64,000 nucleotides of DNA from Peredibacter starrii (lineage in GTDB: Bacteria > Bdellovibrionota > Bacteriovoracia > Bacteriovoracales > Bacteriovoracaceae), in the NCBI RefSeq assembly GCF_034259205.1, contig NZ_CP139487.1, positions 3,534,001-3,598,000 on the forward strand, given 5' to 3'. Below the pieces are notes generated by a model. That model did not search any database. It had not been told where the DNA came from and worked only from the letters and a program-made list of their open reading frames with translations. Position numbers and translations under genes: made by a program. Positions 1-64,000 of this stretch are shown here, one piece after another. Each line of letters opens with the position of its first letter. The stretch's first letter is position 1.

Positions 1-109
1 GAGTCGGCATGAAAAAATGCGGCGGCAACTCATTAAAATCAAAAACAAAAATTCAGTTTTAGCTGCTCAATTTGAAAATCGAGAAGTGTACACTTGGGAG
101 CTGCATTAA
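1..109 (+). CDS. 3' end of a truncated-by-window gene, unknown function
   Basis: An open frame enters from the left edge and stops at TAA 107-109, giving 35 residues. The tail is basic, then ends in an aromatic-rich stretch (residues such as FENREVYTWELH). I do not recognise the family, and the start lies outside the window. A hairpin begins inside its last codons (81-121), so its stop codon sits in the loop. That the frame is coding rests only on its being open and of plausible composition. Confidence 0.35.
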   Translation, partial: SRHEKMRRQLIKIKNKNSVLAAQFENREVYTWELH

Positions 110-121
110 AGTACACTTCTC
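81..121. promoter_or_regulatory. Inverted repeat around the stop codon of the left-edge gene
   Basis: GAGAAGTGTAC at 81-91 is the exact complement of GTACACTTCTC at 111-121, an 11-bp stem with a 19-base loop. The left arm also overlaps a perfect 12-bp palindrome, AAGTGTACACTT (83-94). There is no T-tract, so a classical terminator is not supported. A factor-dependent terminator or a protein-binding palindrome are the alternatives. Confidence 0.5.
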
Positions 122-160
122 CCGCGTCATTTTACTCACTTCAATCACCTCCTTTTAGCG

Positions 161-351
161 TGAGACACTTTTGTGTTTTTCACTCACTACATGCAAGAGC
201 GTGCCAAAGTAATTGGCGAAGCTAGTCAGAAACAAGTTTTTGTTTTGATTCATTTTTGGAGTGAGACAAGTGTTTCACGGTTTTGAGACTGAGACAGTTG
301 TTTCACGAAATTGTGTCGGGCAGTTGTCTCAAACCCGAGACAGTTGTCTCA
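161..351. promoter_or_regulatory. Array of 16-bp pseudo-palindromic sites, consensus TGAGACAGTTGTCTCA
   Basis: The gene-free stretch 110-498 holds this array. Four near-copies of a two-fold symmetric 16-mer start at 262 (13/16 match), 290 (15/16), 316 (13/16) and 336 (15/16), with a lone half-site TGAGACA at 161 and another TGAGACT at 284. Start-to-start spacing is 28, 26 and 20 bp. Symmetric TGAGACA half-sites with a 2-base centre look like binding sites of a dimeric DNA-binding protein. They lie 150-240 bp upstream of the histidine kinase start, so they could control it or a gene to the left. I see no coding frame of note here. Confidence 0.6.
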
Positions 352-498
352 TTCAGAATATGTTATGTAATTTGTTGCAAGTGATTCGCTGCAAGACTAC
401 CACTACTCGCCATAGTAACAGGCCATCGATCTAGTGCAAAAGTACGTTGCCCCTTGAACAGTTTGATCTACTATGAAAGTATCCATACGAGGAATAAC

Positions 499-1623
499 AT
501 GAGCAAGATAACATCAGAAATGCTTCGAAATAAAATTAGTGAAATCATCTATGCATGGGAGGAAAGAGTTCTTCAAGAAGTGCATGCGGCAAAACTGCAA
601 AAAGGTCTTGCGCTCCGTAATTCTCTAAGAGAATTTATTAATCAGTTAGCAGAAGAACTTTCTGATTCAAAAACTCGTTCAAGTAAAGAGGTGGAGGAAG
701 GGAAGCAACTTAGAACTCGTATCGGAAAGCAGCATGGACAAGCAAGGGCAAACAGTATCCTATACACCTTAGACCAACTCATTTATGAATATCATGTTTT
801 GAGACAGGTCATTTTTAAAGTTCTAGAACGAGACCAACCCATTGAGCTTAATGACCGGGAAATTATAACTGAATACATAGAACAGGCAGTAAACGACGCC
901 GCCACGGAGTTTAGCTACACATTAAAGGCTGTTCAAGATCAGCTGTCACGCACACTGGCCCATGATTTAAGAAATCCAATTTCCATTGCCAAAGCAAGTG
1001 CAGAATTAATATTACGTAGACCCGATGACGAAAATAGTTGCATCGACAAAGCAACACGTATCGTATCGAGCATGAGTCGAATTGATAAAATGATACGAGA
1101 CTTATTGGATGCTACCAAAATCAAAGCTGGCGAGCTGCCTAGCATGGATCTTAAAATTTGTGATGTCGATTGGATTTTGAGAGAGGTTGTTCTTGAACTA
1201 AATCTTGCAGAGGCCGAAAAAGTCATCTTGAAATCAAAGGCGCCAATCAACGGTTATTGGAATGAAGATGCTCTTCGAAGGATCACAGAAAACCTCATCA
1301 CTAACGCCATAAAATATGGAAAGACCAAAACTCCAGTTATCGTTTCAGTTCAAGAAAAAGACCACTTTGTATCCATAAATGTCCACAACGATGGTCCTCC
1401 GATTTCAGAACAAGATATGAAAAAACTATTTCAACCTTTCGAGAGAGCGAAATCATCAGAAGGAAAAACTGGCTGGGGCATAGGCCTGACTGTTGTAAAG
1501 ACTTTGGTGGACGCTCTTCATGGAGAAATCACAGTGACAAGTGTCGAAGATGAAGGAACGACATTTTCCATCACACTTCCGATAGATTTTCGAAATGAAA
1601 GGGAAAAGCCAATTTTTCAATAA
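499..1623 (+). CDS. Orphan sensor histidine kinase with RsbRD-type N-terminus
   Basis: A soluble two-component sensor kinase of 374 aa. The N-terminal 130 residues are an all-helical RsbRD/RsbU-type sensor region with a GKQHGQARA motif near residue 77. A HisKA box follows (LAHDLRNP, phospho-acceptor His155), then a HATPase_c domain with N-box ENLITNAIKYG (about 264-274) and G-box GWGIGLTV (about 325). No transmembrane segment or receiver domain is visible, so it should sense a cytoplasmic cue. The ATG at 499 is chosen because GAGGA lies 6 bases upstream; a TTG at 454 is in frame but has no SD. No response regulator gene adjoins it, so its partner is elsewhere. The pseudo-palindrome array at 161-351 lies in its upstream region. 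Confidence 0.9.
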   Translation: MSKITSEMLRNKISEIIYAWEERVLQEVHAAKLQKGLALRNSLREFINQLAEELSDSKTRSSKEVEEGKQLRTRIGKQHGQARANSILYTLDQLIYEYHVLRQVIFKVLERDQPIELNDREIITEYIEQAVNDAATEFSYTLKAVQDQLSRTLAHDLRNPISIAKASAELILRRPDDENSCIDKATRIVSSMSRIDKMIRDLLDATKIKAGELPSMDLKICDVDWILREVVLELNLAEAEKVILKSKAPINGYWNEDALRRITENLITNAIKYGKTKTPVIVSVQEKDHFVSINVHNDGPPISEQDMKKLFQPFERAKSSEGKTGWGIGLTVVKTLVDALHGEITVTSVEDEGTTFSITLPIDFRNEREKPIFQ

Positions 1624-1650
1624 TGACTTCAGCCTCTAATCAAAGCGACA

Positions 1651-1701
1651 GAACTGGTATGTCTTTTTGGCCAGTTACTCGCTAGTTAGTCCATAACTAG
1701 C
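1651..1701 (+). terminator. Stem-loops downstream of the histidine kinase
   Basis: Two small hairpins follow the kinase stop: AACTGG/CCAGTT (1651-1656 with 1671-1676, T-rich loop) and GCTAGTTA/TAACTAGC (1681-1688 with 1694-1701, 5-base loop). Neither has a following run of T. They may mark the 3' end of the kinase message, but a Rho-independent terminator is not proved. Confidence 0.35.
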
Positions 1702-1796
1702 TGAACATAGCCTTCCTCACCAGATTCAATATCCAAGTAAGATTTTCTGAAACTACTGCCAGAATGGCCACGTGCTAGCGATTGAGATGAGCTTAC

Positions 1797-2012
1797 TCAT
1801 GTCTCCCCCTTTTTGTCCTTCACTGAACGATCGATTCCGTACAGATAAACCTTGATTGTACTGAGACTAACCCCACAGTGCTGAGCAAGTTCTTTATTTG
1901 TCCATCCGTGTTGTGCCCGAAGAGTTGCGAGCTTCTTCTGACTGAGGTTGAAAACCTCCCGTTTCCATTGAACCGAGAACACCCTCTTGGCAACAACGGG
2001 GTATTCGACCAC
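1797..2012 (-). CDS. Small helix-turn-helix protein, possibly a fragment
   Basis: A 71-aa frame starting at GTG. Residues about 28-57 form a clear helix-turn-helix of LuxR/GerE or resolvase style: LATLRAQHGWTNKELAQHCG followed by VSLSTIKVYL. The N-terminal 25 residues are not recognised. No SD precedes the GTG, and the open frame continues upstream to an in-frame TGA at about 2050 without a better start codon. The protein may therefore be the remnant of a longer regulator or recombinase. The adjacent GNAT gene is also truncated, which supports local decay. A functional small regulator is possible but unproved. Confidence 0.45.
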   Translation of the reverse strand: MVEYPVVAKRVFSVQWKREVFNLSQKKLATLRAQHGWTNKELAQHCGVSLSTIKVYLYGIDRSVKDKKGET

Positions 2013-2060
2013 TGTAGCGTGAGCTGCACCATTCTCAAAAATTCAATCGCTTACAACTAG

Positions 2061-2375
2061 ACACCACCCCTTACTCTCTCTCTTGAAAACGGCACTTATC
2101 TTCTCAGGACGATGCAAGTTCGAGAACAACTCCAAGGACAAGGCATCGGACGATTAGTACTCCAAGAGTTTGCGAAGCTAGTTCAACAGATGAAACTAAG
2201 CGAAGTTTTATGCATGCCCTATGCACACTTAGAATATTTCTATGGATTGATCGGCTTCAAGAAGTTAGCTCTAAAAGACTCACCTTCTTTTCTTATTGAT
2301 CGGGTAAATAATTTTCACGAACGTCACAAAGACCAAAAAGTCATTATTATGACGTTAGAGCTGAAGGACATTTGA
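2061..2375 (+). pseudogene. 5'-truncated GNAT acetyltransferase
   Basis: The C-terminal part of a GNAT N-acetyltransferase. The acetyl-CoA-binding motif A is present (QLQGQGIG), followed by the C-terminal alpha/beta half with an FYGLIGF beta-bulge region. An ATG at 2112 is in frame, but family-like sequence continues upstream of it (LENGTYLLRTM just before QVREQ), back to a TAG at 2058. The N-terminal half of the fold, about 60-70 residues, is missing. The remnant is about 105 codons against the usual 140-160. No SD precedes 2112. I read it as a decayed gene; expression of the 87-aa tail cannot be excluded. Confidence 0.65.
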
Positions 2376-2398
2376 AGTTCACAATTTGTGACTTCAAA
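2371..2398. promoter_or_regulatory. Palindrome upstream of the ORF6N gene (copy 1)
   Basis: TTTGAAGT (2371-2378) and ACTTCAAA (2391-2398) flank a core containing TCACAATTTGTG, making a 28-bp near-perfect palindrome. The GNAT remnant's TGA (2373-2375) lies inside it. The same outer arms and CAATTTG core recur inside the ORF6N gene at 2698-2726, so this is probably a specific recognition site rather than only a terminator. Confidence 0.55.
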
Positions 2399-2483
2399 AT
2401 ATTAATTATCAGATTTCAAATCCGAAAGTTTCATCAAGTGAATGTGGGATTTTATTGAACCTTTCTCGCTGAAAGATATAGCT

Positions 2484-2503
2484 TGCTCCATTTCGCAGGA
2501 GCA
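2484..2503 (+). promoter_or_regulatory. Hairpin masking the SD of the ORF6N gene
   Basis: TGCTCC (2484-2489) pairs with GGAGCA (2498-2503) around an 8-base loop. The 3' arm is the SD (AGGAG) of the ATG at 2508. This 6-bp stem is one of the weaker members of the SD-masking hairpin set seen across the window. Confidence 0.45.
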
Positions 2504-2507
2504 TTTT

Positions 2508-3020
2508 ATGGACGACATCAGATTATCAAACATTGAGAGGATGATCTACGTAATCAGGGGACAGAAGGTTATGCTAGACTCTGATCTAGCTGAACTTTAT
2601 CAAGTTGAAACCAAGCAACTCAACCGTCAGGTAAGAAGAAACATTCTGAGATTTCCTGCAGATTTTATGTTCCAGCTTACTTCGGAAGAATATGAAGTTT
2701 TGAAGTGCCAATTTGGCACTTCAAAAACGGGTAGCGGAGGTAAACAAAAGTTACCATTGGTATTTACTGAAAATGGAGTTGCCATGCTATCCGGAATCCT
2801 CAATTCAGAGAGGGCCATACTAGTAAATATTGCAATCATGAGAATCTTTACGCGTCTTAGAAGTTTTTTGCTTTTGGAACAAGAATTAAAAACCGAGATT
2901 TCGAACTTAAAGAAAGGAACCAGTGGAATGTTTAAAGTAGTCTTTGAAAGACTGGACTCTCTAGAAGAAGCTACCCCTTCCCTCAAGCCAAACCGCAAGA
3001 AAATTGGTCTTAAAAACTGA
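2508..3020 (+). CDS. ORF6N-domain DNA-binding protein
   Basis: A 170-aa protein whose first 100 residues match the ORF6N domain found in phage antirepressor-like and chromosomal proteins: IYVIRGQKVMLDSDLAELY, then RRNILRFPADFMFQL, QFGTS and FTENGVAML. The remaining 60 residues are a predicted coiled coil. Such proteins are thought to bind DNA; the role here is unknown. The ATG at 2508 is preferred over 2442 because AGGAG lies 5 bases upstream of it. The codons for LKCQFGTSK coincide with a perfect 29-bp DNA palindrome (2698-2726) that resembles the palindrome just upstream of the gene (2371-2398), which suggests autoregulation or targeting. It sits in an accessory, partly decayed region. Confidence 0.85.
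   Translation: MDDIRLSNIERMIYVIRGQKVMLDSDLAELYQVETKQLNRQVRRNILRFPADFMFQLTSEEYEVLKCQFGTSKTGSGGKQKLPLVFTENGVAMLSGILNSERAILVNIAIMRIFTRLRSFLLLEQELKTEISNLKKGTSGMFKVVFERLDSLEEATPSLKPNRKKIGLKN
2698..2726. repeat. Perfect palindrome inside the ORF6N gene (copy 2)
   Basis: The arm TTTTGAAGTGCCAA and its exact complement TTGGCACTTCAAAA flank a central T, 29 bp in all with no mismatch. It is in frame with LKCQFGTSK of the ORF6N domain. It shares TTTGAAGT arms and the CAATTTG core with the upstream palindrome at 2371-2398, differing only in the 2-4 bases between arm and core. Confidence 0.7.
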
Positions 3021-3089
3021 TTTCAAGGCAAGAAGTTCGACACTCGTTAAGTCGGATGCACCATTTTTCTTGTTTCAGGCATTTATTCA

Positions 3090-3126
3090 TTGACACTGCT
3101 ACGTCCTCTCAAACTAAAATTTCCAG
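3090..3126 (+). promoter_or_regulatory. Promoter giving a probably leaderless S66 peptidase message
   Basis: TTGACA (3090-3095) and TAAAAT (3115-3120) are spaced by 19 bases. The -10 ends 6 bases before the ATG at 3127 and no SD is present, so transcription probably begins at or next to the start codon. Confidence 0.45.
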
Positions 3127-4122
3127 ATGAAAATCATTAAGCCTAATCGATTACAACCAGGACAAAACTTAGGCGTTGTTGCTCTCTCAACTCCGGCAAA
3201 AACATTGAAACCTGAATATAGAGAAAGAGCTTACAAAAGAATAAAAGAATTATTTGGTCTCAACATCATTGAAGCTCCAAATCTTGATCAACAAACAGGC
3301 CATACAGCAGGAACGATAAAAGACAGAGTTAAATCACTCCACGAATTCTTTAGGCGAAAAGACATCCATGGAATTATGTCTTTTTGGGGAGGATTCAATA
3401 CTCACCAAGTTCTTGAGTATCTGGACTATGAGCTAATTCAAGCAAATCCCAAAGTGCTTATTGGATATTCCGACACAACAAATTTGTTATCGGCCATCAC
3501 TCAAAAAACAGGGCTCGTTACTTTTAATGGTCCTGCAATTATTACTTTTGCCAAACCAACAGTACCTGATGAAACAATTGAATGTTTTAGAAGTTTGGTT
3601 ATGGAAAATAATTCTTCTTATACTTATCCTGTTTCAAAAAGGTTTTCTGATAACCAATGGTGGATTGAAGATAAAATGGATTTCTCAACGAACCCAGGTC
3701 TTCAAACTTATAAAAAAGGAAAAGCAGAAGGAAGAATTGTTGGTGGTAACATTGGTACTCTATTATTGCTTGCAGGCACTCCTTACTTCCCTTCCATGAA
3801 AGGAAAAATTCTTTTTATCGAAGAAGATGAATCTGAGAATCCGAAGACTCTGGATCGTTACTTCACACAATTGAGACAAATGGGTGTATTTGACAAAATT
3901 AACGGTATGGTGATCGGAAGATTCGCTAGAAGTGTTGGGCTTGCTGACACCGACAACTTAAACATGATTCTGAAAGATGCACTCAAGGGTTACAACTTTC
4001 CTGTGATAGCCGAATTCGACATGGGACATACTGATCCAATAATGACAGTGCCAGTTGGAGCAAAAGTCTCTATCGATACAAATAAGAAAAAAATTTTAAT
4101 TACTGAAACAGTCACTAAATAG
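3127..4122 (+). CDS. S66-family LD-carboxypeptidase / MccF-like serine peptidase
   Basis: A 331-aa cytoplasmic member of peptidase family S66, whose members remove the terminal D-Ala from the L,D-bond of murein tetrapeptides during recycling, or cleave microcin-like acyl adenylates (MccF). The nucleophile elbow GYSD gives Ser115. The catalytic partners are expected at Glu232/233 (FIEEDESE) and His301 (DMGHTDP). Length and the segment order GYSDTTNLL, GGNIGTLL, LFIEEDES fit the family. No signal peptide is seen. It stands alone, with a probably leaderless promoter upstream. Whether it acts on murein or on an antibiotic peptide cannot be told from sequence. Confidence 0.88.
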   Translation: MKIIKPNRLQPGQNLGVVALSTPAKTLKPEYRERAYKRIKELFGLNIIEAPNLDQQTGHTAGTIKDRVKSLHEFFRRKDIHGIMSFWGGFNTHQVLEYLDYELIQANPKVLIGYSDTTNLLSAITQKTGLVTFNGPAIITFAKPTVPDETIECFRSLVMENNSSYTYPVSKRFSDNQWWIEDKMDFSTNPGLQTYKKGKAEGRIVGGNIGTLLLLAGTPYFPSMKGKILFIEEDESENPKTLDRYFTQLRQMGVFDKINGMVIGRFARSVGLADTDNLNMILKDALKGYNFPVIAEFDMGHTDPIMTVPVGAKVSIDTNKKKILITETVTK

Positions 4123-4406
4123 CTGGCCCCTACATAGGCCATATCCTTCGATTAAATCGCGGAAAATCTGCCCAATATTCGGGCCTAAATCGCTATATTC
4201 GATTGATTTCTCCTCTCTAAAATCTTTAGCTATAAGTGCCCTCTCCAAGGCATAACTGCTCCAACCTGCTCCACAGGCGCAAACTCATTAACTTACCCTC
4301 TGAAACCAATCTTTAGTTTATTTCCACTATGACAAAATCTGAATGAGGCTAAAATAAAGTTAAATTAAATTTAATAAGCCAGGTGTCTCGTTCGATAAAG
4401 GATCTG

Positions 4407-7400
4407 ATGAAATTATTCTTTCTCGTATTATTAGCGGCCATCTCTTCTTGTACGCCAGTAGGTCAACAAACTGAATTGGAGTTCAAGGATAAATCTAATA
4501 GCCCTAAAGATGCCATGACAGTAATGACTGAGAATTGTATGAGTTGCCACCAAGCAGACTCTGGAAGGGCCTTTACCATCTCCAACAATTCAAAAGCTCA
4601 AGACTTCATCGATCAAGGTATGATCGTTCCAGGTAAGTCGGCACAGTCAGTTTTAGTTCAGCGAATGAAGTTTTCAGGTGGCAACAATGCAAACATGCCA
4701 CAACAGAATACCGAGTTTTCAAGAGATGATTACAACATAGTCGTAAAATGGATTGATAGCTTAGAGGTAATTAATGTACCCAAGCCTCAAATCACAATTC
4801 AGTCCCCTACCACAAATTCATCTTTCAAAAGCACGGTAGTCGTTAAAGGGACCTGTACTTCAGATCTTGAAATTGAGATCACATCGGGAATTACATCTCT
4901 TGGAACAGTCGGATGTATCAATCAGCAATTTGAAAAAGAAATAACTATAGCGGGTGCTGACGGTACGAAGGTTATTAAACTTACTCAGGCCAATGAAATT
5001 GGGGAAAGTGCAGAGGCCAGTGTTACAGTTATTAAAGATAACGTAGCACCAGTTATTCAAGTCATCCAACCTGTGGCAAATACAACAGTTTATGAGAACA
5101 CAGTTCAACTCACAGGTGTTTGTGAAGCATCGTTAAACTTACAAATCACTTTTGCGCAGCTACAAAAAACCATCCTGTGTCCTGATGACGGAAGGTTCAG
5201 TGATTCTCTAACGGGTATTAATACCGATGGAGAGAAACCAATACGACTTCAACAGACAGATAGAGCGGGAAACTCAACCACACTCAATACTAGCTTCATT
5301 AAAGCAACGAGAGTGGCACAGGCCCCGGTTATAACGATCACTTCTCCGATGTCGGGAACATCGTTTCAACAAAGCGTAACCGTTGCTGGTAGTTGTGAAG
5401 CGAATATCCAAGTTGTCGTATCAGGGGATGTAGCGGCCAATAGTAGTTTTACATGTCCTTCAAACGGACAATACAGCAGGGCCCTGACATTAAATTCTCC
5501 AGATGGAGTGAAGACCCTGACCCTTCAACAAACTAAAAACGCCATCTCGACCCAAGTAAGCTTATCCGTATACCGGGACACACAAAGACCAACACTGGCC
5601 ATCACATCACCAGCAAACTTGAGTCATACTCGTTCTTCATTAACCGTTTCTGGTAATTGTGAAGTCGGATTACCTGTCGTGCTTAGTGCTACTGGATTAA
5701 GTAACGTCAATGTAACTTGTACTCAAGGACAATTCTCTAGGGCACTTGTTTTAAATTCTGCTGATGGAGTTAAGGCCATCTCTGTTACTCAAACAGATGC
5801 TGCACAAAACTCTACGACTTCAACGATCTCAGTTACATTAGATACCACTCCTCCATTAATTACTCTCAGTTCTCCTATGGCCAATGCCACAACGATTGCA
5901 ACGAGCGTAGTTGTGTCCGGGACATGTGAACAAAACCTCGTTGTTAGAATCTCTCAATCAACTTACGCTGCAACGGTAAACTGTACCAATTCGGCATTCA
6001 GTACCACGTTTACGTTTTCTTCAGGCTTAGGAGAAAAAACGATCTCTGTAACTCAGACCGATCTGGCAGGTAATGCTTTTGAGCAATTAGTAAAGGTAAC
6101 CAGAGTCGGCGACAGTAACAATTATGCCGCTTCAGCACATGAAGTTTTAAAGACCAGATGTATCGGATGTCACTCAGCCGGATGGGAAACTCAACTTAAT
6201 AATGCTAGTGACCTTCAACAACTTGTTTCACTACAGAAGATCATTCCTGGAGACCCTGAAAAGTCACCAGTTATTATGAGAATGTATTTTGGCCCGAACC
6301 ATTCCAACAATGCTGTAAGCAAAATGCCTCCCGTAGCTTCTCAAGAGTATCAGGGCTTTAACATTCACGAATATCAAGCGGTCTATAATTACATTACTTC
6401 AATAAAACCAGCTCCTGGAACAGGGAATGACACGCCATTTGTTTGTGATACAAACGCAGCACCATCCCTCAATCCTTTAAAACGTCTCACTAAGATTCAG
6501 TACACTAATACTCTTAGAGATCTTCTGAAGCGCGCTTTCACAACTACTGTGGTCGACAGTATTATGACTAATCTAGCTGTACCACTAAGTACGATCCCTA
6601 GTGACGAAGCTAAGCACGACTTCCCAGGATTGGACAATCAAGTTACCAGCTCACACATCGGTGGGCATCTGGATGTGGCAATCGCTTTTGCCCAAGAAGT
6701 GACTTCAACAAGTTCTCGTCTAACAACATTTGTTGGTGAAGCGTGTGCTGAAACTTATTCAGACGTTAACTGTAGAAATCGTTTTATTGATCGCTTTGGG
6801 CCAATTGTTCTTAGACATCCACTTACTGTAGAAGAAAGAGATAAATTTAGAGCAGATGCTACTGCTTTGACTTCTTACTCTGATCTTATCGCAGTCTTCC
6901 TTATGGAATCTGACTTCCTTTATCATACTGAGTTCCGTGGAACTCCAATTGCAGGAAATGAATCTCAGTTAAAGCTTACCCCTCATGAACTAGCTAACAG
7001 AATCTCTTACCTCTTCTTCCAGTCTATGCCGGATACTGATTTAAGAAACGCTGCAGACTTAGGAACGATTACCACACAATTTGAAACTGTCGTAAACGAC
7101 GCTTATACTCGTGCACAAACTAAGACATTCTCTGTTTCTAATACAACAAGGAATGCTTTCGGCCATTTTATGAGCGGTTGGCTACAATTAGATGAAACTC
7201 CAACTATGCAGTCCTTGAATGCCTCAAGCTTGAACGCGACTCTGGGTATCGCCTACCCGAATAAAAACACTGCACTCCCAAGTAATATGGACTTATCTGC
7301 GTATCGCTCTGAACTCGTTCAAGAGATGATGGATATGTTTAATTACTACGCTTATACGGGCAACGGAGATATGTATGATCTTCTGACCTCGAATGTTTCA

Positions 7401-8111
7401 TTTGCTAAAGGTACCAATCTGGCAAAAGCATACGGAGTGGCGGTCTGGAACGGAAGTACATCTAATTTAGTGACTTTCCCAAGTACTGAACGATCTGGGA
7501 TTTTGACTCGGGCCGGATTTCATTTTCATGCTGGTATCTTGTCCAGACCGATTTTGAAAGGCGTGAAAGTCATGAAGAAAATCCTGTGTGAGGACATCCA
7601 AGCACCGGCAAACAACACAGCTCCAGAAGGTGTTGTTATTGAAGCTGACTTTACTGTACGTGAAAAGACCCACGCCCTTACTCAGATTGAGGGAACATCA
7701 TGTGTTTCATGTCACCAAAGAATTAATCCACTGGGCTTTGCTACGGAGGACTATGATGTTTTCGGAAGACACAGATCCGTAGAGCACATCATTGATTACG
7801 CCGCAGGTTCAACTGTTGCTATAAAAAATGTGGATGCTTCAGCAATTCCTCAAATTAACATTTCTGATACGACTTCCGTATCAGGTGGTGTTCAGTTATC
7901 AAAAATCATCGCCGACTCTGGCAAGGCCGAAGCTTGTATCGTGAGAAACTTTCATAAATATACATATCGTCAAAAAGAAAACCTCTCAAAAGACGCTTGT
8001 AGTTTAGAGTTTATGTATCGTGAGCACAAAACGGGTGGTCTGAAAGGTATGATGACTGGGGTTGTGAGATCTCCGGCTTTTTCAATTCGATACCATGATG
8101 GTGAAGAATAA
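4407..8111 (+). CDS. Large cytochrome-c-like lipoprotein with Ig-like repeats and DUF1587/1592/1588/1585-type domains
   Basis: An outer-envelope lipoprotein of 1234 aa. The signal peptide ends in lipobox AISSC (Cys15). CxxCH haem motifs occur at C44-MSC-H48, about 585 (CIGCH) and about 1099 (CVSCH). Between the first two, residues about 126-566 hold five Ig-like repeats of about 88 aa, each with a Cys pair (GxCE early, C mid-domain). The C-terminal 600 residues follow the DUF1587/1595/1592/1588/1585 order known from planctomycete and myxobacterial proteins (PLKRLTKIQYTNTLRDLL, INPLGFATEDYDVFGR, KYTYRQ). The ATG at 4407 has AAGGA at proper spacing; a GTG at 4383 is the alternative. The DUF1552 gene 13 bases downstream is its usual partner. 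Electron transfer or envelope polymer handling is inferred; no function is established. Confidence 0.85.
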   Translation: MKLFFLVLLAAISSCTPVGQQTELEFKDKSNSPKDAMTVMTENCMSCHQADSGRAFTISNNSKAQDFIDQGMIVPGKSAQSVLVQRMKFSGGNNANMPQQNTEFSRDDYNIVVKWIDSLEVINVPKPQITIQSPTTNSSFKSTVVVKGTCTSDLEIEITSGITSLGTVGCINQQFEKEITIAGADGTKVIKLTQANEIGESAEASVTVIKDNVAPVIQVIQPVANTTVYENTVQLTGVCEASLNLQITFAQLQKTILCPDDGRFSDSLTGINTDGEKPIRLQQTDRAGNSTTLNTSFIKATRVAQAPVITITSPMSGTSFQQSVTVAGSCEANIQVVVSGDVAANSSFTCPSNGQYSRALTLNSPDGVKTLTLQQTKNAISTQVSLSVYRDTQRPTLAITSPANLSHTRSSLTVSGNCEVGLPVVLSATGLSNVNVTCTQGQFSRALVLNSADGVKAISVTQTDAAQNSTTSTISVTLDTTPPLITLSSPMANATTIATSVVVSGTCEQNLVVRISQSTYAATVNCTNSAFSTTFTFSSGLGEKTISVTQTDLAGNAFEQLVKVTRVGDSNNYAASAHEVLKTRCIGCHSAGWETQLNNASDLQQLVSLQKIIPGDPEKSPVIMRMYFGPNHSNNAVSKMPPVASQEYQGFNIHEYQAVYNYITSIKPAPGTGNDTPFVCDTNAAPSLNPLKRLTKIQYTNTLRDLLKRAFTTTVVDSIMTNLAVPLSTIPSDEAKHDFPGLDNQVTSSHIGGHLDVAIAFAQEVTSTSSRLTTFVGEACAETYSDVNCRNRFIDRFGPIVLRHPLTVEERDKFRADATALTSYSDLIAVFLMESDFLYHTEFRGTPIAGNESQLKLTPHELANRISYLFFQSMPDTDLRNAADLGTITTQFETVVNDAYTRAQTKTFSVSNTTRNAFGHFMSGWLQLDETPTMQSLNASSLNATLGIAYPNKNTALPSNMDLSAYRSELVQEMMDMFNYYAYTGNGDMYDLLTSNVSFAKGTNLAKAYGVAVWNGSTSNLVTFPSTERSGILTRAGFHFHAGILSRPILKGVKVMKKILCEDIQAPANNTAPEGVVIEADFTVREKTHALTQIEGTSCVSCHQRINPLGFATEDYDVFGRHRSVEHIIDYAAGSTVAIKNVDASAIPQINISDTTSVSGGVQLSKIIADSGKAEACIVRNFHKYTYRQKENLSKDACSLEFMYREHKTGGLKGMMTGVVRSPAFSIRYHDGEE

Positions 8112-8124
8112 ATAAGGGATTAGA

Positions 8125-9651
8125 ATGAAGTACGACAAAATATCAAGAAGACATTTTTTAGTTGGATCAGGCGCATTTACTTTAAGCCTTCCTTATCTAG
8201 TTTCTTTAATGCCAAGTGCACATGCTCAGACTTTACCTAACTCAAAGTTTCTCGTTTTTTTAAATACGCCACATGGTGGTCTTAATGAAGAATATTGGGC
8301 CCCTCGAGTCTTCCCTACGGGAGTAAGAAAACAATTCAATGCAGGAAGCCTCTATGGACAAATTCAATATGCTCGTCTTCAGGAAATCGCTGATACTAAT
8401 GGCTTAACTAGTTTATGGCAGTCCTTTATTAATCCTTATCTAGGGAAAATGAATATTCTGGAAGGATTTGATATTCCCTTCTACATTGGCCATCACCGCG
8501 GTTTGCTCGGGACCTATCACAACTCAGATCAATTAACGGCCAGTGATATTGATGCAACAAAATGGGACTCACTCGATTATTTCCTTTCAAAATCGACTTC
8601 GTTTGATAGTTCTGGGGCGCACCCTTTGACTGTCTTACCAACTGGTGAGCAACAGTCATATTTTTATAATTCGACCGGTATGGTGAGATGCCCTACGGCC
8701 CCTAATACTGCTCATGCACTCTTTGCTTCGCTTTTTGGTAACCAATCACAAACAAATCAAACCGATCCTGCGCTTCTAAAAAAGAAATCCATCATTGATC
8801 GAGTTTTGGGGTCTTATAATAATGTCGTTGGTGGTGCGTATGGTCCGGGTAAACGTATTAGCTATAACGACAGACAGATGCTGGATGAACATTTAACAGG
8901 GCTAAGAGAACTAGAAGTTAAAATTAGTAACCAGATGGCTCCACAATCAAATTCTTGCTCTCAAATCACTCGTAACCCGAATAATGTAAGCATTCAAATG
9001 ACGTATGCTTCATACAATATTCCAAATGAACAGGTTAAGTGGGACATTATCTCGGACATCATTGTAAACGCTGTAAGATGTGGTTCTTCGAGACTATTTA
9101 GCGTTCCTTTGGAGCCTTGTAATACATTTGCCGTAAACGACTTCCATGAAGAAATCGCACACCAGCACAGAACTGCATCTGTCCAAGACAAAGTTCTCAG
9201 CAATTATCGCAATAGCGCGCGAGATATTTTTACTACGATTGTTAAAAAGCTGGATTCGGCACAAGGTCTTCAGGGAGGATCTGTCCTTGATCAAGGCCTT
9301 GTTGTATGGAGCCACGAGAGTTGTTCATACACACATGAATCTTTCAACATGCCAGTCGTTACCGCAGGCAGTGCTGGTGGATATTTCAAAACCGGTTACC
9401 ATGTTGACTTTAGAAACCCAGCTAAACCGATGTATGGGCAATGGGGAGACTCACTTGGAAACGCGGGTATTCACTACAATCGATGGCTTGCGAATCTTGC
9501 TATGTCGATGGGTGCGAGTCCAAGTTCGTTTGAAAAAAATAACCAGAAAGGTTACGGGCCATTCGGTGCAAAATATAAGATCGGTAGTAATGGCAGCCAT
9601 AGAGAACAGCTAGGAGACCTCAGCAGTCCCCTGCCATTCATTGTTGTTTAA
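8125..9651 (+). CDS. Tat-exported DUF1552 protein
   Basis: A 508-aa protein with a twin-arginine signal (SRRHFLVGSG, hydrophobic run, AHAQ cleavage site near residue 35). The body matches DUF1552, an alkaline-phosphatase-fold-like family of unknown function: FLNTPHGGLNEEYWAP near the start, GNAGIHYNRWLANLAMSMG near the end. It follows the cytochrome lipoprotein by 13 bases with SD AAGGGA. The two families are repeatedly neighbours in planctomycetes, myxobacteria and Bdellovibrionota. Tat export implies folding or cofactor loading in the cytoplasm. The pair probably works together in the periplasm on an unknown substrate. Confidence 0.88.
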   Translation: MKYDKISRRHFLVGSGAFTLSLPYLVSLMPSAHAQTLPNSKFLVFLNTPHGGLNEEYWAPRVFPTGVRKQFNAGSLYGQIQYARLQEIADTNGLTSLWQSFINPYLGKMNILEGFDIPFYIGHHRGLLGTYHNSDQLTASDIDATKWDSLDYFLSKSTSFDSSGAHPLTVLPTGEQQSYFYNSTGMVRCPTAPNTAHALFASLFGNQSQTNQTDPALLKKKSIIDRVLGSYNNVVGGAYGPGKRISYNDRQMLDEHLTGLRELEVKISNQMAPQSNSCSQITRNPNNVSIQMTYASYNIPNEQVKWDIISDIIVNAVRCGSSRLFSVPLEPCNTFAVNDFHEEIAHQHRTASVQDKVLSNYRNSARDIFTTIVKKLDSAQGLQGGSVLDQGLVVWSHESCSYTHESFNMPVVTAGSAGGYFKTGYHVDFRNPAKPMYGQWGDSLGNAGIHYNRWLANLAMSMGASPSSFEKNNQKGYGPFGAKYKIGSNGSHREQLGDLSSPLPFIVV

Positions 9652-9665
9652 CTTTTATCAGTCAC

Positions 9666-9697
9666 ACCATTTACTTTCGCCAGCGGAAGTAAATGGT
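9666..9697. terminator. Strong hairpin between convergent DUF1552 and catB genes
   Basis: ACCATTTACTT and AAGTAAATGGT pair exactly, and the stem extends through TCGC/GCGG with one G-T wobble, leaving a 2-base centre. It fills the 46-base gap between the two stop codons and can serve both directions, although neither strand has a strong T-tract. Confidence 0.6.
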
Positions 9698-10327
9698 TCA
9701 ACTATTGTTCTTCCAGAATTCATAAAGTGATTTAATACTTTTCTCAGTCATCAATGGCATCGCATTTTTCAACAGGTCATCACTCCAATCCCACCATTTC
9801 ATTTCTAGCAAGAAAGCGATCTCTTCATCGGAAAATCTTTTGCGAATTAACTTGGCGGGATTTCCTCCAACAATCGAATATGGCTCAACGTCTTTAGTAA
9901 CAAGCGCCCTACTTCCAACTATGGCTCCATGACCAATCTTCACTCCAGGCATAATCATTGCCTCAGAGCCAATCCAAACATCATTTCCTACTATGGTATC
10001 TCCCATTGCTTCGTAACCATTCTTGGCGCCATGGAAAATTTCAAATTCTGGCATGAAATGAAAAGGAAAAGTGGAGACCCACTCAGATTGATGCCCCTGA
10101 TTGCCGGCCATAATAAAGGCAGCACCAGAACCAATTGAGCAAAAGCTACCAATGATAAGCTTATCTACATCATTGCGATCAGGCATCAGATAACGGGCAC
10201 AATCATCAAATGAGTGTCCGTGATAGTAACCGGAATAATAGCTGTACTTACCTACAATAATATTAGGGTTAGTGACTTGATCCGATAAAAGTTTTCCTCT
10301 GAAAGGACTTTCGAAATAATTTGTCAT
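9698..10327 (-). CDS. catB: CatB-type xenobiotic acetyltransferase
   Basis: A 209-aa left-handed beta-helix (hexapeptide) acetyltransferase of the type B chloramphenicol acetyltransferase group, which transfers acetyl from acetyl-CoA to hydroxyls of chloramphenicol or related xenobiotics. It matches typical CatB over its whole length: [10 protein letters not shown] at the N-terminus, [33 protein letters not shown] (with the conserved MAGNQGH His) and [18 protein letters not shown]. Its ATG lies 2 bases after the stop of the DUF1428 gene, so the two are translationally coupled. A chromosomal CatB may give intrinsic low-level resistance, but substrate range cannot be read from sequence. Confidence 0.92.
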
Positions 10328-10329
10328 AA

Positions 10330-10689
10330 TTACGCCTGAACAATTGTCTTAAACTTACCTGTTGTGAATCTTTTCATATCAAATGGCATGGACTTAAAAT
10401 TTTCCGGTTTCATACGTGGATCATTATGAACTTTTTTATTCACCTGATTCGCATGAGCTTTCGACTTATAGACAATAAAAGCAAAGATCACAGTTTCATC
10501 AGACTTCAACTTGCATAATTTTGTGAAAGGAATACCGTAAGGAAGGTCGAGAGTATCACCCACGCACTCGTAATAATCAAGAGCACCGTGTTCCATCCAC
10601 ACTTTGCAACCCAAGGTCGCCATTTTCTTGTATGTCTTCAGATCTTTCTTTTTAATTGGAATAATAAAACCATCAACATATCTCGCCAT
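10330..10689 (-). CDS. DUF1428 (YbaA-like) protein
   Basis: A 119-aa dimeric alpha/beta-barrel-like protein of the DUF1428 family, starting [12 protein letters not shown] and containing [15 protein letters not shown] and [16 protein letters not shown], all characteristic. The ATG at 10689 has GGAGG 5 bases upstream. An in-frame start 30 codons earlier lacks an SD and would put it into the divergent promoter region. Its function is unknown. Members often sit beside detoxification or antibiotic-modifying genes, as here, where it is the first gene of an operon with catB. Confidence 0.88.
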
Positions 10690-10760
10690 ATGGCCTCCAT
10701 TGTTAAGTAAAGAAATTATGACAAGAAGTTCGAAACTCAGCAAGTAGGTCCCATTTATGC

Positions 10761-10797
10761 TAGACACCTGAACCAACACTCAAACTATAATATCAAA
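10761..10797 (+). promoter_or_regulatory. Promoter of the polysaccharide deacetylase, probably leaderless
   Basis: A perfect TATAAT at 10786-10791 ends 6 bases before the ATG at 10798. TAGACA (10761-10766) is a possible -35 with 19-base spacing. There is no SD. Confidence 0.5.
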
Positions 10798-11712
10798 ATG
10801 AATTCAAATTTTTTCAATACCATATTGTTTACTCTCTGCATCTTTTCACTAACTGTTAGGGCCGCAGAAGTTAGCTTCACGATAGATGATCCAGGAGTCC
10901 AGTCGGCTCCAGAAATGACTCATCTTCAAGTGGGAAAAAAACTTCAAGAGACTCTCAAAGCAAATCATCTCAAAACAATCCTATTTGTATGTGGAATGAG
11001 AGTTGATAGCAGTGATGGGAAGAAGCTTTTATCTAGCTGGGATGATGAAGGCCATATTCTTGCTAATCATACCTACTCCCACAAAAACTATAATAATAGT
11101 CAGATAACATTCGACTTCTTTACCCAAGACATTCGTAAGAACGAAAATTTAATTCAGGAATTCAAAAACTTTAAGCGTTTCTTTCGATATCCAATGCTTA
11201 AAGAAGGAGATACTGTTCCGAAACGAAATGGCCTGAGAACTTTTTTAAAAGATAACAAGTACTCAGTCGGACATGTAACAATTGATGCGTCCGACTGGTA
11301 CATAAGTAATCGAATGGTCGAAAAATTGAACCAAGGTAAGAAGGTCGATTTTGAGGCATATAAAAAATATTATTTGAACCATATCTGGGATCGCGCCCAA
11401 TATTACAATCAGCTTTCAAAGGAGATTCTTGGTCGAGAAATAAAACATAATGTTTTAATTCACCATAATCCACTGAATGCTTATTTCCTTGGCGACCTTA
11501 TTCAGATGTTTAAATCTAAAGGCTGGAAAGTAATTAGTGCCGAGAATGCTTTTAAAGATCCTGCATACTCGTTTTCTCCAAACAATCTTCCTGCAGGAGA
11601 ATCCTTACTTTGGGCCTTAGCAAAAGAAAGTGGGAAGTACGAGTCTAAACTTCGGTACCCCGCTGAAGATGGAGAATATCAAAAAGAAGAGATGAATAAA
11701 TTAGGATTGTAA
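10798..11712 (+). CDS. Secreted polysaccharide deacetylase (NodB fold)
   Basis: A 304-aa exported protein. A Sec signal peptide (about residues 1-22, ending VRAAE) precedes a NodB-homology domain. Motif 1 is FTIDDPG with the paired Asp, motif 2 is NHTYSH (two metal-binding His), motif 3 includes RYPMLKEGD, and a late LIHHNPLNA carries the motif 5 His. Such enzymes remove N- or O-acetyl groups from chitin, peptidoglycan or exopolysaccharide with a divalent metal. It stands alone, divergent from the DUF1428-catB operon. The start lies directly after a TATAAT box with no SD. Confidence 0.85.
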   Translation: MNSNFFNTILFTLCIFSLTVRAAEVSFTIDDPGVQSAPEMTHLQVGKKLQETLKANHLKTILFVCGMRVDSSDGKKLLSSWDDEGHILANHTYSHKNYNNSQITFDFFTQDIRKNENLIQEFKNFKRFFRYPMLKEGDTVPKRNGLRTFLKDNKYSVGHVTIDASDWYISNRMVEKLNQGKKVDFEAYKKYYLNHIWDRAQYYNQLSKEILGREIKHNVLIHHNPLNAYFLGDLIQMFKSKGWKVISAENAFKDPAYSFSPNNLPAGESLLWALAKESGKYESKLRYPAEDGEYQKEEMNKLGL

Positions 11713-11744
11713 TAAGTACTTCAAAATCAAGATAGCGTTTTCCT

Positions 11745-12149
11745 TTAATTTATTACACCGGCCCATTTAAGCGCTTCATCTCTATCAATATATGTTCGGA
11801 ACTCGGTGATTTTACCCTTACTCAAAGCAAACACATCAGTGGTTTGACCCTCAAGCCAGTCTGCATGATTTTTGAGTCTTACACGTACATGCGTAAAGAC
11901 GACTACTTTATTATTGATTTCGGTAAAACGCTCGGGTGTACAACTTCCCTCTGCCCAAGTCTCACGGCCCTTCCTTAGATGTGCTTCCATCTCAGTTAGG
12001 CCTCGGAATACGCCAACAGAAGATAAATCGATCAATTCAACTCTTTCAATTTGAGTATCAAAGAGCTTCATCGCTTCGACGATGTCATTCTGATTGATTG
12101 CTTCGTAAAGTGCTTTTATAACATTCAAGTTTTGATTATTAATGCTCAT
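11745..12149 (-). CDS. SnoaL/NTF2-like protein
   Basis: A 134-aa protein of the NTF2-like (SnoaL_2) fold, a cone-shaped alpha+beta barrel found in isomerases, hydrolases and uncharacterised proteins. Supporting sequence: NVIKALYEAINQNDIVEAM at the N-terminus, FRGLTEMEAHL, and the beta-sheet pattern VVVFTHVRVRLKNHADWLEG with a final DVFALSKGKITEFRTY. No signal peptide is seen. It is a single gene, divergent from the MFS transporter gene. The substrate is unknown. Confidence 0.8.
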   Translation of the reverse strand: MSINNQNLNVIKALYEAINQNDIVEAMKLFDTQIERVELIDLSSVGVFRGLTEMEAHLRKGRETWAEGSCTPERFTEINNKVVVFTHVRVRLKNHADWLEGQTTDVFALSKGKITEFRTYIDRDEALKWAGVIN

Positions 12150-12247
12150 AATTCAGCTTAACATTGCATGTGAAGTTTATGCTATTTTTTAAGATGTCCG
12201 TGACTACTTTCCCTGAATTAAATGCGTTACATTAGACACTTCACGGA

Positions 12248-13441
12248 ATGGTAATTATGTTCATAAATCGTTTAAATCAAATCAATCCAAATACCAAGTT
12301 CATCGTCCTCTGCTTTGGTGTGTTCCTTGGTTTCCTTTGCATCGGAATTCCGCTTCCCATCCTTCCTGAGTTTATTCATAACAACCTTGGCATGACCATG
12401 TTCATTGCTGGAGTCGGTGTTGGCCTTCAATCTCTTGTAACAGTCATTACTCGGAGGTTTGCAGGGCAATATGCTGATACTGTGGGTGCCCGCGAATCCA
12501 CGAGACGTGGATTTCTTATATGTAGTTTAGCCGCAATCCTTTATTTTATTTCGGCCCTTGCTGCTGCCAATCCAATTCTAGCAATTGCCGCTTTATTTGC
12601 TGGAAGGATTGCCCTGGGCATGGGTGAAAGTTTTATGCTCACAGGTATCCTAACATGGGGAATTGAAATCCTCGGTCCAAGTCAATCGGGCAAAGTAATG
12701 TCTTGGAACGGGATCGCCATGTATGGGGCCATTGCTATTGGTGCACCTATTGGATTGTGGAGTTATTCCAAATTTTCGTTTCTTGGAGTGGCGGGAATTG
12801 TTCTGCTTTTGCCAATGATCGGATATCTCATCGCTTCTTCATTTACCCATGTTCGACTGGAGAACACTTCAAAAGTAAAACCATCATTTGTGAAGACAGT
12901 TCAAAAAATTTGGAGCTTTGGTCTGGGTTTTGCTCTGGGCGGAGTTGGCTTCGGGGCATTATCAGCATTTATTGCATTAGTCTTTAAATCAAGAGGTTGG
13001 GAAAACTCAGGCTATGCTCTTCTCATCTTCGGATTTTGTTATATTGGAGTTCGTCTGGTTGCAGGTCATCTTCCTGACAAAACCGGAGGACGTTCAGTTG
13101 CCATTGTATCTTTAGTTTTGGAAATCCTCGGACAGATTTGCTTATGGACAGCAAACGAACCAACCACTGCATTCATCGGGGTCGCACTAACAGGCATTGG
13201 TTTCTCTTTACTCTTTCCTGCATTCGGCGTCCAAGCTCTTAAGCAAGTCCCTCCCGAAAGCAAAGGAACTGCCCTTGGCGCATTCAGTGCCTTCTTCGAC
13301 ATTGCTTTAGGTTTAACCGCTCCGATTTGCGGACTTATTATCGAAAGTTCGAAGATACAAAACATCTATCTTTTTGGAACTCTGGCCGCGCTCATCGCTT
13401 TTTTTATTGCTACTAGAAAAAAAGAATCGTGTTGTTCCTAA
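12248..13441 (+). CDS. MFS transporter, YfcJ/YhhS-like
   Basis: A 12-helix major facilitator of 397 aa in the inner membrane. The first helix carries IGIPLPILPEFI. Loop 2-3 has the MFS signature as RRFAGQYADTVGAR, and loop 8-9 has the repeat LVAGHLPDKTGGR. This pattern is typical of the arabinose-efflux-like YfcJ/YhhS group exporting small metabolites or drugs. The start is ATG 12248 or 12257, and neither has a clear SD. A 7-bp inverted repeat TCCGTGA (12197-12203) / TCACGGA (12241-12247) ends right at the start and may be regulatory. The FMN reductase gene follows 19 bases later. Confidence 0.85.
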   Translation: MVIMFINRLNQINPNTKFIVLCFGVFLGFLCIGIPLPILPEFIHNNLGMTMFIAGVGVGLQSLVTVITRRFAGQYADTVGARESTRRGFLICSLAAILYFISALAAANPILAIAALFAGRIALGMGESFMLTGILTWGIEILGPSQSGKVMSWNGIAMYGAIAIGAPIGLWSYSKFSFLGVAGIVLLLPMIGYLIASSFTHVRLENTSKVKPSFVKTVQKIWSFGLGFALGGVGFGALSAFIALVFKSRGWENSGYALLIFGFCYIGVRLVAGHLPDKTGGRSVAIVSLVLEILGQICLWTANEPTTAFIGVALTGIGFSLLFPAFGVQALKQVPPESKGTALGAFSAFFDIALGLTAPICGLIIESSKIQNIYLFGTLAALIAFFIATRKKESCCS

Positions 13442-13460
13442 AACCGTGTACCATTGAGAA

Positions 13461-13976
13461 ATGGTTATATTTGCAATATCAGGAAGCCTTCGCCAAGGTT
13501 CATCGAATACATCAATTCTTCATACTCTTAAGTCCGTCGCACCGGCCGGCGTGGAATTCATCCTCTATGAAAACGTAGCGAGTCTTCCACACTTCAATCC
13601 GGATTTAGATAACGAGAATTTGCCACAAGAAGTAAAAGAACTTCGGGGCATGCTTAACCGATCGAATGCGATTTTAATTTCTACACCTGAGTATGCTCAT
13701 GGGATACCTGGTTCATTGAAAAATGTTCTCGATTGGTTAGTAAGTACAGTTCTACTTGAAAACAAACCGACCGGTATCATTTTGGGTTCAGCAAGCGAAG
13801 GGAACTACGCTCGTGAATCGCTCATTGAAATTCTTAAAACAATGAATGCCAAAGTTTCTTCTGACCTGGTGATGACTCTGCCAGGAGCGAGAACAAAAAA
13901 TGATGATCCTAATACCTGGCAGGAGCTAAAGTCTTTTATTGAAGGTCTTGTTTTAGCAACTCAACCTTTGTCTTAA
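13461..13976 (+). CDS. NADPH-dependent FMN reductase (flavodoxin fold)
   Basis: A 171-aa flavodoxin-like reductase of the SsuE/ChrR/ArsH family. The phosphate-binding loop is SGSLRQGSSNTS, and the flavin-binding segment is STPEYAHGIPGSLKNVLDWL, a strong family signature. These enzymes use NADPH and FMN to reduce quinones, chromate, azo dyes or nitro compounds. It may be co-transcribed with the MFS gene 19 bases upstream. No SD is present, and TACCAT 6 bases before ATG is only a weak promoter match. Its 3' end overlaps the convergent B3/4 gene by 41 bases. Confidence 0.88.
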   Translation: MVIFAISGSLRQGSSNTSILHTLKSVAPAGVEFILYENVASLPHFNPDLDNENLPQEVKELRGMLNRSNAILISTPEYAHGIPGSLKNVLDWLVSTVLLENKPTGIILGSASEGNYARESLIEILKTMNAKVSSDLVMTLPGARTKNDDPNTWQELKSFIEGLVLATQPLS

Positions 13977-14625
13977 GCTCAGGCATTATCAATTTCAAGT
14001 TCGTGATGAATTCGTTTGTGGCAGCTTCTAATGCATCTAATGGCATATGTGGAAGACTCTCAAGGATGAACCACATATTTTTTGTCTTACTGTCTATCCG
14101 AGTTCTTACCCCCTGTCTCCAATTCCATTTACGACAAGTAACACCGTGATCATCGCACCAGATGATTTCACCCTTATCCACTAATTCCTGAAAAGGAGCA
14201 CCGTCCTTGATGGTATCAAAAATTTCAGAGCCATCAGCGACTTTAAGATGAGGATGACCAACATAAGCATCAATATTTTCTCCCCCTACCGGAATTGAAT
14301 ATTTAATACTAATGGCATTATAGATATCCACTACCGGATCAATTGCGGGAAGAGAACCATCTCGCATTAGTCTTTTTCTCAGGGCCTCAGCCGAGCAAGG
14401 AGTTCTTTGAGGTTTGGCACCAAATTTACGATAAACTTCACCCCATGCCGACAGATGATCTTCGGCCCAAGGAAAGCCTCCACCATTCAAGAAGGAATTG
14501 CAGGCCTGGTCTAATATTTGTTTTGAAACAGAAGTGTTAGTAAGCTCAGAAGATGAAATCAATAGACTCATCGCTCTGAACCCTGGAGCAATATTGAAGA
14601 TTCTAGGATCAATTATTGTTTTCAT
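13936..14625 (-). CDS. B3/B4 tRNA-binding-domain protein
   Basis: A 229-aa stand-alone B3/4 domain like that in the phenylalanyl-tRNA synthetase beta chain (COG3382 type). Family-like segments include WGEVYRKFGAKPQRTPCSAEALRKR, split around the conserved YR/K-P-RTPCS core, and YNAISIKYSIPVGGEN. Free-standing forms may edit misacylated tRNA or bind amino acids. It overlaps the upstream GNAT gene by 17 bases on the same strand, so the two are coupled. It runs 41 bases into the 3' end of the FMN reductase gene on the other strand. Confidence 0.82.
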   Translation of the reverse strand: MKTIIDPRIFNIAPGFRAMSLLISSSELTNTSVSKQILDQACNSFLNGGGFPWAEDHLSAWGEVYRKFGAKPQRTPCSAEALRKRLMRDGSLPAIDPVVDIYNAISIKYSIPVGGENIDAYVGHPHLKVADGSEIFDTIKDGAPFQELVDKGEIIWCDDHGVTCRKWNWRQGVRTRIDSKTKNMWFILESLPHMPLDALEAATNEFITNLKLIMPELKTKVELLKQDLQ

Positions 14626-15121
14626 ACTTTAGAAAGTCCTCTCGTTTAATGACATATCGAAGCTTAGCTTCATTTCCACTCGCTAATTGAGCATTTATTT
14701 TTCCAAGTGCCTTTTGCGATCTGATGTTATTAACACCAACATCAAAGAAAACGGCTTCGACTTCCTTGAATGCGTGATTTAGCATTAGCAGCTTTAGTTC
14801 TAAGTTGTATCTACCGCCCCAATAATTCCTTGCGAGAAATGTGTAACCAATAAATACGTGGCGAAAGTCAGCATCAAAATTATAGTACCGAGAGCTTCCT
14901 ATTATTTGATTTGTACTCGTATCAAAAATAACAAAGGCGCCACAAGACTCAAGGGCCCCTTGGAAAAATTCACGAAACACTTCGAGTTTGTATCGATCCG
15001 AGGAAGGATGCTGAATCCAAATCAAAGGATCTGAAGCTATTTCAAAAAGTGCATTAAAATCGGTTACAAGCAAAGGTCTGATTTTAAGGAGATCACCCTT
15101 CAAAACTGGTTGTAATTCCAT
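14609..15121 (-). CDS. GNAT acetyltransferase, RimJ/RimL-like
   Basis: A 170-aa N-acetyltransferase of the GNAT superfamily, subgroup Acetyltransf_3. LKGDLLKIRPLLVTDFNALFEIA opens the fold, YYNFDADFRHVFIGYTFLA carries the central strands, and WGGRYNLELKLLMLNHAF replaces the usual acetyl-CoA P-loop (R-G-x-G-x-N in RimL types). The acceptor could be a protein N-terminus or a small amine. It is the middle gene of the minus-strand group paiB - GNAT - B3/4, lying 8 bases after the paiB-like gene. Confidence 0.82.
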   Translation of the reverse strand: MELQPVLKGDLLKIRPLLVTDFNALFEIASDPLIWIQHPSSDRYKLEVFREFFQGALESCGAFVIFDTSTNQIIGSSRYYNFDADFRHVFIGYTFLARNYWGGRYNLELKLLMLNHAFKEVEAVFFDVGVNNIRSQKALGKINAQLASGNEAKLRYVIKREDFLKYENNN

Positions 15122-15129
15122 TTAATGAC

Positions 15130-15762
15130 CTATTTTAGAGCGCCCTTTTTCGCTACGAAGTTTGCCATTTCTGAATTTCCGATTCGATTAAAATATTCCT
15201 CTACTCCCTGTCGATTTTCTTCAACCTGGTTTTGACTTACTTTGAATTTGCCTTCAATTTGAGAAATTTCAATTTCAAGACCTATAAGAAGTTTTAATTG
15301 GTTCTCAATATATTGAGTAGGAGCATCCGAAACTTTCCAGTTGCTCGAAACTCTCGCCTCAGAAGCATTGGTTAAGTCATTTATCTGCTTCAAGATCCAT
15401 TGTGGGTCATCGATTACTTTTGACTTCCCTCTAACTTGGACCATTGAGTAATTCCAGGTAGGAACTGCTTTTCCATCTCTTTTCTTTGTAGGATAGGCCT
15501 CAGGTGTGACATAAGCATTGGGTCCATTGAAGACAACCAATACATCATTCCCAGTTCGTAAACTTTCAACTTGAGAATTCATCCGAGCAAGATGAAAGCG
15601 AAGTGTGCCTTTTGAACCATCTTGATGCAAAGAGGCAGGAATAAAATTGGCCAAGATTCCTGCGTTTATATTTTGGGTAATGATAAGGCCCAACGGATAG
15701 GTATGAATAAATCTATGAAGATATTCGATCCTATCCTCAGCAAACACCTTTGGTCTGTACAT
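15130..15762 (-). CDS. paiB: PaiB-type FMN-binding negative regulator
   Basis: A 210-aa PaiB homologue with a split-barrel, flavin-reductase-like fold. MYRPKVF opens the protein, followed by PLGLIITQ, ANFIPASLH and LRFHLARMN, then WNYSMVQVRGK. All are strong family signatures, and the length is typical. PaiB was named as a repressor of degradative enzymes and sporulation in Bacillus; FMN binding and a role in polyamine or pyridoxal-type metabolism are proposed. It is divergent from a MocR-type regulator, and paiB/mocR neighbours are common. SD CGGAG precedes the ATG. Confidence 0.88.
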   Translation of the reverse strand: MYRPKVFAEDRIEYLHRFIHTYPLGLIITQNINAGILANFIPASLHQDGSKGTLRFHLARMNSQVESLRTGNDVLVVFNGPNAYVTPEAYPTKKRDGKAVPTWNYSMVQVRGKSKVIDDPQWILKQINDLTNASEARVSSNWKVSDAPTQYIENQLKLLIGLEIEISQIEGKFKVSQNQVEENRQGVEEYFNRIGNSEMANFVAKKGALK

Positions 15763-15812
15763 ATAAATAATCTCCGTTCTCGATTACTAATCAAGCCCAT
15801 TATCTGCTACAA

Positions 15813-15856
15813 TTGGACCATCAAACAGATCCATTTATAAAATAACGATTGGTCCA
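15813..15856. promoter_or_regulatory. Promoter/operator between paiB and the MocR regulator
   Basis: TTGGAC (15813-15818) and TATAAA (15836-15841) are spaced by exactly 17 bases, a good sigma-70 promoter for the MocR gene with an expected leader of about 12 bases. TGGACCATC at 15814-15822 and GATTGGTCCA at 15847-15856 are inverted copies (one extra T). They cover the -35 and the transcription start respectively, as expected for MocR autorepression. Confidence 0.55.
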
Positions 15857-15859
15857 CTT

Positions 15860-17344
15860 ATGGCAAAAACGAAGAACAATATAGAGATACCAAGCCTCAA
15901 TCTGATCAACAGGAAAGAAGGAAATATTGGGCAACAACTTCTTCAAAGATTAAGGGAGGCCATTAATGTAGGTGAATTAAAACCTGGAGAGCGCTTGCCT
16001 TCAACTCGCTCACTTGCAAGTTCACTTGAACTGGCTAGAGGTACTGTTACTGAAGTCTATGACCAGTTGATAGCGGAAGGTTACCTTGTAACCAAAGTCG
16101 GATCCGGTACAACAGTTGCATTAGATTTATTTGAAACAGAAATAAAATCTCCTCGTAAAACTTCGGCCTCTGAGTCTCAGATCACCTTATCTGAGAAGGC
16201 CAAATTTTATACCGCCCTTGCTGAACAATTTATCGCCAAGCCCACTACCCCGTTCTCAATTGCACAGCCTAAAAATGATGTTGCGATGGATGCAAACTGG
16301 GACAGAATAAACAGAAGAGTTAGATCATCTAAAACTGCAGGACCAAGCACATACCAAGAGCCAAATGGTCTCTTATATTTAAGAAATGAAATTGCTAATT
16401 ATGTAAGGAAAGCACGTTCAGTTTTATGTGAACCAGAGCAAGTTATTATCACAAGTGGTACCCAGCAAGGACTGTATTTAACTGCAAAGGTTCTTTTAGA
16501 AGAAAAAGATAAGGTCTGGATAGAAGATCCGACTTATCTTGGACTGAGTTCTATTTTGAAAGATTTTAAGATTAACATGGTACCTATTCCTGTCGATGAA
16601 AATGGTCTGGATGTTGATTTTGCTATAAAAAAATCTCCCAAAGCAAAAGCAGTCTATGTCACTCCTTCCCATCAGTATCCACTTGGGATGGTTATGAGTA
16701 TGGCAAGACGTCAGGCACTTATTAATTGGGCCATCAAAAACAATAGCTGGATCATTGAAGATGATTATGACAGTGAGCTTCGCTACTCAGGTCACCCCTT
16801 TCCTTCTTTGCAGGGTCTTGATCCCCAGAGGGTCATCTATCTCGGGACTTTCAGTAAGGTTTTGTATCCATCACTAAGATTAGGATATCTTATTTTACCA
16901 AGGCCATTGGTAAAAGCATTTGCTGGTGCAAAAGCAATTATTGATAGGCATTCTTCTTTATCTGATCAGCAAGTTCTTGCAACGTACATGAGTGAGGGAT
17001 ACTTCGAGTCGCATATCAGAAGAATACGAGCTGTTTACGCTCAAAAAAAGAACCTCCTGGTCGAACTCCTAACCAAGGAGCTTTCTTCAACTTGCTCCAT
17101 TCAGAACAATGACCAAGGAATGCACCTTATCCTTTGGCTTCCGCCAAAATCAAATGACACTTTAATTGCAAAGGAACTCCTCAAAGAAGGTATTGTAGTA
17201 AGAGCGGTCTCGACGCTTTATTCAAATGGTAAGGGTCGCTCCGGGTTGATGCTAGGCTATGGTGGCCACACGAATCAACAGCTTGCAGATGCAGTGAAAA
17301 AGTTAAAACGCACCCTACATAGACTTATGATTTCCTCTCCCTAA
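15860..17344 (+). CDS. MocR/PdxR-type regulator (GntR HTH fused to aminotransferase)
   Basis: A 494-aa fusion. Residues about 15-90 form a GntR winged helix (LKPGERLPSTRSLASSLELA, then RGTVTEVYDQLIAEGYL). The rest is a fold-type I aminotransferase domain with SGTQQGLYL, IEDDYDSELRY and the PLP Schiff-base Lys333 in GTFSKVLYPSLRLGYL. MocR proteins sense PLP or related amines and regulate vitamin B6, GABA or taurine genes, usually autoregulating. A divergent PaiB gene and inverted sites in the shared promoter support this. No SD is present; the operator half-site occupies that position, so its message has a very short leader. Confidence 0.9.
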   Translation: MAKTKNNIEIPSLNLINRKEGNIGQQLLQRLREAINVGELKPGERLPSTRSLASSLELARGTVTEVYDQLIAEGYLVTKVGSGTTVALDLFETEIKSPRKTSASESQITLSEKAKFYTALAEQFIAKPTTPFSIAQPKNDVAMDANWDRINRRVRSSKTAGPSTYQEPNGLLYLRNEIANYVRKARSVLCEPEQVIITSGTQQGLYLTAKVLLEEKDKVWIEDPTYLGLSSILKDFKINMVPIPVDENGLDVDFAIKKSPKAKAVYVTPSHQYPLGMVMSMARRQALINWAIKNNSWIIEDDYDSELRYSGHPFPSLQGLDPQRVIYLGTFSKVLYPSLRLGYLILPRPLVKAFAGAKAIIDRHSSLSDQQVLATYMSEGYFESHIRRIRAVYAQKKNLLVELLTKELSSTCSIQNNDQGMHLILWLPPKSNDTLIAKELLKEGIVVRAVSTLYSNGKGRSGLMLGYGGHTNQQLADAVKKLKRTLHRLMISSP

Positions 17345-17359
17345 AATATATTTTGGAGA
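17336..17359 (+). promoter_or_regulatory. Bulged hairpin masking the SD of the RibD-like gene
   Basis: TCTCC (17336-17340) pairs with GGAGA (17355-17359), the SD of ATG 17368. Inside, AAAA/TTTT (17343-17346 with 17351-17354) pair around TATA, with a 2-base bulge. A modest stability is expected. Confidence 0.35.
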
Positions 17360-17367
17360 AAAGACAC

Positions 17368-18000
17368 ATGAGAAAAGTCATCCTCGTTGAATTCATCAGC
17401 ATAGATAACGTCATTCAGGCACCGGGCGGTCCCGATGAAGATACTTCAGATGGCTTCAAATTCGGTGGTTGGCTCGCGCCCTTCTTCGATCAAGCTCTAG
17501 GTGAGGCCCTTGAGATTTCATATGGGCAACCATATGATCTCTTATTAGGAAAAAAGACCTATGACATCTTTGCTGGTTATTGGCCCAAGGTGGCAGCTCA
17601 AACGGAAGGCATAAGTGAAACAGATCGAAAGTTTGCATTGGAATTCGATGCTTGCACAAAATACGTAGCTACTCATAATACTGATTCTTTAAAATGGAAA
17701 AACTCTAAATCTCTCGGTTTAAGTGTTACCCAAGAGGTAGATAAACTTCGAAAAGAAGATGGAAAAAACCTCTTAGTCATTGGTAGCTCTAAGTTAGCGC
17801 ATACTCTACTCGCACATGACCTTGTCGATGAAATGCACCTCATGATCGCACCTATCATTCTTGGAAAGGGCAAACGTCTTTTTGATGAGAATAGTAGGCC
17901 CACTTCATTCAAGCTTAATCGCTCCGCTGTTTCTACGACAGGTATGCTTCTCATGCATTACCTTCGAGATGGAGAAGTTAAGACAGGCTCTGTTGCTTAA
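17368..18000 (+). CDS. RibD C-terminal-domain (dihydrofolate-reductase-like) protein
   Basis: A 210-aa stand-alone DHFR/RibD_C fold protein (YyaP/YwjB-like). MRKVILVEFISIDNVIQAPGG opens with the family pattern of a first strand and a PGGPDED loop. PYDLLLGKKTYDIFAGYWP and NLLVIGSSKLAHTLLAHDLVDE follow, with IAPIILGKGKRLF near the end. Such proteins bind NADPH, but the substrate is unknown. The start is taken at ATG 17368 because GGAGA precedes it by 8 bases; a TTG at 17353 is upstream. It follows the MocR gene by 23 bases and may belong to the same transcription unit. Confidence 0.87.
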   Translation: MRKVILVEFISIDNVIQAPGGPDEDTSDGFKFGGWLAPFFDQALGEALEISYGQPYDLLLGKKTYDIFAGYWPKVAAQTEGISETDRKFALEFDACTKYVATHNTDSLKWKNSKSLGLSVTQEVDKLRKEDGKNLLVIGSSKLAHTLLAHDLVDEMHLMIAPIILGKGKRLFDENSRPTSFKLNRSAVSTTGMLLMHYLRDGEVKTGSVA

Positions 18001-18070
18001 GCAATGAGAATTTAATTAATGCTTTATCGACTACTTCGGTTTTCCACTCTCTTTTCATATTTTAAAGAGA

Positions 18071-18109
18071 CTCTTTGTTGCGTCAGGGACGATTCCCTAG
18101 AACAAGGAG
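18071..18109 (+). promoter_or_regulatory. Two-part stem masking the SD of the 100-aa secreted protein gene
   Basis: CTCTTTGTT (18071-18079) pairs with AACAAGGAG (18101-18109), nine pairs including one G-U. The 3' arm contains the whole SD AAGGAG of ATG 18116. Inside lies a second perfect hairpin, AGGGA-CGAT-TCCCT (18085-18098). The composite folds the entire leader. Confidence 0.55.
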
Positions 18110-18115
18110 TTTCAA

Positions 18116-18418
18116 ATGAAAAAAGTTTTCTTTCTCGCATTCTCACTACTCTCCCTTACTGCATTTGCACAAGGTTCCCGTGGCCCACACAAAGAAGATC
18201 CGGAAATGAAGGCATGTTTCGAGGAGCTTAAAAGTAATGGGCAACTAAGTGAAGGATGCCAAGAGCTGTTTCAAGAAAAGCAAGAGCGGAAAAAGAAAAT
18301 TCAAAAATGTATCGCTGCAATAGATGGTGATGATGTCACTGATACTTCTTCTTCCGATGATACTACAACAGTTGACGATTCTGAGTCGGGAACGGAAGAC
18401 ACAACGATCACAGAATAA
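18116..18418 (+). CDS. Small secreted acidic protein, unknown function
   Basis: A 100-aa protein with a clear Sec signal peptide (MKKVFFLAFSLLSLTAFAQ, cleavage after AFA). The mature part has three cysteines (CFEELK, GCQEL, KCIAA), a charged coiled-coil-like middle, and an unstructured Asp/Ser/Thr-rich tail from about residue 73. It is probably periplasmic. I recognise no family. A folded leader masks its SD (18071-18109) and a hairpin follows the stop codon. A related-looking small secreted protein is encoded at 51691. Confidence 0.75.
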   Translation: MKKVFFLAFSLLSLTAFAQGSRGPHKEDPEMKACFEELKSNGQLSEGCQELFQEKQERKKKIQKCIAAIDGDDVTDTSSSDDTTTVDDSESGTEDTTITE

Positions 18419-18426
18419 TTGATTCA

Positions 18427-18452
18427 AAGGAAGAGTTTTATGCCTCTTCCTT
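18427..18452 (+). terminator. Hairpin after the 100-aa secreted protein gene
   Basis: AAGGAAGAG (18427-18435) and CTCTTCCTT (18444-18452) pair over 9 bases with an 8-base loop containing TTTTA. The downstream tail is CAGAATCTTTT, only weakly T-rich. Confidence 0.55.
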
Positions 18453-18501
18453 CAGAATCTTTTAAGTCTGTTGAAGTTTCATTTCATCACAGTCCATGTA
18501 C

Positions 18502-18528
18502 TTCCTTCTAAGATAAATCGAGAAGGAG
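18502..18528 (+). promoter_or_regulatory. Hairpin masking the SD of the DUF6321-like gene
   Basis: TTCCTTCT (18502-18509) pairs with AGAAGGAG (18521-18528), eight pairs including one G-U, with an 11-base loop. AAGGAG is the SD for ATG 18535. Confidence 0.5.
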
Positions 18529-18534
18529 AACTTT

Positions 18535-18741
18535 ATGAAAAAGAAAGCAATAAAAGACCCTAAAGGTGGATTAAATGTTCACTCACCCCGAGGTCCTCTC
18601 AAAGATAAAGAAGGAAAACCAACTCGCTTGGCACTTTCCGCACGAGCGTGGGGAGAACCAGCTCCAAAAACAATGGAGTCAGCAAAAAAACTAGCAGCAA
18701 AAGGTAGACGTCTTTTAGAGCAGGCCAAGAAAGCGGCCTAG
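18535..18741 (+). CDS. Small basic DUF6321-like protein
   Basis: A 68-aa, lysine-rich protein. HSPRGPLKDKEGKPTRLALS followed by ARAWGEPAPKT, and a C-terminal KLAAKGRRLLEQAKKA helix, match the tail of DUF6321 proteins, small basic proteins found in bacteria and phages. Longer members carry an extra N-terminal segment that is absent here. The function is unknown; its basic charge suggests nucleic-acid binding. SD AAGGAG is 6 bases before the ATG but lies in a hairpin. A second tiny basic gene follows 9 bases later, so the two form a pair. Confidence 0.75.
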   Translation: MKKKAIKDPKGGLNVHSPRGPLKDKEGKPTRLALSARAWGEPAPKTMESAKKLAAKGRRLLEQAKKAA

Positions 18742-18750
18742 AGGTGATTT

Positions 18751-18900
18751 ATGGCAAAGAAAAAACAAGGTCTGTACGCAAATATTCATAAAGCGCAAGA
18801 AAGAGAAAAGCATGGTGGCAGACCGGTTAGGAAAAAAGGTGAAGCAGGGGCCCCAACGAATGAGGCCTTTAGAAAAGCGAAGAAAACTGCAAAAAAATAG
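18751..18900 (+). CDS. 49-aa basic protein, partner of the DUF6321-like gene
   Basis: A short gene of 49 codons plus TAG, with SD GAGGTG 4 bases before ATG. The product is very basic: MAKKKQGLYANIHKAQERE, a Gly/Arg turn (HGGRPVRKKG), then GAPTNEAFRKAKKTAKK. The YANIHKAQER and GAPTNEAF elements recall a family of tiny Lys-rich proteins common in phages and bacteria next to DUF6321-like genes. It is probably co-transcribed with the gene 9 bases upstream. The function is unknown. It ends 2 bases before the stop codon of the convergent GFA gene. Confidence 0.7.
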   Translation: MAKKKQGLYANIHKAQEREKHGGRPVRKKGEAGAPTNEAFRKAKKTAKK

Positions 18901-18902
18901 TA

Positions 18903-19250
18903 CTAATGGCTTTTTCCATCAAATTCGGTGACAGGTAGATTTTTAAAATCAAATTCTTCCAGACATCTCACATTGATAGAAACCATTTTCGTTCCATCAG
19001 GCATAGTCCCTCTGCCGAAAGAGCTGACACCACAATTTTTACAGAACAAGTGGTGAATAGTTTTCTTATTGAATTGATAGTCCGAAAGTGAAGTTTCGCC
19101 TTTCAAAAGCTTGAAATGACTTTCAGGCGCAAAGGCCAGAATATGCCCCTTTTTGGAACAAATAGAACAATTACACGTTATTCCCGAATCAATATTCGCT
19201 TCGACTTCATAGCGAATATTCCCACAATGACATCCACCTTGATAAATCAT
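18903..19250 (-). CDS. GFA/CENP-V-like zinc protein
   Basis: A 115-aa protein of the GFA (glutathione-dependent formaldehyde-activating/CENP-V) fold. It carries the Zn-binding sets CHCG (early), CNCSICSKKG and FCKNCGV in the right order. The ATG at 19250 is chosen because AGGAGG lies 5 bases upstream and family similarity begins there; the frame extends 38 codons further into the divergent promoter. The name is historical: most members have no proven formaldehyde activity. A second, different GFA paralogue lies at 19796, with a GNAT gene between. Confidence 0.87.
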   Translation of the reverse strand: MIYQGGCHCGNIRYEVEANIDSGITCNCSICSKKGHILAFAPESHFKLLKGETSLSDYQFNKKTIHHLFCKNCGVSSFGRGTMPDGTKMVSINVRCLEEFDFKNLPVTEFDGKSH

Positions 19251-19279
19251 TCTTTCCTCCTGAATGCTAGTTGTAAATA

Positions 19280-19295
19280 TGTTATACTCCTTATC
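19280..19295 (+). promoter_or_regulatory. Extended -10 promoter, probably leaderless GNAT message
   Basis: TG-T-TATACT (19280-19288) is an extended -10 element. It ends 7 bases before the ATG at 19296, and no SD is present. The region is shared with the divergent GFA gene. Confidence 0.45.
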
Positions 19296-19787
19296 ATGGA
19301 AACTCGAAATTATTTCGTTAGACGTGCACAGCATTCTGACGCTCAACCGATCATTGATTCTCATGACCGATCAATCCGCGAGATATGCTCGAAAGATTAT
19401 ACTCAAGAACAGATTGATGCGTGGTCGGCTCGAAAGCTAAAAACAGAACATTGGTGCCAGACAATTGATCGTGATTTCGTTTGGGTAGTTGAATTAGATT
19501 CTGAAGTCAGAGGCTTTGGACACTTGGCCAAGATGGATGATGAAGTGGCAGAAGTTATGGGGCTCTATTTTACACCAGAGCTCTTGGGGCTGGGAGCTGG
19601 TAAGGAACTTTTTAGAGTCCTGATTACAGAAGCAAAATCCCTGAAGATAAAACGACTCCAACTCTTAGCAACGATTACTGCGAAATCATTCTATGAGAAA
19701 TTTGGTTTCAAACAGATAGAAGGTCGGTGTAGCATTGAAATGCGTGGAGTTGATATCCCCTGCTTCCCAATGGAAAGCATTCTATAA
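19296..19787 (+). CDS. GNAT N-acetyltransferase
   Basis: A 163-aa GNAT. RRAQHSDAQPIIDSHDRSIRE forms the first strand and helices, VWVVELDSEVRGFGHL and VMGLYFTPELLGLGAGKELF contain the acetyl-CoA loop (L-G-L-G-A-G), and FYEKFGFKQIEG is the typical C-terminal segment. The ATG at 19296 is preferred; upstream in-frame codons overlap the divergent GFA gene. It lacks an SD and has a -10 element 7 bases upstream, so it is probably leaderless. The second GFA gene starts 8 bases after its stop codon. The substrate is unknown. Confidence 0.87.
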   Translation: METRNYFVRRAQHSDAQPIIDSHDRSIREICSKDYTQEQIDAWSARKLKTEHWCQTIDRDFVWVVELDSEVRGFGHLAKMDDEVAEVMGLYFTPELLGLGAGKELFRVLITEAKSLKIKRLQLLATITAKSFYEKFGFKQIEGRCSIEMRGVDIPCFPMESIL

Positions 19788-19795
19788 GGTTGAAT

Positions 19796-20185
19796 ATGCA
19801 TAAAGGTTCTTGTCTATGCGGTTCAGTGAACTTCGAAATCGATGGAGATTTTGAAAGTTTCTTTCTTTGCCACTGTAAACATTGTCAAAAAGACACTGGC
19901 TCTGCCTATGCTGCGAATCTTTTCTCTACTAAGGCAAAGCTAAAATGGATTTCGGGAAAAGAACACGTAAAGACCTATAATCTTCCTGGAACACGACATG
20001 CAAAGAGCTTTTGCAGTGAATGCAGTTCAGCAGTTCCCAACGAGGCGGGCTTTCTTCAAGTTCCAGCTGGCAGCCTAGATACTCAATTTAATTTAAAACC
20101 AAATGCTCATATCTTTTGCAGTAGCAGTGCAAATTGGGAGCGTGGTCTGGAAAACATCCAGCAGTTCGAGAAGTTTCCTAATTAA
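19796..20185 (+). CDS. GFA/CENP-V-like zinc protein (second paralogue)
   Basis: A 129-aa GFA-fold protein. The Zn ligands are CLCG, CHCKHCQK and FCSECSS, with the conserved GSAYAAN segment between. The start is ATG 19796 with AAGG upstream; a TTG two codons earlier is possible. It is co-transcribed with the GNAT gene. It differs clearly from the GFA protein at 18903, so the two are not a recent duplication. Its TAA overlaps the convergent methyltransferase stop codon by four bases (TTAA). The function is unproved. Confidence 0.86.
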   Translation: MHKGSCLCGSVNFEIDGDFESFFLCHCKHCQKDTGSAYAANLFSTKAKLKWISGKEHVKTYNLPGTRHAKSFCSECSSAVPNEAGFLQVPAGSLDTQFNLKPNAHIFCSSSANWERGLENIQQFEKFPN

Positions 20186-21030
20186 GTCGTAACCACTAAG
20201 AACTCTTCCCCGCTCGAAGGTTTAAGATCATCAGGTCTGCCGGCAAAATACATCTGAATAATATCTTGTCTTGAAACATGTCTCACGTCTTTTAAACCCG
20301 CTTCCTCCGCTAACGTTATAGCTTCCGAAGACGCAAACAGACTTAAGAATGGAGTCCCTGCTTCAGCAGTTCTTTTCATGACCATTTCATAAGGAACGCG
20401 GTCTTCTGGTTCAACCAACTCTGGTGGAAGCATAAAGGTCATCGCAAGTGTTGATCCTGAAGCAAGAGTCGATACTTTCTGAAAAGTATCTAAGTTGGCC
20501 TCTCTTGTGAGGTACATCGAAACACCAGTCGACACAACATAGGTTGGTTGGTCCAATTTAAAACCATTTTCTTTTAGCTTTTCTAACCAAGACTCTCCAT
20601 ATTCAAAATCAACAGGAACAAATTTCAAATAGTCCGGAATGGTATAATCAAGTTCTGCTAATCGCTTTTTCTTCCAGGCTTGAGTCTGAGGTTCATCGAT
20701 CTCAAACACCTTAATTTTTGAAGCGATATCAGGTCTTCTCTGAGCAAATGTATCAAGACCAGAGCCTAGGATCACATACTGAGTAACACCATGATTGATT
20801 TTTTCTAATAATAAATCTTCTATGAATCGAGCTCGACCAACAATGGAAGCTCGATATCCACGAGTCCCTTGAGGATGCATATCTCCTCGCTCTTTCCAGC
20901 TTTCATCTGGTGCTACTAACTTCAGACCGAATTCATCCTTAAAAATTGGTGAGGCATCGATTTGTGCATGCATGGCACGCCAAAGAGCAACTCTAACTGC
21001 GGTATGATCTGGAATGGTGATTTGTTTCAT
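20182..21030 (-). CDS. Class I SAM methyltransferase, LCM/TIGR00027-like
   Basis: A 282-aa cytoplasmic methyltransferase related to leucine carboxyl methyltransferases (SAM_MT family TIGR00027). Supporting motifs: GYRASIVGRARFIEDLLLE before the Rossmann core, VILGSGLDTFAQRRPD as the SAM-binding motif I, VFEIDEPQTQAWKKKRL as motif II, and VSTGVSMYL later. The bacterial acceptor is usually unknown. SD GAGAGG precedes ATG. It lies downstream of the MCP gene on the same strand, but a strong hairpin (21061-21086) separates the two. Confidence 0.88.
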   Translation of the reverse strand: MKQITIPDHTAVRVALWRAMHAQIDASPIFKDEFGLKLVAPDESWKERGDMHPQGTRGYRASIVGRARFIEDLLLEKINHGVTQYVILGSGLDTFAQRRPDIASKIKVFEIDEPQTQAWKKKRLAELDYTIPDYLKFVPVDFEYGESWLEKLKENGFKLDQPTYVVSTGVSMYLTREANLDTFQKVSTLASGSTLAMTFMLPPELVEPEDRVPYEMVMKRTAEAGTPFLSLFASSEAITLAEEAGLKDVRHVSRQDIIQMYFAGRPDDLKPSSGEEFLVVTT

Positions 21031-21060
21031 ATGAACCTCTCACCAATGCTACATTAAGTG

Positions 21061-21086
21061 CAGGGCGAAGTCTAAACTTCGCCCTG
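21061..21086 (-). terminator. Perfect 11-bp hairpin between MCP and methyltransferase genes
   Basis: CAGGGCGAAGT (21061-21071) and ACTTCGCCCTG (21076-21086) pair perfectly around a CTAA tetraloop. On the minus strand it lies 10 bases after the MCP stop and 30 bases before the methyltransferase start. There is no T-tract, so it may attenuate rather than terminate. Confidence 0.55.
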
Positions 21087-21095
21087 AAACAAACC

Positions 21096-22637
21096 TTAAA
21101 AACCTTCTACTCGACCGATGGCTTCTTCGTCATTCACTACCATTAGTTTTCTCTTAGGTTGTGTCATCGCCATTCGCTTCTCTTCTCTACCAGTGATAAA
21201 TGTTTGCATATTTAGCACTAGACCAGTAAGAGTTTCGGCCTGAGACGACATTTCTGTCGCGGAAGATGCCACTTCTTCTGATGAAGAAGCGTTACTCTGG
21301 ATCGCCTGATCTAGGTGATTCATCGCCTTAGAGATCTGCTCAATGCCGTTAGCTTGTTCTTGGGAGGCAGCGGAAATCTCACTGTTAAGTTCTGCCACCT
21401 TTTTAACAGATGACAGAATTTCTTTTAGAGAAGCACCTGAAGTATCTGCAATCTGCACTCCTTCTTCAGTCTTTGTCACGTTTTCCTTAATCAAAGTATT
21501 AATGTCCTTTGCCGCAACAGCTGAACGTCCGGCAAGACTTCTAACAGCGTCTGCGACTACTGCAAAACCTTTACCCTGCTCACCCGCTCTTGCAGCTTCT
21601 ACGGCCGCATTCAGTGCCAGGAGGTTTGTCTGAAAAGCAATGTCATCAATCACATTAATAATCTCTTCAATTTTTTTAGACGACTTCGACATTTCTCCCA
21701 TAGCAGAGATCAGCTTATTAATTTCTTTCTCACCTGTCTCAGCAGAGTAAAGTGTCTTCTGAGACAATGAGTTGGCCTCTTTGGCGTGTTCCGAATTGAG
21801 TTTAACCATTGAAGAGAGCTCTTCCAGAGAAGAAACTGTCTCTTCTAAGGAAGCGGCAGACTCAGTTGCTCCTTGAGATAATTCTGTTGATGCCGAACTT
21901 AGTTGATGACTTGCAGATGACGTTTGAGTTGAAGAACTTGAAATCTCTCCGGCAATTGTAGTGATAGTTTTGCTGATCGAGTTTGAGAAATAAAAACCTA
22001 TTCCGATGGCAAAGGTAACACCAGCAACAGAAAATATTACACTTAATAAAGTGGCTGCATTGTAGGCCTCAGTTGCTTGTTCTTTTTTTACTTTGGCAAA
22101 TTTTGTTTGATATTGAAAAAGTGCATCAAACTTCTCTTTAGCTGTTAGACGAAGTTTTCTCAGATCTTCGTCTACAAAATTTTTAATTTCAGCGGGATTG
22201 GCCTTACCTTCCAGACCATTCTCCAACATTCCAAAGTAAGTTTTAACGTTTGCCTTATACACCTGCCAACTGTCCCAGATGTCTGTATAAAATTGCTTAC
22301 CTCCTGGCATGAATGGAAGAGCACGATACTCTTTATCTAATTCATCCATCATTTTTGCGGTCTCTTCAAATCTTCCGTGAATTCGATGCACTTCAGTCAG
22401 ACTATTTCCGATATAAGCCATGTACGCACGAAAAACTAATCGATGAGCTTCGTGACCAGTATCATTCAGTTCAGCGGTCTTTTGAGACTTCTCCAGAATA
22501 ACATCTGAAATATAGCTATATTCAGATTGCACTTTCTGCATTGAAAAATACCCAACAGCAGCGACAACCATCACAAAGAAAGACACAAATGTGAAAGCCA
22601 TCAGCAGTTTTGTCTTTAAACTTTTTCCTTTAAACAC
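21096..22637 (-). CDS. Methyl-accepting chemotaxis protein
   Basis: A 513-aa inner-membrane chemoreceptor. TM1 is about residues 9-29, followed by a periplasmic four-helix-bundle (4HB_MCP-like) sensor of about 165 residues and TM2 at about 192-215. A HAMP domain is not obvious; the segment after TM2 is short. The cytoplasmic signalling hairpin has the highly conserved tip IDDIAFQTNLLALNAAVEAA then RAGEQGKGFAVVADAVR. Methylation-helix Glu/Gln pairs are visible. The start is GTG with SD AAGGAG 8 bases upstream. CCGATAG on the minus strand at 22687-22693 recalls a flagellar sigma-28 -10, but a matching -35 is not seen. Confidence 0.92.
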   Translation of the reverse strand: MFKGKSLKTKLLMAFTFVSFFVMVVAAVGYFSMQKVQSEYSYISDVILEKSQKTAELNDTGHEAHRLVFRAYMAYIGNSLTEVHRIHGRFEETAKMMDELDKEYRALPFMPGGKQFYTDIWDSWQVYKANVKTYFGMLENGLEGKANPAEIKNFVDEDLRKLRLTAKEKFDALFQYQTKFAKVKKEQATEAYNAATLLSVIFSVAGVTFAIGIGFYFSNSISKTITTIAGEISSSSTQTSSASHQLSSASTELSQGATESAASLEETVSSLEELSSMVKLNSEHAKEANSLSQKTLYSAETGEKEINKLISAMGEMSKSSKKIEEIINVIDDIAFQTNLLALNAAVEAARAGEQGKGFAVVADAVRSLAGRSAVAAKDINTLIKENVTKTEEGVQIADTSGASLKEILSSVKKVAELNSEISAASQEQANGIEQISKAMNHLDQAIQSNASSSEEVASSATEMSSQAETLTGLVLNMQTFITGREEKRMAMTQPKRKLMVVNDEEAIGRVEGF

Positions 22638-22855
22638 AATAAAACTCCTTCATAAAATTAATAAAATTTAACGGCATGCGGTTGCTCTATCGGAAAATTT
22701 CATTATTCTATACGCTTAAGTTTTCTTAATTTTGCCAAAAGGAATATTTTGTAAGGTATCCATTACATTGGAGGGCCAGAGCAAAAACGTCCGGCATATT
22801 TCGTCTGTTTATAGTCTTTTGTTACAGCTATTTATCTAGAAAAGATGAGGTCCTA

Positions 22856-23959
22856 ATGTCAGAAGCACGCTTCAGTATTAAAGCTATTTTTCAACCAAAG
22901 CATTTAATCCCACTGCTTTCGCTGATCATTCTAGTTTTTCTGAAAGGAACTTCTGAGATGAATTTTGTGTACTCGCTCATAGCGATAACTCTTCTAGGTG
23001 TTTCGGTTATGACATCAGTTCACCACGCCGAAGTAATTGCTCATAAAATTGGTGAAGGCCTTGGAACTCTCGTTCTTGCTCTTTCAGTGACTATCATTGA
23101 AGTAGGCCTCATTCTTTCCTTAATGGGTTTAAATGGTCCAGATGCGAGTGTGCTTGCTCGTGATACGGTCTTTGCAGCGGTAATGATTGTTACGAATGGA
23201 ATTGTGGCCCTATGTCTGATCCTGGGAGGGATTAAATTCCGTGAGCAAGAATTTCAGGTTCAGGGTTCAAGAAGTCTTCTCGTGGTTTTAATCGCTCTTT
23301 CATTCTTGATTTTCGTGCTTCCCATTTATTCTTCTAAAGAAACAAGTTCATTTTCTCCCCTTCAAGGGATCATCATTAGCGCAATTTCACTTATTCTTTA
23401 TGCGCTATTTATTATTTTCCAAACTAAGACCCATAAAAGTTATTTTGAAGCTGAAACTTCCAATCTCAGTGTTGTTGATGAACAGGCCCATGATGAAATC
23501 ACAAAAGCTGAAGCATGGCTTAGCTTTGCTTCATTATGTATCAGTCTTGTTGCAGTAATCGGCCTGGCAAAATTAATGTCCCCAACTATCGAGAACTTCG
23601 TGGTGATGCTTGGTGCTCCCAAGTCTTCAGTGGGTCTTATCATCGCAACGATTGTATTGTTACCTGAAGCCTGGGCGGCAGTAAGTGCGGCACGAGCGAA
23701 TCGTCTTCAAACAAGTCTTAATTTGGCACTTGGTTCGGGGATCGCAAGTATCGCACTCACAATCCCAGTTGTTATAGGTTACTCAATTATGACGAACACC
23801 GAACTCATTTTAGGATTAACTCCGAAGAATCTGGTGTTTATGGCCATGACTTTTTCAGTTGGTACAATCACTCTCGGTACGGGTAAATCGACCCTACTTC
23901 AAGGTGCGGTTCATGGTGGAATTCTTACTGCCTATTTCCTGATGTCGTTTGTTCCTTAG
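22856..23959 (+). CDS. chaA: Ca2+/H+ antiporter, ChaA family
   Basis: A 367-aa inner-membrane cation/proton antiporter of the CaCA superfamily, the length of E. coli ChaA. About 11 helices are visible in two inverted halves, each with an alpha-repeat: GLGTLVLALSVTIIEVGLIL (helix 2) and IVLLPEAWAAVSAARANRLQ (second half), with the catalytic Glu in each. It exports Ca2+ or Na+/K+ in exchange for protons, relevant to alkaline and salt stress. SD GAGG precedes ATG. Its TAG overlaps the convergent tpm stop codon by four bases (TTAG). Confidence 0.93.
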   Translation: MSEARFSIKAIFQPKHLIPLLSLIILVFLKGTSEMNFVYSLIAITLLGVSVMTSVHHAEVIAHKIGEGLGTLVLALSVTIIEVGLILSLMGLNGPDASVLARDTVFAAVMIVTNGIVALCLILGGIKFREQEFQVQGSRSLLVVLIALSFLIFVLPIYSSKETSSFSPLQGIIISAISLILYALFIIFQTKTHKSYFEAETSNLSVVDEQAHDEITKAEAWLSFASLCISLVAVIGLAKLMSPTIENFVVMLGAPKSSVGLIIATIVLLPEAWAAVSAARANRLQTSLNLALGSGIASIALTIPVVIGYSIMTNTELILGLTPKNLVFMAMTFSVGTITLGTGKSTLLQGAVHGGILTAYFLMSFVP

Positions 23960-24603
23960 CGGATCTTTTCGAGGATATAGACCTTCTCTTTCAAAGTTTC
24001 GAGAGAAGAAAATTTTGGTCCTTCACGATCAGGCGAAACTGTTTCCACTAATTTAATTGAAAACTGATCTGAATAAAGCGATTGCACTTCATTCTCACTA
24101 ATGCTGAATGGAGGACCGCTCATCTGAGCTTGATCGTATTCATAAACCACAAGCAGACACTTTCCACCCATTTTTAACGAGCGCTTAATGACTCGGGCAT
24201 AATCCTTTCTCATTGTCTCAGGAAGTGCCACAAGGGCCGCGCGATCATAGATAAAGTCGTAAGTATTCTTATCACTTAGCTTGAAGAAGTCCCCAGCACT
24301 CAACAGGATGTTCTCATAGCTATAATTAGCAAAATTCTCATCCTGATTTTTAGTGACGGGTAAATGATTGTCGGTGAAAAACTCTTCAACGGCCTTGGCA
24401 TATAACTCAATTCCGTGAACTTTAAGCCCCAAGCTATGCAGCCATAATAGATCTTTGGTTTTACCACAAAGAGGCACCAGAACACTCTGACCTTTCTGCG
24501 GGTTTAGTGCGGGGAAATTATCCAATAGCCTTTCATTGAAGGCCCCTCGATGAAAACCTGTTCTTCCCTCGTCCCAAGCTGATATCCAAAATTTTGCGTC
24601 CAT
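23956..24603 (-). CDS. tpm: Thiopurine S-methyltransferase
   Basis: A 215-aa SAM-dependent methyltransferase of the TPMT family, close to bacterial Tpm in length. FWISAWDEGRTGFHRG at the N-terminus is the signature. VLVPLCGKTKDLLWLHSLG is the SAM-binding motif, and YDRAALVALPETMRKDYA follows. Bacterial Tpm methylates thiopurines and selenium or tellurium species; here a detoxification role is inferred. The start codon lies inside a perfect 8-bp hairpin with the SD in the loop (24600-24619). The 3' end overlaps chaA by four bases. Confidence 0.92.
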   Translation of the reverse strand: MDAKFWISAWDEGRTGFHRGAFNERLLDNFPALNPQKGQSVLVPLCGKTKDLLWLHSLGLKVHGIELYAKAVEEFFTDNHLPVTKNQDENFANYSYENILLSAGDFFKLSDKNTYDFIYDRAALVALPETMRKDYARVIKRSLKMGGKCLLVVYEYDQAQMSGPPFSISENEVQSLYSDQFSIKLVETVSPDREGPKFSSLETLKEKVYILEKIR

Positions 24604-24619
24604 AAAATTCCTTTTATGG
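24600..24619 (-). promoter_or_regulatory. Hairpin enclosing the SD and start codon of tpm
   Basis: On the mRNA, CCATAAAA-GGAA-TTTTATGG folds with eight perfect pairs. The SD GGA is in the tetraloop and the AUG is in the 3' arm. A TATAAT box lies just upstream on the minus strand. Confidence 0.5.
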
Positions 24620-24694
24620 ACGTATTATAATAGATAGCGGGGCGGCTGATAAATACTTATTGAGTCTTAATATTGATACTTTGCTGGCATCAAT

Positions 24695-26881
24695 CTAGGC
24701 GTTATGAAAGCTTCTCTTTGCTTTTTGAAGCTTCTGGTAGCTTTCAACAAACTTGATGTGCTTATCAATACCCTCTAAAGAAGTATTCGTCGGTTGTAGA
24801 CCAAAGAATTTAATTTCACCGGATACGCTCTTAGTCACTGCTTCCATCACCTTCTCGCCATACATGCGAGTAAGATTTGGCAGGTAGTCAGCAAGTTCTA
24901 GTTCCTCGTTGATTTCGATATCTAAGACAACATTCAAGGCCTGATAAAACTTCTTTCTGTCAGGGAGACTATTACTGAAGGTCGTTAGGTTCTCTACCAG
25001 GTCTTTTGCTTCTTCAAACTTCTTGAGACTTACATAACTTAGGGCCTTGAGCTCCCCAATTGTCAGTTGTCCCCAGATTGAGTTCTCATCAAAGGCAATT
25101 CCAATAAGTTCTGGGATGGTCGTATAGTTATCGATTTCAGACTCTTCAAGCTTCTTAACCAGATTCTTGAGGGCCTTATTATCCAGAGAGTGAAGGTTTA
25201 AAATATCTTCACGGAAGTCCAGGGCCTTATTGTGGTTGTCCCAAATAAGCTCTTCTGACGAATAAATCTCAGAGTAGCCAGGAACCAGAATACGTGTGGC
25301 CTTTCCACCTAGCTCTTCGTAATCCGCAATATAAACTTCCTTCTCCATCTCTTTCAAGATGCCCATCAGGTAGTTGAATTCTTGCTCCGTAGTTCCAGAA
25401 AAGTTCCAATCCGCAAATTCATAATCTGATTTCTCACTGAAAAACTTCCAGGAGATCACACCGGTTGAATCGATGAAATGATCAACTATATTATTCGACT
25501 CTCTTACAGCAAATTCATTGAATGTCGGTGGAATCAGGTCATTCATTCCTTCAAAGCTTCTGCCCTGAAGTAGTTCAGTGAGCGTTCGCTCAAGCGCCAC
25601 TTCAAAATTTGGATGTGCACCAAACGAAGCAAAGACGCCTCCGTTTCTTGGGTTCATCAAAGTTACATTCATCACCGGGAAACGACCACCTAAGGAAGCG
25701 TCCTTCACCAGAACCGGGAAGCCCTGTTCTTCTAATTTCTGAATACCTTCGATAATTTTTGGATAACGGGCGAGGACTTCTTTCGGGACGTCCGGAAGAC
25801 ACAACTCATTTGAAATAATTTCGTTTTTCACCGCACGTTCAAAAATCTCAGATAGTGCCTGAACACGGGCCTCATGAACTGTATTGCCTGCACTCATACC
25901 ATTACTGACATAAAGATTCGCAATTAGGTTTACCGGAACGTAAACGGTCTTTTTATCTGACTGACGAACAAATGGAATGGCACATACACCACGCTCTTTA
26001 TTGCCAGAATTTGTATCATAGAGATGGGACAGCTTAAGTTCTCCATCATTGCCATAGGCACGAAGGAAGTTTTCATCCATCAGATCTTTAGGAATAGAAT
26101 CTTTAGGCCCGGCCTTGAACCATTTTTCATTTGGATAGTGTACGAAATCGCCTTCAGCAATTTCTTTTCCTAGAAAATAATCACTGTAGAAATAGTTGGT
26201 ACTAATTCGCTCTAAATATTCGCCGAGAGCAGAACAAAGAGCGGCGTTCTTAGTGGCACCCTTACCGTTGGTAAAGCACATTGGAGAATCAGCATCACGG
26301 ATATGCACAGACCAAACGTGAGGAACCGGATTTCTCCAGGAAGCGATTTCAATCTTGATCCCAAGACTTTCTAATAGCCCAGTGAGCTTTACGATTGTGT
26401 CTTCAAGAGAAGAATCCTTTCCGATGATCATTGTTTTGGTTTCAGTTAAACCAACATGCTCTAAAACGAGATTTGAATCTTTACCCAAAACATCCTTTGG
26501 GTTGATCTTAAAGCCAGGATTATTTTGAATCACGCGCTTTACAGTACATCTGTCCATCGCCTTCAAAATACCTTCACGATCATGATCAGAAATGCTGGCC
26601 GGAAGTTCAATTTCGATATTGAAGATTTGGTTATAACGGTTTTCTGGATCAACGATATTGTTCTGAGAGACTTTGATATCGTCTGTCGGTATATCGCGAG
26701 CGACACAATAGACTTTTACAAAGTAGGCCGCGCACAGGGCCGAAGAGGCCAAAAAGTAGTCGAAGGGACTAGGGGCCGTGCCATCGCCTTTGTACCGAAT
26801 AGGTTGATCTGAGATGACTTTGAAGTCATCAAAACTTGCCTCAAGTCTGAGGTTTTCTAAGAATCTTACGTTTACTTGCAT
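24695..26881 (-). CDS. OsmC-YcaO fusion protein
   Basis: A 728-aa two-domain protein. Residues 1-140 are an OsmC/Ohr-like domain (VNVRFLENLRLEASFDDF, DYFLASSALCAAYFVKVYC with the usual Cys). Residues about 160-728 match E. coli YcaO (ASWRNPVPHVWSVHIRD, CFTNGKGATKNAALCSALGE, YLERISTNYFYSDYF) with its ATP-binding Glu-rich helix and a C-terminal TPR-like tail. YcaO enzymes activate backbone amides with ATP; E. coli YcaO is tied to beta-methylthiolation of ribosomal protein S12 with RimO. The ATG at 26881 has GGAG just upstream. The fused form is known in other proteobacteria; the role of its OsmC part is unclear. Confidence 0.92.
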   Translation of the reverse strand: MQVNVRFLENLRLEASFDDFKVISDQPIRYKGDGTAPSPFDYFLASSALCAAYFVKVYCVARDIPTDDIKVSQNNIVDPENRYNQIFNIEIELPASISDHDREGILKAMDRCTVKRVIQNNPGFKINPKDVLGKDSNLVLEHVGLTETKTMIIGKDSSLEDTIVKLTGLLESLGIKIEIASWRNPVPHVWSVHIRDADSPMCFTNGKGATKNAALCSALGEYLERISTNYFYSDYFLGKEIAEGDFVHYPNEKWFKAGPKDSIPKDLMDENFLRAYGNDGELKLSHLYDTNSGNKERGVCAIPFVRQSDKKTVYVPVNLIANLYVSNGMSAGNTVHEARVQALSEIFERAVKNEIISNELCLPDVPKEVLARYPKIIEGIQKLEEQGFPVLVKDASLGGRFPVMNVTLMNPRNGGVFASFGAHPNFEVALERTLTELLQGRSFEGMNDLIPPTFNEFAVRESNNIVDHFIDSTGVISWKFFSEKSDYEFADWNFSGTTEQEFNYLMGILKEMEKEVYIADYEELGGKATRILVPGYSEIYSSEELIWDNHNKALDFREDILNLHSLDNKALKNLVKKLEESEIDNYTTIPELIGIAFDENSIWGQLTIGELKALSYVSLKKFEEAKDLVENLTTFSNSLPDRKKFYQALNVVLDIEINEELELADYLPNLTRMYGEKVMEAVTKSVSGEIKFFGLQPTNTSLEGIDKHIKFVESYQKLQKAKRSFHNA

Positions 26882-26996
26882 AGGCTCCACAAATACCATT
26901 TTCGAGATGGTGTTTACAGTAAAAGGCCCTTCAATCTGGTAATTTTTACGCGTCTAAGTGGTCTATTTTCCTCCCAAATCAGGAATGATTCCAGTT

Positions 26997-27908
26997 TTAC
27001 TTCGAATTTGACCTCAATTTATTAAATTCTGACTTCAAGACGTCTCGAAACCAAGACTTCAATGGGTCTTTGTGCGTGAGAGCGTGCCACACCATTCGGA
27101 ACTCAATCGTGGGTGCTTCGATCGGTACTTTTTGAATCTTAATGGGAAAATACTCCTGGTACTTCTTTAAAAGTAGAGTCGGTGCGGTCAGGACAAGATC
27201 AGAACTTGAGAGCGTCCATGCCATACTGGTAAAGCTATAGGAGCCATACTGAAAATTTCTCTGTTTTTGTCCTTTTACTTTTAAGACTTCTTTGAAGTCA
27301 CCTTGAAGAGTAATTAAAGCGTGATCACACTCATAGAACTGAGCTGCATTCAGTTCGCCTTTTATCTTTGGATGATTCTTCCTATAAGCAGTTGAGAAAG
27401 AATCCTCAAAAACCTTTGTCATATAGAATCCTTCAGGAAGATCTTTATAAAAGCCAGCTATCGCCAGGTCATACATGCCACTCTCAAGTTCGCTCTTAGG
27501 AAACGACCCTCCCGTGGGGCGAATTGAGATTTGAACATGAGGGGCCTCTTTTTTAAGTCGCTGGAGGAGATGAGGGATAAGTATCACTTCAGTATAATCA
27601 GTTGTAGCAATCGTGATTCGACCTTGCGATGTTTTCGGATCAAACTTTTCGGTACTCTGGGAGAGCTTTCTCGCCTCTTCCGTCAGTCTCTCAATAGAAA
27701 CTTGCAGTCCCTTTGCGACTTCCGTCATTGCCATGCCCTTTGAAACTCTAACGAACAAAGGATCGTTAAAATGATCTCTTAGTCTTGAAAGAGCGTGGCT
27801 CACGGCCGACTGGCTCATGGAAAGTTCTTTGGCGGTTTTGGAAACATTCAAGGTTTTATAAAGGCTTTCAGCAATAAAAAGAAGGTTAAGATCGAGTTGT
27901 GTCTTCAT
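26997..27908 (-). CDS. LysR-family transcriptional regulator
   Basis: A 303-aa LTTR. The winged helix spans about residues 5-64 (LLFIAESLYKTLNVSKTAKE, then LSMSQSAVSHALSRLRDHF). The substrate-binding domain begins with RITIATTDYTEVILIPHLL. Similarity suggests the NodD/YbeF-like subgroup. ATG 27908 is chosen because the HTH aligns there; TATATT ends 6 bases upstream and there is no SD, so it is probably leaderless. It is divergent from the Hsp31-like lipoprotein, with an inverted repeat in between, so that gene is the likely target. The OsmC-YcaO gene lies 115 bases downstream. Confidence 0.9.
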   Translation of the reverse strand: MKTQLDLNLLFIAESLYKTLNVSKTAKELSMSQSAVSHALSRLRDHFNDPLFVRVSKGMAMTEVAKGLQVSIERLTEEARKLSQSTEKFDPKTSQGRITIATTDYTEVILIPHLLQRLKKEAPHVQISIRPTGGSFPKSELESGMYDLAIAGFYKDLPEGFYMTKVFEDSFSTAYRKNHPKIKGELNAAQFYECDHALITLQGDFKEVLKVKGQKQRNFQYGSYSFTSMAWTLSSSDLVLTAPTLLLKKYQEYFPIKIQKVPIEAPTIEFRMVWHALTHKDPLKSWFRDVLKSEFNKLRSNSK

Positions 27909-27924
27909 TATATGAATATAACCG

Positions 27925-27944
27925 ATAGCTATTATGAAAGCTAT
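27925..27944. promoter_or_regulatory. Candidate LysR-type binding site
   Basis: ATAGCT-N8-AGCTAT is a perfect inverted repeat in the 90-base gap between the LysR gene and the Hsp31-like gene. It lies just upstream of the LysR -10 and has the T-N11-A layout typical of LTTR boxes. Confidence 0.5.
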
Positions 27945-27998
27945 GAAATGTATATCTATCAGCCCTTGTGCCATAATCATCTCATCAAGGGAGGACCT

Positions 27999-28757
27999 AT
28001 GAAATTATTCGTACTATTAACGGCCATTCTTACTCTCGGGACTGCATGTAGCAGTCAAAAAGGGGAACATAATATGAAGAAGACAGCACTAATTGTGGTT
28101 TCAAGCCATGAGAATTTGGGAAGCACTGGAAAAAAAACAGGTTGGTATTTATCCGAGGTAACTCATATCTACTATCCCCTTTCGAAAGCTGGATTTGATA
28201 TTGAATTCGCAAGTCCAAAAGGCGGAGCTGCACCAATGGATGAAAGCAGCCGAGACTTAAAAGACCCTGAGAATAAACAGTTCTTAGAAGACAGGGCCTT
28301 AATGGAAAAGATGAAGACAACTCTTGCCTTAAGCGAAGTTGATCCGAAGAAGTATCAAGTCATTCACTTTGCCGGTGGCCATGGCGCCATGTGGGATTTT
28401 GCAGAGAATAGAGATATTAATCGTGTTGCGTCCCAAATTTATGAGCAAGGTGGGATTGTATCGGCCGTTTGTCACGGACCAGCTGCCTTAGTTAATATTA
28501 AACTTTCAAACGGAGATTATCTCATAAAAGGAAAAGATGTGAATTCCTTCACAGACTCTGAAGAAGCAGCGGTAGGAAATACGAAGGTCGTTCCTTTCCT
28601 TTTAGAGACAACTTTGAAATCTCGTGGAGCAAAATTCCATGCGGGAAAAGACTGGGAAGATAAAGTTGTAGTTTCCGAAAGATTGATTACTGGTCAGAAT
28701 CCTCAATCCGGTCACAGCGTTGGTAAAAAAATTGTAGAGATGTCACAAGCTCAATAA
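27999..28757 (+). CDS. DJ-1/PfpI-family (Hsp31/glyoxalase III-like) lipoprotein
   Basis: A 252-aa class I glutamine-amidotransferase-like protein. The N-terminus is a lipoprotein signal (LTLGTACSS), unusual because most Hsp31 relatives are cytoplasmic. The core has YPLSKAGFDIEFASPKGG, HFAGGHGAMWDFAEN and the nucleophile elbow AVCHGPAAL with Cys158. These proteins detoxify methylglyoxal or act as deglycases and chaperones. GGGAGG lies 4-5 bases before ATG 27999. If translation instead began at a Met 26 codons later the protein would be soluble; there is no good SD there. It is probably controlled by the divergent LysR gene. Confidence 0.88.
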   Translation: MKLFVLLTAILTLGTACSSQKGEHNMKKTALIVVSSHENLGSTGKKTGWYLSEVTHIYYPLSKAGFDIEFASPKGGAAPMDESSRDLKDPENKQFLEDRALMEKMKTTLALSEVDPKKYQVIHFAGGHGAMWDFAENRDINRVASQIYEQGGIVSAVCHGPAALVNIKLSNGDYLIKGKDVNSFTDSEEAAVGNTKVVPFLLETTLKSRGAKFHAGKDWEDKVVVSERLITGQNPQSGHSVGKKIVEMSQAQ

Positions 28758-28774
28758 TTGGTATTCCTATTGCA

Positions 28775-28812
28775 AGATTTCCTCCGTTTTAAATTCAATT
28801 AGGAGGAAATCT
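28775..28812 (+). promoter_or_regulatory. Perfect 11-bp hairpin masking the SD at 28813
   Basis: AGATTTCCTCC (28775-28785) is the exact complement of GGAGGAAATCT (28802-28812), with a 16-base AT-rich loop. The 3' arm carries the full SD AGGAGG and its last base touches the ATG at 28813. It is the strongest SD-masking stem in the window. Confidence 0.65.
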
Positions 28813-29535
28813 ATGTGGTTAAAATTTTTTCTTATCTTAGTTGTCTCTCATTCAGCTTTTGCGTCTCAGGAGTTCTGGGGCAAAAAGGTTCATGTCGGGG
28901 AAGGTTACGCCAGAACATTTGCCTCACTAGATAAAGATGGAGGGCTTAAGGAAATGGGAATTATTATTTCCCATAGAGCATTAGAAGGTCTGGGCCATCA
29001 TGATAAGTCTTATGAACTTCCACTTCCTTCTAAAATCTCCATTCCACCTTACAAGTTGGTCACCCTAGATTGGAATCCTCATGGACACGAGCCAGAAAAC
29101 GTCTACACTCTGCCACATTTTGATATGCACTTCTATTTCATAACCAAAGCGCAGCGAGATCAAATTAGCTGCACGGGTACTGATGCGGCGGTTTGCACTA
29201 AGGAAATTCCTGAGAAGTATCTTGTAAGCAACTATGCACCGACTCCGGCCGGAGTACCCAAAATGGGATGGCATTGGGTAGATTTGCTCTCTGGTGAATT
29301 TAATGGAGAAAAATTTACGAAGACCTATATCTATGGGTATTACGACTCTGAACCTATCTTCCTGGAACCGATGGTTACTTGGGAATACCTTGCTTCAAAG
29401 GTAAATGCTTCTCAAAGTTTACGCTTACCAAAAAGCTTCCCACAATCAGGCCACTACCCTAAAAAGTTTAAGATCTCATATGATGACCACAAGAAGCTGC
29501 ATAAGATCGTACTTAAGCATTTTAAGCATTACTAG
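28813..29535 (+). CDS. Secreted DUF5602 (TTHB210-like) protein
   Basis: A 240-aa protein with a Sec signal peptide (VVSHSAFAS, cleavage near residue 18). The mature part matches the DUF5602/TTHB210-like family: VHVGEGYARTFASLDKDG, LDWNPHGHEPENVYTLPHFD and MHFYFIT, with several conserved His and Glu suggestive of metal binding (GHEPENVY, PHFDMHF). GWHWVDLLSGEF follows. The function is unknown and periplasmic location is expected. Its SD is inside an 11-bp perfect hairpin, which implies conditional translation. Its TAG overlaps the convergent mtfA stop codon by four bases (CTAG). Confidence 0.83.
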   Translation: MWLKFFLILVVSHSAFASQEFWGKKVHVGEGYARTFASLDKDGGLKEMGIIISHRALEGLGHHDKSYELPLPSKISIPPYKLVTLDWNPHGHEPENVYTLPHFDMHFYFITKAQRDQISCTGTDAAVCTKEIPEKYLVSNYAPTPAGVPKMGWHWVDLLSGEFNGEKFTKTYIYGYYDSEPIFLEPMVTWEYLASKVNASQSLRLPKSFPQSGHYPKKFKISYDDHKKLHKIVLKHFKHY

Positions 29536-30341
29536 GACCAGCTACTTGGATCGAGTTGAAAGTAATCCTTATATAATTCATAGATCCCCGGATGATTCTT
29601 CTGAAGAATCCGGGGTCTTGTGAAAAAATACTCAGTCACCACAGCAAAGAATTCTGCCTCATTAGTTGCCCCATACGAATCAATGTCAGAACCCTTATGG
29701 GCCATCACTCGCTTTCGAAGGTTAATGAATTCCTTCCCCATGACCTGTGCCCATTTATCATAATTCCCGTTTCGACCTAATGTGGGAGTTCCATCAAAAC
29801 TTCCATCTTGCTGATCTAATTGGTGAGAGAACTCGTGAAAGATGACACTGGAACCTTGAGCAATTGAGTTCCAGGAAAGAATGATAGGTCCTCTCTTCCA
29901 TGCCTCTCCTAAGCGAGCAGTATGAGTTGGTAAGCCTGTGGCCGCATTTACGGGATTGTCCTTCGGAATAAAAACATCTTCCATAAGATAAATATTCTTA
30001 AGACCAGGATAAACATCGCCATCAATATTCGTAATCATCAGACATGCTTCGGCGGCGACCAGAAGTTTCATCTCATCGGTTATGACAAGATCACCGACAG
30101 CATTGAAGATCTTGTTTTGCAGAAAGTATAAAATCTTAGTTTTGAAACGCTTCTTCTCTTCATCATTGAGGAATTTATAGGGAGCAAATTTCTGAAGCAT
30201 TTTCTCATATTGATCAGGGAAAGGTTCTTTCGCCAACTTCTTAAGTTGCTGTTGGACAAAATTTTTCCTGACGTATTTAACGATAAGATAAACTATGAGT
30301 GGCGTACCAAAGAGAAGTAGAAATTTAATAAATAGATCCAT
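29532..30341 (-). CDS. mtfA: MtfA-type M90 zinc metallopeptidase
   Basis: A 269-aa peptidase of the M90 family. An N-terminal membrane anchor (about 5-23) is followed by the catalytic domain with HEFSHQLDQQDGSFDG, the HExxH zinc site typical of MtfA, and a downstream Glu in EAEFFAVVTEYFF. In E. coli, MtfA binds the repressor Mlc and cleaves peptides, linking glucose uptake control to proteolysis. Here the membrane anchor differs from the soluble E. coli enzyme, a form common in other phyla. No Mlc-like gene is in the window. Confidence 0.9.
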   Translation of the reverse strand: MDLFIKFLLLFGTPLIVYLIVKYVRKNFVQQQLKKLAKEPFPDQYEKMLQKFAPYKFLNDEEKKRFKTKILYFLQNKIFNAVGDLVITDEMKLLVAAEACLMITNIDGDVYPGLKNIYLMEDVFIPKDNPVNAATGLPTHTARLGEAWKRGPIILSWNSIAQGSSVIFHEFSHQLDQQDGSFDGTPTLGRNGNYDKWAQVMGKEFINLRKRVMAHKGSDIDSYGATNEAEFFAVVTEYFFTRPRILQKNHPGIYELYKDYFQLDPSSWS

Positions 30342-30400
30342 GGGCCTATCTTAAGAAATATTGGTTGGAATAACTAAAGTGATTTTAATACAAACTATCC

Positions 30401-31207
30401 GTGAACAAAATCATCATTTGGTTATTCGCATTAACTTTATTAACTAGCTGCTCACTCTTCACTCGAAAAGGTAGTTGGGGTAAAAATGCTCTCTGGCCCA
30501 TTAAAGGTTCACGCGTCACAGATGCCATCAAAAAGAATGCCGCCTCCGCTCACGTCTGGGTTCCTTTGATAGGAGCAGGAATCACCTACTGGGGAGATTA
30601 CGATAAAAAGATTTCCGATTGGGCCTATAACGAAAATATTTTCTTTGATAGCCATGATGACTCGGATGCTTGGAGTGATAACTTAAACAGCTATCTTATT
30701 ATTGAAATGTTCACGTTACCTCTTTTAACTCCTTCATTGGAAGAAGGAGGTAAATTCAAAGATTGGGCGTGGAATAAAACGAAAGGCTACGTTGTTCTTG
30801 GCATTGCCACCCGAGTACCAGACTATGCACATGATCAATTGGCAGTATCTTTTAAACGTCAAAGACCAAATAAAGAAGACTATCGCAGCTTTCCATCAGG
30901 TCACGCGACGAAGGCGGGAACTTCGAGTATGATGACCTCAAAGCATCTTGATGCCATTCCGATGGATAATAATCTCCGCTTCGGTTTAAAGACCGTAAAC
31001 ACGATGGCCGCAGCGGGAGTTATGTACGCGCGGGTTGAAAACAAGGCGCATTATCCAAGTGATGTTTTAGTGGGCTATTCTCTCGGTGCATTTCTCAGTG
31101 GAGTCTTTTATGACTCACTTATAAATTACGATCCTGAACATCCAGAAACTTTTGCCATCATCCCAACTAAGAATCAAACTTCCTTTCAATACACCTACGG
31201 TTTTTGA
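30401..31207 (+). CDS. PAP2-family phosphatase lipoprotein
   Basis: A 268-aa lipoprotein (lipobox TSCS near residue 17) carrying the acid phosphatase/vanadium haloperoxidase signature: KRQRPNKED (motif 1), FPSGHAT (motif 2, catalytic His) and ARVENKAHYPSDVLVGY (motif 3). PAP2 enzymes dephosphorylate lipid or sugar phosphates, such as undecaprenyl pyrophosphate or lipid A. With only a weak hydrophobic middle it looks lipid-anchored rather than polytopic. The start is GTG without SD; TACAAA lies 6 bases upstream. It is divergent from mtfA. Confidence 0.87.
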   Translation: MNKIIIWLFALTLLTSCSLFTRKGSWGKNALWPIKGSRVTDAIKKNAASAHVWVPLIGAGITYWGDYDKKISDWAYNENIFFDSHDDSDAWSDNLNSYLIIEMFTLPLLTPSLEEGGKFKDWAWNKTKGYVVLGIATRVPDYAHDQLAVSFKRQRPNKEDYRSFPSGHATKAGTSSMMTSKHLDAIPMDNNLRFGLKTVNTMAAAGVMYARVENKAHYPSDVLVGYSLGAFLSGVFYDSLINYDPEHPETFAIIPTKNQTSFQYTYGF

Positions 31208-31254
31208 AACAACCCGCCTTTTAAACAATCGTATAAGATGACATAACTGGCGTC

Positions 31255-34200
31255 ATGTCGGTTTCTGATTTATCCATTAAAAAACCGGTCTTTGCCTGGA
31301 TGCTCATGGCGGCCCTTCTTATATTTGGAGGTATTTCCTATTCGCGTATGGGAATCAGCCAACTGCCAGATGTGGATTTTCCAGTAGTAACAATCACGGT
31401 GACCTGGCAAGGCGCCTCTCCTGATATTATGGAAACGGCCGTGGCGGATATCATCGAAGATGCGGTCATGAGCATTGATGGTATTCAGCTAGTGACTTCA
31501 AACTCGCAGCAAGGCCGAACTCAGATCATTATTCAATTCCAACTTGAACAAGACATTGATGCGGCTCTTCTGCTTGTTCAGACTAAACTATCTCAAGCGC
31601 AGAAAAATTTACCTCAAACCATTGATCCACCTATTATTACTAAAACCAATCCTAATGATCAGCCCATCATGTGGACCGCTCTCTATGATCCTCGGGGAGG
31701 AAAGCTAAGATCGCTTTCAGTCTTTGTGCGAGATCACTTAAAAGACAACATCACAACGATTGAAGGTGTGGGAGATGTAAACCTTGGTGGTTATCTTGAG
31801 CCGCAGATGAGGGTGTGGCTTGATCCCAATAAGATGGCCGATCGCCAGATCACAGCTCAAGACGTCATTGATGCCATCAATAGTGAACACCAACTTACTC
31901 CTACGGGTTATCAAGACAACGGCAGCCAGGAAACATATGTGCGTGTCTATCCGGAATTTCGAAATGCCAAGGAATGTGGCGAACTCTTCATTCCAACCCG
32001 TGGCGGAAATCCTAACTTCCTACGCACTAAAATCAGCGATATCGGTTATTGCGAAGAGGCCACCGACGAAGTCAGAAGAATCTCACGTTTCAACGGTATT
32101 GAACCGACGGTGGGTCTTGGAATTATTAAGCAGCACGGAACCAATGCTGTGGCGATTGGTGACGCCATCAAAGAAAAGATCAAAGAATTACGAGATATTC
32201 TTCCCAATGGTCTGAAACTCGATATTGTGACAGACACCACTGTCTTCATCAAAGACTCCGTTCATGAGTTATTGACCACTCTTACTCTTGCGGTCATTCT
32301 TACTTCGATTGTTTGTTATTTATTTCTAGGAACTTTTAGTTCTGCCTTCAATGTGATTCTCGCCATTCCTGTGTCTTTGGTAGGTTCATTCATTGTTTTA
32401 AACGCTATGGGATTTACCTTAAACAGCTTCACTCTTATGGGTCTTTCACTTTCTATTGGAATTGTGGTGGATGACGCCATCATGGTGCTCGAAAATATTT
32501 CTCGTCACTTTGAGGAAGGAAAAAACCGGGTTTATGCTTCGTTAGTTGGAGCAAAAGAGATTACCGGTGCCGCCACTGCTGCCTCCGTGGCGATCCTTGC
32601 GATCTTTGTTCCGGTTGTCTTCATGGAAGGTATCGTTGGTAAATTCTTTTTTCAATTTGGTGTGACGCTTTCAGTGGCCGTGATGATTTCCCTTCTGGAG
32701 GCCTTAACACTTGCGCCAATGAGAACATCTCAGTTCCTCCAAAAAGGCGAAGGTAACCGCCTTACAAAGGCAGTAAGCCGAGGCATGGACTGGTTAGTGA
32801 TAAAATACAAAAAGGCCCTCGCTGTATGCCTCAATTATCGAATGATCATTCTCGCAACGACCTTGGCTATTTTTCTGGGATCTCTCTTTATTGCAAAATT
32901 TCTTCGAAAAGAGTTTCTCCCTCCACAAGATCAAAGTCGTTTTCTCGTGACTCTTTATACCAAGATGGGATCATCTTTAAACTTCACCGATGATGTGTTT
33001 AAACAAACCGAGAAGTTTTATAAATCACGACCAGAAATTGAAAAGTATTACGTGGCAGTGGGGGGATTTGGTGGTGGTTTGGTTAACCAAGGGATCACTT
33101 TCGTGACAATGAAAGACCCGAGTGACCGGCCGACTGCCTCGCCCTTTAAGAAGCGTCCGACTCAGCAGCAGTTTATGGAATTCATGAGAAATGAAATTCA
33201 AAAAATTCCCGGCGTAGAAAGGGTCTCGCTGTTGGATCTATCTTTAACGGGATTTAGTGCTCAACGAGGTTATCCCATTGAGTTCGTTCTCCAGGGCCCA
33301 GACTGGGAAAAACTCGCAAAGCTGTCTCTTGATATGAGAAAGAAGCTTAAAGAATCAGGTCTTATGTCGGACGTAGATAGTGATTACAATCCTAATATGC
33401 CTGTGACTGAGATTTATCCCGATCGAGAAAAGGCAATATCCAGAGGAGTTTCCGTTTCAACTATTGCGAATACCATTACTTCAACCGTTGGTGGACAAAA
33501 ACTCCTTCCAAACAAATATACCGATGCCTCAGGTCACCGTGATGATATTCAAGTGAAGCTTCATCCAGAGCACAATATCGGGCCCAAAGATTTAAACAAA
33601 ATTTTTGTTCGTAACGTGACCGGTGAAGTCGTGCCTCTCATAGATCTTATCAAAGTGAAACCTGATACGACCCTTCTCACGATCACAAGATACAATCGCG
33701 AGCGTGGTATTAGTATTTTTGGTAACTTTAAAGAAGGAAAATCTCAATCAGAAGTCATTGAGTATATTGAGGACCTCGGTAAAAAAATGTTACCGAAAGG
33801 TTATCACTTGGAAGTTTCGGGGAACTCGAAGGCCTTCGGAGAATCATTTAATAGCCTTCTTTTTGCTCTCGTTTTAGGAATCGCCGTTGCCTACATGGTA
33901 CTTGGAGCTCAGTTCAATAGCCTCATTCATCCGGTGGTAATTCTTTTAGCACTACCCTTTAGTATCACCGGTGCTCTGATCGCCATGTTCGTAACTGATA
34001 TTTCACTTAACATTTATAGTTTGATTGGGGTTTTACTCCTCATGGGTATTGTGAAGAAGAACTCTATTCTCCTGGTGGAATTTACCAATCATAAACGTAC
34101 CGAAGGAATGGATGTCAAAGAGGCCCTCCTTGAGGCATGTCCCATGAGACTACGTCCTATTCTCATGACTTCAATTGCCACAATTGCAGGTGCAATTCCT

Positions 34201-34503
34201 TCAGCATTTGCAGTTGGTGCTGGCGCAGAGGTCATGCGCCCTATGTCTGTTTCAGTAATTGGGGGAATTTTATTGTCGACGTTTCTTACTCTATTCGTCG
34301 TACCCTGTGCCTATAGCCTCTTTGCAAAACTCGAAAACAAAAAACATGCCGAGGAATTGAAAGAGGCCCTAGAAGAATTAGAAAAAGAAGTTATTCAAGC
34401 CAGGCCATCGCCTCAATCTTATGACCATCCAGATCTCTCAGGAAGCAGCCATAATACTGTTCGCCATAATGAGGGCGAGGACCTGGGGCACCGTCATCAG
34501 TAG
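31255..34503 (+). CDS. RND efflux permease, HAE1 (AcrB/MdtBC) family
   Basis: A 1082-aa inner-membrane RND pump with 12 helices and two large periplasmic loops. The N-terminus is ISKPVFAWM-like (IKKPVFAWMLMAALL). TM4 carries the proton-relay Asp pair at 406-407 (IVVDDAIMVLENI), and TM10 has VKKNSILLVEFTNHKRTEG. It drives efflux of hydrophobic compounds with protons. No membrane-fusion or TolC-like gene adjoins it, so it must borrow partners encoded elsewhere. The C-terminal 37 codons run opposite the VOC gene, giving a hydrophilic His-rich tail. No SD is seen at ATG 31255. Confidence 0.93.
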   Translation: MSVSDLSIKKPVFAWMLMAALLIFGGISYSRMGISQLPDVDFPVVTITVTWQGASPDIMETAVADIIEDAVMSIDGIQLVTSNSQQGRTQIIIQFQLEQDIDAALLLVQTKLSQAQKNLPQTIDPPIITKTNPNDQPIMWTALYDPRGGKLRSLSVFVRDHLKDNITTIEGVGDVNLGGYLEPQMRVWLDPNKMADRQITAQDVIDAINSEHQLTPTGYQDNGSQETYVRVYPEFRNAKECGELFIPTRGGNPNFLRTKISDIGYCEEATDEVRRISRFNGIEPTVGLGIIKQHGTNAVAIGDAIKEKIKELRDILPNGLKLDIVTDTTVFIKDSVHELLTTLTLAVILTSIVCYLFLGTFSSAFNVILAIPVSLVGSFIVLNAMGFTLNSFTLMGLSLSIGIVVDDAIMVLENISRHFEEGKNRVYASLVGAKEITGAATAASVAILAIFVPVVFMEGIVGKFFFQFGVTLSVAVMISLLEALTLAPMRTSQFLQKGEGNRLTKAVSRGMDWLVIKYKKALAVCLNYRMIILATTLAIFLGSLFIAKFLRKEFLPPQDQSRFLVTLYTKMGSSLNFTDDVFKQTEKFYKSRPEIEKYYVAVGGFGGGLVNQGITFVTMKDPSDRPTASPFKKRPTQQQFMEFMRNEIQKIPGVERVSLLDLSLTGFSAQRGYPIEFVLQGPDWEKLAKLSLDMRKKLKESGLMSDVDSDYNPNMPVTEIYPDREKAISRGVSVSTIANTITSTVGGQKLLPNKYTDASGHRDDIQVKLHPEHNIGPKDLNKIFVRNVTGEVVPLIDLIKVKPDTTLLTITRYNRERGISIFGNFKEGKSQSEVIEYIEDLGKKMLPKGYHLEVSGNSKAFGESFNSLLFALVLGIAVAYMVLGAQFNSLIHPVVILLALPFSITGALIAMFVTDISLNIYSLIGVLLLMGIVKKNSILLVEFTNHKRTEGMDVKEALLEACPMRLRPILMTSIATIAGAIPSAFAVGAGAEVMRPMSVSVIGGILLSTFLTLFVVPCAYSLFAKLENKKHAEELKEALEELEKEVIQARPSPQSYDHPDLSGSSHNTVRHNEGEDLGHRHQ

Positions 34504-34786
34504 CACCCAATTCAACTGCCGCTTTATAAAAAGCATGAACTTGTTCTTTTGAAGAAGCGAAGAAAGCGAAATGAGTTCCATTTCCAACTTTGGCCTCTTT
34601 TCCATCATGTGGTTTTTGAACCCAGAACTCTGGAAATTGTTTTCCATAAGCAATGGCACCGTATTGGCTTAAATCGTGAACGCGTTTGGCTCCGATTGTA
34701 GCAAGAACTTTGTCATAGAAGGCAATCGCCTTCTCAAAGTTATTTGTACCGATTGAAATGTGAGACATGATACTTGGATTTTCCAC
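34391..34786 (-). CDS. VOC-family glyoxalase/dioxygenase-like protein
   Basis: A 131-aa vicinal-oxygen-chelate protein of two beta-alpha-beta-beta-beta units. SHISIGTNNFEKAIAFYDKVL opens the fold with a metal-binding His, NGTHFAFFASSKEQV gives the second His region, and YGCFLRDLDGHKIEAMAW supplies the terminal Glu ligand. Substrates of such single-domain VOC proteins are unknown. The GTG at 34786 has SD GAGG five bases upstream; ATG 34768 is the alternative. It lies 8 bases after the HAD gene on the same strand, and 113 bases of it overlap the RND gene on the other strand. Confidence 0.87.
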   Translation of the reverse strand: MENPSIMSHISIGTNNFEKAIAFYDKVLATIGAKRVHDLSQYGAIAYGKQFPEFWVQKPHDGKEAKVGNGTHFAFFASSKEQVHAFYKAAVELGATDDGAPGPRPHYGEQYYGCFLRDLDGHKIEAMAWLE

Positions 34787-34794
34787 AACAACCT

Positions 34795-35487
34795 CTATCT
34801 GTTAGTGAGTTTATGTTTGAGTTCAGAAAGATGTTTAATTTCATAAGTAGGAGTGACCGTAACTGATGAAATTTTTTGATGTGGATTGAACCAGCAACTA
34901 TCAATTCCAAAGTTACGGGCGCCTTGAATGTCGGCCTCTTCTCTATCTCCAACAATAATTGAAGATAGCTTATTGAAGTTTGTTACTTTCTTGGCCGTAT
35001 ATTCAAAAAATCGAACGTCTGGCTTAGCGAAGCCACACTCATCCGATACGCTGATGAAACTGATGTAGGGTGCGATTAGGGAATTCTTAATTCTTTGATG
35101 CTGCACGGTCTGAATTCCGTTAGTGATGATTCCAATTTCACCATGACCTTTGAGCCATTCACAGATTTCAACGGCATGATCCATGAGAACCACAGTTTCA
35201 GGCAGCGTCTCTAGATATCTTTCACTTGCCTTGTTTGGATCAACTCCAAGTCCATTGGCCTCAAAGATTTTACGAAAGCGTTCAACTTTCAAATGTTCTT
35301 TCGTGACCTTTGCCTCTTCAAAGAGTTTCCAAAGACCGGTGTTAACAACTTGATATTGTGAGAACAGGTTCTCGAGGTCAGATTGAATGCCTAAACTCTT
35401 TAAAGCGAGAAAGAAGGAAAGCCTTTCGGAGGCCTTAAAATCTAACAAAGTATCATCAAGATCAAAGAGGAAAAGATTGTATTTCAT
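34795..35487 (-). CDS. HAD phosphatase, YjjG-like nucleotidase
   Basis: A 230-aa HAD-superfamily hydrolase. Motif I is FLFDLDDTLLDF with nucleophile and acid Asp, motif II is GIITNGIQ, the motif III Lys lies in CGFAKPDVRFFE, and motif IV is GDREEADIQGA. The cap insertion and overall pattern resemble YjjG/YfnB, nucleotidases that remove non-canonical pyrimidine nucleotides. ATG 35487 is preferred to a start 12 codons earlier because the family begins with KYNLFLFDLDD. It is the first gene of a two-gene unit with the VOC protein. Confidence 0.88.
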   Translation of the reverse strand: MKYNLFLFDLDDTLLDFKASERLSFFLALKSLGIQSDLENLFSQYQVVNTGLWKLFEEAKVTKEHLKVERFRKIFEANGLGVDPNKASERYLETLPETVVLMDHAVEICEWLKGHGEIGIITNGIQTVQHQRIKNSLIAPYISFISVSDECGFAKPDVRFFEYTAKKVTNFNKLSSIIVGDREEADIQGARNFGIDSCWFNPHQKISSVTVTPTYEIKHLSELKHKLTNR

Positions 35488-35539
35488 GGGCCTATTTATA
35501 TCAGTATTGACCCCGTTAGACAAAGCCTCTAATCCTGAC

Positions 35540-35552
35540 TAAAATTCAATCT
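35540..35552 (+). promoter_or_regulatory. -10 element of the DUF606 pair, probably leaderless
   Basis: TAAAAT (35540-35545) ends 7 bases before ATG 35553. TTAGAC (35516-35521) lies 18 bases upstream as a -35. No SD is present. Confidence 0.4.
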
Positions 35553-35981
35553 ATGATCATTTCCTCTCTTGCCCTTCTATCTGGTTGTCTTCTGGCATTG
35601 ATGGTCTTCTTCAATGGCCAATTGGCGAAATTTATCCGGCCATTACCAGCAAGTTTGATGATCCACTTAGTTGGTCTTTGTATGGCCATTGTTTTGGTAT
35701 TCATTTGGAGAACACCAAAATTCAATTTCAGGGAAACTCCTAAATGGGCGTATGCCGCCGGGGCCTTCGGAGGGATTGCCGTCGCTCTATTTGGATACTC
35801 AGTTAATACAAGTATTGGAGTATCAGGAACAATTGGTTTATCTGTCTTAGGACAAGTCCTGTATAGCTGGATCAATGATTCCTTTGGATTATTTGGTGCC
35901 CCAAAAAGGAAACTAACAGGATTAGATTTCCTTCAGGCATTTCTCATTCTTCTTGGCGTAGGAGTGATGATTTATGGATAA
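35553..35981 (+). CDS. DMT-family DUF606 membrane protein, subunit 1
   Basis: A 142-aa membrane protein of about five helices belonging to DUF606 (YdcZ-like), half-size members of the drug/metabolite transporter superfamily. FFNGQLAKFIRPLPASLMIH and GTIGLSVLGQVLYSWINDSFGLFG are characteristic. Half-size DMT proteins in tandem usually assemble as an antiparallel heterodimer. The second subunit gene overlaps this one by 8 bases, so translation is coupled. The substrate is unknown. Confidence 0.87.
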   Translation: MIISSLALLSGCLLALMVFFNGQLAKFIRPLPASLMIHLVGLCMAIVLVFIWRTPKFNFRETPKWAYAAGAFGGIAVALFGYSVNTSIGVSGTIGLSVLGQVLYSWINDSFGLFGAPKRKLTGLDFLQAFLILLGVGVMIYG

Positions 35982-36423
35982 CCTACTTCCTATTATTATC
36001 GCACTTCTTGGTGGTGCAGCTCTTGGAATGAATCGCGCCTTTCTGGGAAAATTAGGAGCAACTCTTGGAGCTCCCGCCGCCTCCGTGATCAATCATATCG
36101 GTGGTGCGATCTTCATTTTTATTGTTCTTGTAGCGACTGGAAGTGCTTTTGATTTTAATCAACTAATAAGCGCACCAAGCTACGCTTACATTGGCGGTCT
36201 AGTAGGTGCGCTCTTCGTGGCACTTGTAAGCTGGCTCATTCCAAAGGCCGGTGTGATGAGAACAACTATCCTTATCATCAGCGGACAAATTCTTTTGAGT
36301 ACAATCATTGATTTCTTTAATGATAAGGTTCGCTCCATCGTCATGGCGGGCATTGGTTTAACGCTCATTCTCTGTGGTGTAATCATTGGAGAATACAGAA
36401 AAATGAAGAACAGCAAGTCTTAA
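35974..36423 (+). CDS. DMT-family DUF606 membrane protein, subunit 2
   Basis: A 149-aa paralogue of the upstream gene with the same architecture: GGAALGMNRAFLGKLGATLG, SVINHIGGAIF, GVMRTTILIISGQILLSTII. Its ATG lies within the last codons of subunit 1 (overlap 35974-35981). The charge bias differs from its partner (more Arg/Lys at the C-terminus), consistent with opposite membrane orientation. It is presumed to complete the heterodimeric transporter. Confidence 0.87.
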   Translation: MDNLLPIIIALLGGAALGMNRAFLGKLGATLGAPAASVINHIGGAIFIFIVLVATGSAFDFNQLISAPSYAYIGGLVGALFVALVSWLIPKAGVMRTTILIISGQILLSTIIDFFNDKVRSIVMAGIGLTLILCGVIIGEYRKMKNSKS

Positions 36424-36461
36424 ATGCATATCTGACCGGCAAAACAATCACTTTTCATCAA

Positions 36462-36499
36462 CTCCATTTTTGTAAATATTTGTGAAAACAAAAACGGAG
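36462..36499 (+). promoter_or_regulatory. Hairpin masking the SD at 36504
   Basis: CTCC-A-TTTTTGT (36462-36473) pairs with ACAAAAA-C-GGAG (36488-36499): eleven pairs interrupted by one A-C mismatch, with a 14-base loop. GGAG is the SD of ATG 36504. Confidence 0.5.
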
Positions 36500-36503
36500 A
36501 AAA

Positions 36504-37127
36504 ATGATGAAGACAATCCTACTACTTTCCCTGCTACTTGCTACTTCTCACTCTATTGCAGATACTTTCAAATTAAAAAAAGCTTTCAGCACATACCCGG
36601 TTAAAGATCCTGAACTGACTCAGATTTGGGAAGATTGTATCAACCAAGCGCCAGAAGTTACCTTTGCTTCTGGTTATGCCTACCTTTCTAACTTTAAAAC
36701 TAAATGTACTCAATTGGGTCTGGATAATGTTCCTTTTAAGCAAAGCGGAGATCGCTACTTTCTGGAACTTCCTCAAGGTTCAAACCCATTCGAAAAACTA
36801 AAAAACGCAAAAGTGACTTTCTATGCATTCTACAGAACAACCATTGCTAATCTTCGCCTTGATTCTCATAGCACATTTGTCCCTGCCCTTACTCTGGACA
36901 TTCGTCTTGCGACTACCCAGGACGGAGTTCCATATGACTATTTCATCTCACAGAGAGCTGGAGTTATGGGTTGGGAGAAAATCCAACAGTCACTTATCTC
37001 AACTCAGACAAGAACTGAATTTTGCCGTCCTAATATCGAATGTACGATTACAATTAAAATTTACGAGCAGACCTGGAAAGATAACCGCACCGGTCAAATC
37101 ACGAAGCTAATAGTTTCAGAGTCTTAG
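36504..37127 (+). CDS. Secreted protein of unknown function
   Basis: A 207-aa protein with a Sec signal peptide (LLLSLLLATSHSIAD, cleavage near residue 20). The mature part is beta-rich, with four Cys in two likely pairs (EDC and TKC; FCRPNIEC) as expected for a periplasmic protein. A Tyr/Phe-rich middle (VTFYAFYRTTIANLRL, YFISQRAGVMGWEK) is notable. I recognise no family. GGAG is present before the tandem ATGATG but lies in a hairpin. The LysR gene downstream is separated by two palindromes. Confidence 0.7.
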   Translation: MMKTILLLSLLLATSHSIADTFKLKKAFSTYPVKDPELTQIWEDCINQAPEVTFASGYAYLSNFKTKCTQLGLDNVPFKQSGDRYFLELPQGSNPFEKLKNAKVTFYAFYRTTIANLRLDSHSTFVPALTLDIRLATTQDGVPYDYFISQRAGVMGWEKIQQSLISTQTRTEFCRPNIECTITIKIYEQTWKDNRTGQITKLIVSES

Positions 37128-37129
37128 CT

Positions 37130-37215
37130 ATATGCAAAAGTTGCATATCCATCCAGCAAAAACTGACTTTTAATTTACAACGATTGCATGGGAGTGATAT
37201 TTCATTCCCATGCAA
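37130..37215. promoter_or_regulatory. Two palindromes at the LysR gene start sharing TTGCAT half-sites
   Basis: ATATGCAA-AAG-TTGCATAT (37130-37148) is an 8-bp perfect inverted repeat. TTGCATGGGA (37184-37193) and TCCCATGCAA (37206-37215) are a 10-bp perfect repeat spaced by 12 bases, with the LysR ATG (37210) inside the second arm. TTTACA (37174-37179) and GATATT (37196-37201) form a promoter with 16-base spacing between and within them. This is the layout expected for autorepression at DNA level, and the second repeat could also fold in RNA. Confidence 0.55.
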
Positions 37216-38070
37216 TATCAAATTGACCCACAAGACTGTCTCATCCTTTACGCTATCCATGAGGCCGGCTCCATCAAAAGTGCCGGGCATATTCTCAAAA
37301 AAGATCCTTCTGTTATTTTGAAAAGAGTTCAAAAGATTTCCCGTGAAACTGCTCTCATCGAGAAAATGAATGGCTCTTGGACTTTAACAGAGAAAGGCAA
37401 GAAGATGGCCCTTTGGGCCAAGGAAATGCAGCTTAGTCAAAAGGCCGTTTTGGAATCGCCCACGACACTTCGCCTTGGTGGAACCATGTTCTTCATTGAA
37501 CGAGTGATTGCCCCTTATCTTGCGAGCTCACCTTTCAAAGAAATGGCCCAGAAAAACCATTTGGAAATCCTATGTCCTTCCGAAGGACTTGAGGCCTCGC
37601 TTCTCCGAGGAACACTTGATCTGGCCTTTGCCTGCGGACGACCTAATGATCCTCAAATCGGATTCAAAAAAGTTTGTGACGAACGTTGGAGCATCGTATG
37701 TACTCCTAAACTTGCTAAGAAAGCAGATGAAAGACTCGATCAACTTCTTGATCTCCCATTTCTTCGTCACAAATCATTGGTTCCAGAAGAGATGCTAAAA
37801 ATCGATCGCCATAAAATTAAGACTCTACTTGTCTTTGATACTGTTGCGGGACTTCGTTCAAGTGCCATCAATGGTCTTGGCTGGACTCTTCTTCCAAGAG
37901 CGGCCGTAGCAGATGAACTTCAAAAAGGACAATTAGTTGATTTGTCTTCCTCTCTTCAAATTAGTCTTAAAAATGATTTTTTAGGGATTTGGTGGTTAAA
38001 AGAAAACAAATCGGTCAAAGAGCACATCGCACCTCTCATGAATTGGCTCAGTGATTCAGACTTGATCTAA
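37210..38070 (+). CDS. LysR-family transcriptional regulator
   Basis: A 286-aa LTTR with a divergent HTH (LILYAIHEAGSIKSAGHILK, then KDPSVILKRVQKISRE) and a full-length effector domain starting LRLGGTMFFIERVIAPYL. Its last strand has NDFLGIWWLKENKS. The N-terminus is shorter than usual. ATG 37210 lacks an SD and lies in the second arm of a 10-bp inverted repeat. Flanking genes are unrelated, so its target is not obvious apart from itself and possibly the HTTM gene 150 bases downstream. Confidence 0.85.
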   Translation: MQYQIDPQDCLILYAIHEAGSIKSAGHILKKDPSVILKRVQKISRETALIEKMNGSWTLTEKGKKMALWAKEMQLSQKAVLESPTTLRLGGTMFFIERVIAPYLASSPFKEMAQKNHLEILCPSEGLEASLLRGTLDLAFACGRPNDPQIGFKKVCDERWSIVCTPKLAKKADERLDQLLDLPFLRHKSLVPEEMLKIDRHKIKTLLVFDTVAGLRSSAINGLGWTLLPRAAVADELQKGQLVDLSSSLQISLKNDFLGIWWLKENKSVKEHIAPLMNWLSDSDLI

Positions 38071-38186
38071 GAATTTTGGTGATCCAGGTCATTTTTTTTA
38101 AGTTACCTCTAAATGACGGCCCAAGACTCACCATATAACTCCTGAACTTAAGAATATTTTTAATCAACATTCATTCGTGACAAGTG

Positions 38187-38211
38187 CTACCTGTCTTGCC
38201 CAGAAAGGTAG
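38187..38211 (+). promoter_or_regulatory. Hairpin at the SD of the HTTM gene
   Basis: CTACCT (38187-38192) pairs with AGGTAG (38206-38211) around a 13-base loop. AGGTAGG is the SD of ATG 38221. The 6-bp stem is weak compared with others in the window. Confidence 0.35.
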
Positions 38212-38220
38212 GTCAAGTCT

Positions 38221-40068
38221 ATGAACTCACTTAAGCATATTATGAAGTTGGATTTACGTTCCCTTGCCCTGGTTCGTGTGACACTCGGGATACTCACATT
38301 CTTCGATCTTCTAAGAAGAATTCCTGAGATCGGGGCGTTCTTTTCAGATGGAGGAATTCTTCCTCGTTCTGTGTTGATTGAAAATTTGGAATACAACTAC
38401 CGGATGAGTTTACTGAACCTCAATGGCTCATACTCCTTCGCACTCATGCTTGCGATAGTGGGACTTATTGCTTCGGTGATGTTCACCATCGGGTGGAGAA
38501 CGAGAATCGCCAACTTCTTTGTCTGGATCGTTATTATTTCTTTTCAGGCCCGTTTTCCCGAGGCCGCCACCACAGGCGGAGACATGTTGATCAGAATTTT
38601 TCTTTTCTGGTCTTTCTTCCTTCCTATGAATGCCTATTATTCTGTCGATCGTGCTGTGACTGAAACAAAACATGAAGGCAAAGAATACTTCAGCATCTTT
38701 ACCTCGGCGTGGATTGTTCAAGTGACACTACTCTACATCATGACTTTCTTTTATAAGTGGGCGCCGGTTTATCACACAGAATTCAATGCTGTGTATTTCA
38801 TTCTCAATCTGGATTTCATGACTACCGACTTTGGTAAATGGTTAAGTCATTTCCCTCTTACAATGAAGGCCCTCTCGATTGCATCATGGGGTCTTGAGGG
38901 ACTGGGACCACTCCTCCTCTTCATTCCGTATAAAAGAGACCTATTCCGTGGAGGCGCTGTCTTTGCGTTCCTCTCATTCCATATTGGTATTGGATCGACT
39001 CTCCACTTAGGTAACTTCGTGCCAATCTGCCTCATTATTTGGCTAGCAATAATGCCAACTGCGTGGTGGGATTACATTGAAGCAAAACTTAAAGCTTCGA
39101 GTGAATCGATTAAGATTCTTTACTTGGACTCTGAAAATACTTTTGCCCGAAAACTTGCTTTGGTCTTTAAAGAACTATTCTTTCTTAAAAGATTAACCAT
39201 CGTTCCTGCAACTGCGGATCGTAAAGCTGAGCGTCTCATCAAAGCGAATGAACCATTTGTGGTTGAAGCTGGTGGCGAATATCAAACGGGCTTTAAGGCC
39301 CTGGAAAGCGCCTTAAAGGCCTCAAGTCTTCCTTTCATTCGTGCCATTGGAAAACTTCCTCTGGCAAAACTCGATGAAACTCCTGTCGCACCGGAAGAAA
39401 GTTTCGGGGCACAGCTCGTTGAAGCGAGGGAAAAAGGAGAACTCTCTCTTGCTTCCGCCGCTAAGAGTCCGGATGAAATCCCGGCACCACGTGAGAAAAA
39501 CCGAAATCTAGAGTCTTTTTTGAGACACATTGGCATAGATAAGATCAGGTATAAAATTACGTATGTCGAAAAGGTCTTCGGAACTTTTATTCTAGCACTT
39601 GTTACTCTTTGGAACGTCGAAGGTCTGGTTCAGCCGAAGTCCTGGTATATCGGATCTCCTTTCGACGAAATCATGTTTACCTTCCAACTTAACCAAGGCT
39701 GGGCGATGTTTGCCCCGCACCCTCAACGTAGTGATGGTTGGTTTGTCATGGACGGAAATCTTTTAAGCGGAAAAAAATGGGACGCTTTGAATAACAAAGA
39801 AGTCACATTTGAGACTCCGGAAAACTGGCATGAAACTTATGCCACTGATAACTGGAAGAAGCTTCTCGACAATATTCAGGCCACTCGTGACGAATTTCAT
39901 CTGCAATGGCTCGGAAAATATTTGTGCCGTTCTTGGAACAATGAGCACTTTGATAATGAACAACTAAAGACCTTTGACCTCTATTTTATGCAGCAGTTTA
40001 CCAACGGTCCGGATGAACCACCCGCAGAGATCAACAAGATAAGACTGTGGCGTCACGAATGTTTTTAA
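38221..40068 (+). CDS. HTTM-domain membrane protein with degenerate DCC (DUF393) domain
   Basis: A 615-aa protein. The N-terminal 290 residues form an HTTM (vitamin-K-dependent gamma-carboxylase-like) membrane domain of about eight helices, with SLALVRVTLGILTFFDLLRR, a PEAATTGGDMLIRIFLFWSF segment and FLSFHIGIGSTLHLGNF. Residues about 297-380 look like a thioredoxin-fold DCC/DUF393 domain, but the usual DxxCxxC has become LDSENTFA, so redox chemistry is lost. A final helix and a soluble tail (NQGWAMFAPHPQRSDGWF) follow. Bacterial HTTM proteins lack proven activity. It is a single gene, followed by a bidirectional terminator. Confidence 0.87.
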   Translation: MNSLKHIMKLDLRSLALVRVTLGILTFFDLLRRIPEIGAFFSDGGILPRSVLIENLEYNYRMSLLNLNGSYSFALMLAIVGLIASVMFTIGWRTRIANFFVWIVIISFQARFPEAATTGGDMLIRIFLFWSFFLPMNAYYSVDRAVTETKHEGKEYFSIFTSAWIVQVTLLYIMTFFYKWAPVYHTEFNAVYFILNLDFMTTDFGKWLSHFPLTMKALSIASWGLEGLGPLLLFIPYKRDLFRGGAVFAFLSFHIGIGSTLHLGNFVPICLIIWLAIMPTAWWDYIEAKLKASSESIKILYLDSENTFARKLALVFKELFFLKRLTIVPATADRKAERLIKANEPFVVEAGGEYQTGFKALESALKASSLPFIRAIGKLPLAKLDETPVAPEESFGAQLVEAREKGELSLASAAKSPDEIPAPREKNRNLESFLRHIGIDKIRYKITYVEKVFGTFILALVTLWNVEGLVQPKSWYIGSPFDEIMFTFQLNQGWAMFAPHPQRSDGWFVMDGNLLSGKKWDALNNKEVTFETPENWHETYATDNWKKLLDNIQATRDEFHLQWLGKYLCRSWNNEHFDNEQLKTFDLYFMQQFTNGPDEPPAEINKIRLWRHECF

Positions 40069-40080
40069 AACAAAAAAAAA

Positions 40081-40106
40081 GGGCACCCGAAGGTGCCCAT
40101 TTTTTT
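40081..40106. terminator. Bidirectional Rho-independent terminator
   Basis: GGGCACC-CGAA-GGTGCCC (40081-40098) has a 7-bp GC-rich stem, followed by ATTTTTTT on the plus strand. It is preceded by a run of A, which gives a T-tract on the minus strand. It serves both the HTTM gene and the convergent 205-aa gene. Confidence 0.9.
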
Positions 40107-40722
40107 AATCTCTAATTGGATAACAGTAATTTCCACTACGACCATAACCATAATCACAGTCATGATGATCAACTTCTTCTTTGTCGTCATCATGGTCACG
40201 GCTTAGACCTTTTACACAGCAAATAATCACCACAACGATGATGATTGCCGCAATCACTTTCCATTTCCCGTGATGAGGACCTTCACCCGCAAAGCTGGTA
40301 CCTTCGTGGTAGTTCTTATCCATGAATTCCATGGCAAGTTGTGTTGCCTGTTCTTCAGTCACGTCTTGAGTTTTTAGAGCTTCCACCAGACGTTTATAAT
40401 CGGCCTGGGCCTTACCTTGAAGAATGCTCTTCTCCATTGCTCTTTGAATTTCTTGTGCGGTAACACCGGCCTTCATTAGATCCAAAAGCGTCTTCTCAAG
40501 TTTCTTCTGGGCCTCTTCTTTGAAAGCGACATCGCGTTGATCCCACTCAACCGCCATGGCAAAATGAAAGCGGTCAAATGCTTCGGCCACTTGTTGTTCA
40601 TGCGACGTAAATTGCATCTTGTAATCTTCGAGTACACTTGCTTGTACGCCTTGAGGAATGACTGCAGTCGAGAAAAAAGACAGGGCCAGCATTAGACCCA
40701 CAGGGAGCTTGAAAATGTTCAT
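40105..40722 (-). CDS. Exported protein with membrane segment and Asp/His-rich tail
   Basis: A 205-aa protein with an N-terminal signal peptide (LMLALSFFSTAVIPQGVQAS), a helical charged domain of about 110 residues, then a hydrophobic segment (WKVIAAIIIVVVIICCVKG, about 148-168). The C-terminus, DHDDDKEEVDHHDCDYGYG, looks able to bind metal ions. It is probably anchored in the inner membrane with the helical part in the periplasm. I recognise no family. A 9-bp hairpin masks its SD. The bidirectional terminator at 40081 ends its message. Confidence 0.72.
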   Translation of the reverse strand: MNIFKLPVGLMLALSFFSTAVIPQGVQASVLEDYKMQFTSHEQQVAEAFDRFHFAMAVEWDQRDVAFKEEAQKKLEKTLLDLMKAGVTAQEIQRAMEKSILQGKAQADYKRLVEALKTQDVTEEQATQLAMEFMDKNYHEGTSFAGEGPHHGKWKVIAAIIIVVVIICCVKGLSRDHDDDKEEVDHHDCDYGYGRSGNYCYPIRD

Positions 40723-40728
40723 TGACCA

Positions 40729-40760
40729 TCCTTTGTTAGTTAAAAAACTCGAACAAAGGA
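40729..40760 (-). promoter_or_regulatory. Perfect 9-bp hairpin masking the SD of the gene starting at 40722
   Basis: TCCTTTGTT (40729-40737) is the exact complement of AACAAAGGA (40752-40760), with a 14-base loop. On the mRNA the arm nearest the ATG is AACAAAGGA, which carries the SD. Confidence 0.6.
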
Positions 40761-40832
40761 ATACCCTTGCCCATCAGGTCAAATCATCATAAGAAATTAC
40801 GAAGATTAGAGTGAGAACAGCATCAATTCAAG

Positions 40833-41780
40833 CTACTGTTTAGAGGCCTTGGAATTTGAATTTTTCGATTTATCTGTAGAAGGCCGAACGTCCTTACCTT
40901 CAACACGATCAGTGTCTAAAACCTCATTCTTAGGCTCACAGTATTTTTGATCAACTGTGATTTTAAAGATTGCGCCATTGGTCTGGTCGTCAACCTCAAA
41001 GCAGTCCGGCTTAACTTTAAACAACATGGACTTCCAGTTATAAGGAGAACCTTGAGTATACTTGGTCACGAATAAATCTATGCCTTTCTGTGAACAAAAA
41101 TGTTGAGGTACCGGACGCATTGCTCTGTCAGAATCAACTTCTAAGCAAGCCCCTCTCTTTGTAGAAAGATATTCAAACCTGGTTCCAACACATTGCTTGC
41201 ATTCCTCGGTCAGAACTCTCGGCGTGAAACTAAATTCACCTGGTTTGTCCTTGCATATATAGTGGCACTTTTCACCGTAATAAAGTCGTCTGCCGATTTC
41301 CGGGTACTCATAAGAATCATCAAAGGTAATATCTTTGCGTTTTGAGAAACATGTCATACACGATTCTCTTTCCATTCCATAGATATCTTTGCGTTTAATG
41401 CCCATTAATGTTCTTTCAACCGGACGACACTCTTCAAAACAGGTGTCACCCACCTTAAGAACATGCTCAAACAAGCGGCCCTTATAGCTTGCTAGTTTAT
41501 CAGTCCTAATCTGATCTTCTTGATTCATAAGAATCAAATTGGGATGTTCAGGACGCTGATAGAAACAACGCTCTCGTTTCATCTCGCCTTCTGGACCAGT
41601 ACATTCCACTTCGGCGCAAAACTCTTTTCTCTTTTCTTTCTTAACCACTCTCCAATTGGAGATGAGTTTTTTGTTGGTGAAGGTGTTATCGCAGAATTGG
41701 TCAGTGATCTCGCTCTGGCCAAAGGCGATTCCGCTAAAGAGTGATGTGATGATTAGAATAAAATGGATTGTATTTTTCAT
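40833..41780 (-). CDS. Cysteine-rich secreted protein, unknown function
   Basis: A 315-aa protein with a Sec signal peptide (ITSLFSGIAFGQ, cleavage near residue 21). The mature part has about 20 cysteines, many as CxxC, CxxxC or C-P type pairs (CFEECRPVER, CMTCFSKRK, CHYICKDKPG, CKQCVG), suggesting a disulfide-knotted periplasmic or surface protein with repeated small modules. The C-terminal 30 residues are Lys/Ser/Asn-rich and disordered. I recognise no family. SD GAGG precedes ATG. It stands alone. Confidence 0.72.
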   Translation of the reverse strand: MKNTIHFILIITSLFSGIAFGQSEITDQFCDNTFTNKKLISNWRVVKKEKRKEFCAEVECTGPEGEMKRERCFYQRPEHPNLILMNQEDQIRTDKLASYKGRLFEHVLKVGDTCFEECRPVERTLMGIKRKDIYGMERESCMTCFSKRKDITFDDSYEYPEIGRRLYYGEKCHYICKDKPGEFSFTPRVLTEECKQCVGTRFEYLSTKRGACLEVDSDRAMRPVPQHFCSQKGIDLFVTKYTQGSPYNWKSMLFKVKPDCFEVDDQTNGAIFKITVDQKYCEPKNEVLDTDRVEGKDVRPSTDKSKNSNSKASKQ

Positions 41781-41958
41781 AGTGCCTCAACATGATCAGT
41801 TTATCACGAGCACTCTTCCCCTCACTCCCCGGTAGAATCTTCCCCCACTTAAATCGCCTTCCTTAGGCCAAGCTTGATTTTCCATTACACTCTTCGTTGT
41901 AACAGAATTTGAAGATTTCATATGGTATGATCCAACGTTCCAAGAGACGGAAATCAAT

Positions 41959-42552
41959 ATGAAAAGCTCAGTTTTAAAACCTGCTTCCCTGAATAAACAC
42001 CACCATCCAGAACACGGCGACCACCTGGTCCATTTTTTCGAGAAGACCGACTCCTTGATACAGGTTTTATGCAACTATGTAATTCCTGGAATAAATCGTG
42101 GAGAAGGAATTATTGTGGTCGCTACGAAGGCCCACCAAAAGGCCTTAACCGAAGGACTAAGTCACCGTTCGGTAGACGTGAATAGAGTGATATCTCGAGG
42201 ACAATTAGTCATTCTGGACGTGCACGATGTGTTGTCTCTCTTCATGCATAAAGATCGCCCCGATAAAAATAAACTCCACGCTTTAGTGAATCAGCTCCTA
42301 ATGAGTATGAAGCAAAAATACAGCTCCATCAGAACCTATGGGGAAATGGTGAATGTTTTATCGCTTGAAGGTAATCACGCTGGGGCCTTAGAGGTTGAAA
42401 AATTTTGGCATGAGTTTATTGAAAATGAACCCATCTCTCTGTTCTGTGGCTACTCTTCCAATGTCCTTTATGAGACGGATCTCTCCTTTCATGAGGTATG
42501 CTCATGCCACTCCCATGTGGTTGTTTCAGATGGAATCTTCAAGGTCCGGTAG
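41959..42552 (+). CDS. MEDS-domain (DcmR-like sensory) protein
   Basis: A 197-aa stand-alone MEDS domain, the sensory domain first described in DcmR and methanogen/methylotroph regulators. It begins HGDHLVHFFEKTDSLIQVLC and continues with NRGEGIIVVATKAHQKAL, SIRTYGEMVNVLSLEGNHAG and ISLFCGYSSNV, matching the family along its length. MEDS resembles a RecA/KaiC-like fold and is proposed to sense small molecules or redox state. No HTH or kinase domain is attached, so it must act through partners. Its 3' end overlaps the convergent secreted-protein gene by 27 bases. Confidence 0.86.
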   Translation: MKSSVLKPASLNKHHHPEHGDHLVHFFEKTDSLIQVLCNYVIPGINRGEGIIVVATKAHQKALTEGLSHRSVDVNRVISRGQLVILDVHDVLSLFMHKDRPDKNKLHALVNQLLMSMKQKYSSIRTYGEMVNVLSLEGNHAGALEVEKFWHEFIENEPISLFCGYSSNVLYETDLSFHEVCSCHSHVVVSDGIFKVR

Positions 42553-42885
42553 ATCATAGAGAAAGCCCTTAGGAAATCTTTTCTCAAGCAAGGGCCCAAC
42601 GGTTTGATCAAATTTAACCAAATACTTTCCTATTAATCGTCGTTGTTCATAAGACACACTATCCTTAGGAATGATCTCGTAGTGTTGATCTCTGGAATGA
42701 GTATATGTCTTTTTTATTTTAGCGATGAAGGGTTCAGCATTTTCTAAGGAAACTAACCACTGATCATTTTTACACCAGCGCTCACTGACACCGCTACTTT
42801 CTCCACCCTGGCATTTAATAAGGTTAGGAGTTGCCAGAACAAGACCCGAACTTAACAAAAAACAGCAGGCGAATAGGATTTTCAT
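42526..42885 (-). CDS. Small secreted protein, unknown function
   Basis: A 119-aa protein with a Sec signal peptide (LFACCFLLSSGLVLA, cleavage near residue 18). The mature part has two Cys (KCQGG and WCKND), a Tyr/Arg-rich centre and an acidic tail (DLPDLEDS). It is probably periplasmic. SD AGGAGG is well placed before ATG 42885. It overlaps the MEDS gene by 27 bases at the 3' end. No family is recognised. Confidence 0.72.
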   Translation of the reverse strand: MKILFACCFLLSSGLVLATPNLIKCQGGESSGVSERWCKNDQWLVSLENAEPFIAKIKKTYTHSRDQHYEIIPKDSVSYEQRRLIGKYLVKFDQTVGPLLEKRFPKGFLYDLPDLEDSI

Positions 42886-42982
42886 GTCGACCTCCTGAAA
42901 AGTGAAACGATCTTTTCCTAGAAAAATAAGCTAGTCGAGCATCGGCATAAAAATTCAATTAAGCTTAAGTTAAAAACCCTGA

Positions 42983-42995
42983 TATAATGCTTTTC
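42983..42995 (+). promoter_or_regulatory. -10 element of the HExxH lipoprotein, probably leaderless
   Basis: A perfect TATAAT (42983-42988) ends 7 bases before ATG 42996. No SD is present. An upstream in-frame ATG at 42987 lies inside the -10 box and is therefore unlikely to be transcribed. Confidence 0.5.
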
Positions 42996-43607
42996 ATGAA
43001 ATGGATGTTTTTATTATTTGTGTCAGTGCTATTTTTGACTGGTTGTGCCTCACAGAATGACTCGACGGAGCATCCTTCTGGAGTAACGGTTCATGAAATC
43101 AATCCGGATAAATGGACCCATATTACAAAACAGAATCTCCTTCATCTGACCCAGGTCTATGATCTTCAGCCCCTTCTCTTCACAAAAACGGTGAATATTG
43201 AGACGAAAGCGGTTTCACGCTCTCATCCGGTTCTAACAATCAATACACGTCATGCGGAACATCCAAACCGCATCCTGGCCCAATTCCTCCATGAGGAAAT
43301 TCATTGGTGGACTGAGATCAAGGCAAAAGAAGTTGATCTCGCAATCAAGGATCTCGTAAAGATTTATCCAAAAGTTCCTCATGCTAAAAATGAACGACCT
43401 TATGTCACTTATCTGCATTTGATTATCTGCTATATCGAATATAAAGCTCTCGCCCATTATCTGGGCTCAAAAGAGGCCAGCAACATTCTGACTTACGTCA
43501 TGAAGAAAGAAAAACTTCACCCGTGGGTCTACTCTCAGGTTCTGTATAAGGATTTTGCAATTAAGAGTGTGGTAGAAAAGTATAAGCTACTTCCTCCTCC
43601 ACTTTAG
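42996..43607 (+). CDS. Lipoprotein with HExxH motif, possible metalloprotease
   Basis: A 203-aa lipoprotein (lipobox LFLTGCAS). The motif HEEIH at 99-103 (QFLHEEIHWW) has the HExxH arrangement of zinc peptidases. It is followed about 45 residues later by ICYIEYKALAHYLG, whose Glu could be a third ligand. The helical context around HEEIH fits a gluzincin-like active site. No named peptidase family is recognised. The ATG at 42996 is preferred because an upstream ATG lies in the TATAAT box. Its TAG overlaps the VWA gene stop codon by four bases. Confidence 0.72.
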   Translation: MKWMFLLFVSVLFLTGCASQNDSTEHPSGVTVHEINPDKWTHITKQNLLHLTQVYDLQPLLFTKTVNIETKAVSRSHPVLTINTRHAEHPNRILAQFLHEEIHWWTEIKAKEVDLAIKDLVKIYPKVPHAKNERPYVTYLHLIICYIEYKALAHYLGSKEASNILTYVMKKEKLHPWVYSQVLYKDFAIKSVVEKYKLLPPPL

Positions 43608-44431
43608 AATCCAACGAAGAATCCACCGTTTTGTTCAGACAAGAGGCTCAGGAATTTATACTGATCGCTGGTCTTGTCTTTTATGAAATTCGTGCCAACA
43701 CCAATCGTGTTGATCTGAATCTTGGTTTTATTTTCGGCCCGCACGACATTCAAAATGTCGTAGATATCGTCTTTCCTATTGGAATTGTGATAAGTCGGTT
43801 GACCATCGGATAACAAGACGATGTCTGACAAGTTATCGTAGTTTTTAATCACGAATAGTAATGCATCTCTAGTGGGAGTTCCTCCACTAGGACGCAAAGA
43901 ATAGATGAAATCAAAGGCGTCGGTTTTATTAAAACCAGTCGTCTCTTTGATATTTCCCCACATACTTCTAAAAGGGGCCCGCTCACCTAATGGGTATTGC
44001 ACGATATCCACCTTATATTCAGAGGGAAGTGAGGTCAGAAACATCTTTAAACCGGCCTTCACCTGCCCCATACGATCTTCTTCCGTCATACTGTAGGAAG
44101 TATCAATAATGAAGACAATGTTCTTACCTTTGAACTTGAAACCAATATCTACATTAGCACCACCCACCACCGGTTCTTCGATTTTAAGTGGCTGGGCGGT
44201 CTTGACCTGAGCGGCCTTGAGGGCCTCAATCTCTTTGGTGAGTTCATCGATCTTCGCTTTAGATGAGGCCAGCTCCTGCTTTACCATCACCTTCTCAATA
44301 TCGTCTTTTGGCTCGACCTTAGGTTGATTTTTTGGAATCGCCACATACAGAATGATGACCGCACCCAAGGCACCTGAAATAAGGTCCAAAAATGAGAGCG
44401 AGAATAGTTCTATCTGGCGGCGTTTTCTCAT
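43604..44431 (-). CDS. Membrane-anchored von Willebrand A protein paired with a TolQ-like channel
   Basis: A 275-aa protein. An N-terminal cytoplasmic RKRRQ patch and one membrane helix (about 11-33, SFLDLISGALGAVIILYVAI) resemble the start of ExbD/TolR/MotB. A coiled coil (about 42-75) leads to a VWA domain with a complete MIDAS: DTSYS (D110, S112, S114), GGTPT (about 184-187) and LLSDG (D209). The VWA domain faces the periplasm. It overlaps the TolQ-like gene by four bases (ATGA). By analogy to MotAB and TolQR, proton flow through the partner could drive movement of the VWA domain; that is inference. Confidence 0.85.
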   Translation of the reverse strand: MRKRRQIELFSLSFLDLISGALGAVIILYVAIPKNQPKVEPKDDIEKVMVKQELASSKAKIDELTKEIEALKAAQVKTAQPLKIEEPVVGGANVDIGFKFKGKNIVFIIDTSYSMTEEDRMGQVKAGLKMFLTSLPSEYKVDIVQYPLGERAPFRSMWGNIKETTGFNKTDAFDFIYSLRPSGGTPTRDALLFVIKNYDNLSDIVLLSDGQPTYHNSNRKDDIYDILNVVRAENKTKIQINTIGVGTNFIKDKTSDQYKFLSLLSEQNGGFFVGF

Positions 44432-45174
44432 TGAATCTCAATTTTATTAATGAGGTTATCAATGACGAATTCTTTAAGATCAGAATGGAAGCGGTCTGTT
44501 TCTTCTTGAAGCTGGTGAACAAACCACATAAGGAAAACTGAAAGGACCAATGCCACTAACGTCGTATCAAAGGCCACCCCTAGAAGAGATGTGATCTTTT
44601 CCATATCTCCAGAGTTGGCATAAACCAGCGATTGAGAAATACCAATGACGGTTCCAATAAATCCTAACGACGGAATTACCCACGTAAGATAACGAATCAC
44701 GGATTGATCACCTTCCGCTTTCTCCTGAGAAACTTCAATTTGAATGCTCACGATATCGATTAATTCAGAAAGTGAACCTGAAGTACGAAATTTCGTACAG
44801 GCCTTCTTCAAAAGATCACTCAGGATATATTTTTCTTTTCTCTCAAATTCGATGAGTTTGAATTTTAACTGGTTCACATCTTGAGGCATGAAAACATGCT
44901 TCTCACTGGTGGGAATGAGATTTAATTTAAAAGCGCGACGCTCCCGGGCAATCACCGTTAGTTTTTCACGCACCTCAAACCATGCCCATACAAAGGCCAG
45001 GTAAGTCAGACCTTGGATGTAGCCTCCATTCACCACATCACCGCCCAATAGGACCAGAATGCGGTACAAAGTAGGTGAATTTTCTTTATTTGTGATGGCC
45101 AATAAGGTCATACAAATAGCTGTAATCAAAAGTGCTATCCCCGACGCGAGCGTGAGATTTCTTAGATTTTTCAT
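44428..45174 (-). CDS. MotA/TolQ/ExbB-family proton-channel protein
   Basis: A 248-aa inner-membrane protein. Two N-terminal helices (about 8-30 and 51-69) are followed by a cytoplasmic domain and a MotA_ExbB C-terminal region: YLTWVIPSLGFIGTVIGIS, then ITSLLGVAFDTTLVALVLSVFLM with the conserved Thr/Pro pattern of the channel helices. It is the motor half of a two-gene unit with the VWA protein. TonB, TolA or OmpA-like partners are absent, so this is not a standard Tol or Exb system. The start lacks a clear SD. Confidence 0.87.
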   Translation of the reverse strand: MKNLRNLTLASGIALLITAICMTLLAITNKENSPTLYRILVLLGGDVVNGGYIQGLTYLAFVWAWFEVREKLTVIARERRAFKLNLIPTSEKHVFMPQDVNQLKFKLIEFERKEKYILSDLLKKACTKFRTSGSLSELIDIVSIQIEVSQEKAEGDQSVIRYLTWVIPSLGFIGTVIGISQSLVYANSGDMEKITSLLGVAFDTTLVALVLSVFLMWFVHQLQEETDRFHSDLKEFVIDNLINKIEIQ

Positions 45175-45243
45175 CTGGTAAAATCCGTGTTATTAAACTT
45201 ATGTTTCGTTTCGGTAAATAGTTAGAAAATCTAAGGGAGTCCT

Positions 45244-46323
45244 ATGAAGAAAGTGGAAATCCATCCCGATGCAGTTGAACGAGTAAAAAAGTTCACTATC
45301 AATGATCCTCAGCTCGGTTTTGGTAAATATGTTGCTCCGATCATGATTCAGGCCTTGTACGATCATGGTGAGTGGCAAAGATTCGATTTATTGCCTTATG
45401 GGCCCCTACAATTAGATCCTTGCTCAAAAGTGTTGCATTATGGTCAGGAAATTTTTGAAGGGATGAAGGTCTTCCGTCACCCGGATGATTCCATTCATAT
45501 GTTCCGTCCGGAGATGAATGCCCGACGTTTCAACTTATCTGCTCGTCGTATGGCCATGCCAGAAATCCCTGAAGAGGACTATCTGAATGCCTGCTCAACG
45601 ATCAGCGCTTACTGTAAGCACCTTATCCCAAAACGTTTAGGTGAATCACTTTACCTACGCCCTTTCATGATCGCGACAGAGGTGGGTCTGGGAATTAAGC
45701 CTTCTAAACAGTTCCTTTTCATTATCGTTGCTTCTCCATCTGGTTCATACTTCGCTGGAGACGCAGTAAAAGTTTATATCGAGCGTGATGATATTCGTTG
45801 TGCTCCAGGTGGTATTGGTTTCGCCAAAACAGGTGGTAACTATGCTGCGAGCCTAAACTCTTACGCTAAAACAATTCAGTTGGGCTGTGATCAGACGATG
45901 TGGCTTGATTCAGTTGAACACAAGTACATCGAAGAAATGTCAGGCATGAACTTCTTTGCGGTCATCGACAACAAAGTCGTAACTCCGACTCTCACTGATA
46001 CGATCCTTGATGGCGTCACTCGTAAGTCAATCATCGACATCGCTCGCGCTGAAAAGATCGAAGTTGAAGAAAGAAAACTTTCTATCGATGAAGTTCTTAA
46101 AGCGGTTCAGGAAGGTCGTTGTACAGAAGCTTTCGTATGTGGAACTGCTGCAGTGGTTGCTCCAATTGCTTCATTCATGGACAAAGACCAGACGGTGTAC
46201 AAGCTTCGTGATTCTCAAGGCAAGATCGGCATGCAGCTTCGTGAGAAGCTTATTGCAATCCAGGCCGGCAGATTCGATGCTCCTCAAGGCTGGACTTACC
46301 CGGTTCGTGATTTAAATTTCTAA
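45244..46323 (+). CDS. ilvE: Branched-chain amino acid aminotransferase
   Basis: A 359-aa PLP enzyme of fold type IV, the longer group II form of IlvE. It interconverts Leu, Ile and Val with their 2-oxo acids using glutamate/2-oxoglutarate. FGKYVAPIMIQALYDHGEW, YGQEIFEGMKVFRHPDDSI and LRPFMIATEVGLGIKPSK are diagnostic. The Schiff-base Lys195 lies in GFAKTGGNYAASL, and EEMSGMNFF precedes the phosphate-binding loop. SD AAGGGAG is well placed before ATG. The 3' end overlaps the convergent HEAT-repeat gene by 12 bases. Confidence 0.95.
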   Translation: MKKVEIHPDAVERVKKFTINDPQLGFGKYVAPIMIQALYDHGEWQRFDLLPYGPLQLDPCSKVLHYGQEIFEGMKVFRHPDDSIHMFRPEMNARRFNLSARRMAMPEIPEEDYLNACSTISAYCKHLIPKRLGESLYLRPFMIATEVGLGIKPSKQFLFIIVASPSGSYFAGDAVKVYIERDDIRCAPGGIGFAKTGGNYAASLNSYAKTIQLGCDQTMWLDSVEHKYIEEMSGMNFFAVIDNKVVTPTLTDTILDGVTRKSIIDIARAEKIEVEERKLSIDEVLKAVQEGRCTEAFVCGTAAVVAPIASFMDKDQTVYKLRDSQGKIGMQLREKLIAIQAGRFDAPQGWTYPVRDLNF

Positions 46324-47439
46324 GAAAAAATCTTTTTTATCCATCATCTCACCATTCACTTGGATCATGAGATGATGGATTCCTGAATAATACTTCATTG
46401 TCGTAATTGGCCTAAGAGAGTGACTCTTCGTTAGAATGATTTCTTCTTTAGGTTCAAGTTCAAAAGACTTCAGTTTATAGACCTTCTTCCCTTTCTTTCC
46501 ATTCGCTTTTACAAAATCAATGGCGTAGTCCACGACGATCTTCTGCTTTTTCTTTGAGGTCGAAGAGACGGTAAACTCAAAGGTGAGCTTGTCATGAAGT
46601 TTGAACTTCTTCTGGTTAAGTGTCACCTTCCCAAGTTCTACGTCTGCTTTCCCTTCTACTCCCATGAGCTTAAGCGCTCCCGGATGACCTTTTTTAATGA
46701 GCGTTCTGAGAGCGTGGCGTTTGATCCAATTGATCTTATCCTGATGCTCAGCTGGCACATCTTTGATCCACATACGAAGAACATCAATCACCACTTGAGG
46801 ATGATTTTTAGCAATGTCATTTAAGTGATTGGCGACACTCTTTCTCACATAGAGTTCCTCGTCATGTCGAAGTTTATCGAGGAAAAGAATTGTATGTGTA
46901 GGGTCCATTACAAACAGAGGAATTCGCTGGCCCCAAGGAAGAAGAGGTCTCGTGCCTTCTGAAATCCAACGACGAACATGAACGTTCTTATCATCTGTCC
47001 ATTTGCTCAAGGCATTTAAAACTTTCTTATGATCCTTAAGTAAGAACGGGCGAACTGCCCATTCTGCCGTAAAACGCTGAGTGAGTTTATACATGGCCTT
47101 CAATGAATCATCGAAATGATCCAGACCAAATTGCGAGATGTATTCCGAGAAGGGCCAGAGTTCAAAGCCAGTGAGGTCCCCCTTCTCCATCGCCTTAACC
47201 AGAATGGGAAGAGACTTTTTATAATCATCAGGAAGATGCTTTTTCAATTCGGCCGTAATTAAAAGCACACGCCCTTTAAGCTCCAATGGATCAAGTTTTT
47301 TGCTTAGTTTTTTAAACTCATTTGTCTTAAATGATGGATATTCGCTCTCAATTGCTTTGGCAATTTTTGTGACCACTCGATCATTTATCCAGAGTTTAAA
47401 GGCAGAAGGGTTTTCTTGAGATTTGTCTTTTTGAGGCAT
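46312..47439 (-). CDS. DNA alkylation repair (AlkD-like HEAT-repeat) protein
   Basis: A 375-aa all-helical protein of the AlkC/AlkD-type HEAT-like glycosylase superfamily. GFELWPFSEYISQFGLDHFD, NVHVRRWISEGTRPLLPWG and LYVRKSVANHLNDIAKNHP are characteristic of the AlkC-like subgroup. Residues after about 270 form a beta domain. Family members excise 3- and 7-alkylated purines without base flipping. ATG 47439 has AGGAA 5 bases upstream; an upstream start would overlap the antiporter terminator. It lies downstream of the antiporter gene, separated by that terminator. Confidence 0.87.
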   Translation of the reverse strand: MPQKDKSQENPSAFKLWINDRVVTKIAKAIESEYPSFKTNEFKKLSKKLDPLELKGRVLLITAELKKHLPDDYKKSLPILVKAMEKGDLTGFELWPFSEYISQFGLDHFDDSLKAMYKLTQRFTAEWAVRPFLLKDHKKVLNALSKWTDDKNVHVRRWISEGTRPLLPWGQRIPLFVMDPTHTILFLDKLRHDEELYVRKSVANHLNDIAKNHPQVVIDVLRMWIKDVPAEHQDKINWIKRHALRTLIKKGHPGALKLMGVEGKADVELGKVTLNQKKFKLHDKLTFEFTVSSTSKKKQKIVVDYAIDFVKANGKKGKKVYKLKSFELEPKEEIILTKSHSLRPITTMKYYSGIHHLMIQVNGEMMDKKDFFLEI

Positions 47440-47456
47440 GGAACTTCCTGGGCAAA

Positions 47457-47480
47457 TAAAAAGGGGCACCTAAGTGCCCC
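47457..47480 (-). terminator. Rho-independent terminator of the Na+/H+ antiporter gene
   Basis: GGGGCAC (47463-47469) and GTGCCCC (47474-47480) pair around CTAA. On the minus strand the stem is followed directly by TTTTTATTTG. It lies between the antiporter stop codon and the HEAT-repeat gene start. Confidence 0.88.
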
Positions 47481-47488
47481 TTATATTC

Positions 47489-48769
47489 TTAACCTAGAGT
47501 AGGTAGAAGTTCAAAACAAAGAATCGCCACCGCAGTCGGGAAAAGAGCACCTTTCAGAAGACCAAGAGGAGAAATCCCGTCAGCTCCGAAAGAGTCTTTA
47601 AGAATACCGTAACCGGCCGGGTTTGGAGCGTTGGCAATAACTGTTAGACCACCACCAGTAACCGCACCAGCAACCAGGAAGTACTTAGCTGAGTCAGTAA
47701 GATCAACTAGTGAACCAAGGTAAGTAAGAGCAGCATTATCTGTGATACCTGTAAGGGCCGTGGCACCAAAGTAAAGAACCTGATCTGACATTCCAGAAAT
47801 GAGAGGTTGTAACCACCACTTCTGTTCAGAACCAAGAACGATTAGACCACCGAGGAAGAAACCTACCATCAATGATGATTTGATTTGAACTTCATCCTGG
47901 AACTCTTGAGTACAAACTGTAAAACCCAGGAAGAACAAGAACAGACCCATGAACACTACCATGTGGTGAGCTGTTAGAACTACCAGAGCAAGGAACACAA
48001 CGTGAGTTAGTGTCACCCACCATGGTGGAAGCATCTTCTCAGCGTTATCCGGACGAAGTTGGAAATCACCTTGAAGTTCATTCTTGAACATGAAAGAGAT
48101 TACAAGAGCACTGATAATACAAGAGATCGCCGCTTTATATCCAAAAGCAAGAATCATATGACTGATGCCCCAACCCCATTTACCGGCAACCATTAAAACA
48201 GGAGGAGCGGCGAAGTGAGTAAGTGTACCACCAATAGAAACGTTTACAAAAAGTAGACCGATTGTGGCGTACTTAAATTTTGTACTCATTTCTTTTGAGT
48301 AAAAGTTCTTAAGAAGGATGATTGCAGTAACAGTCATCGCAGCCGGCTCAGTAATGAATGAACCCAGAAGAGGACCAACCACTAGAGCAGTTAAATAAAA
48401 TGCCATCTTGCGAGGAAGTGGAATCAACTTCGAAATCATAACAATGATTTTTTCAGCAAGTTTAATCACCGGACGAGTACCGGCCATTGCCATGATGACG
48501 AATACAAAACCTGGCTCAGTGAAATTCAAAGACTCTAGGTAATGAATAGGTTCACCAAAGCCACTATGGAATGCCATGATCCCAAGGAACACTGCTGACC
48601 AGATACCAAACACGGCCTCAACTTCGGCCATGAAGTGGAAGAAATTTTCCCCGAAAGAACCTTCAGGATACTTGTGCGCGATGTGCGCGAACTTACTCAC
48701 CAGAAAGGTGTGCAAGATGGCGAGAGCGAAAATAACAGTCGCCGTCACCTGGATGAAACTAGGATTCAT
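47489..48769 (-). CDS. Putative Na+/H+ antiporter (PF07399 type)
   Basis: A 426-aa inner-membrane protein with about 11 helices of the putative Na+/H+ antiporter family in the ion-transporter superfamily. FFHFMAEVEAVFGIWSAVFL, MAMAGTRPVIKLAEKII, LLGSFITEPAAMTVTAIILL and VNVSIGGTLTHFAAPPVLMV are family motifs, with Asp/Glu/Thr residues typical of the ion path. It presumably exchanges Na+ for H+. Its leader contains a long, two-part hairpin that buries the SD AAGGGG (48772-48814), the most elaborate leader in the window. A terminator follows the gene. Confidence 0.87.
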   Translation of the reverse strand: MNPSFIQVTATVIFALAILHTFLVSKFAHIAHKYPEGSFGENFFHFMAEVEAVFGIWSAVFLGIMAFHSGFGEPIHYLESLNFTEPGFVFVIMAMAGTRPVIKLAEKIIVMISKLIPLPRKMAFYLTALVVGPLLGSFITEPAAMTVTAIILLKNFYSKEMSTKFKYATIGLLFVNVSIGGTLTHFAAPPVLMVAGKWGWGISHMILAFGYKAAISCIISALVISFMFKNELQGDFQLRPDNAEKMLPPWWVTLTHVVFLALVVLTAHHMVVFMGLFLFFLGFTVCTQEFQDEVQIKSSLMVGFFLGGLIVLGSEQKWWLQPLISGMSDQVLYFGATALTGITDNAALTYLGSLVDLTDSAKYFLVAGAVTGGGLTVIANAPNPAGYGILKDSFGADGISPLGLLKGALFPTAVAILCFELLPTLG

Positions 48770-48771
48770 GC

Positions 48772-48814
48772 ATTCCCCTTTTAAGAAACATATTTCTTAT
48801 AGTTTAAGGGGAAT
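48772..48814 (-). promoter_or_regulatory. Structured leader masking the SD of the Na+/H+ antiporter gene
   Basis: The outer stem is ATTCCCCTT (48772-48780) with AAGGGGAAT (48806-48814), nine perfect pairs. The inner stem is TAAGAAA (48782-48788) with TTTCTTA (48793-48799), seven perfect pairs closed by CATA. On the mRNA the arm adjacent to ATG 48769 is AAGGGGAAT, holding the SD. Confidence 0.65.
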
Positions 48815-48839
48815 TGGAAATTATGGTAGAAAAAAGGAA

Positions 48840-49088
48840 CTAGCCGTTTTTGCCAATCGAGTTCACTGGGCAAGCATCCATCTGCTCAACACACAAAGCG
48901 ATTTCATCGGGTGTTGTTGGTTGCTTTTTAAGATAAGCATTCCCACAGTCATCTTCCGCGAAGAATTCAGGTGCGCCTGAGTAACAAACGTTACACGCGA
49001 TACAACCCTCTCCCCCATCATCATCAGGATCAGTACAGTAAAAGGGACCAGGGACATTTTTTGGATGTTTATTTTTTACGTTAGCCAT
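48840..49088 (-). CDS. Small [4Fe-4S] ferredoxin
   Basis: An 82-aa ferredoxin of the single-cluster type. CIACNVC (C29, C32, C35) followed by APEFF and the distant DACPVNSI supplies the four cluster ligands. An extra Cys18 in FYCTDPDDDGGEG lies before them. It transfers single electrons in the cytoplasm. It is divergent from the phosphohexomutase gene, and no obvious redox partner is next to it. GGGG lies 4-5 bases before ATG. The 70 bases between it and the antiporter gene contain the antiporter leader. Confidence 0.87.
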   Translation of the reverse strand: MANVKNKHPKNVPGPFYCTDPDDDGGEGCIACNVCYSGAPEFFAEDDCGNAYLKKQPTTPDEIALCVEQMDACPVNSIGKNG

Positions 49089-49213
49089 ATGGCCCCATTC
49101 TAATTCTCCCAGTGAATACTATCAAGAAAGAAGGCCATATTCGCTATGCGTTATTTTTGACTTTACCAATGAGGACAGTTAGTTTTTACCAGAATCAAAC
49201 TAAGGAAGGATCC

Positions 49214-50977
49214 GTGGATCAAAAAATCATTCAGAACGCAACTTTATGGGGTAACAACACTTACTTTAGCGAAGCAGATCGACAGGAGATCCAAAAGCTT
49301 CTGGCCGACCTTCCAAAGAATGAACTTGAACTAACTGAAAGATTCTACCGTGACCTTGAGTTCGGTACAGGTGGTCTACGTGCCCCGATGGGCATGGGAC
49401 AAAACCGAATGAACCGCTACAACGTTCGTCGTGCTACACAAGCACTGGCAAACAACATCATGAAACACTTCAATGGTGGTTCGGCAGTTATTTCCTATGA
49501 TTCAAGAAACTGCTCAAAAGAGTTTGCTTTGGAAGCGGCCGGCGTGTTTGCAGCGAATGGCATTAAGGCCTATGTCTTCCGCGCTTTAACTCCTACTCCA
49601 ATGCTTTCATACGGTGTTCGTTACTATAAGGCGCAAGCGGGGATCATGATCACTGCCAGCCACAACCCTCCTATCTATAACGGCTTCAAGGCCTTCTGGA
49701 ATGATGGTGCTCAAGTAGTTCCGCCAGTAGATAAAGAAATCATCAATCAGTACAACGAGCTGACTGATTGGAACAACATTAAGTACATGCCATTTGAAGA
49801 GGCCGAAAAGAAAGGTCTCGCGGTTTGGACAGATGAGAAGGTTGAAAACGCTTTTTATGAAGTGATTGAAAAGAAAGTTATCCAGGATATGGATTTTTGT
49901 AAAAAGCACGGTGGAGAGCTATCAATCGTATACACTGCTCTTCACGGTTCAGCGGAAGTTCCATGTAACGTAACTGCAAAACGTCTGGGCTTCACAAACT
50001 TCTACTCTATTCCTGAACAAGCAAAACCAGATGGGAACTTCCCGACTGTAAAATCACCAAACCCAGAAGATCCAAAAGCGCTGGCAATGGCGATTGATTA
50101 TATGCTGAAGAACAATGGTGATATCGTTTATGGCACTGACCCAGATGGTGACCGTCTTGGTGTTGTTGTTAATGATCATGGAAAACCTGCGATCCTTAAC
50201 GGTAACCAGATTGCGGCTTTGATGCTGTATTATGTGTTCTTCACAAAAGTAGAAAAGAAAACGCTTCCTGAAAAGGCCCTGGTCATTAAATCAATTGTGA
50301 CCTCACCTATTCAGAACGCCATCGTCGAACACTTTGGTGGAACAGTGATGGACACTCTGACTGGCTTTAAATGGATGGCGGGACTTATCCGTGATCTTGA
50401 AGTTCAGAAGTCTCCCTATAACTTTGTATTCGCTTCAGAAGAATCATTCGGATATATGCCTCACAATGAATCACGCGATAAAGATGGCGTGAGTTCAATG
50501 GCCCTGATGTCTGAAGTGGCGCTTTATTACAAGCGTAAGAACATGTCTCTGGTGGACGCTCTGGATGAAATCTACGCGAAGTTTGGTTTCTTCTATGAGT
50601 CTCTTGTGTCTCTGGACTACGAAGGTATTGAAGGTGCGAAGAAAATTGGTCGCATCATGGAGTTCTTCCGTCATTATCCTGAGACTCAATTCGCAGGTGA
50701 AGAGATTGTGGGTAAAGAAGATTACGAAGCATCGATCTCTTCTGATATTCGTCTAAAGAGTAATAAAGCAATCGCCCTTCCAAAGAGTAACGTACTGAGC
50801 TTCTCGTTTGCGAGCGGCAACAAGCTCTTCCTACGTCCCTCAGGAACTGAACCTAAAATCAAGTTCTACACGATGGTACGTGAGACTGAAGGCGATCTAG
50901 CGGCGAAGAAACTGAATGCGCTTAAGAAAGTAAAAATCATCGAAGACAAAATTAAAGAGTTTTGCGAAAAGGCCTAA
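49214..50977 (+). CDS. Phosphoglucomutase/phosphomannomutase (PgcA-like)
   Basis: A 587-aa alpha-D-phosphohexomutase of the size of Bacillus PgcA. It interconverts glucose-1-P and glucose-6-P (or the mannose pair) through a phosphoserine. FGTGGLRAPMG is the N-terminal motif, TASHNPPIYNGFK carries the phosphoserine (Ser149), DPDGDRLG binds Mg2+, EESFGYM contacts sugar, and RPSGTEPKIKFY binds phosphate. GTG 49214 is preferred because AAGGAAGGA lies just upstream; in-frame ATG and GTG codons occur earlier. The queC start codon overlaps its stop (TAATG), so the two are coupled, an unusual pairing. Confidence 0.92.
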   Translation: MDQKIIQNATLWGNNTYFSEADRQEIQKLLADLPKNELELTERFYRDLEFGTGGLRAPMGMGQNRMNRYNVRRATQALANNIMKHFNGGSAVISYDSRNCSKEFALEAAGVFAANGIKAYVFRALTPTPMLSYGVRYYKAQAGIMITASHNPPIYNGFKAFWNDGAQVVPPVDKEIINQYNELTDWNNIKYMPFEEAEKKGLAVWTDEKVENAFYEVIEKKVIQDMDFCKKHGGELSIVYTALHGSAEVPCNVTAKRLGFTNFYSIPEQAKPDGNFPTVKSPNPEDPKALAMAIDYMLKNNGDIVYGTDPDGDRLGVVVNDHGKPAILNGNQIAALMLYYVFFTKVEKKTLPEKALVIKSIVTSPIQNAIVEHFGGTVMDTLTGFKWMAGLIRDLEVQKSPYNFVFASEESFGYMPHNESRDKDGVSSMALMSEVALYYKRKNMSLVDALDEIYAKFGFFYESLVSLDYEGIEGAKKIGRIMEFFRHYPETQFAGEEIVGKEDYEASISSDIRLKSNKAIALPKSNVLSFSFASGNKLFLRPSGTEPKIKFYTMVRETEGDLAAKKLNALKKVKIIEDKIKEFCEKA

Positions 50978-51645
50978 TGGAAAAAGCAATTGTCCTGTTA
51001 AGTGGTGGAATGGATTCTCTGGTATGTGCCGGGGAAGCATTAGCAGAAAGCCAGGAAGTATCATTCCTGCATATGAACTATGGTCAAAAGACCTCTGTTC
51101 GCGAACGTAAATCATTCGATGATATCGCCGACTTTTATAAAGTAAAAGAATCTGATCGAAAGATCATTGATATGACTTTTTTAAAGCAGATCGGTGGAAG
51201 TTCACTGACTGATGAGAATATCGATGTGAAGTCTTACCAGGGTGACTCTAATGTCATTCCTGATTCATATGTTCCATTCAGAAACTCAATCATCCTTTCT
51301 CTAGCGGTTTCATGGGCCGAAGTGGTTGGTGCCACTAAGCTTTATATTGGCGCAAACTATGAAGACTCTCCGGGATATCCTGATTGTCGTCCAAGCTACT
51401 ATGAGGCCTTCAATCGTGTGATCAAAGAAGGTACTAAGGCCGGCAACATTGAGATTGTTACTCCTGTGCTCATGATGAAGAAGCGTGACATTGTGCTCAA
51501 AGGTCAGGAATTAAAAGTTCCATTCGCCTTAAGTTGGTCATGCTACAAGAGTTCGGACAAAGCATGCGGTCAATGTGACTCTTGCGCGCTACGTTTACGT
51601 GGTTTTCGTGAAGCTGGCATCAAAGACCCCATTGACTACAAGTAG
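50977..51645 (+). CDS. queC: 7-cyano-7-deazaguanine synthase QueC
   Basis: A 222-aa PP-loop ATPase that converts carboxydeazaguanine to preQ0 in queuosine synthesis. The P-loop SGGMDS is at residues 9-14, and the zinc site is CYKSSDKACGQCDSCALR near the C-terminus. FRNSIILSLAVSWAEVVGA and YPDCRPSYYEAFN complete the family pattern. ATG 50977 shares its A with the stop codon of the phosphohexomutase. No queD, queE or queF is in the window, so the pathway is dispersed. Confidence 0.95.
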   Translation: MEKAIVLLSGGMDSLVCAGEALAESQEVSFLHMNYGQKTSVRERKSFDDIADFYKVKESDRKIIDMTFLKQIGGSSLTDENIDVKSYQGDSNVIPDSYVPFRNSIILSLAVSWAEVVGATKLYIGANYEDSPGYPDCRPSYYEAFNRVIKEGTKAGNIEIVTPVLMMKKRDIVLKGQELKVPFALSWSCYKSSDKACGQCDSCALRLRGFREAGIKDPIDYK

Positions 51646-51690
51646 AGCGGCCTTAAACTAACAGCAATGAATTTAACACAAGGAGTGTGT

Positions 51691-51975
51691 ATGAAAACTT
51701 TGCTAGTTGCGTCTCTTCTTTTAGGTTCAATCGGAGCTTTCGCTAATCATCACGAAGAGTGGGACAAACTTCCATTCGCAGAGAAGAAAACAAAGATCTC
51801 TGAAAAACTAGATAATAAAATCAAAATGCTTCAAGAGAACAAGTCTTGCGTAGATGGCGCAAAAGACGATGCCGCTCTGAAAGTATGTACAGATAAAATG
51901 CACCAGGAAAGAAAAGAAATGAAGAAGAACTGGGACAAAATGAAAGGCAAGAAAGGTAAAAAAGATAAGAAGTAA
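51691..51975 (+). CDS. Small secreted lysine-rich protein
   Basis: A 94-aa protein with a Sec signal peptide (LLVASLLLGSIGAFA, cleavage near residue 17). The mature part begins NHHEEWDKLPF and is mostly charged helix, with two Cys (SCVDGAK, KVCTDK) and a terminal Lys/Gly run (KGKKGKKDKK). It is likely periplasmic and may bind nucleic acid or polyanion; no family is recognised. SD AAGGAG is flanked by ACAC/GTGT but is not paired itself. A strong terminator follows. Confidence 0.75.
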   Translation: MKTLLVASLLLGSIGAFANHHEEWDKLPFAEKKTKISEKLDNKIKMLQENKSCVDGAKDDAALKVCTDKMHQERKEMKKNWDKMKGKKGKKDKK

Positions 51976-51980
51976 TATCA

Positions 51981-52003
51981 GGGCCCGCAAGGGCCCTTTT
52001 TTT
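51981..52003 (+). terminator. Rho-independent terminator after the small lysine-rich gene
   Basis: GGGCCC-GCAA-GGGCCC (51981-51996) followed by TTTTTTT is a textbook intrinsic terminator. Its T-tract reaches the stop codon of the convergent lipoprotein gene (52002). Confidence 0.92.
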
Positions 52004-52427
52004 AGTCTTTATAGAACTGATACGACTGAACTAAAATATAGTTTCGACCATAGTCCGCATATTGAACTTGTCCCGTCACGGCCATGGCACATTTCATGAA
52101 AGTTTGATCCAACTTCACTTCTTTCGAAGAAAATTCATAAAAATCCAAATTTCCGAAATAATCCACTCCTACCACCATACAGGTATTGAATTCATCCTGC
52201 CCTGTTCGATTCTTAAAGTCCTCATAACACAACTGCATGCTTTTCTGGGTCGAAGCAAGCTTCATGTTAAGATCGGGACTGTTAATGATTTGCATGAACT
52301 GGTTTCGAGGATTTTTAAGATACTTCAGAGAGACGTGGGAGCAGGTTTTTTCTTTCTTAAACTTGGGCCGTTCACTGGCACAACCGACTAGGAACAGCGC
52401 GAGTACAATGAAATAAAATTTTGTCAT
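52002..52427 (-). CDS. Lipoprotein, unknown function, last gene of the dnaE operon
   Basis: A 141-aa lipoprotein (lipobox LFLVGCAS). The mature part has Cys in TCSHVSL, LCYED, NTCMVVG and KCAMAV, and ends in a beta-rich, Tyr-rich stretch (YADYGRNYILVQSYQFY). The overall pattern resembles small AgmX/TonB-C-like or pre-peptidase domains, but I cannot assign a family. Its ATG overlaps the stop of the pseudo-HD-GYP gene by four bases (ATGA), placing it as the fifth gene of the dnaE-led operon. Confidence 0.75.
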   Translation of the reverse strand: MTKFYFIVLALFLVGCASERPKFKKEKTCSHVSLKYLKNPRNQFMQIINSPDLNMKLASTQKSMQLCYEDFKNRTGQDEFNTCMVVGVDYFGNLDFYEFSSKEVKLDQTFMKCAMAVTGQVQYADYGRNYILVQSYQFYKD

Positions 52428-53800
52428 CTTCTTTTCACCTTCTCTAAAGCTTTAATGACTTTACGGAAGTTCACAAAGTCATAACGACTATGGCACTTCA
52501 AAAGAAAGTCGTCCATAGTCGGCTCGTCATCCTGTAAGTAATAGAATGAAAAGTCCGTGGCCACTATGAACAAAGCTGAGAGAGGTGAAATCTTTTCGGC
52601 GCGAAGGCCCAATGGAAATCCGCTTCCATCCGGAAATTCATGATGTTGGTAAACCAATGCATCTGTATCTGGCGGAGCAGAAGTAAAATAACGTTTGATG
52701 AGATTCGCAGCGTCTTTCGGGTGAGACAAAAAGATCTTCTGATCTTCTTCAGAAAGTGTATTTTTAACGCGTTCGAATTCATGAAGATTAGGAATCTTCA
52801 AAAGTTCAGGTCTAACTGCGAGTGTAATGTCACTCACAACCGACGCATAAACGAGTTTATCCATGGTGGTTTTTGAGATCCAATCGAGCTGCTTAGCAAG
52901 CACACACGACATAAGACTAGTAAGATTCATCTTTTGAGTAAAAAGAGCATAATGATTCTGATTCTCTTTCAAGACTCTCAGGAATGCATCGACCTTGGCT
53001 TCTTTCTCGACGATGGCGCGAATTTTCTCCACCGCTTTCTCGATGGATTCTTTGAAGTCCTTATCTACGTGAACTTCATCATCAATGCGTAGAATTTTTT
53101 GTTCGAATCTCTTCTCCGGAGAATCACTCGCCCCTCTTAAAACGAAACGGAAGTTATTGGCCTTAAGGAAAATATCGATTTGATTTTGAATCTGATTAAT
53201 GACCCACATGGCAGTATCACGAGTGAGGTAGAAATAATTAATGCCCTTACTCTTATATTTCGTCAGATCCAGAACATCGGTATTGTCATCTTCGTGGAAG
53301 ATCTTAATGAATTTATCGTTGCCGATGCGGATAAAAAGGTTCTTGTTGATCCCGTCCAGAATCGCCAGGAAGTTAATGTCGATTCGGCTGTACTGCTCTT
53401 CATTTAAAAAAGGAGATCCCGCGAAGAGCTTTTTAGATTCTTCAACCAGAGCACCAGGAAGAGTCGATTCATCCATCAGAATCATTTGATGCTGATCCTT
53501 CAGGAGCTCTTTTCCTTCTTCGCGAATTTTATCTACCAGCACCACGATACGAACTAATTTAGAATTGTCTCTCAGATAACCGATGAAATCTTCCAACAGG
53601 TAGGCGTTCGGAGTGTAATCGTAGATGATCATACTCGGAACTGAGTCCAGGTTCTTTAGGAAGGAAAGTGCCTTTTCCTCTGATTCAAGTTCAGTTACTT
53701 CTGTATGAAGGAGTGTTTCGAGCACGAACTTCAGAATCCCCCTCATATAAGGGGAAGAAGAGACAACTAAGAATGGGAGCTTCCGTACTGGTGTTGTCAT
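52424..53800 (-). CDS. Response-regulator-like protein with degenerate HD-GYP domain
   Basis: A 458-aa cytoplasmic protein. Residues about 8-125 have a receiver-like fold; the phospho-acceptor-position Asp61 is kept (SMIIYDYTPN), but the acidic pair at the first strand is replaced by SSS. A central domain of unknown type (about 150-280) follows. The C-terminus is HD-GYP-like: HHEFPDGSGFP at 386-396 is intact, but the HD pair reads S323-D324, so the key His is lost. It is probably a non-catalytic c-di-GMP or protein-binding relative. It is tightly coupled to the CsgG/FlgT-like lipoprotein gene (TAATG) and the small lipoprotein gene (ATGA). Confidence 0.82.
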   Translation of the reverse strand: MTTPVRKLPFLVVSSSPYMRGILKFVLETLLHTEVTELESEEKALSFLKNLDSVPSMIIYDYTPNAYLLEDFIGYLRDNSKLVRIVVLVDKIREEGKELLKDQHQMILMDESTLPGALVEESKKLFAGSPFLNEEQYSRIDINFLAILDGINKNLFIRIGNDKFIKIFHEDDNTDVLDLTKYKSKGINYFYLTRDTAMWVINQIQNQIDIFLKANNFRFVLRGASDSPEKRFEQKILRIDDEVHVDKDFKESIEKAVEKIRAIVEKEAKVDAFLRVLKENQNHYALFTQKMNLTSLMSCVLAKQLDWISKTTMDKLVYASVVSDITLAVRPELLKIPNLHEFERVKNTLSEEDQKIFLSHPKDAANLIKRYFTSAPPDTDALVYQHHEFPDGSGFPLGLRAEKISPLSALFIVATDFSFYYLQDDEPTMDDFLLKCHSRYDFVNFRKVIKALEKVKRR

Positions 53801-54729
53801 TAATATAGTTGGACAAAGTCCCCTTCAGTCACAGATCCACCCGAATGCAGGTTACAAATAGCTCCATCTTGGCCGAAGAAGTCCACCACTTCCAGGGTGC
53901 CTTTAACCTCGCCCTGGGACATACCTATCATAGCACCAGATTCAGGATCATAGATTTCTTGCCCCTCAGTTATGACCTTAAGAATGTCTCCCAAGTTAAT
54001 TCCAGAGGTTCGACCGGCATTGATATAGATACGAGTGCCGATGATTTTTGCCACTCGCCCCATCCAGTCTAATCTGCTTGCTATTTTTGTCACTCTTGGC
54101 ACGAATTTACGAACCGCCACTTTTACAGAATAACGTAGTAGGTCCTGACGATACGCTAAGTTCTCTTCAGATTCTTCCTGATAAAAACGAAGATTATCAT
54201 CCGAGATATTTCCATCCACTGTTTCAGAGAAAAGTTCTTTGTTGGTGAGAACGTCATAAACCTTAATTTCAACATAGGTCTCGGCCATGGACTTTAGTTT
54301 TCTCACAAATCCAATCTCATCACTCTTCTGACGAATGCGTGCTTCTTTCACGCGACCGAAAACAACAATATTCACGCCAGACATTTTTGCTTTTCGAGCA
54401 AGTTGAGCGAGTTTAATTCCACCACCGGCATAGATCTCTTTTGAGTTACCGAAAATGGTCTCACCTTCCGGATCAATTAAAAAATCACGGGACTTAATCA
54501 TCTCGCGACGAAATTCTTCAGTCGCAGTGATGGCAAGGTCTTCTCCCCCCATGGGAGATTCATTGTAAAAAGTCAGAAGCGCGATTTTCTTTTTGATCGG
54601 ACTAAATTCAGAGACCCTGTTTACTTTAGTGGCCTGATTGATAGGTTTTCTGCGCGTGATAGGCGCACAAGATTCTAGAAGAAAGGCAATTGCCAATAAT
54701 GGGAATACTCCCCAGCGCAAAGCGAACAT
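53800..54729 (-). CDS. CsgG/FlgT-like lipoprotein
   Basis: A 309-aa lipoprotein (lipobox LLESC near residue 20). The body has a CsgG/FlgT-like periplasmic pattern: KKIALLTFYNESPMGGEDLA, a helix with REMIKSRDFLIDPEG, LARKAKMSGVNIVVFGRV, and a C-terminal beta-barrel-like domain with IYINAGRTSGINLGDILKV and GSVTEGDFVQLY as in FlgT. FlgT-type proteins help assemble flagellar outer rings. ATG 54729 is preferred (GAGG 7 bases upstream). It overlaps the next gene by one base. Assignment to flagellar or other envelope structures is inference. Confidence 0.68.
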   Translation of the reverse strand: MFALRWGVFPLLAIAFLLESCAPITRRKPINQATKVNRVSEFSPIKKKIALLTFYNESPMGGEDLAITATEEFRREMIKSRDFLIDPEGETIFGNSKEIYAGGGIKLAQLARKAKMSGVNIVVFGRVKEARIRQKSDEIGFVRKLKSMAETYVEIKVYDVLTNKELFSETVDGNISDDNLRFYQEESEENLAYRQDLLRYSVKVAVRKFVPRVTKIASRLDWMGRVAKIIGTRIYINAGRTSGINLGDILKVITEGQEIYDPESGAMIGMSQGEVKGTLEVVDFFGQDGAICNLHSGGSVTEGDFVQLY

Positions 54730-54746
54730 AATCATCCTCAAAAAAG

Positions 54747-56051
54747 TTATTCAGCAATAAGCTTCAGAACATGGTGAATGCCAGTAAATTCATTCACTAA
54801 GCTGTAGCTATGAGATGATTTTAACTCTTTTAGGCGTGACAATAAATCAGTAAACGATTTTTCCTCACCTTGATAGAAACCCAGAAGCTGGGCCTCATTT
54901 TGTGAGAAACGATCGAGCTGTAGCTCGAGATTGATACCTTTTCCTTCTTTCTTGAGCATTTCCATCAACTGTAAAACATCACCCAGATTGTTTTGTCCCT
55001 GAATAATCAGACGGCTGATGCGATTAAGCTGGGGCAGGTCCCCTACTTTTTTCGTAAAAGTGCTGAAAGCACTCATGGGTGTGCGGTACATCTGACTAGC
55101 AAGGGCGGAATTAAGTGCCTTCTGATCCATCCCTCTCCAAGTACGAGTTTGAAGAGATAAAGTTTCTGAGGCGAGCAAACGCTTGGTATTGGCGTCCAAA
55201 AGAACTGCACTTCCGTCCCATTCAAAGGTCCATTCATTCAAACTTTGTAAGTGACGAACGCGTCTTAGGTTAAATGAAATTTTAAGCCATAGATTGTTTT
55301 GTAAATCTGAAGAAATTTGCATTCCTTCATCCTGACTTACTTCCTGCCAGTTTTTGAAGTTAATGAGGCATTGATCCGTACAGATAACCACTTCTTCAAC
55401 GTTAGAAGGTTGATTAGTAACTAACCAGTTTTGCCAAGAGGTCATGATAGGAGAAGAAAAACTTGCTTCTCTCTCTAGTCCTAATTCAGTCCAATCCATC
55501 CCGATGAGATTGATTTCCGAGATAAGATTAATTTTAGCGTATTGCTTATTTCCCTCAGACATTATTCGCTGAACCAGTCTGTCGAGCTTCACACGGTTAA
55601 TATTCAAATCAACCGTCGCGTTCCAAGTGGAAGTTGCATTGGGATTTTCGAGCTTTTTAAACTGAAACTGATCGACGATCTCGAGCATTCTGCTGAATCT
55701 GATGAGTTCTGCCTCACGATGAGACTCCAGACCATTTAAGAACTCTGTCTTCTGTTCAGGAGTCAGGCCTGCTTGATAATTTTTACCAAAGCGCTCCAGA
55801 AGTTTTTGTTCTCGATATTTTTCAAAATGCTTCTCAAATTTTTCCTGAAGCTTTTTTTGAAACTCTTCGTTGCTGAAACCAATCTCACTTGAATACTGAG
55901 CAATCGCCTCATTCGTGGCCGTATATAGTAGATATGGCTTTGCCCCGTCCGCACTAGGTACGTTTAATTGGCGAGTCACGCTCTTTTCAGTGGTAAGCTG
56001 CGCCCATGAAATGGACGCAGTCATTAAGATAAGAATCAGGAAAAATTTCAC
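54747..56051 (-). CDS. Periplasmic protein of unknown function in the dnaE operon
   Basis: A 434-aa protein with a Sec signal peptide (LILILMTASISWAQ, cleavage near residue 18). A charged helical segment (about 60-125, rich in Lys/Glu) is followed by mixed alpha/beta regions with LDRLVQRIMSEGNKQYAKIN and SRLIIQGQNNLGDVLQLMEM. It resembles the N-terminal parts of periplasmic assembly proteins only loosely; I cannot assign a family. Its ATG overlaps the dnaE stop by four bases, and the CsgG/FlgT-like lipoprotein gene follows 17 bases later, so the two are likely partners. Confidence 0.72.
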   Translation of the reverse strand: MKFFLILILMTASISWAQLTTEKSVTRQLNVPSADGAKPYLLYTATNEAIAQYSSEIGFSNEEFQKKLQEKFEKHFEKYREQKLLERFGKNYQAGLTPEQKTEFLNGLESHREAELIRFSRMLEIVDQFQFKKLENPNATSTWNATVDLNINRVKLDRLVQRIMSEGNKQYAKINLISEINLIGMDWTELGLEREASFSSPIMTSWQNWLVTNQPSNVEEVVICTDQCLINFKNWQEVSQDEGMQISSDLQNNLWLKISFNLRRVRHLQSLNEWTFEWDGSAVLLDANTKRLLASETLSLQTRTWRGMDQKALNSALASQMYRTPMSAFSTFTKKVGDLPQLNRISRLIIQGQNNLGDVLQLMEMLKKEGKGINLELQLDRFSQNEAQLLGFYQGEEKSFTDLLSRLKELKSSHSYSLVNEFTGIHHVLKLIAE

Positions 56052-59000
56052 TGTTTAACTTCCTCTACTTTACCGTCAACGATGAAAGACACAGAGTTGG
56101 TATTGAGAAGCTCATTGAGTTTTGCGGCCATCTGCGGAGATGGGCTCACTAAGAAGTTATCATCCAGAGGCATACGAGCACGGCCCTCAGAAGTTTCAAA
56201 GATAAAGTGAATTGGCACTGAACCCCGGTAACTTAAAAGGATCTGCTTCATTTGCGAAAGCGAGTAAGCATTTAGGTTTTGAAGTGGAACATTTACCCGT
56301 ACCGAAGTTACGCGCTCTTCCGATTCATTCTTAAGGAAACCAACCTTGGTCGGGAAGAATTTCTTCACGTCTTCCAGACTCACGTAACCAGAAAGTACAA
56401 GTGGCTCATCGGCAGTCAAAAACTGCTGAAACTCAGCAAAGACTTTCGGGAAGAAAATACATTCAATTTTTCCATGTAAGTCTTCAAGAGTCACGAAGGC
56501 CATTTTATCACCCTTCTTGCTCAGGATGACCTTAGATTCTGAAATCATACCGGCAATCACAACACTTCGTTTAGAAGGATCGTGTTCGTCCCCACGACGA
56601 GGATTAAAGCCCTCAGGCTTAGGCACAGTCGGAAGTTCATGGATCTGAGAGAGATTCATGGAAGTTAGTTTCTCCATGATATCTTTGAATCTCATCAGCG
56701 GGTGACCAGAAACATAAATCCCCAAAAGTTCGGCTTCGTGGGAAAGTTTTTGTTTCTCATCAAACTCAGCAGACTCAGCAATGTTTAAATGCTCTTCAGA
56801 ACTTTGAGTCACCTCACCCATATCAAAGAGTGAAGTTTGACCCATGAGTTTTTCTTCCTGCTTCTTCTCAGCGAAGGCAACGATAAACTCCATGTTCTCA
56901 AGAAGTGTCTTACGGTTGTATTTTTCGCATGAATCGAAAGCACCTACTTTAATCAGGGCCTCCATCACACGCTTGTTCACAGATTTAAGATTTACGCGTT
57001 CACAGAAATCAACGAAGCCCTTAAAAGGACCATTTTCTGTGCGCTCTTTTACGATATCATCTACCGCACCTTCACCCACGCCCTTCACGGCACCAAGACC
57101 GAAACGAATACGAGTGTTACCGATTACGTTGAACAGCCATAACGACTCGTTAACATCCGGTGGAAGGATTTCAATATCAAACTCTTTGGCCTCAGCGATA
57201 TACGCCGTGATCTTTTCTTTGTTGTTGATCTCGGTACCGAGAAGAGCAGCAAAGAACTGGGCCGGATAATACTTCTTTAAAAACGCTGTCTGATAGGCAA
57301 CTACCGAGTAAGCAACCGCATGGGACTTGTTGAATCCGTATTCAGCGAATTTCTCCATCAAGTCGAAAAGTACGATTGATTTCTCTTCATCGAAGCCACG
57401 CTCAAGAGCACCCTTTCGGAAAATCTCTTTATGAGCGGCCATTTCTTCAGCTTTCTTCTTCCCCATCGCTCGACGAAGCATGTCCGCTTGTCCAAGCGAG
57501 TAACCACCGATCACTCGAGCAACGTTCATTACCTGCTCTTGGTAAACGATAATTCCGTAAGTATCTTTCAGAACTGGTTTTAGTTCTTCAAAAGCATATT
57601 CTTCAATAGCACCGTTAATTTTGTTTTTGATCTCGGCAAATTTTAAGTGCATCCCCATGCCCATCGGACCTGGACGATAGAGGGCGTTGATCGCGGTAAT
57701 ATCATCGATAGAACCTGGCTTAATTCGTTTACAAAGATCCTGCATCCCTGATGACTCTAGTTGGAACACCCCTACGGTTTTTCCTTCTGAGATCATGTCG
57801 TAGACAGAAGCATCGTTCATATCGATGTCTTCAATATCGAAGTCGGCCTTTAAATCACGACGAACAAACTTCTCTGCGTTTGAAATCACAGTCAGAGTTT
57901 TTAGTCCTAAGAAGTCGAACTTAACCAGACCAATTTTTTCCGAGAAGTCTTTATCGAACTGAACGACCTGTTCACCCTTGGCCCCGCGGAAAAGCGGACA
58001 GTAAGTCACAAGTGGTTCGTTGGTAATGATTACTCCGGCAGCGTGAATACCCGCGTGACGGTTAAGACCTTCAAGTCGTTTACCAATTTGAAGAATACGT
58101 CTTACTTTAGGATCATTATCTTCAAGCTCTTTAAGCTTAGGTTCTTTATCAATGGCATCCTGAAGTTCAATACCAAGTTCTTCCGGTACGAGCTTCGCAA
58201 GAGCATCTGCTTCCGCATATGGAAGAGCAAACACACGTGATACGTCACGAAGAACCGCTTTTGCAGAAAGTGTACCAAAGGTAATGATCTGCCCTACGCG
58301 CTCTTCACCATATTTTTTAGTTACGTATTCAATTACTTCCTGACGACGGTCCTGACAGAAGTCGATATCAAAGTCGGGCATCGAAATACGTTCAGGGTTA
58401 ATGAAACGCTCGAAGAGAAGGTTATATGGAATCGGGTCAACGTTGGTAATTTTCAATGCATAAGCAACAATTGAACCGGCACCAGAACCACGACCCGGAC
58501 CAACTGGAATTCCATTGGCCTTAGACCAGCCGATGAAGTCCGATACGATCAGGAAGTAACCAGTGAATCCCATTTGCTTAATGAGTCCAACTTCCACTTC
58601 AAGTCGATCAAGATACTGAGGCTTAATCTCAGTTTCCCAATTATCTTTTGTTACGAGATGTTTAAAGTGAGGACCATTGAAGCGCTCTTCAAGTCCTTCT
58701 CTCGATTTACGAGCGAAGTAATCTTCTTCAGTTTCCTGAGTTGTAATTTCAAATTTTGGAAGAAGGTAAATCTGCTTACCTTTCTCATCCTGCCAACGAA
58801 TCTCAAGGTTACAAGCATCAGCAATTCTTAAAGTGTTGTTACAAGCTTCAGGAACATAGCTGAAGGCCTGACGCATTTCCTGGGCCGACTTGAAATAGAA
58901 CTCTGTCGTAGAAAGCTTCATGCGTTTTTCATCTTCAAACGTTTTACCAGTTTGAATACACATGAGAACTTCTTGGGCGGCAGCATCTTCACGAGTCAGA

Positions 59001-59704
59001 TAGTGACAGTCATTGGTTGCAACAAGAGGAATCGAATAGTCCTTCGCGAAGTTGATGATCTTTTTGTTAACATCAACCTGTTCAGGAATTCCGTTCTCTT
59101 GAATTTCCAGATAAAAATCATCTTTATAGATTTCACGAAACTTCATCGCCGCTTGAAGCGCGCGATCATCTTGACCAGTAAAGAGGTTATAACCTACTTC
59201 ACCTTTCAAACATGCTGAAGTCGCAATTAATCCTTCTGAGAATTCTCTAAGTAGTTCCACATCAGCTCTTGGCTTGTAGTAGAACCCTTCCTGATAGGCC
59301 TTAGATAAAAGCTTACACAGGTTTCGGTAACCGGTCAGGTTTTTACAAAGAAGAATCAAGTGGTGAATCTGGTGCTTCCCTTCTACTTCGTCCTGAGAAT
59401 CAAGAGTCTTTAAGTTTTTAGGAGCACGACGATCGTGACGAGAGCCTGGAGTGAAATAAATCTCTGAACCAAGGATTGGCTTGATACCAGAAGAGATGGC
59501 ACGAGTATAAAAATCAATACCACCAAACATGTTACCGTGATCAGTACATGCAATGGCCGGCATCTCAAGTTCTTTGGCCCTCTTGAACAAATCACCTAAA
59601 CGAATTGCACCATCCAGTAGTGAATACTGACTATGCAAATGCAGGTGAACAAAACTGTCCTGACGGGTATTTTGAAAATCACTTCCAAGGAAGGGGTTTT
59701 TCAT
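56048..59704 (-). CDS. dnaE: DNA polymerase III alpha subunit
   Basis: A 1218-aa C-family replicative polymerase of the DnaE1 type. The PHP domain opens with FVHLHLHSQYSLLDGAI (several metal-binding His). The palm has GPGRGSGAGSIVAYAL and the catalytic Asp motif PDFDIDFCQDRR. YRPGPMGMGMHLKFAEIK and FNKSHAVAYSVVAYQTAFL lie in the fingers, and an OB-fold (DKMAFVTLEDLHGKIECIFF) follows. It is slightly longer than E. coli DnaE (1160). It leads a tightly coupled operon of four envelope or signalling genes. SD GAGGA is 9 bases from ATG. Confidence 0.97.
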   Translation of the reverse strand: MKNPFLGSDFQNTRQDSFVHLHLHSQYSLLDGAIRLGDLFKRAKELEMPAIACTDHGNMFGGIDFYTRAISSGIKPILGSEIYFTPGSRHDRRAPKNLKTLDSQDEVEGKHQIHHLILLCKNLTGYRNLCKLLSKAYQEGFYYKPRADVELLREFSEGLIATSACLKGEVGYNLFTGQDDRALQAAMKFREIYKDDFYLEIQENGIPEQVDVNKKIINFAKDYSIPLVATNDCHYLTREDAAAQEVLMCIQTGKTFEDEKRMKLSTTEFYFKSAQEMRQAFSYVPEACNNTLRIADACNLEIRWQDEKGKQIYLLPKFEITTQETEEDYFARKSREGLEERFNGPHFKHLVTKDNWETEIKPQYLDRLEVEVGLIKQMGFTGYFLIVSDFIGWSKANGIPVGPGRGSGAGSIVAYALKITNVDPIPYNLLFERFINPERISMPDFDIDFCQDRRQEVIEYVTKKYGEERVGQIITFGTLSAKAVLRDVSRVFALPYAEADALAKLVPEELGIELQDAIDKEPKLKELEDNDPKVRRILQIGKRLEGLNRHAGIHAAGVIITNEPLVTYCPLFRGAKGEQVVQFDKDFSEKIGLVKFDFLGLKTLTVISNAEKFVRRDLKADFDIEDIDMNDASVYDMISEGKTVGVFQLESSGMQDLCKRIKPGSIDDITAINALYRPGPMGMGMHLKFAEIKNKINGAIEEYAFEELKPVLKDTYGIIVYQEQVMNVARVIGGYSLGQADMLRRAMGKKKAEEMAAHKEIFRKGALERGFDEEKSIVLFDLMEKFAEYGFNKSHAVAYSVVAYQTAFLKKYYPAQFFAALLGTEINNKEKITAYIAEAKEFDIEILPPDVNESLWLFNVIGNTRIRFGLGAVKGVGEGAVDDIVKERTENGPFKGFVDFCERVNLKSVNKRVMEALIKVGAFDSCEKYNRKTLLENMEFIVAFAEKKQEEKLMGQTSLFDMGEVTQSSEEHLNIAESAEFDEKQKLSHEAELLGIYVSGHPLMRFKDIMEKLTSMNLSQIHELPTVPKPEGFNPRRGDEHDPSKRSVVIAGMISESKVILSKKGDKMAFVTLEDLHGKIECIFFPKVFAEFQQFLTADEPLVLSGYVSLEDVKKFFPTKVGFLKNESEERVTSVRVNVPLQNLNAYSLSQMKQILLSYRGSVPIHFIFETSEGRARMPLDDNFLVSPSPQMAAKLNELLNTNSVSFIVDGKVEEVKQ

Positions 59705-59922
59705 ACTGAGAGTCCTCGAGATTATGTGGTAGGTGTACTCCCTAAGATAACCATTTTTCGAGGGAAAAGACCACTAATTGGCTATGCAGCATTTGAGAAG
59801 ATTTTAGAGTCAAAAAACCGACAATTTTTCACCAATACAAGTCCCTGTAAATTCATCCCGCACCACTCTCAGAACTAAACAATTTTCAGAAGTCGATTCT
59901 ATCTAGGATTTACGTTCAGAAT

Positions 59923-61083
59923 ATGCAAAAATTTCGGGTCTCTAAAAGGGTAAATAGCGTGAAAAAACTTGGATATTCATTTAAAGAACTCGATCTCTTC
60001 AACTTGATTTTCATCACTTCCATTCCGGTGATTGGAATTGTGTTACTCATTCTACATATTTGGTTAGAGGGCCTTAACCCTTACCTATTGATTCCTGCTG
60101 CCGTGATGTACATTCTTACGGGCTTTTCTATCACTGGTGGTTACCACCGTTTATTCGCTCACCGTTCGTATCAGGCGAATCCTCTTATAAAACTTTTTTA
60201 TCTTCTATTCGGAGCGGCCGCTGGAGAGAACTCTGTTCTAAAATGGGCAACAGATCACCGTATTCATCATCAGAACGTAGATACCGATGGAGATCCGTAC
60301 GATATCAATCAAGGATTTTTCTACGCTCACGTCGGTTGGATTATCCGAAATCAAAACTTATCAAATGCTAATTATCCGAAGGATCTCACTAACGACAAAC
60401 TCGTTATGTGGCAGGATCGTAACCTTCTCTCTATCACTGTATTAGTTAACGTTATTCCATGTCTTATCATGGGATATCTGACAGGTTCATGGATTGGAAG
60501 CTTTGCCATTGTTGGGTTTTTAAGAGTGGCAGGCGTTCAACACGCGACTTTTTTCATCAACTCTCTTTGTCACATGTTGGGCAAGCGTCCTTATGACGAT
60601 ACACAAACAGCTCGTGACTCATTCTTCCTGGCCCTACTGACTTTTGGTGAGGGTTACCATAATTTCCACCATACATTCCAGTTGGATTACCGTAATGGAA
60701 TTCGTTGGTATCAATGGGACCCAACAAAATGGGCGGTAAATCTTATGTCTCGCGTGGGTCTGGCCACAAACCTGAAGCGAACTTCTGAACTTAGTATTCT
60801 CAAGGCGAAAATGAATGTTCTCGCCAATAAATATAATCACTCGCATGATCACAAAATGACTCTGGAAGAACTTTCTCTTCAGGTTCAAGTTGCTTTAAAA
60901 AAATTGGATGACCTCAAAAAAGAATACAGGCTTAAAAAAGAACAAAAAGCCGCTGAATTTCATCTTCAAATGGAAGAGCTAAAGGCACGTATCCAACAGG
61001 CCAAGGCCGAGTTCCAGGAGCTTTATGCTCAATGGGAGATGGGTCTTCTTTCAATGCAAATGGCGACAAATCATGCGACCTAA
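59923..61083 (+). CDS. Acyl-CoA desaturase-type fatty acid desaturase
   Basis: A 374-386-aa membrane di-iron desaturase of the delta-9 type. The three histidine boxes are HRLFAHRS, HRIHHQ and HNFHH, each with family-typical spacing, and four helices surround them. The C-terminal 100 residues form a charged coiled coil (KKLDDLKKEYRLKKEQKAAE) not usual in the family. It introduces a double bond into acyl chains, adjusting membrane fluidity. GTG 59959 with AAAGGG 8 bases upstream is a likely alternative start to ATG 59923. The 218-base gap to dnaE holds both divergent promoters; no strong elements are visible. Confidence 0.9.
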   Translation: MQKFRVSKRVNSVKKLGYSFKELDLFNLIFITSIPVIGIVLLILHIWLEGLNPYLLIPAAVMYILTGFSITGGYHRLFAHRSYQANPLIKLFYLLFGAAAGENSVLKWATDHRIHHQNVDTDGDPYDINQGFFYAHVGWIIRNQNLSNANYPKDLTNDKLVMWQDRNLLSITVLVNVIPCLIMGYLTGSWIGSFAIVGFLRVAGVQHATFFINSLCHMLGKRPYDDTQTARDSFFLALLTFGEGYHNFHHTFQLDYRNGIRWYQWDPTKWAVNLMSRVGLATNLKRTSELSILKAKMNVLANKYNHSHDHKMTLEELSLQVQVALKKLDDLKKEYRLKKEQKAAEFHLQMEELKARIQQAKAEFQELYAQWEMGLLSMQMATNHAT

Positions 61084-61105
61084 TCCCCACTGGGGAAAAG
61101 AGGTC
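61077..61105 (+). promoter_or_regulatory. Hairpin at the SD of the siderophore-interacting gene
   Basis: GACCT (61077-61081) pairs with AGGTC (61101-61105), closing over CCCC-ACT-GGGG (61085-61095) with internal loops of 3 and 5 bases. The SD AGAGG of ATG 61108 lies in the 3' arm. The 5' arm is the end of the desaturase gene, so translation of that gene could open it. Confidence 0.4.
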
Positions 61106-61107
61106 CA

Positions 61108-61866
61108 ATGGATAAACAACCTAAACGCGTAAGTCATGAACTCAAAGTTCGCACACTCACCGTTAAACGAATCACAGACGTAACGCCGTCTATTCGTAGA
61201 ATCACATTAACCGGAGAAGAGCTGAACGGATTTGTTTCCAGCGCTCCGGAAGATCATGTCAAAGTCTTCTTTCCACTTCCTGGCCAGACCAAGCCACTCA
61301 TTCCAACCATCATTGAAGGTAAACCAGTTCTTCCGGAAGGGGCCATAGGCCGCGATTACACTCCTAGAAGATATGATCCAACATCAAATGAACTAGACCT
61401 GGAATTTGTTCTGCACAAAAAAGGGCCCGCTAGTGTTTGGGCCGCACAAGCGGAAGTAGGACAGCAATTGGGCATTGCAGGTCCCCGAGGATCATTCATT
61501 TATCCGGAATTTGATTGGTACCTATTCATCGGCGATGAATCGGCCATGCCTTCTTTTGCGCGACGTCTGGAGGAAACTCCGGCCGGCACTAAAGTTATTG
61601 CTCTCTTAGAGATCGAAGACGAAACTCAAAAGTATCCCTTCTCAACTAAGGCCGAACTGAATATCACTTGGCTTTCGCGCAACGGTAAGGCCAAGGGCGA
61701 TTTTATGGCATTTGAGGAAGGTTTGAAGAATATCGAACTCCCAAAAGGTGAACCACTGGCCATTATAAGCGGTGAAATGAGTGTCACAAAAATCTTAAAA
61801 TCGACTCTTATTAAGTCTTATAACTTTAAAGAAGAAAATATTAAGGCCACAGGCTATTGGAAGTAG
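61108..61866 (+). CDS. Siderophore-interacting-type FAD/NADPH reductase (SIP)
   Basis: A 252-aa ferric-reductase-like protein. LTVKRITDVTPSIRRITLTG begins the FAD-binding domain, RDYTPRRYDPTSNELDLEFV is the FAD RxYT-R motif, and PRGSFIYPEFDWYLFIGDES is the SIP hinge. The C-terminus has the SIP NAD(P)H-binding pattern ending GYWK. Family members reduce ferric siderophores in the cytoplasm to release iron. It lies 24 bases after the desaturase gene. No siderophore synthesis or receptor gene is nearby. Confidence 0.9.
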   Translation: MDKQPKRVSHELKVRTLTVKRITDVTPSIRRITLTGEELNGFVSSAPEDHVKVFFPLPGQTKPLIPTIIEGKPVLPEGAIGRDYTPRRYDPTSNELDLEFVLHKKGPASVWAAQAEVGQQLGIAGPRGSFIYPEFDWYLFIGDESAMPSFARRLEETPAGTKVIALLEIEDETQKYPFSTKAELNITWLSRNGKAKGDFMAFEEGLKNIELPKGEPLAIISGEMSVTKILKSTLIKSYNFKEENIKATGYWK

Positions 61867-61911
61867 TTCCGCACAGAGTCTTTGCTTGTAATATCATGAT
61901 CTTCAGTGTAG

Positions 61912-61939
61912 GAAAGGCTCTTGTTTTAAGGAGCCTTTC
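61912..61939 (+). promoter_or_regulatory. Perfect 9-bp hairpin masking the SD of mtnB
   Basis: GAAAGGCTC (61912-61920) and GAGCCTTTC (61931-61939) pair perfectly over a 10-base loop (TTGTTTTAAG). The SD AAGGAG straddles loop and 3' arm just before ATG 61942. No T-tract follows, so it is not an intrinsic terminator for the SIP gene. Confidence 0.55.
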
Positions 61940-61941
61940 TC

Positions 61942-62568
61942 ATGTTCACCGGTCAAAATTTAAAGCTAACAGAAGAACTACTGGAGGCCATCCGCTTTTT
62001 TAATCATAAAGGCTGGTCCCCTGCTACTTCTACGAACTATTCAGCTCGTGCTGAAAACAAATCGGAATATATTATTTCGCGTTCTGGAGTTGATAAAAGT
62101 AAGTTCTGCAGTTCTGATCTGATTTTGATCAATGCAAAAGGTGAAGTGCTTCCTCCTTTCAATCAACCAGGAATTAAATCATCAGCTGAAACTGAAATTC
62201 ATACTGCTTTGTATGACATGTTCCCGGAAGTGAACTGCGTTCTTCATACCCATTCTGTTCTTGGCACGGTTCTTTCTCACTCTTTAGTGAAAGAGAAACA
62301 AATTCGATTCGAAGGATTCGAGATTCTGAAAGGTCTTGAAGGAAATAAAACTCACGAGCTCGTTGAGACACTTCCGATTGTTCCTAACTCTCAGGTCATG
62401 TCTGAAATTCTAAATAATATTAAAGGTCGCCTCGATAAAAATGTTCACGGTTTCCTAATTGCAGGACATGGACTTTATACATGGGGCAAAGACATCGCGA
62501 CAGCGAAACGCCACGTTGAGACTTACGAATTTTTATTTGAGTGTTACCACACGATGAGGAGAATCTAA
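61942..62568 (+). CDS. mtnB: Methylthioribulose-1-phosphate dehydratase
   Basis: A 208-aa class II aldolase-fold enzyme of the methionine salvage pathway. It dehydrates 5-methylthioribulose-1-phosphate to the diketone. ARAENKSEYIISRSGVDKSKF opens the fold, SSAETEIHTALYDMFPEVNC holds the catalytic Glu and first metal region, LHTHSVLG gives two zinc His and AGHGLYTWGKD the third. It is the first gene of mtnBDC, with the mtnD ATG overlapping its stop (TAATG). A hairpin covers its SD. Confidence 0.94.
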   Translation: MFTGQNLKLTEELLEAIRFFNHKGWSPATSTNYSARAENKSEYIISRSGVDKSKFCSSDLILINAKGEVLPPFNQPGIKSSAETEIHTALYDMFPEVNCVLHTHSVLGTVLSHSLVKEKQIRFEGFEILKGLEGNKTHELVETLPIVPNSQVMSEILNNIKGRLDKNVHGFLIAGHGLYTWGKDIATAKRHVETYEFLFECYHTMRRI

Positions 62569-63095
62569 TGGCCGTTCTAACTCTCCTGGATCCGGAAAGA
62601 AAAGAAATCCGTGACCCAAAAGACATTAAAACTTTCATGAATGATCGCGGAATCATTTTTGAGCAGTGGCAAGCATCACTGCCTCTTAAGGACTCTGATT
62701 CTCAGGAAACGATCCTTAAGGCCTATGAGCATGAGCTTGGCCCTTATATGAAAAAGCATGGCTACCAGAGTGCTGACGTGATTAACGTGCACAAAGATAC
62801 TCCAAATGTAGAGGCCATTCGCGCAAAGTTTTTGAATGAGCACACTCACTCAGAAGACGAAGTGAGATTCTTCGTGGATGGTGAAGGACAGTTTTTCTTT
62901 CACTTAGCTGATCGTCAGGAAGTGTTTAAACTTCTTTGTGAGAAGGGTGACTTTATCTCTGTTCCAAAGGGCTACACTCACTGGTTCGATCTAGCTCCTA
63001 AGTATCATGTGAAGGCCATCCGCGTTTTCCAAACTCCGGAAGGATGGGTAGCAAGCTATACAAATAGCGGCAAAGAACAAAAGTATAACCAATGA
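62568..63095 (+). CDS. mtnD: Acireductone dioxygenase
   Basis: A 175-aa cupin dioxygenase. It oxidises the acireductone of methionine salvage: with Fe to the methionine precursor 2-oxo acid, with Ni off-pathway. LNEHTHSEDEVRFFVDGEG carries the first cupin metal motif (two His and a Glu), and SVPKGYTHWFDL the third His. The N-terminal extension WQASLPLKD fits bacterial ARD. ATG 62568 shares its A with the mtnB stop. It overlaps mtnC by four bases. Confidence 0.95.
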   Translation: MAVLTLLDPERKEIRDPKDIKTFMNDRGIIFEQWQASLPLKDSDSQETILKAYEHELGPYMKKHGYQSADVINVHKDTPNVEAIRAKFLNEHTHSEDEVRFFVDGEGQFFFHLADRQEVFKLLCEKGDFISVPKGYTHWFDLAPKYHVKAIRVFQTPEGWVASYTNSGKEQKYNQ

Positions 63096-63778
63096 TCAAA
63101 TTATTCTTATTCGATATTGAAGGAACTACGACAGACATTAACTTTGTTCACAAAGTACTTTTTCCTTACTCGGCAAAATGCATGCAGGACTATGTTCTTC
63201 ATCATCAGACTCACCCACTTGTTGTAGACGCGATTCAAGAAGTGAGAGACACGGTTTGGAAGGAAGAAAAACGCCAACTTGGTCTTTATGAAGTTATTGA
63301 TAAGCTTCTTGAGTGGATCAAGGCCGATCGTAAACACCGCGCTCTTAAAACGATTCAAGGTCTTATTTGGGACGTAGGTTACTCAAAGAATGATTTCAAA
63401 GGTCACGTTTACCCTGACACCAAACCATTCTTTAAAACGATTCTCGATAAAGGTTCAAAAGTCGGCATCTACTCTTCTGGATCAGTTCATGCGCAGAAGC
63501 TAATCTTCGGCTACTCTGTTGAAGGTGATATGACTCCGATGATCTCTTATTACTTCGACACTAATGTTGGAGGAAAAAGAGAAGTGTCTTCTTACCAGAA
63601 AATCGCGCAGGAAGTTGGACTTAGGCCTCAGGAGATTCACTTCTTCTCTGATATCGCTGAAGAACTTGCAGCAGCAGAAGCGGCCGGCATGGGTGTGACT
63701 CAACTTCTTCGTCCTGGAACAAAGTCTTCTCGCTTTGAATCCATCACGTCATTCGATACCTTTAAAAATTATCTATAA
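63092..63778 (+). CDS. mtnC: Enolase-phosphatase E1
   Basis: A 228-aa HAD hydrolase that enolises and dephosphorylates the diketone of methionine salvage to acireductone, between the MtnB and MtnD steps. Motif I is FDIEGTTTD, motif II is GIYSSGSVHAQK, and motif IV is FFSDIAEELAAAEAAGM. The length and the distinctive GTTTD variant identify MtnC. It is coupled to mtnD by a four-base overlap. mtnA and mtnK are not in the window, so the upper pathway is elsewhere. A terminator-like hairpin follows. Confidence 0.95.
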   Translation: MIKLFLFDIEGTTTDINFVHKVLFPYSAKCMQDYVLHHQTHPLVVDAIQEVRDTVWKEEKRQLGLYEVIDKLLEWIKADRKHRALKTIQGLIWDVGYSKNDFKGHVYPDTKPFFKTILDKGSKVGIYSSGSVHAQKLIFGYSVEGDMTPMISYYFDTNVGGKREVSSYQKIAQEVGLRPQEIHFFSDIAEELAAAEAAGMGVTQLLRPGTKSSRFESITSFDTFKNYL

Positions 63779-63783
63779 TTAAG

Positions 63784-63803
63784 AGCGCCTACGGGCGCTT
63801 TTA
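63784..63803. terminator. Terminator between mtnC and the convergent outer-membrane gene
   Basis: AGCGCC-TACG-GGCGCT (63784-63799) followed by TTT is a short GC-rich intrinsic terminator for mtnBDC. Its tail overlaps the stop codon of the minus-strand gene. Confidence 0.8.
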
Positions 63804-64000
63804 GAATCTCCAGAAAGCATCAAAGACATAGTAATAGCCCTCTGGCCCAAAGGTCAGATTGGTAAAGTCTTTTGTCGCAAGTCCTAGGCTGATATGGAAG
63901 GTCGACCAGATCCACATATAAGATACGGTTCCTCCAAAAGTTTGAAGTTCAACGTTATACACCGGACCATAAAGAATACGGTCCCAATCATCCGTGATGT
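63801..64000 (-). CDS. C-terminal part of an outer-membrane beta-barrel protein
   Basis: A minus-strand frame enters from the right edge and ends TAA at 63801-63803, giving 66 codons. Alternating hydrophobic and polar strands (VYNVELQTFGGTVSYMWIW, FHISLGLATKDF, YYYVFDAFWRF) and a terminal Phe match the last strands of a beta-barrel protein recognised by the BAM machinery. The family cannot be told from this fragment. Its terminator is shared with mtnC. Confidence 0.7.
   Translation of the reverse strand, partial: ITDDWDRILYGPVYNVELQTFGGTVSYMWIWSTFHISLGLATKDFTNLTFGPEGYYYVFDAFWRF

Follow-up and report, generated by a model that had tools for sequence, protein, structure and literature searches.

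Organization of the locus

The window analyzed in this study, that is, the whole 64-kb stretch of DNA, contains at positions 28813 to 29535 of the forward strand a gene encoding a 240-aa secreted protein of the TTHB210-like family. The profile match to PF18197 (E = 1.9e-8; 35.2 bits against the Pfam cut-off of 26.6) placed the protein within this family, and a Sec-type signal peptide, MWLKFFLILVVSHSAFA, was read by eye. The initial annotation had named the gene DUF5602; a family of that name was returned by neither Pfam nor NCBIfam, and the Pfam name is used here instead. A literature search found no papers on TTHB210 or DUF5602. The fold of the protein was predicted by AlphaFold with high confidence (pLDDT 94.8); Foldseek gave no PDB match at E ≤ 0.001, and sequence and fold searches of the PDB together yielded no significant relative. 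The invariant motifs GHxP, HFDxHF, MGWHW, and EPM suggest a His-rich site, perhaps a metal-binding one.

Upstream on the same strand lies a DJ-1/PfpI family gene (28074 to 28757) with its stop codon at 28755–28757. Its start is uncertain, ATG 27999 or 28074 being preferred over GTG 27795. A second DJ-1/PfpI paralogue, with 44% identity, was noticed at another site of this genome (G000:C1:2458829-2459479). Divergent from the DJ-1 gene, a gene assigned by family match to the LysR-family regulators (26997 to 27980, reverse strand) likely controls it, as judged from its position. The DJ-1 stop codon is followed after 55 nt by ATG 28813 of the TTHB210-like gene; neither a terminator nor a promoter-like site was predicted in this gap, and the two genes are presumed to share one transcript.

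A hairpin over the ribosome-binding site

The gap on the forward strand contains a perfect 11-bp stem formed by the 5′ arm AGATTTCCTCC (28775 to 28785) and the 3′ arm GGAGGAAATCT (28802 to 28812), which enclose a 16-nt AU-rich loop, GTTTTAAATTCAATTA (28786 to 28801). The 3′ end of the stem directly abuts ATG 28813, and arms, loop, and coordinates were all as the initial annotation had described. It had further placed the complete Shine-Dalgarno (SD) sequence in the 3′ arm, which is correct for GGAGG and not for the first A of AGGAGG (28801–28806), the final base of the loop. A search across the genome found the sequence in single copy, with one symmetric site, and gave no support for a dispersed repeat. 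In the minimum free energy fold of 28720–28860 (z = −2.6 against shuffles), the stem was accompanied by an extension in which 28769–28774 is predicted to pair with 28814–28819, adding six pairs, three of them G-U, around a bulged A28813. Since the extension also pairs two bases of the start codon, U and G, both the SD and the start codon are base-paired in the predicted mRNA fold, as in a hairpin that sequesters the ribosome-binding site (RBS).

The calculated cost of opening the RBS was 15.4–16.8 kcal/mol, compared with a genome median of about 6.2 kcal/mol, and fell to 6.0–6.9 kcal/mol upon removal of the 5′ arm. In the temperature series the cost came to 16–18 kcal/mol, and the predicted probability of an unpaired SD at 37 °C was 0.0003. 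By these calculations, the stem can be expected to be a strong obstacle to ribosome entry. The earlier proposal, by which no protein is made unless the stem opens, is backed as far as the predicted hindrance goes and exceeds the evidence in its exclusiveness. A ribosome halted at the DJ-1 stop codon would cover the mRNA to about 28768, and when the modelled cover was extended up to 28778, the probability of an unpaired SD stayed at 0.0003. According to this model, a ribosome terminating at the DJ-1 stop does not reach or directly open the stem.

Frequency of comparable stems by chance

In shuffles of the gene's own upstream sequence, at least 11 Watson-Crick pairs over the SD arose with P = 1.5e-4, and a stem of the same length abutting the start with P = 5e-5. 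In 864 kb with 431 SD-bearing genes, a single stem of this length was seen against an expectation of 0.035; it is that of the TTHB210-like gene, the longest over any SD tested. As a control, AGGAGG-like sites within coding regions were surveyed, and 2 of 4,873 bore an equally long stem. Scaled up from the samples, about 0.2–0.7 such stems are expected by chance per whole genome, the upper figure being that from the coding-region control. An 11-bp stem over an SD is therefore improbable for one named gene and not for a genome, rare rather than impossible; the assertion that a chance match is improbable holds in the first sense and not in the second. Meanwhile, SD stems of at least 8 bp were in excess (6 of 350 genes against 18 of the 4,873 coding-region control sites, p = 0.004), which gave the first hint that the genome holds too many of them.

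Perfect inverted repeats of at least 11 bp numbered nine in the window. Six with loops longer than 8 were found there, and 11 in the first-sampled other 800 kb; this local richness in long-loop repeats may be due to chance.

Comparison of orthologous leaders

The initial annotation proposed conserved pairing in orthologous leaders as a check. In a set of 29 genes with curated starts, which includes the gene of the window, opening costs of at least 14 kcal/mol were found for only four, namely this gene and the orthologs in G101 (21.7), G325 (16.2), and G197 (14.8). Stems of 15 (G-U counted), 12, and 10 pairs bury the SD in these three orthologs (L055, L083, and L074, respectively), and their sequences are unrelated. 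The nearest members of the genus were ordinary or mildly structured (G009, p = 0.54; G003, 0.18; G012, 0.03), and the excess of structure in the orthologs over background genes was not significant (composition-corrected p = 0.16, own gene excluded). Across the 29 orthologs neither a consistent hairpin nor a conserved loop sequence was found, and a conserved leader element of TTHB210-like genes was accordingly rejected. Loss of pairing with retention of the SD, which had been named beforehand as evidence against the proposed control, was largely what we observed: in G009, G039, G111, G217, and further genomes the full SD is retained and a strong hairpin is missing, these relatives being not strictly close, with about 40–55% protein identity and a different upstream context.

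The neighbourhood is not conserved either, as the DJ-1 gene precedes the TTHB210-like gene in the window only. DJ-1 orthologs in the genus have no similar hairpin beyond their stop codons, leaving a role of the hairpin as a 3′-end element of the DJ-1 gene unsupported. No relative was found in viral contigs. In few orthologs does a same-strand gene end at most 100 nt upstream, and these include the two with the strongest hairpins, the gene of the window (55 nt) and that of G101 (68 nt). This post hoc observation led us to test genes with such short gaps as a class.

Strong hairpins in short gaps after same-strand genes

The test covered 1.66 Mb of the 4.15-Mb genome, divided into a discovery set of 864 kb and a subsequent, independent set of 800 kb, with the hypothesis fixed before the second set. 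The class threshold of 13 kcal/mol was picked after the discovery set had been seen and before replication. A simple script served to call the gene starts, and a certain SD strength was required, so that the class numbers below are approximate.

In the discovery sequence, the top five RBS-burying hairpins among 350 genes with ATG and SD were all situated 50–75 nt after a same-strand gene. Costs of at least 13 kcal/mol occurred in 10 of 68 genes with a same-strand gap of 20–100 nt (Fisher p = 0.0024). The replication set gave 10 of 44 such genes versus 11 of 196 genes with a wider gap or a neighbour on the opposite strand (Fisher p = 0.0012), and the difference was also evident in a Mann-Whitney test (p = 2e-5) and in composition-corrected z-scores (p = 1.4e-5). 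When pooled, 20 of 112 genes with gaps of 20–100 nt (17.9%) had strong hairpins versus 3.1% in shuffles; elsewhere the frequencies were 1.9% where the gap was at most 19 nt and 3.0% with an opposite-strand neighbour. The class mean z was 1.17 here versus 0.01 in Escherichia coli K-12, where no excess was seen (450 kb, 34 genes; p = 0.0009), and the relatives G003 (0.60) and G039 (0.26) showed a weak trend (p = 0.07 each).

In the 26 class genes with costs of at least 12 kcal/mol, the 5′ arm starts a median of 17 nt past the upstream stop codon, so most class hairpins lie in the gap. Tails with at least five T in eight nucleotides were found in 0% of the class hairpins versus 40% of the hairpins found where convergent genes end (p = 1e-4). 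Exported-looking products were encoded by 15 of the 26 class genes versus 26 of 86 (p = 0.011), a comparison that is exploratory and uses a crude predictor. The M48 peptidase gene, a member of the class, also has its SD buried in the closest relatives with a similar gap, G009, G012, and, more weakly, G003 (14.5, 12.2, and 10.5 kcal/mol, respectively), by differing sequences; the gap measures 54–58 nt in all three, and relatives with other gaps lack a buried SD. Further class examples in this genome lie at G000:C1 positions 1147030 and 59644, both on the forward strand, and a uracil-phosphoribosyltransferase-like gene is another member.

Based on these results, the stem at 28775–28812 most probably belongs to a class of translation-limiting intercistronic hairpins and is not a switch dedicated to the gene first named DUF5602. 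A single RBS hairpin is of an ordinary, known kind; the excess at the class level is the part worth following. We tentatively entertain, as a possibility that falls short of an even chance, that this bacterium, and perhaps the Bacteriovoracaceae, routinely uses gap hairpins, such that roughly one-fifth to one-sixth of the SD-bearing genes 20–100 nt downstream of a same-strand gene would be translationally insulated from their operon. By extrapolation, such use would concern about 50 genes genome-wide, with secreted products perhaps over-represented and with hairpins that lie mostly in the gap and are opened somehow. Should the class prove real, translation and not transcription would tune or switch a whole set of operon-internal genes in a family of predatory bacteria. 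This would account for very different protein levels from tightly packed genes and would predict a general opener, such as ribosomes that scan the mRNA, a helicase, or transcripts of the predation phase.

Proposed mode of action and known counterparts

For the locus itself, we consider it slightly more probable than not that the hairpin acts, as a member of this class, on an mRNA presumably shared by the DJ-1 and TTHB210-like genes and lowers direct ribosome entry at the second gene. By burying the RBS of the second cistron, the hairpin would reduce direct entry of ribosomes, and the second protein would consequently be low relative to DJ-1 or dependent on ribosomes coming from the DJ-1 gene. 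Translation of the second gene in the cell would be reduced, and any relief would presumably be due to post-termination ribosomes, which might scan the 55 nt and open the stem, with no part played by heat, a ligand, or an internal promoter. In the simplest interpretation, the hairpin is an intercistronic element that limits translation, perhaps with coupling to the upstream gene, and is not evidently a switch.

Direct initiation is strongly suppressed in designed constructs when a stem of at least 6 bp encloses an internal RBS (PMC11602170). The present stem resembles these synthetic coupling elements in enclosing the RBS, and differs in that the constructs have overlapping stop and start codons by design, whereas the stop codon here is 55 nt away. 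Intercistronic hairpins that sequester an RBS also occur in translationally coupled operons, e.g., E. coli rpmI-rplT (PMC12548453), in which the downstream RBS is likewise buried on a polycistronic mRNA, as presumed here, and the stop-to-start distance is +52 nt versus +55 nt. In coupling by RNA unfolding, rpmI-rplT included, part of the structure is covered or unwound by the ribosome on the upstream gene (PMC12548453); in contrast, the 5′ arm of the present stem lies wholly past the DJ-1 stop codon, out of reach of the ribosome in the model, and coupling of this form is not supported here.

Alternative explanations

That the inverted repeat is neutral or arose by chance and has no selected role, at most lowering the translation of a little-needed gene, is unlikely in our estimation. 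The lack of conservation in orthologs, the expectation of about 0.2–0.7 such stems per genome, and the nine perfect repeats in the window agree with it, whereas the small per-gene probability and the location of the stem in the very gene class with a replicated, composition-corrected excess of hairpins argue against it.

An arrangement like that of phage T4, in which read-through mRNA from the DJ-1 gene would be folded and silent and a transcript starting in the 5′ arm or loop would be translated, appears improbable. Such an arrangement is well established in T4, for late genes and for homing endonucleases, where stable hairpins cover the SD of genes within longer upstream transcripts (I-TevI, segB, soc, and e), and a late promoter in or beside the hairpin allows late mRNAs to escape it (PMC2988022). 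The return of the opening cost to a normal value once the 5′ arm is gone would fit, as would the G325 ortholog, in which a promoter-like TAATAT is placed to start transcription inside the 5′ arm. The stem in the window, however, holds no promoter-like site under the sigma70 model, the only one applied; its best score of 2.7 ranked at the 37th percentile among random stretches. In addition, the promoter-like scores of the class hairpins were lower than those of other genes (4.40 versus 5.07).

It is also quite improbable that the hairpin is a terminator, attenuator, or RNase processing site that ends the DJ-1 mRNA and overlaps the next RBS by accident. Its strength and intercistronic position would suit such a role, but the tail following the stem, ATGTGGTT, lacks a U-tract and terminator calling gave no site, by which an intrinsic terminator was excluded; moreover, the DJ-1 orthologs of the genus end without a similar hairpin.

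A switch opened by heat or in trans, by a small RNA, a protein, or a ligand, is very improbable, even though the AU-rich loop could serve as a landing site with the RBS held in the stem. RNA thermometers such as ROSE and fourU have imperfect stems that open near 37–42 °C; they share with the present leader an SD paired in a 5′ stem, and differ from its perfect 11 bp, predicted to stay closed beyond 75 °C. The melting profile, suggested as a check in the initial annotation, gave no opening below 75 °C, where the predicted pairing of the stem was still 0.93, and a thermometer was excluded because more than 90% remained paired at this temperature. Rfam 15 had no match at the curated threshold anywhere in the window, and the loop is unconserved in orthologs. 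The opener implied by the earlier proposal was accordingly found neither in heat below 75 °C, nor in an internal promoter-like site, nor in a ribosome at the DJ-1 stop.

Finally, a DNA-level operator bound by the LysR protein encoded close by, or by some other regulator, which the perfect symmetry and the nearby LysR gene might bring to mind, is hardly credible, as the arm has no second copy near the LysR/DJ-1 promoter, its copy number in the window matches chance, the arm centres are 27 bp apart, unlike a T-N11-A site, and the whole genome has this single symmetric site.

Other hairpins

The window contains another RBS hairpin, AAAGGCTC..GAGCCTTT (61918–61941), directly 5′ of ATG 61942, with an opening cost of 18.9 kcal/mol and a same-strand gap of 75 nt. 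At 37183–37216, ATTGCATGGGAGTGA and TCATTCCCATGCAAT form 14 of 15 possible pairs with a loop of 4 nt and span the ATG at 37210 that apparently starts a gene read by eye as LysR-like; this hairpin could be an autoregulatory operator or could hide the start codon. Pairing of the CCUC..GAGG type over an SD was seen in two genera, in G039:C1 near 207891 and in G003:C1 (block 1-400000, reverse-strand position 306757). The genes concerned are apparent orthologs encoding proteins that resemble RNA-recognition-motif proteins of the MG.K.YVGN type by eye, and autoregulation of these genes is possible.
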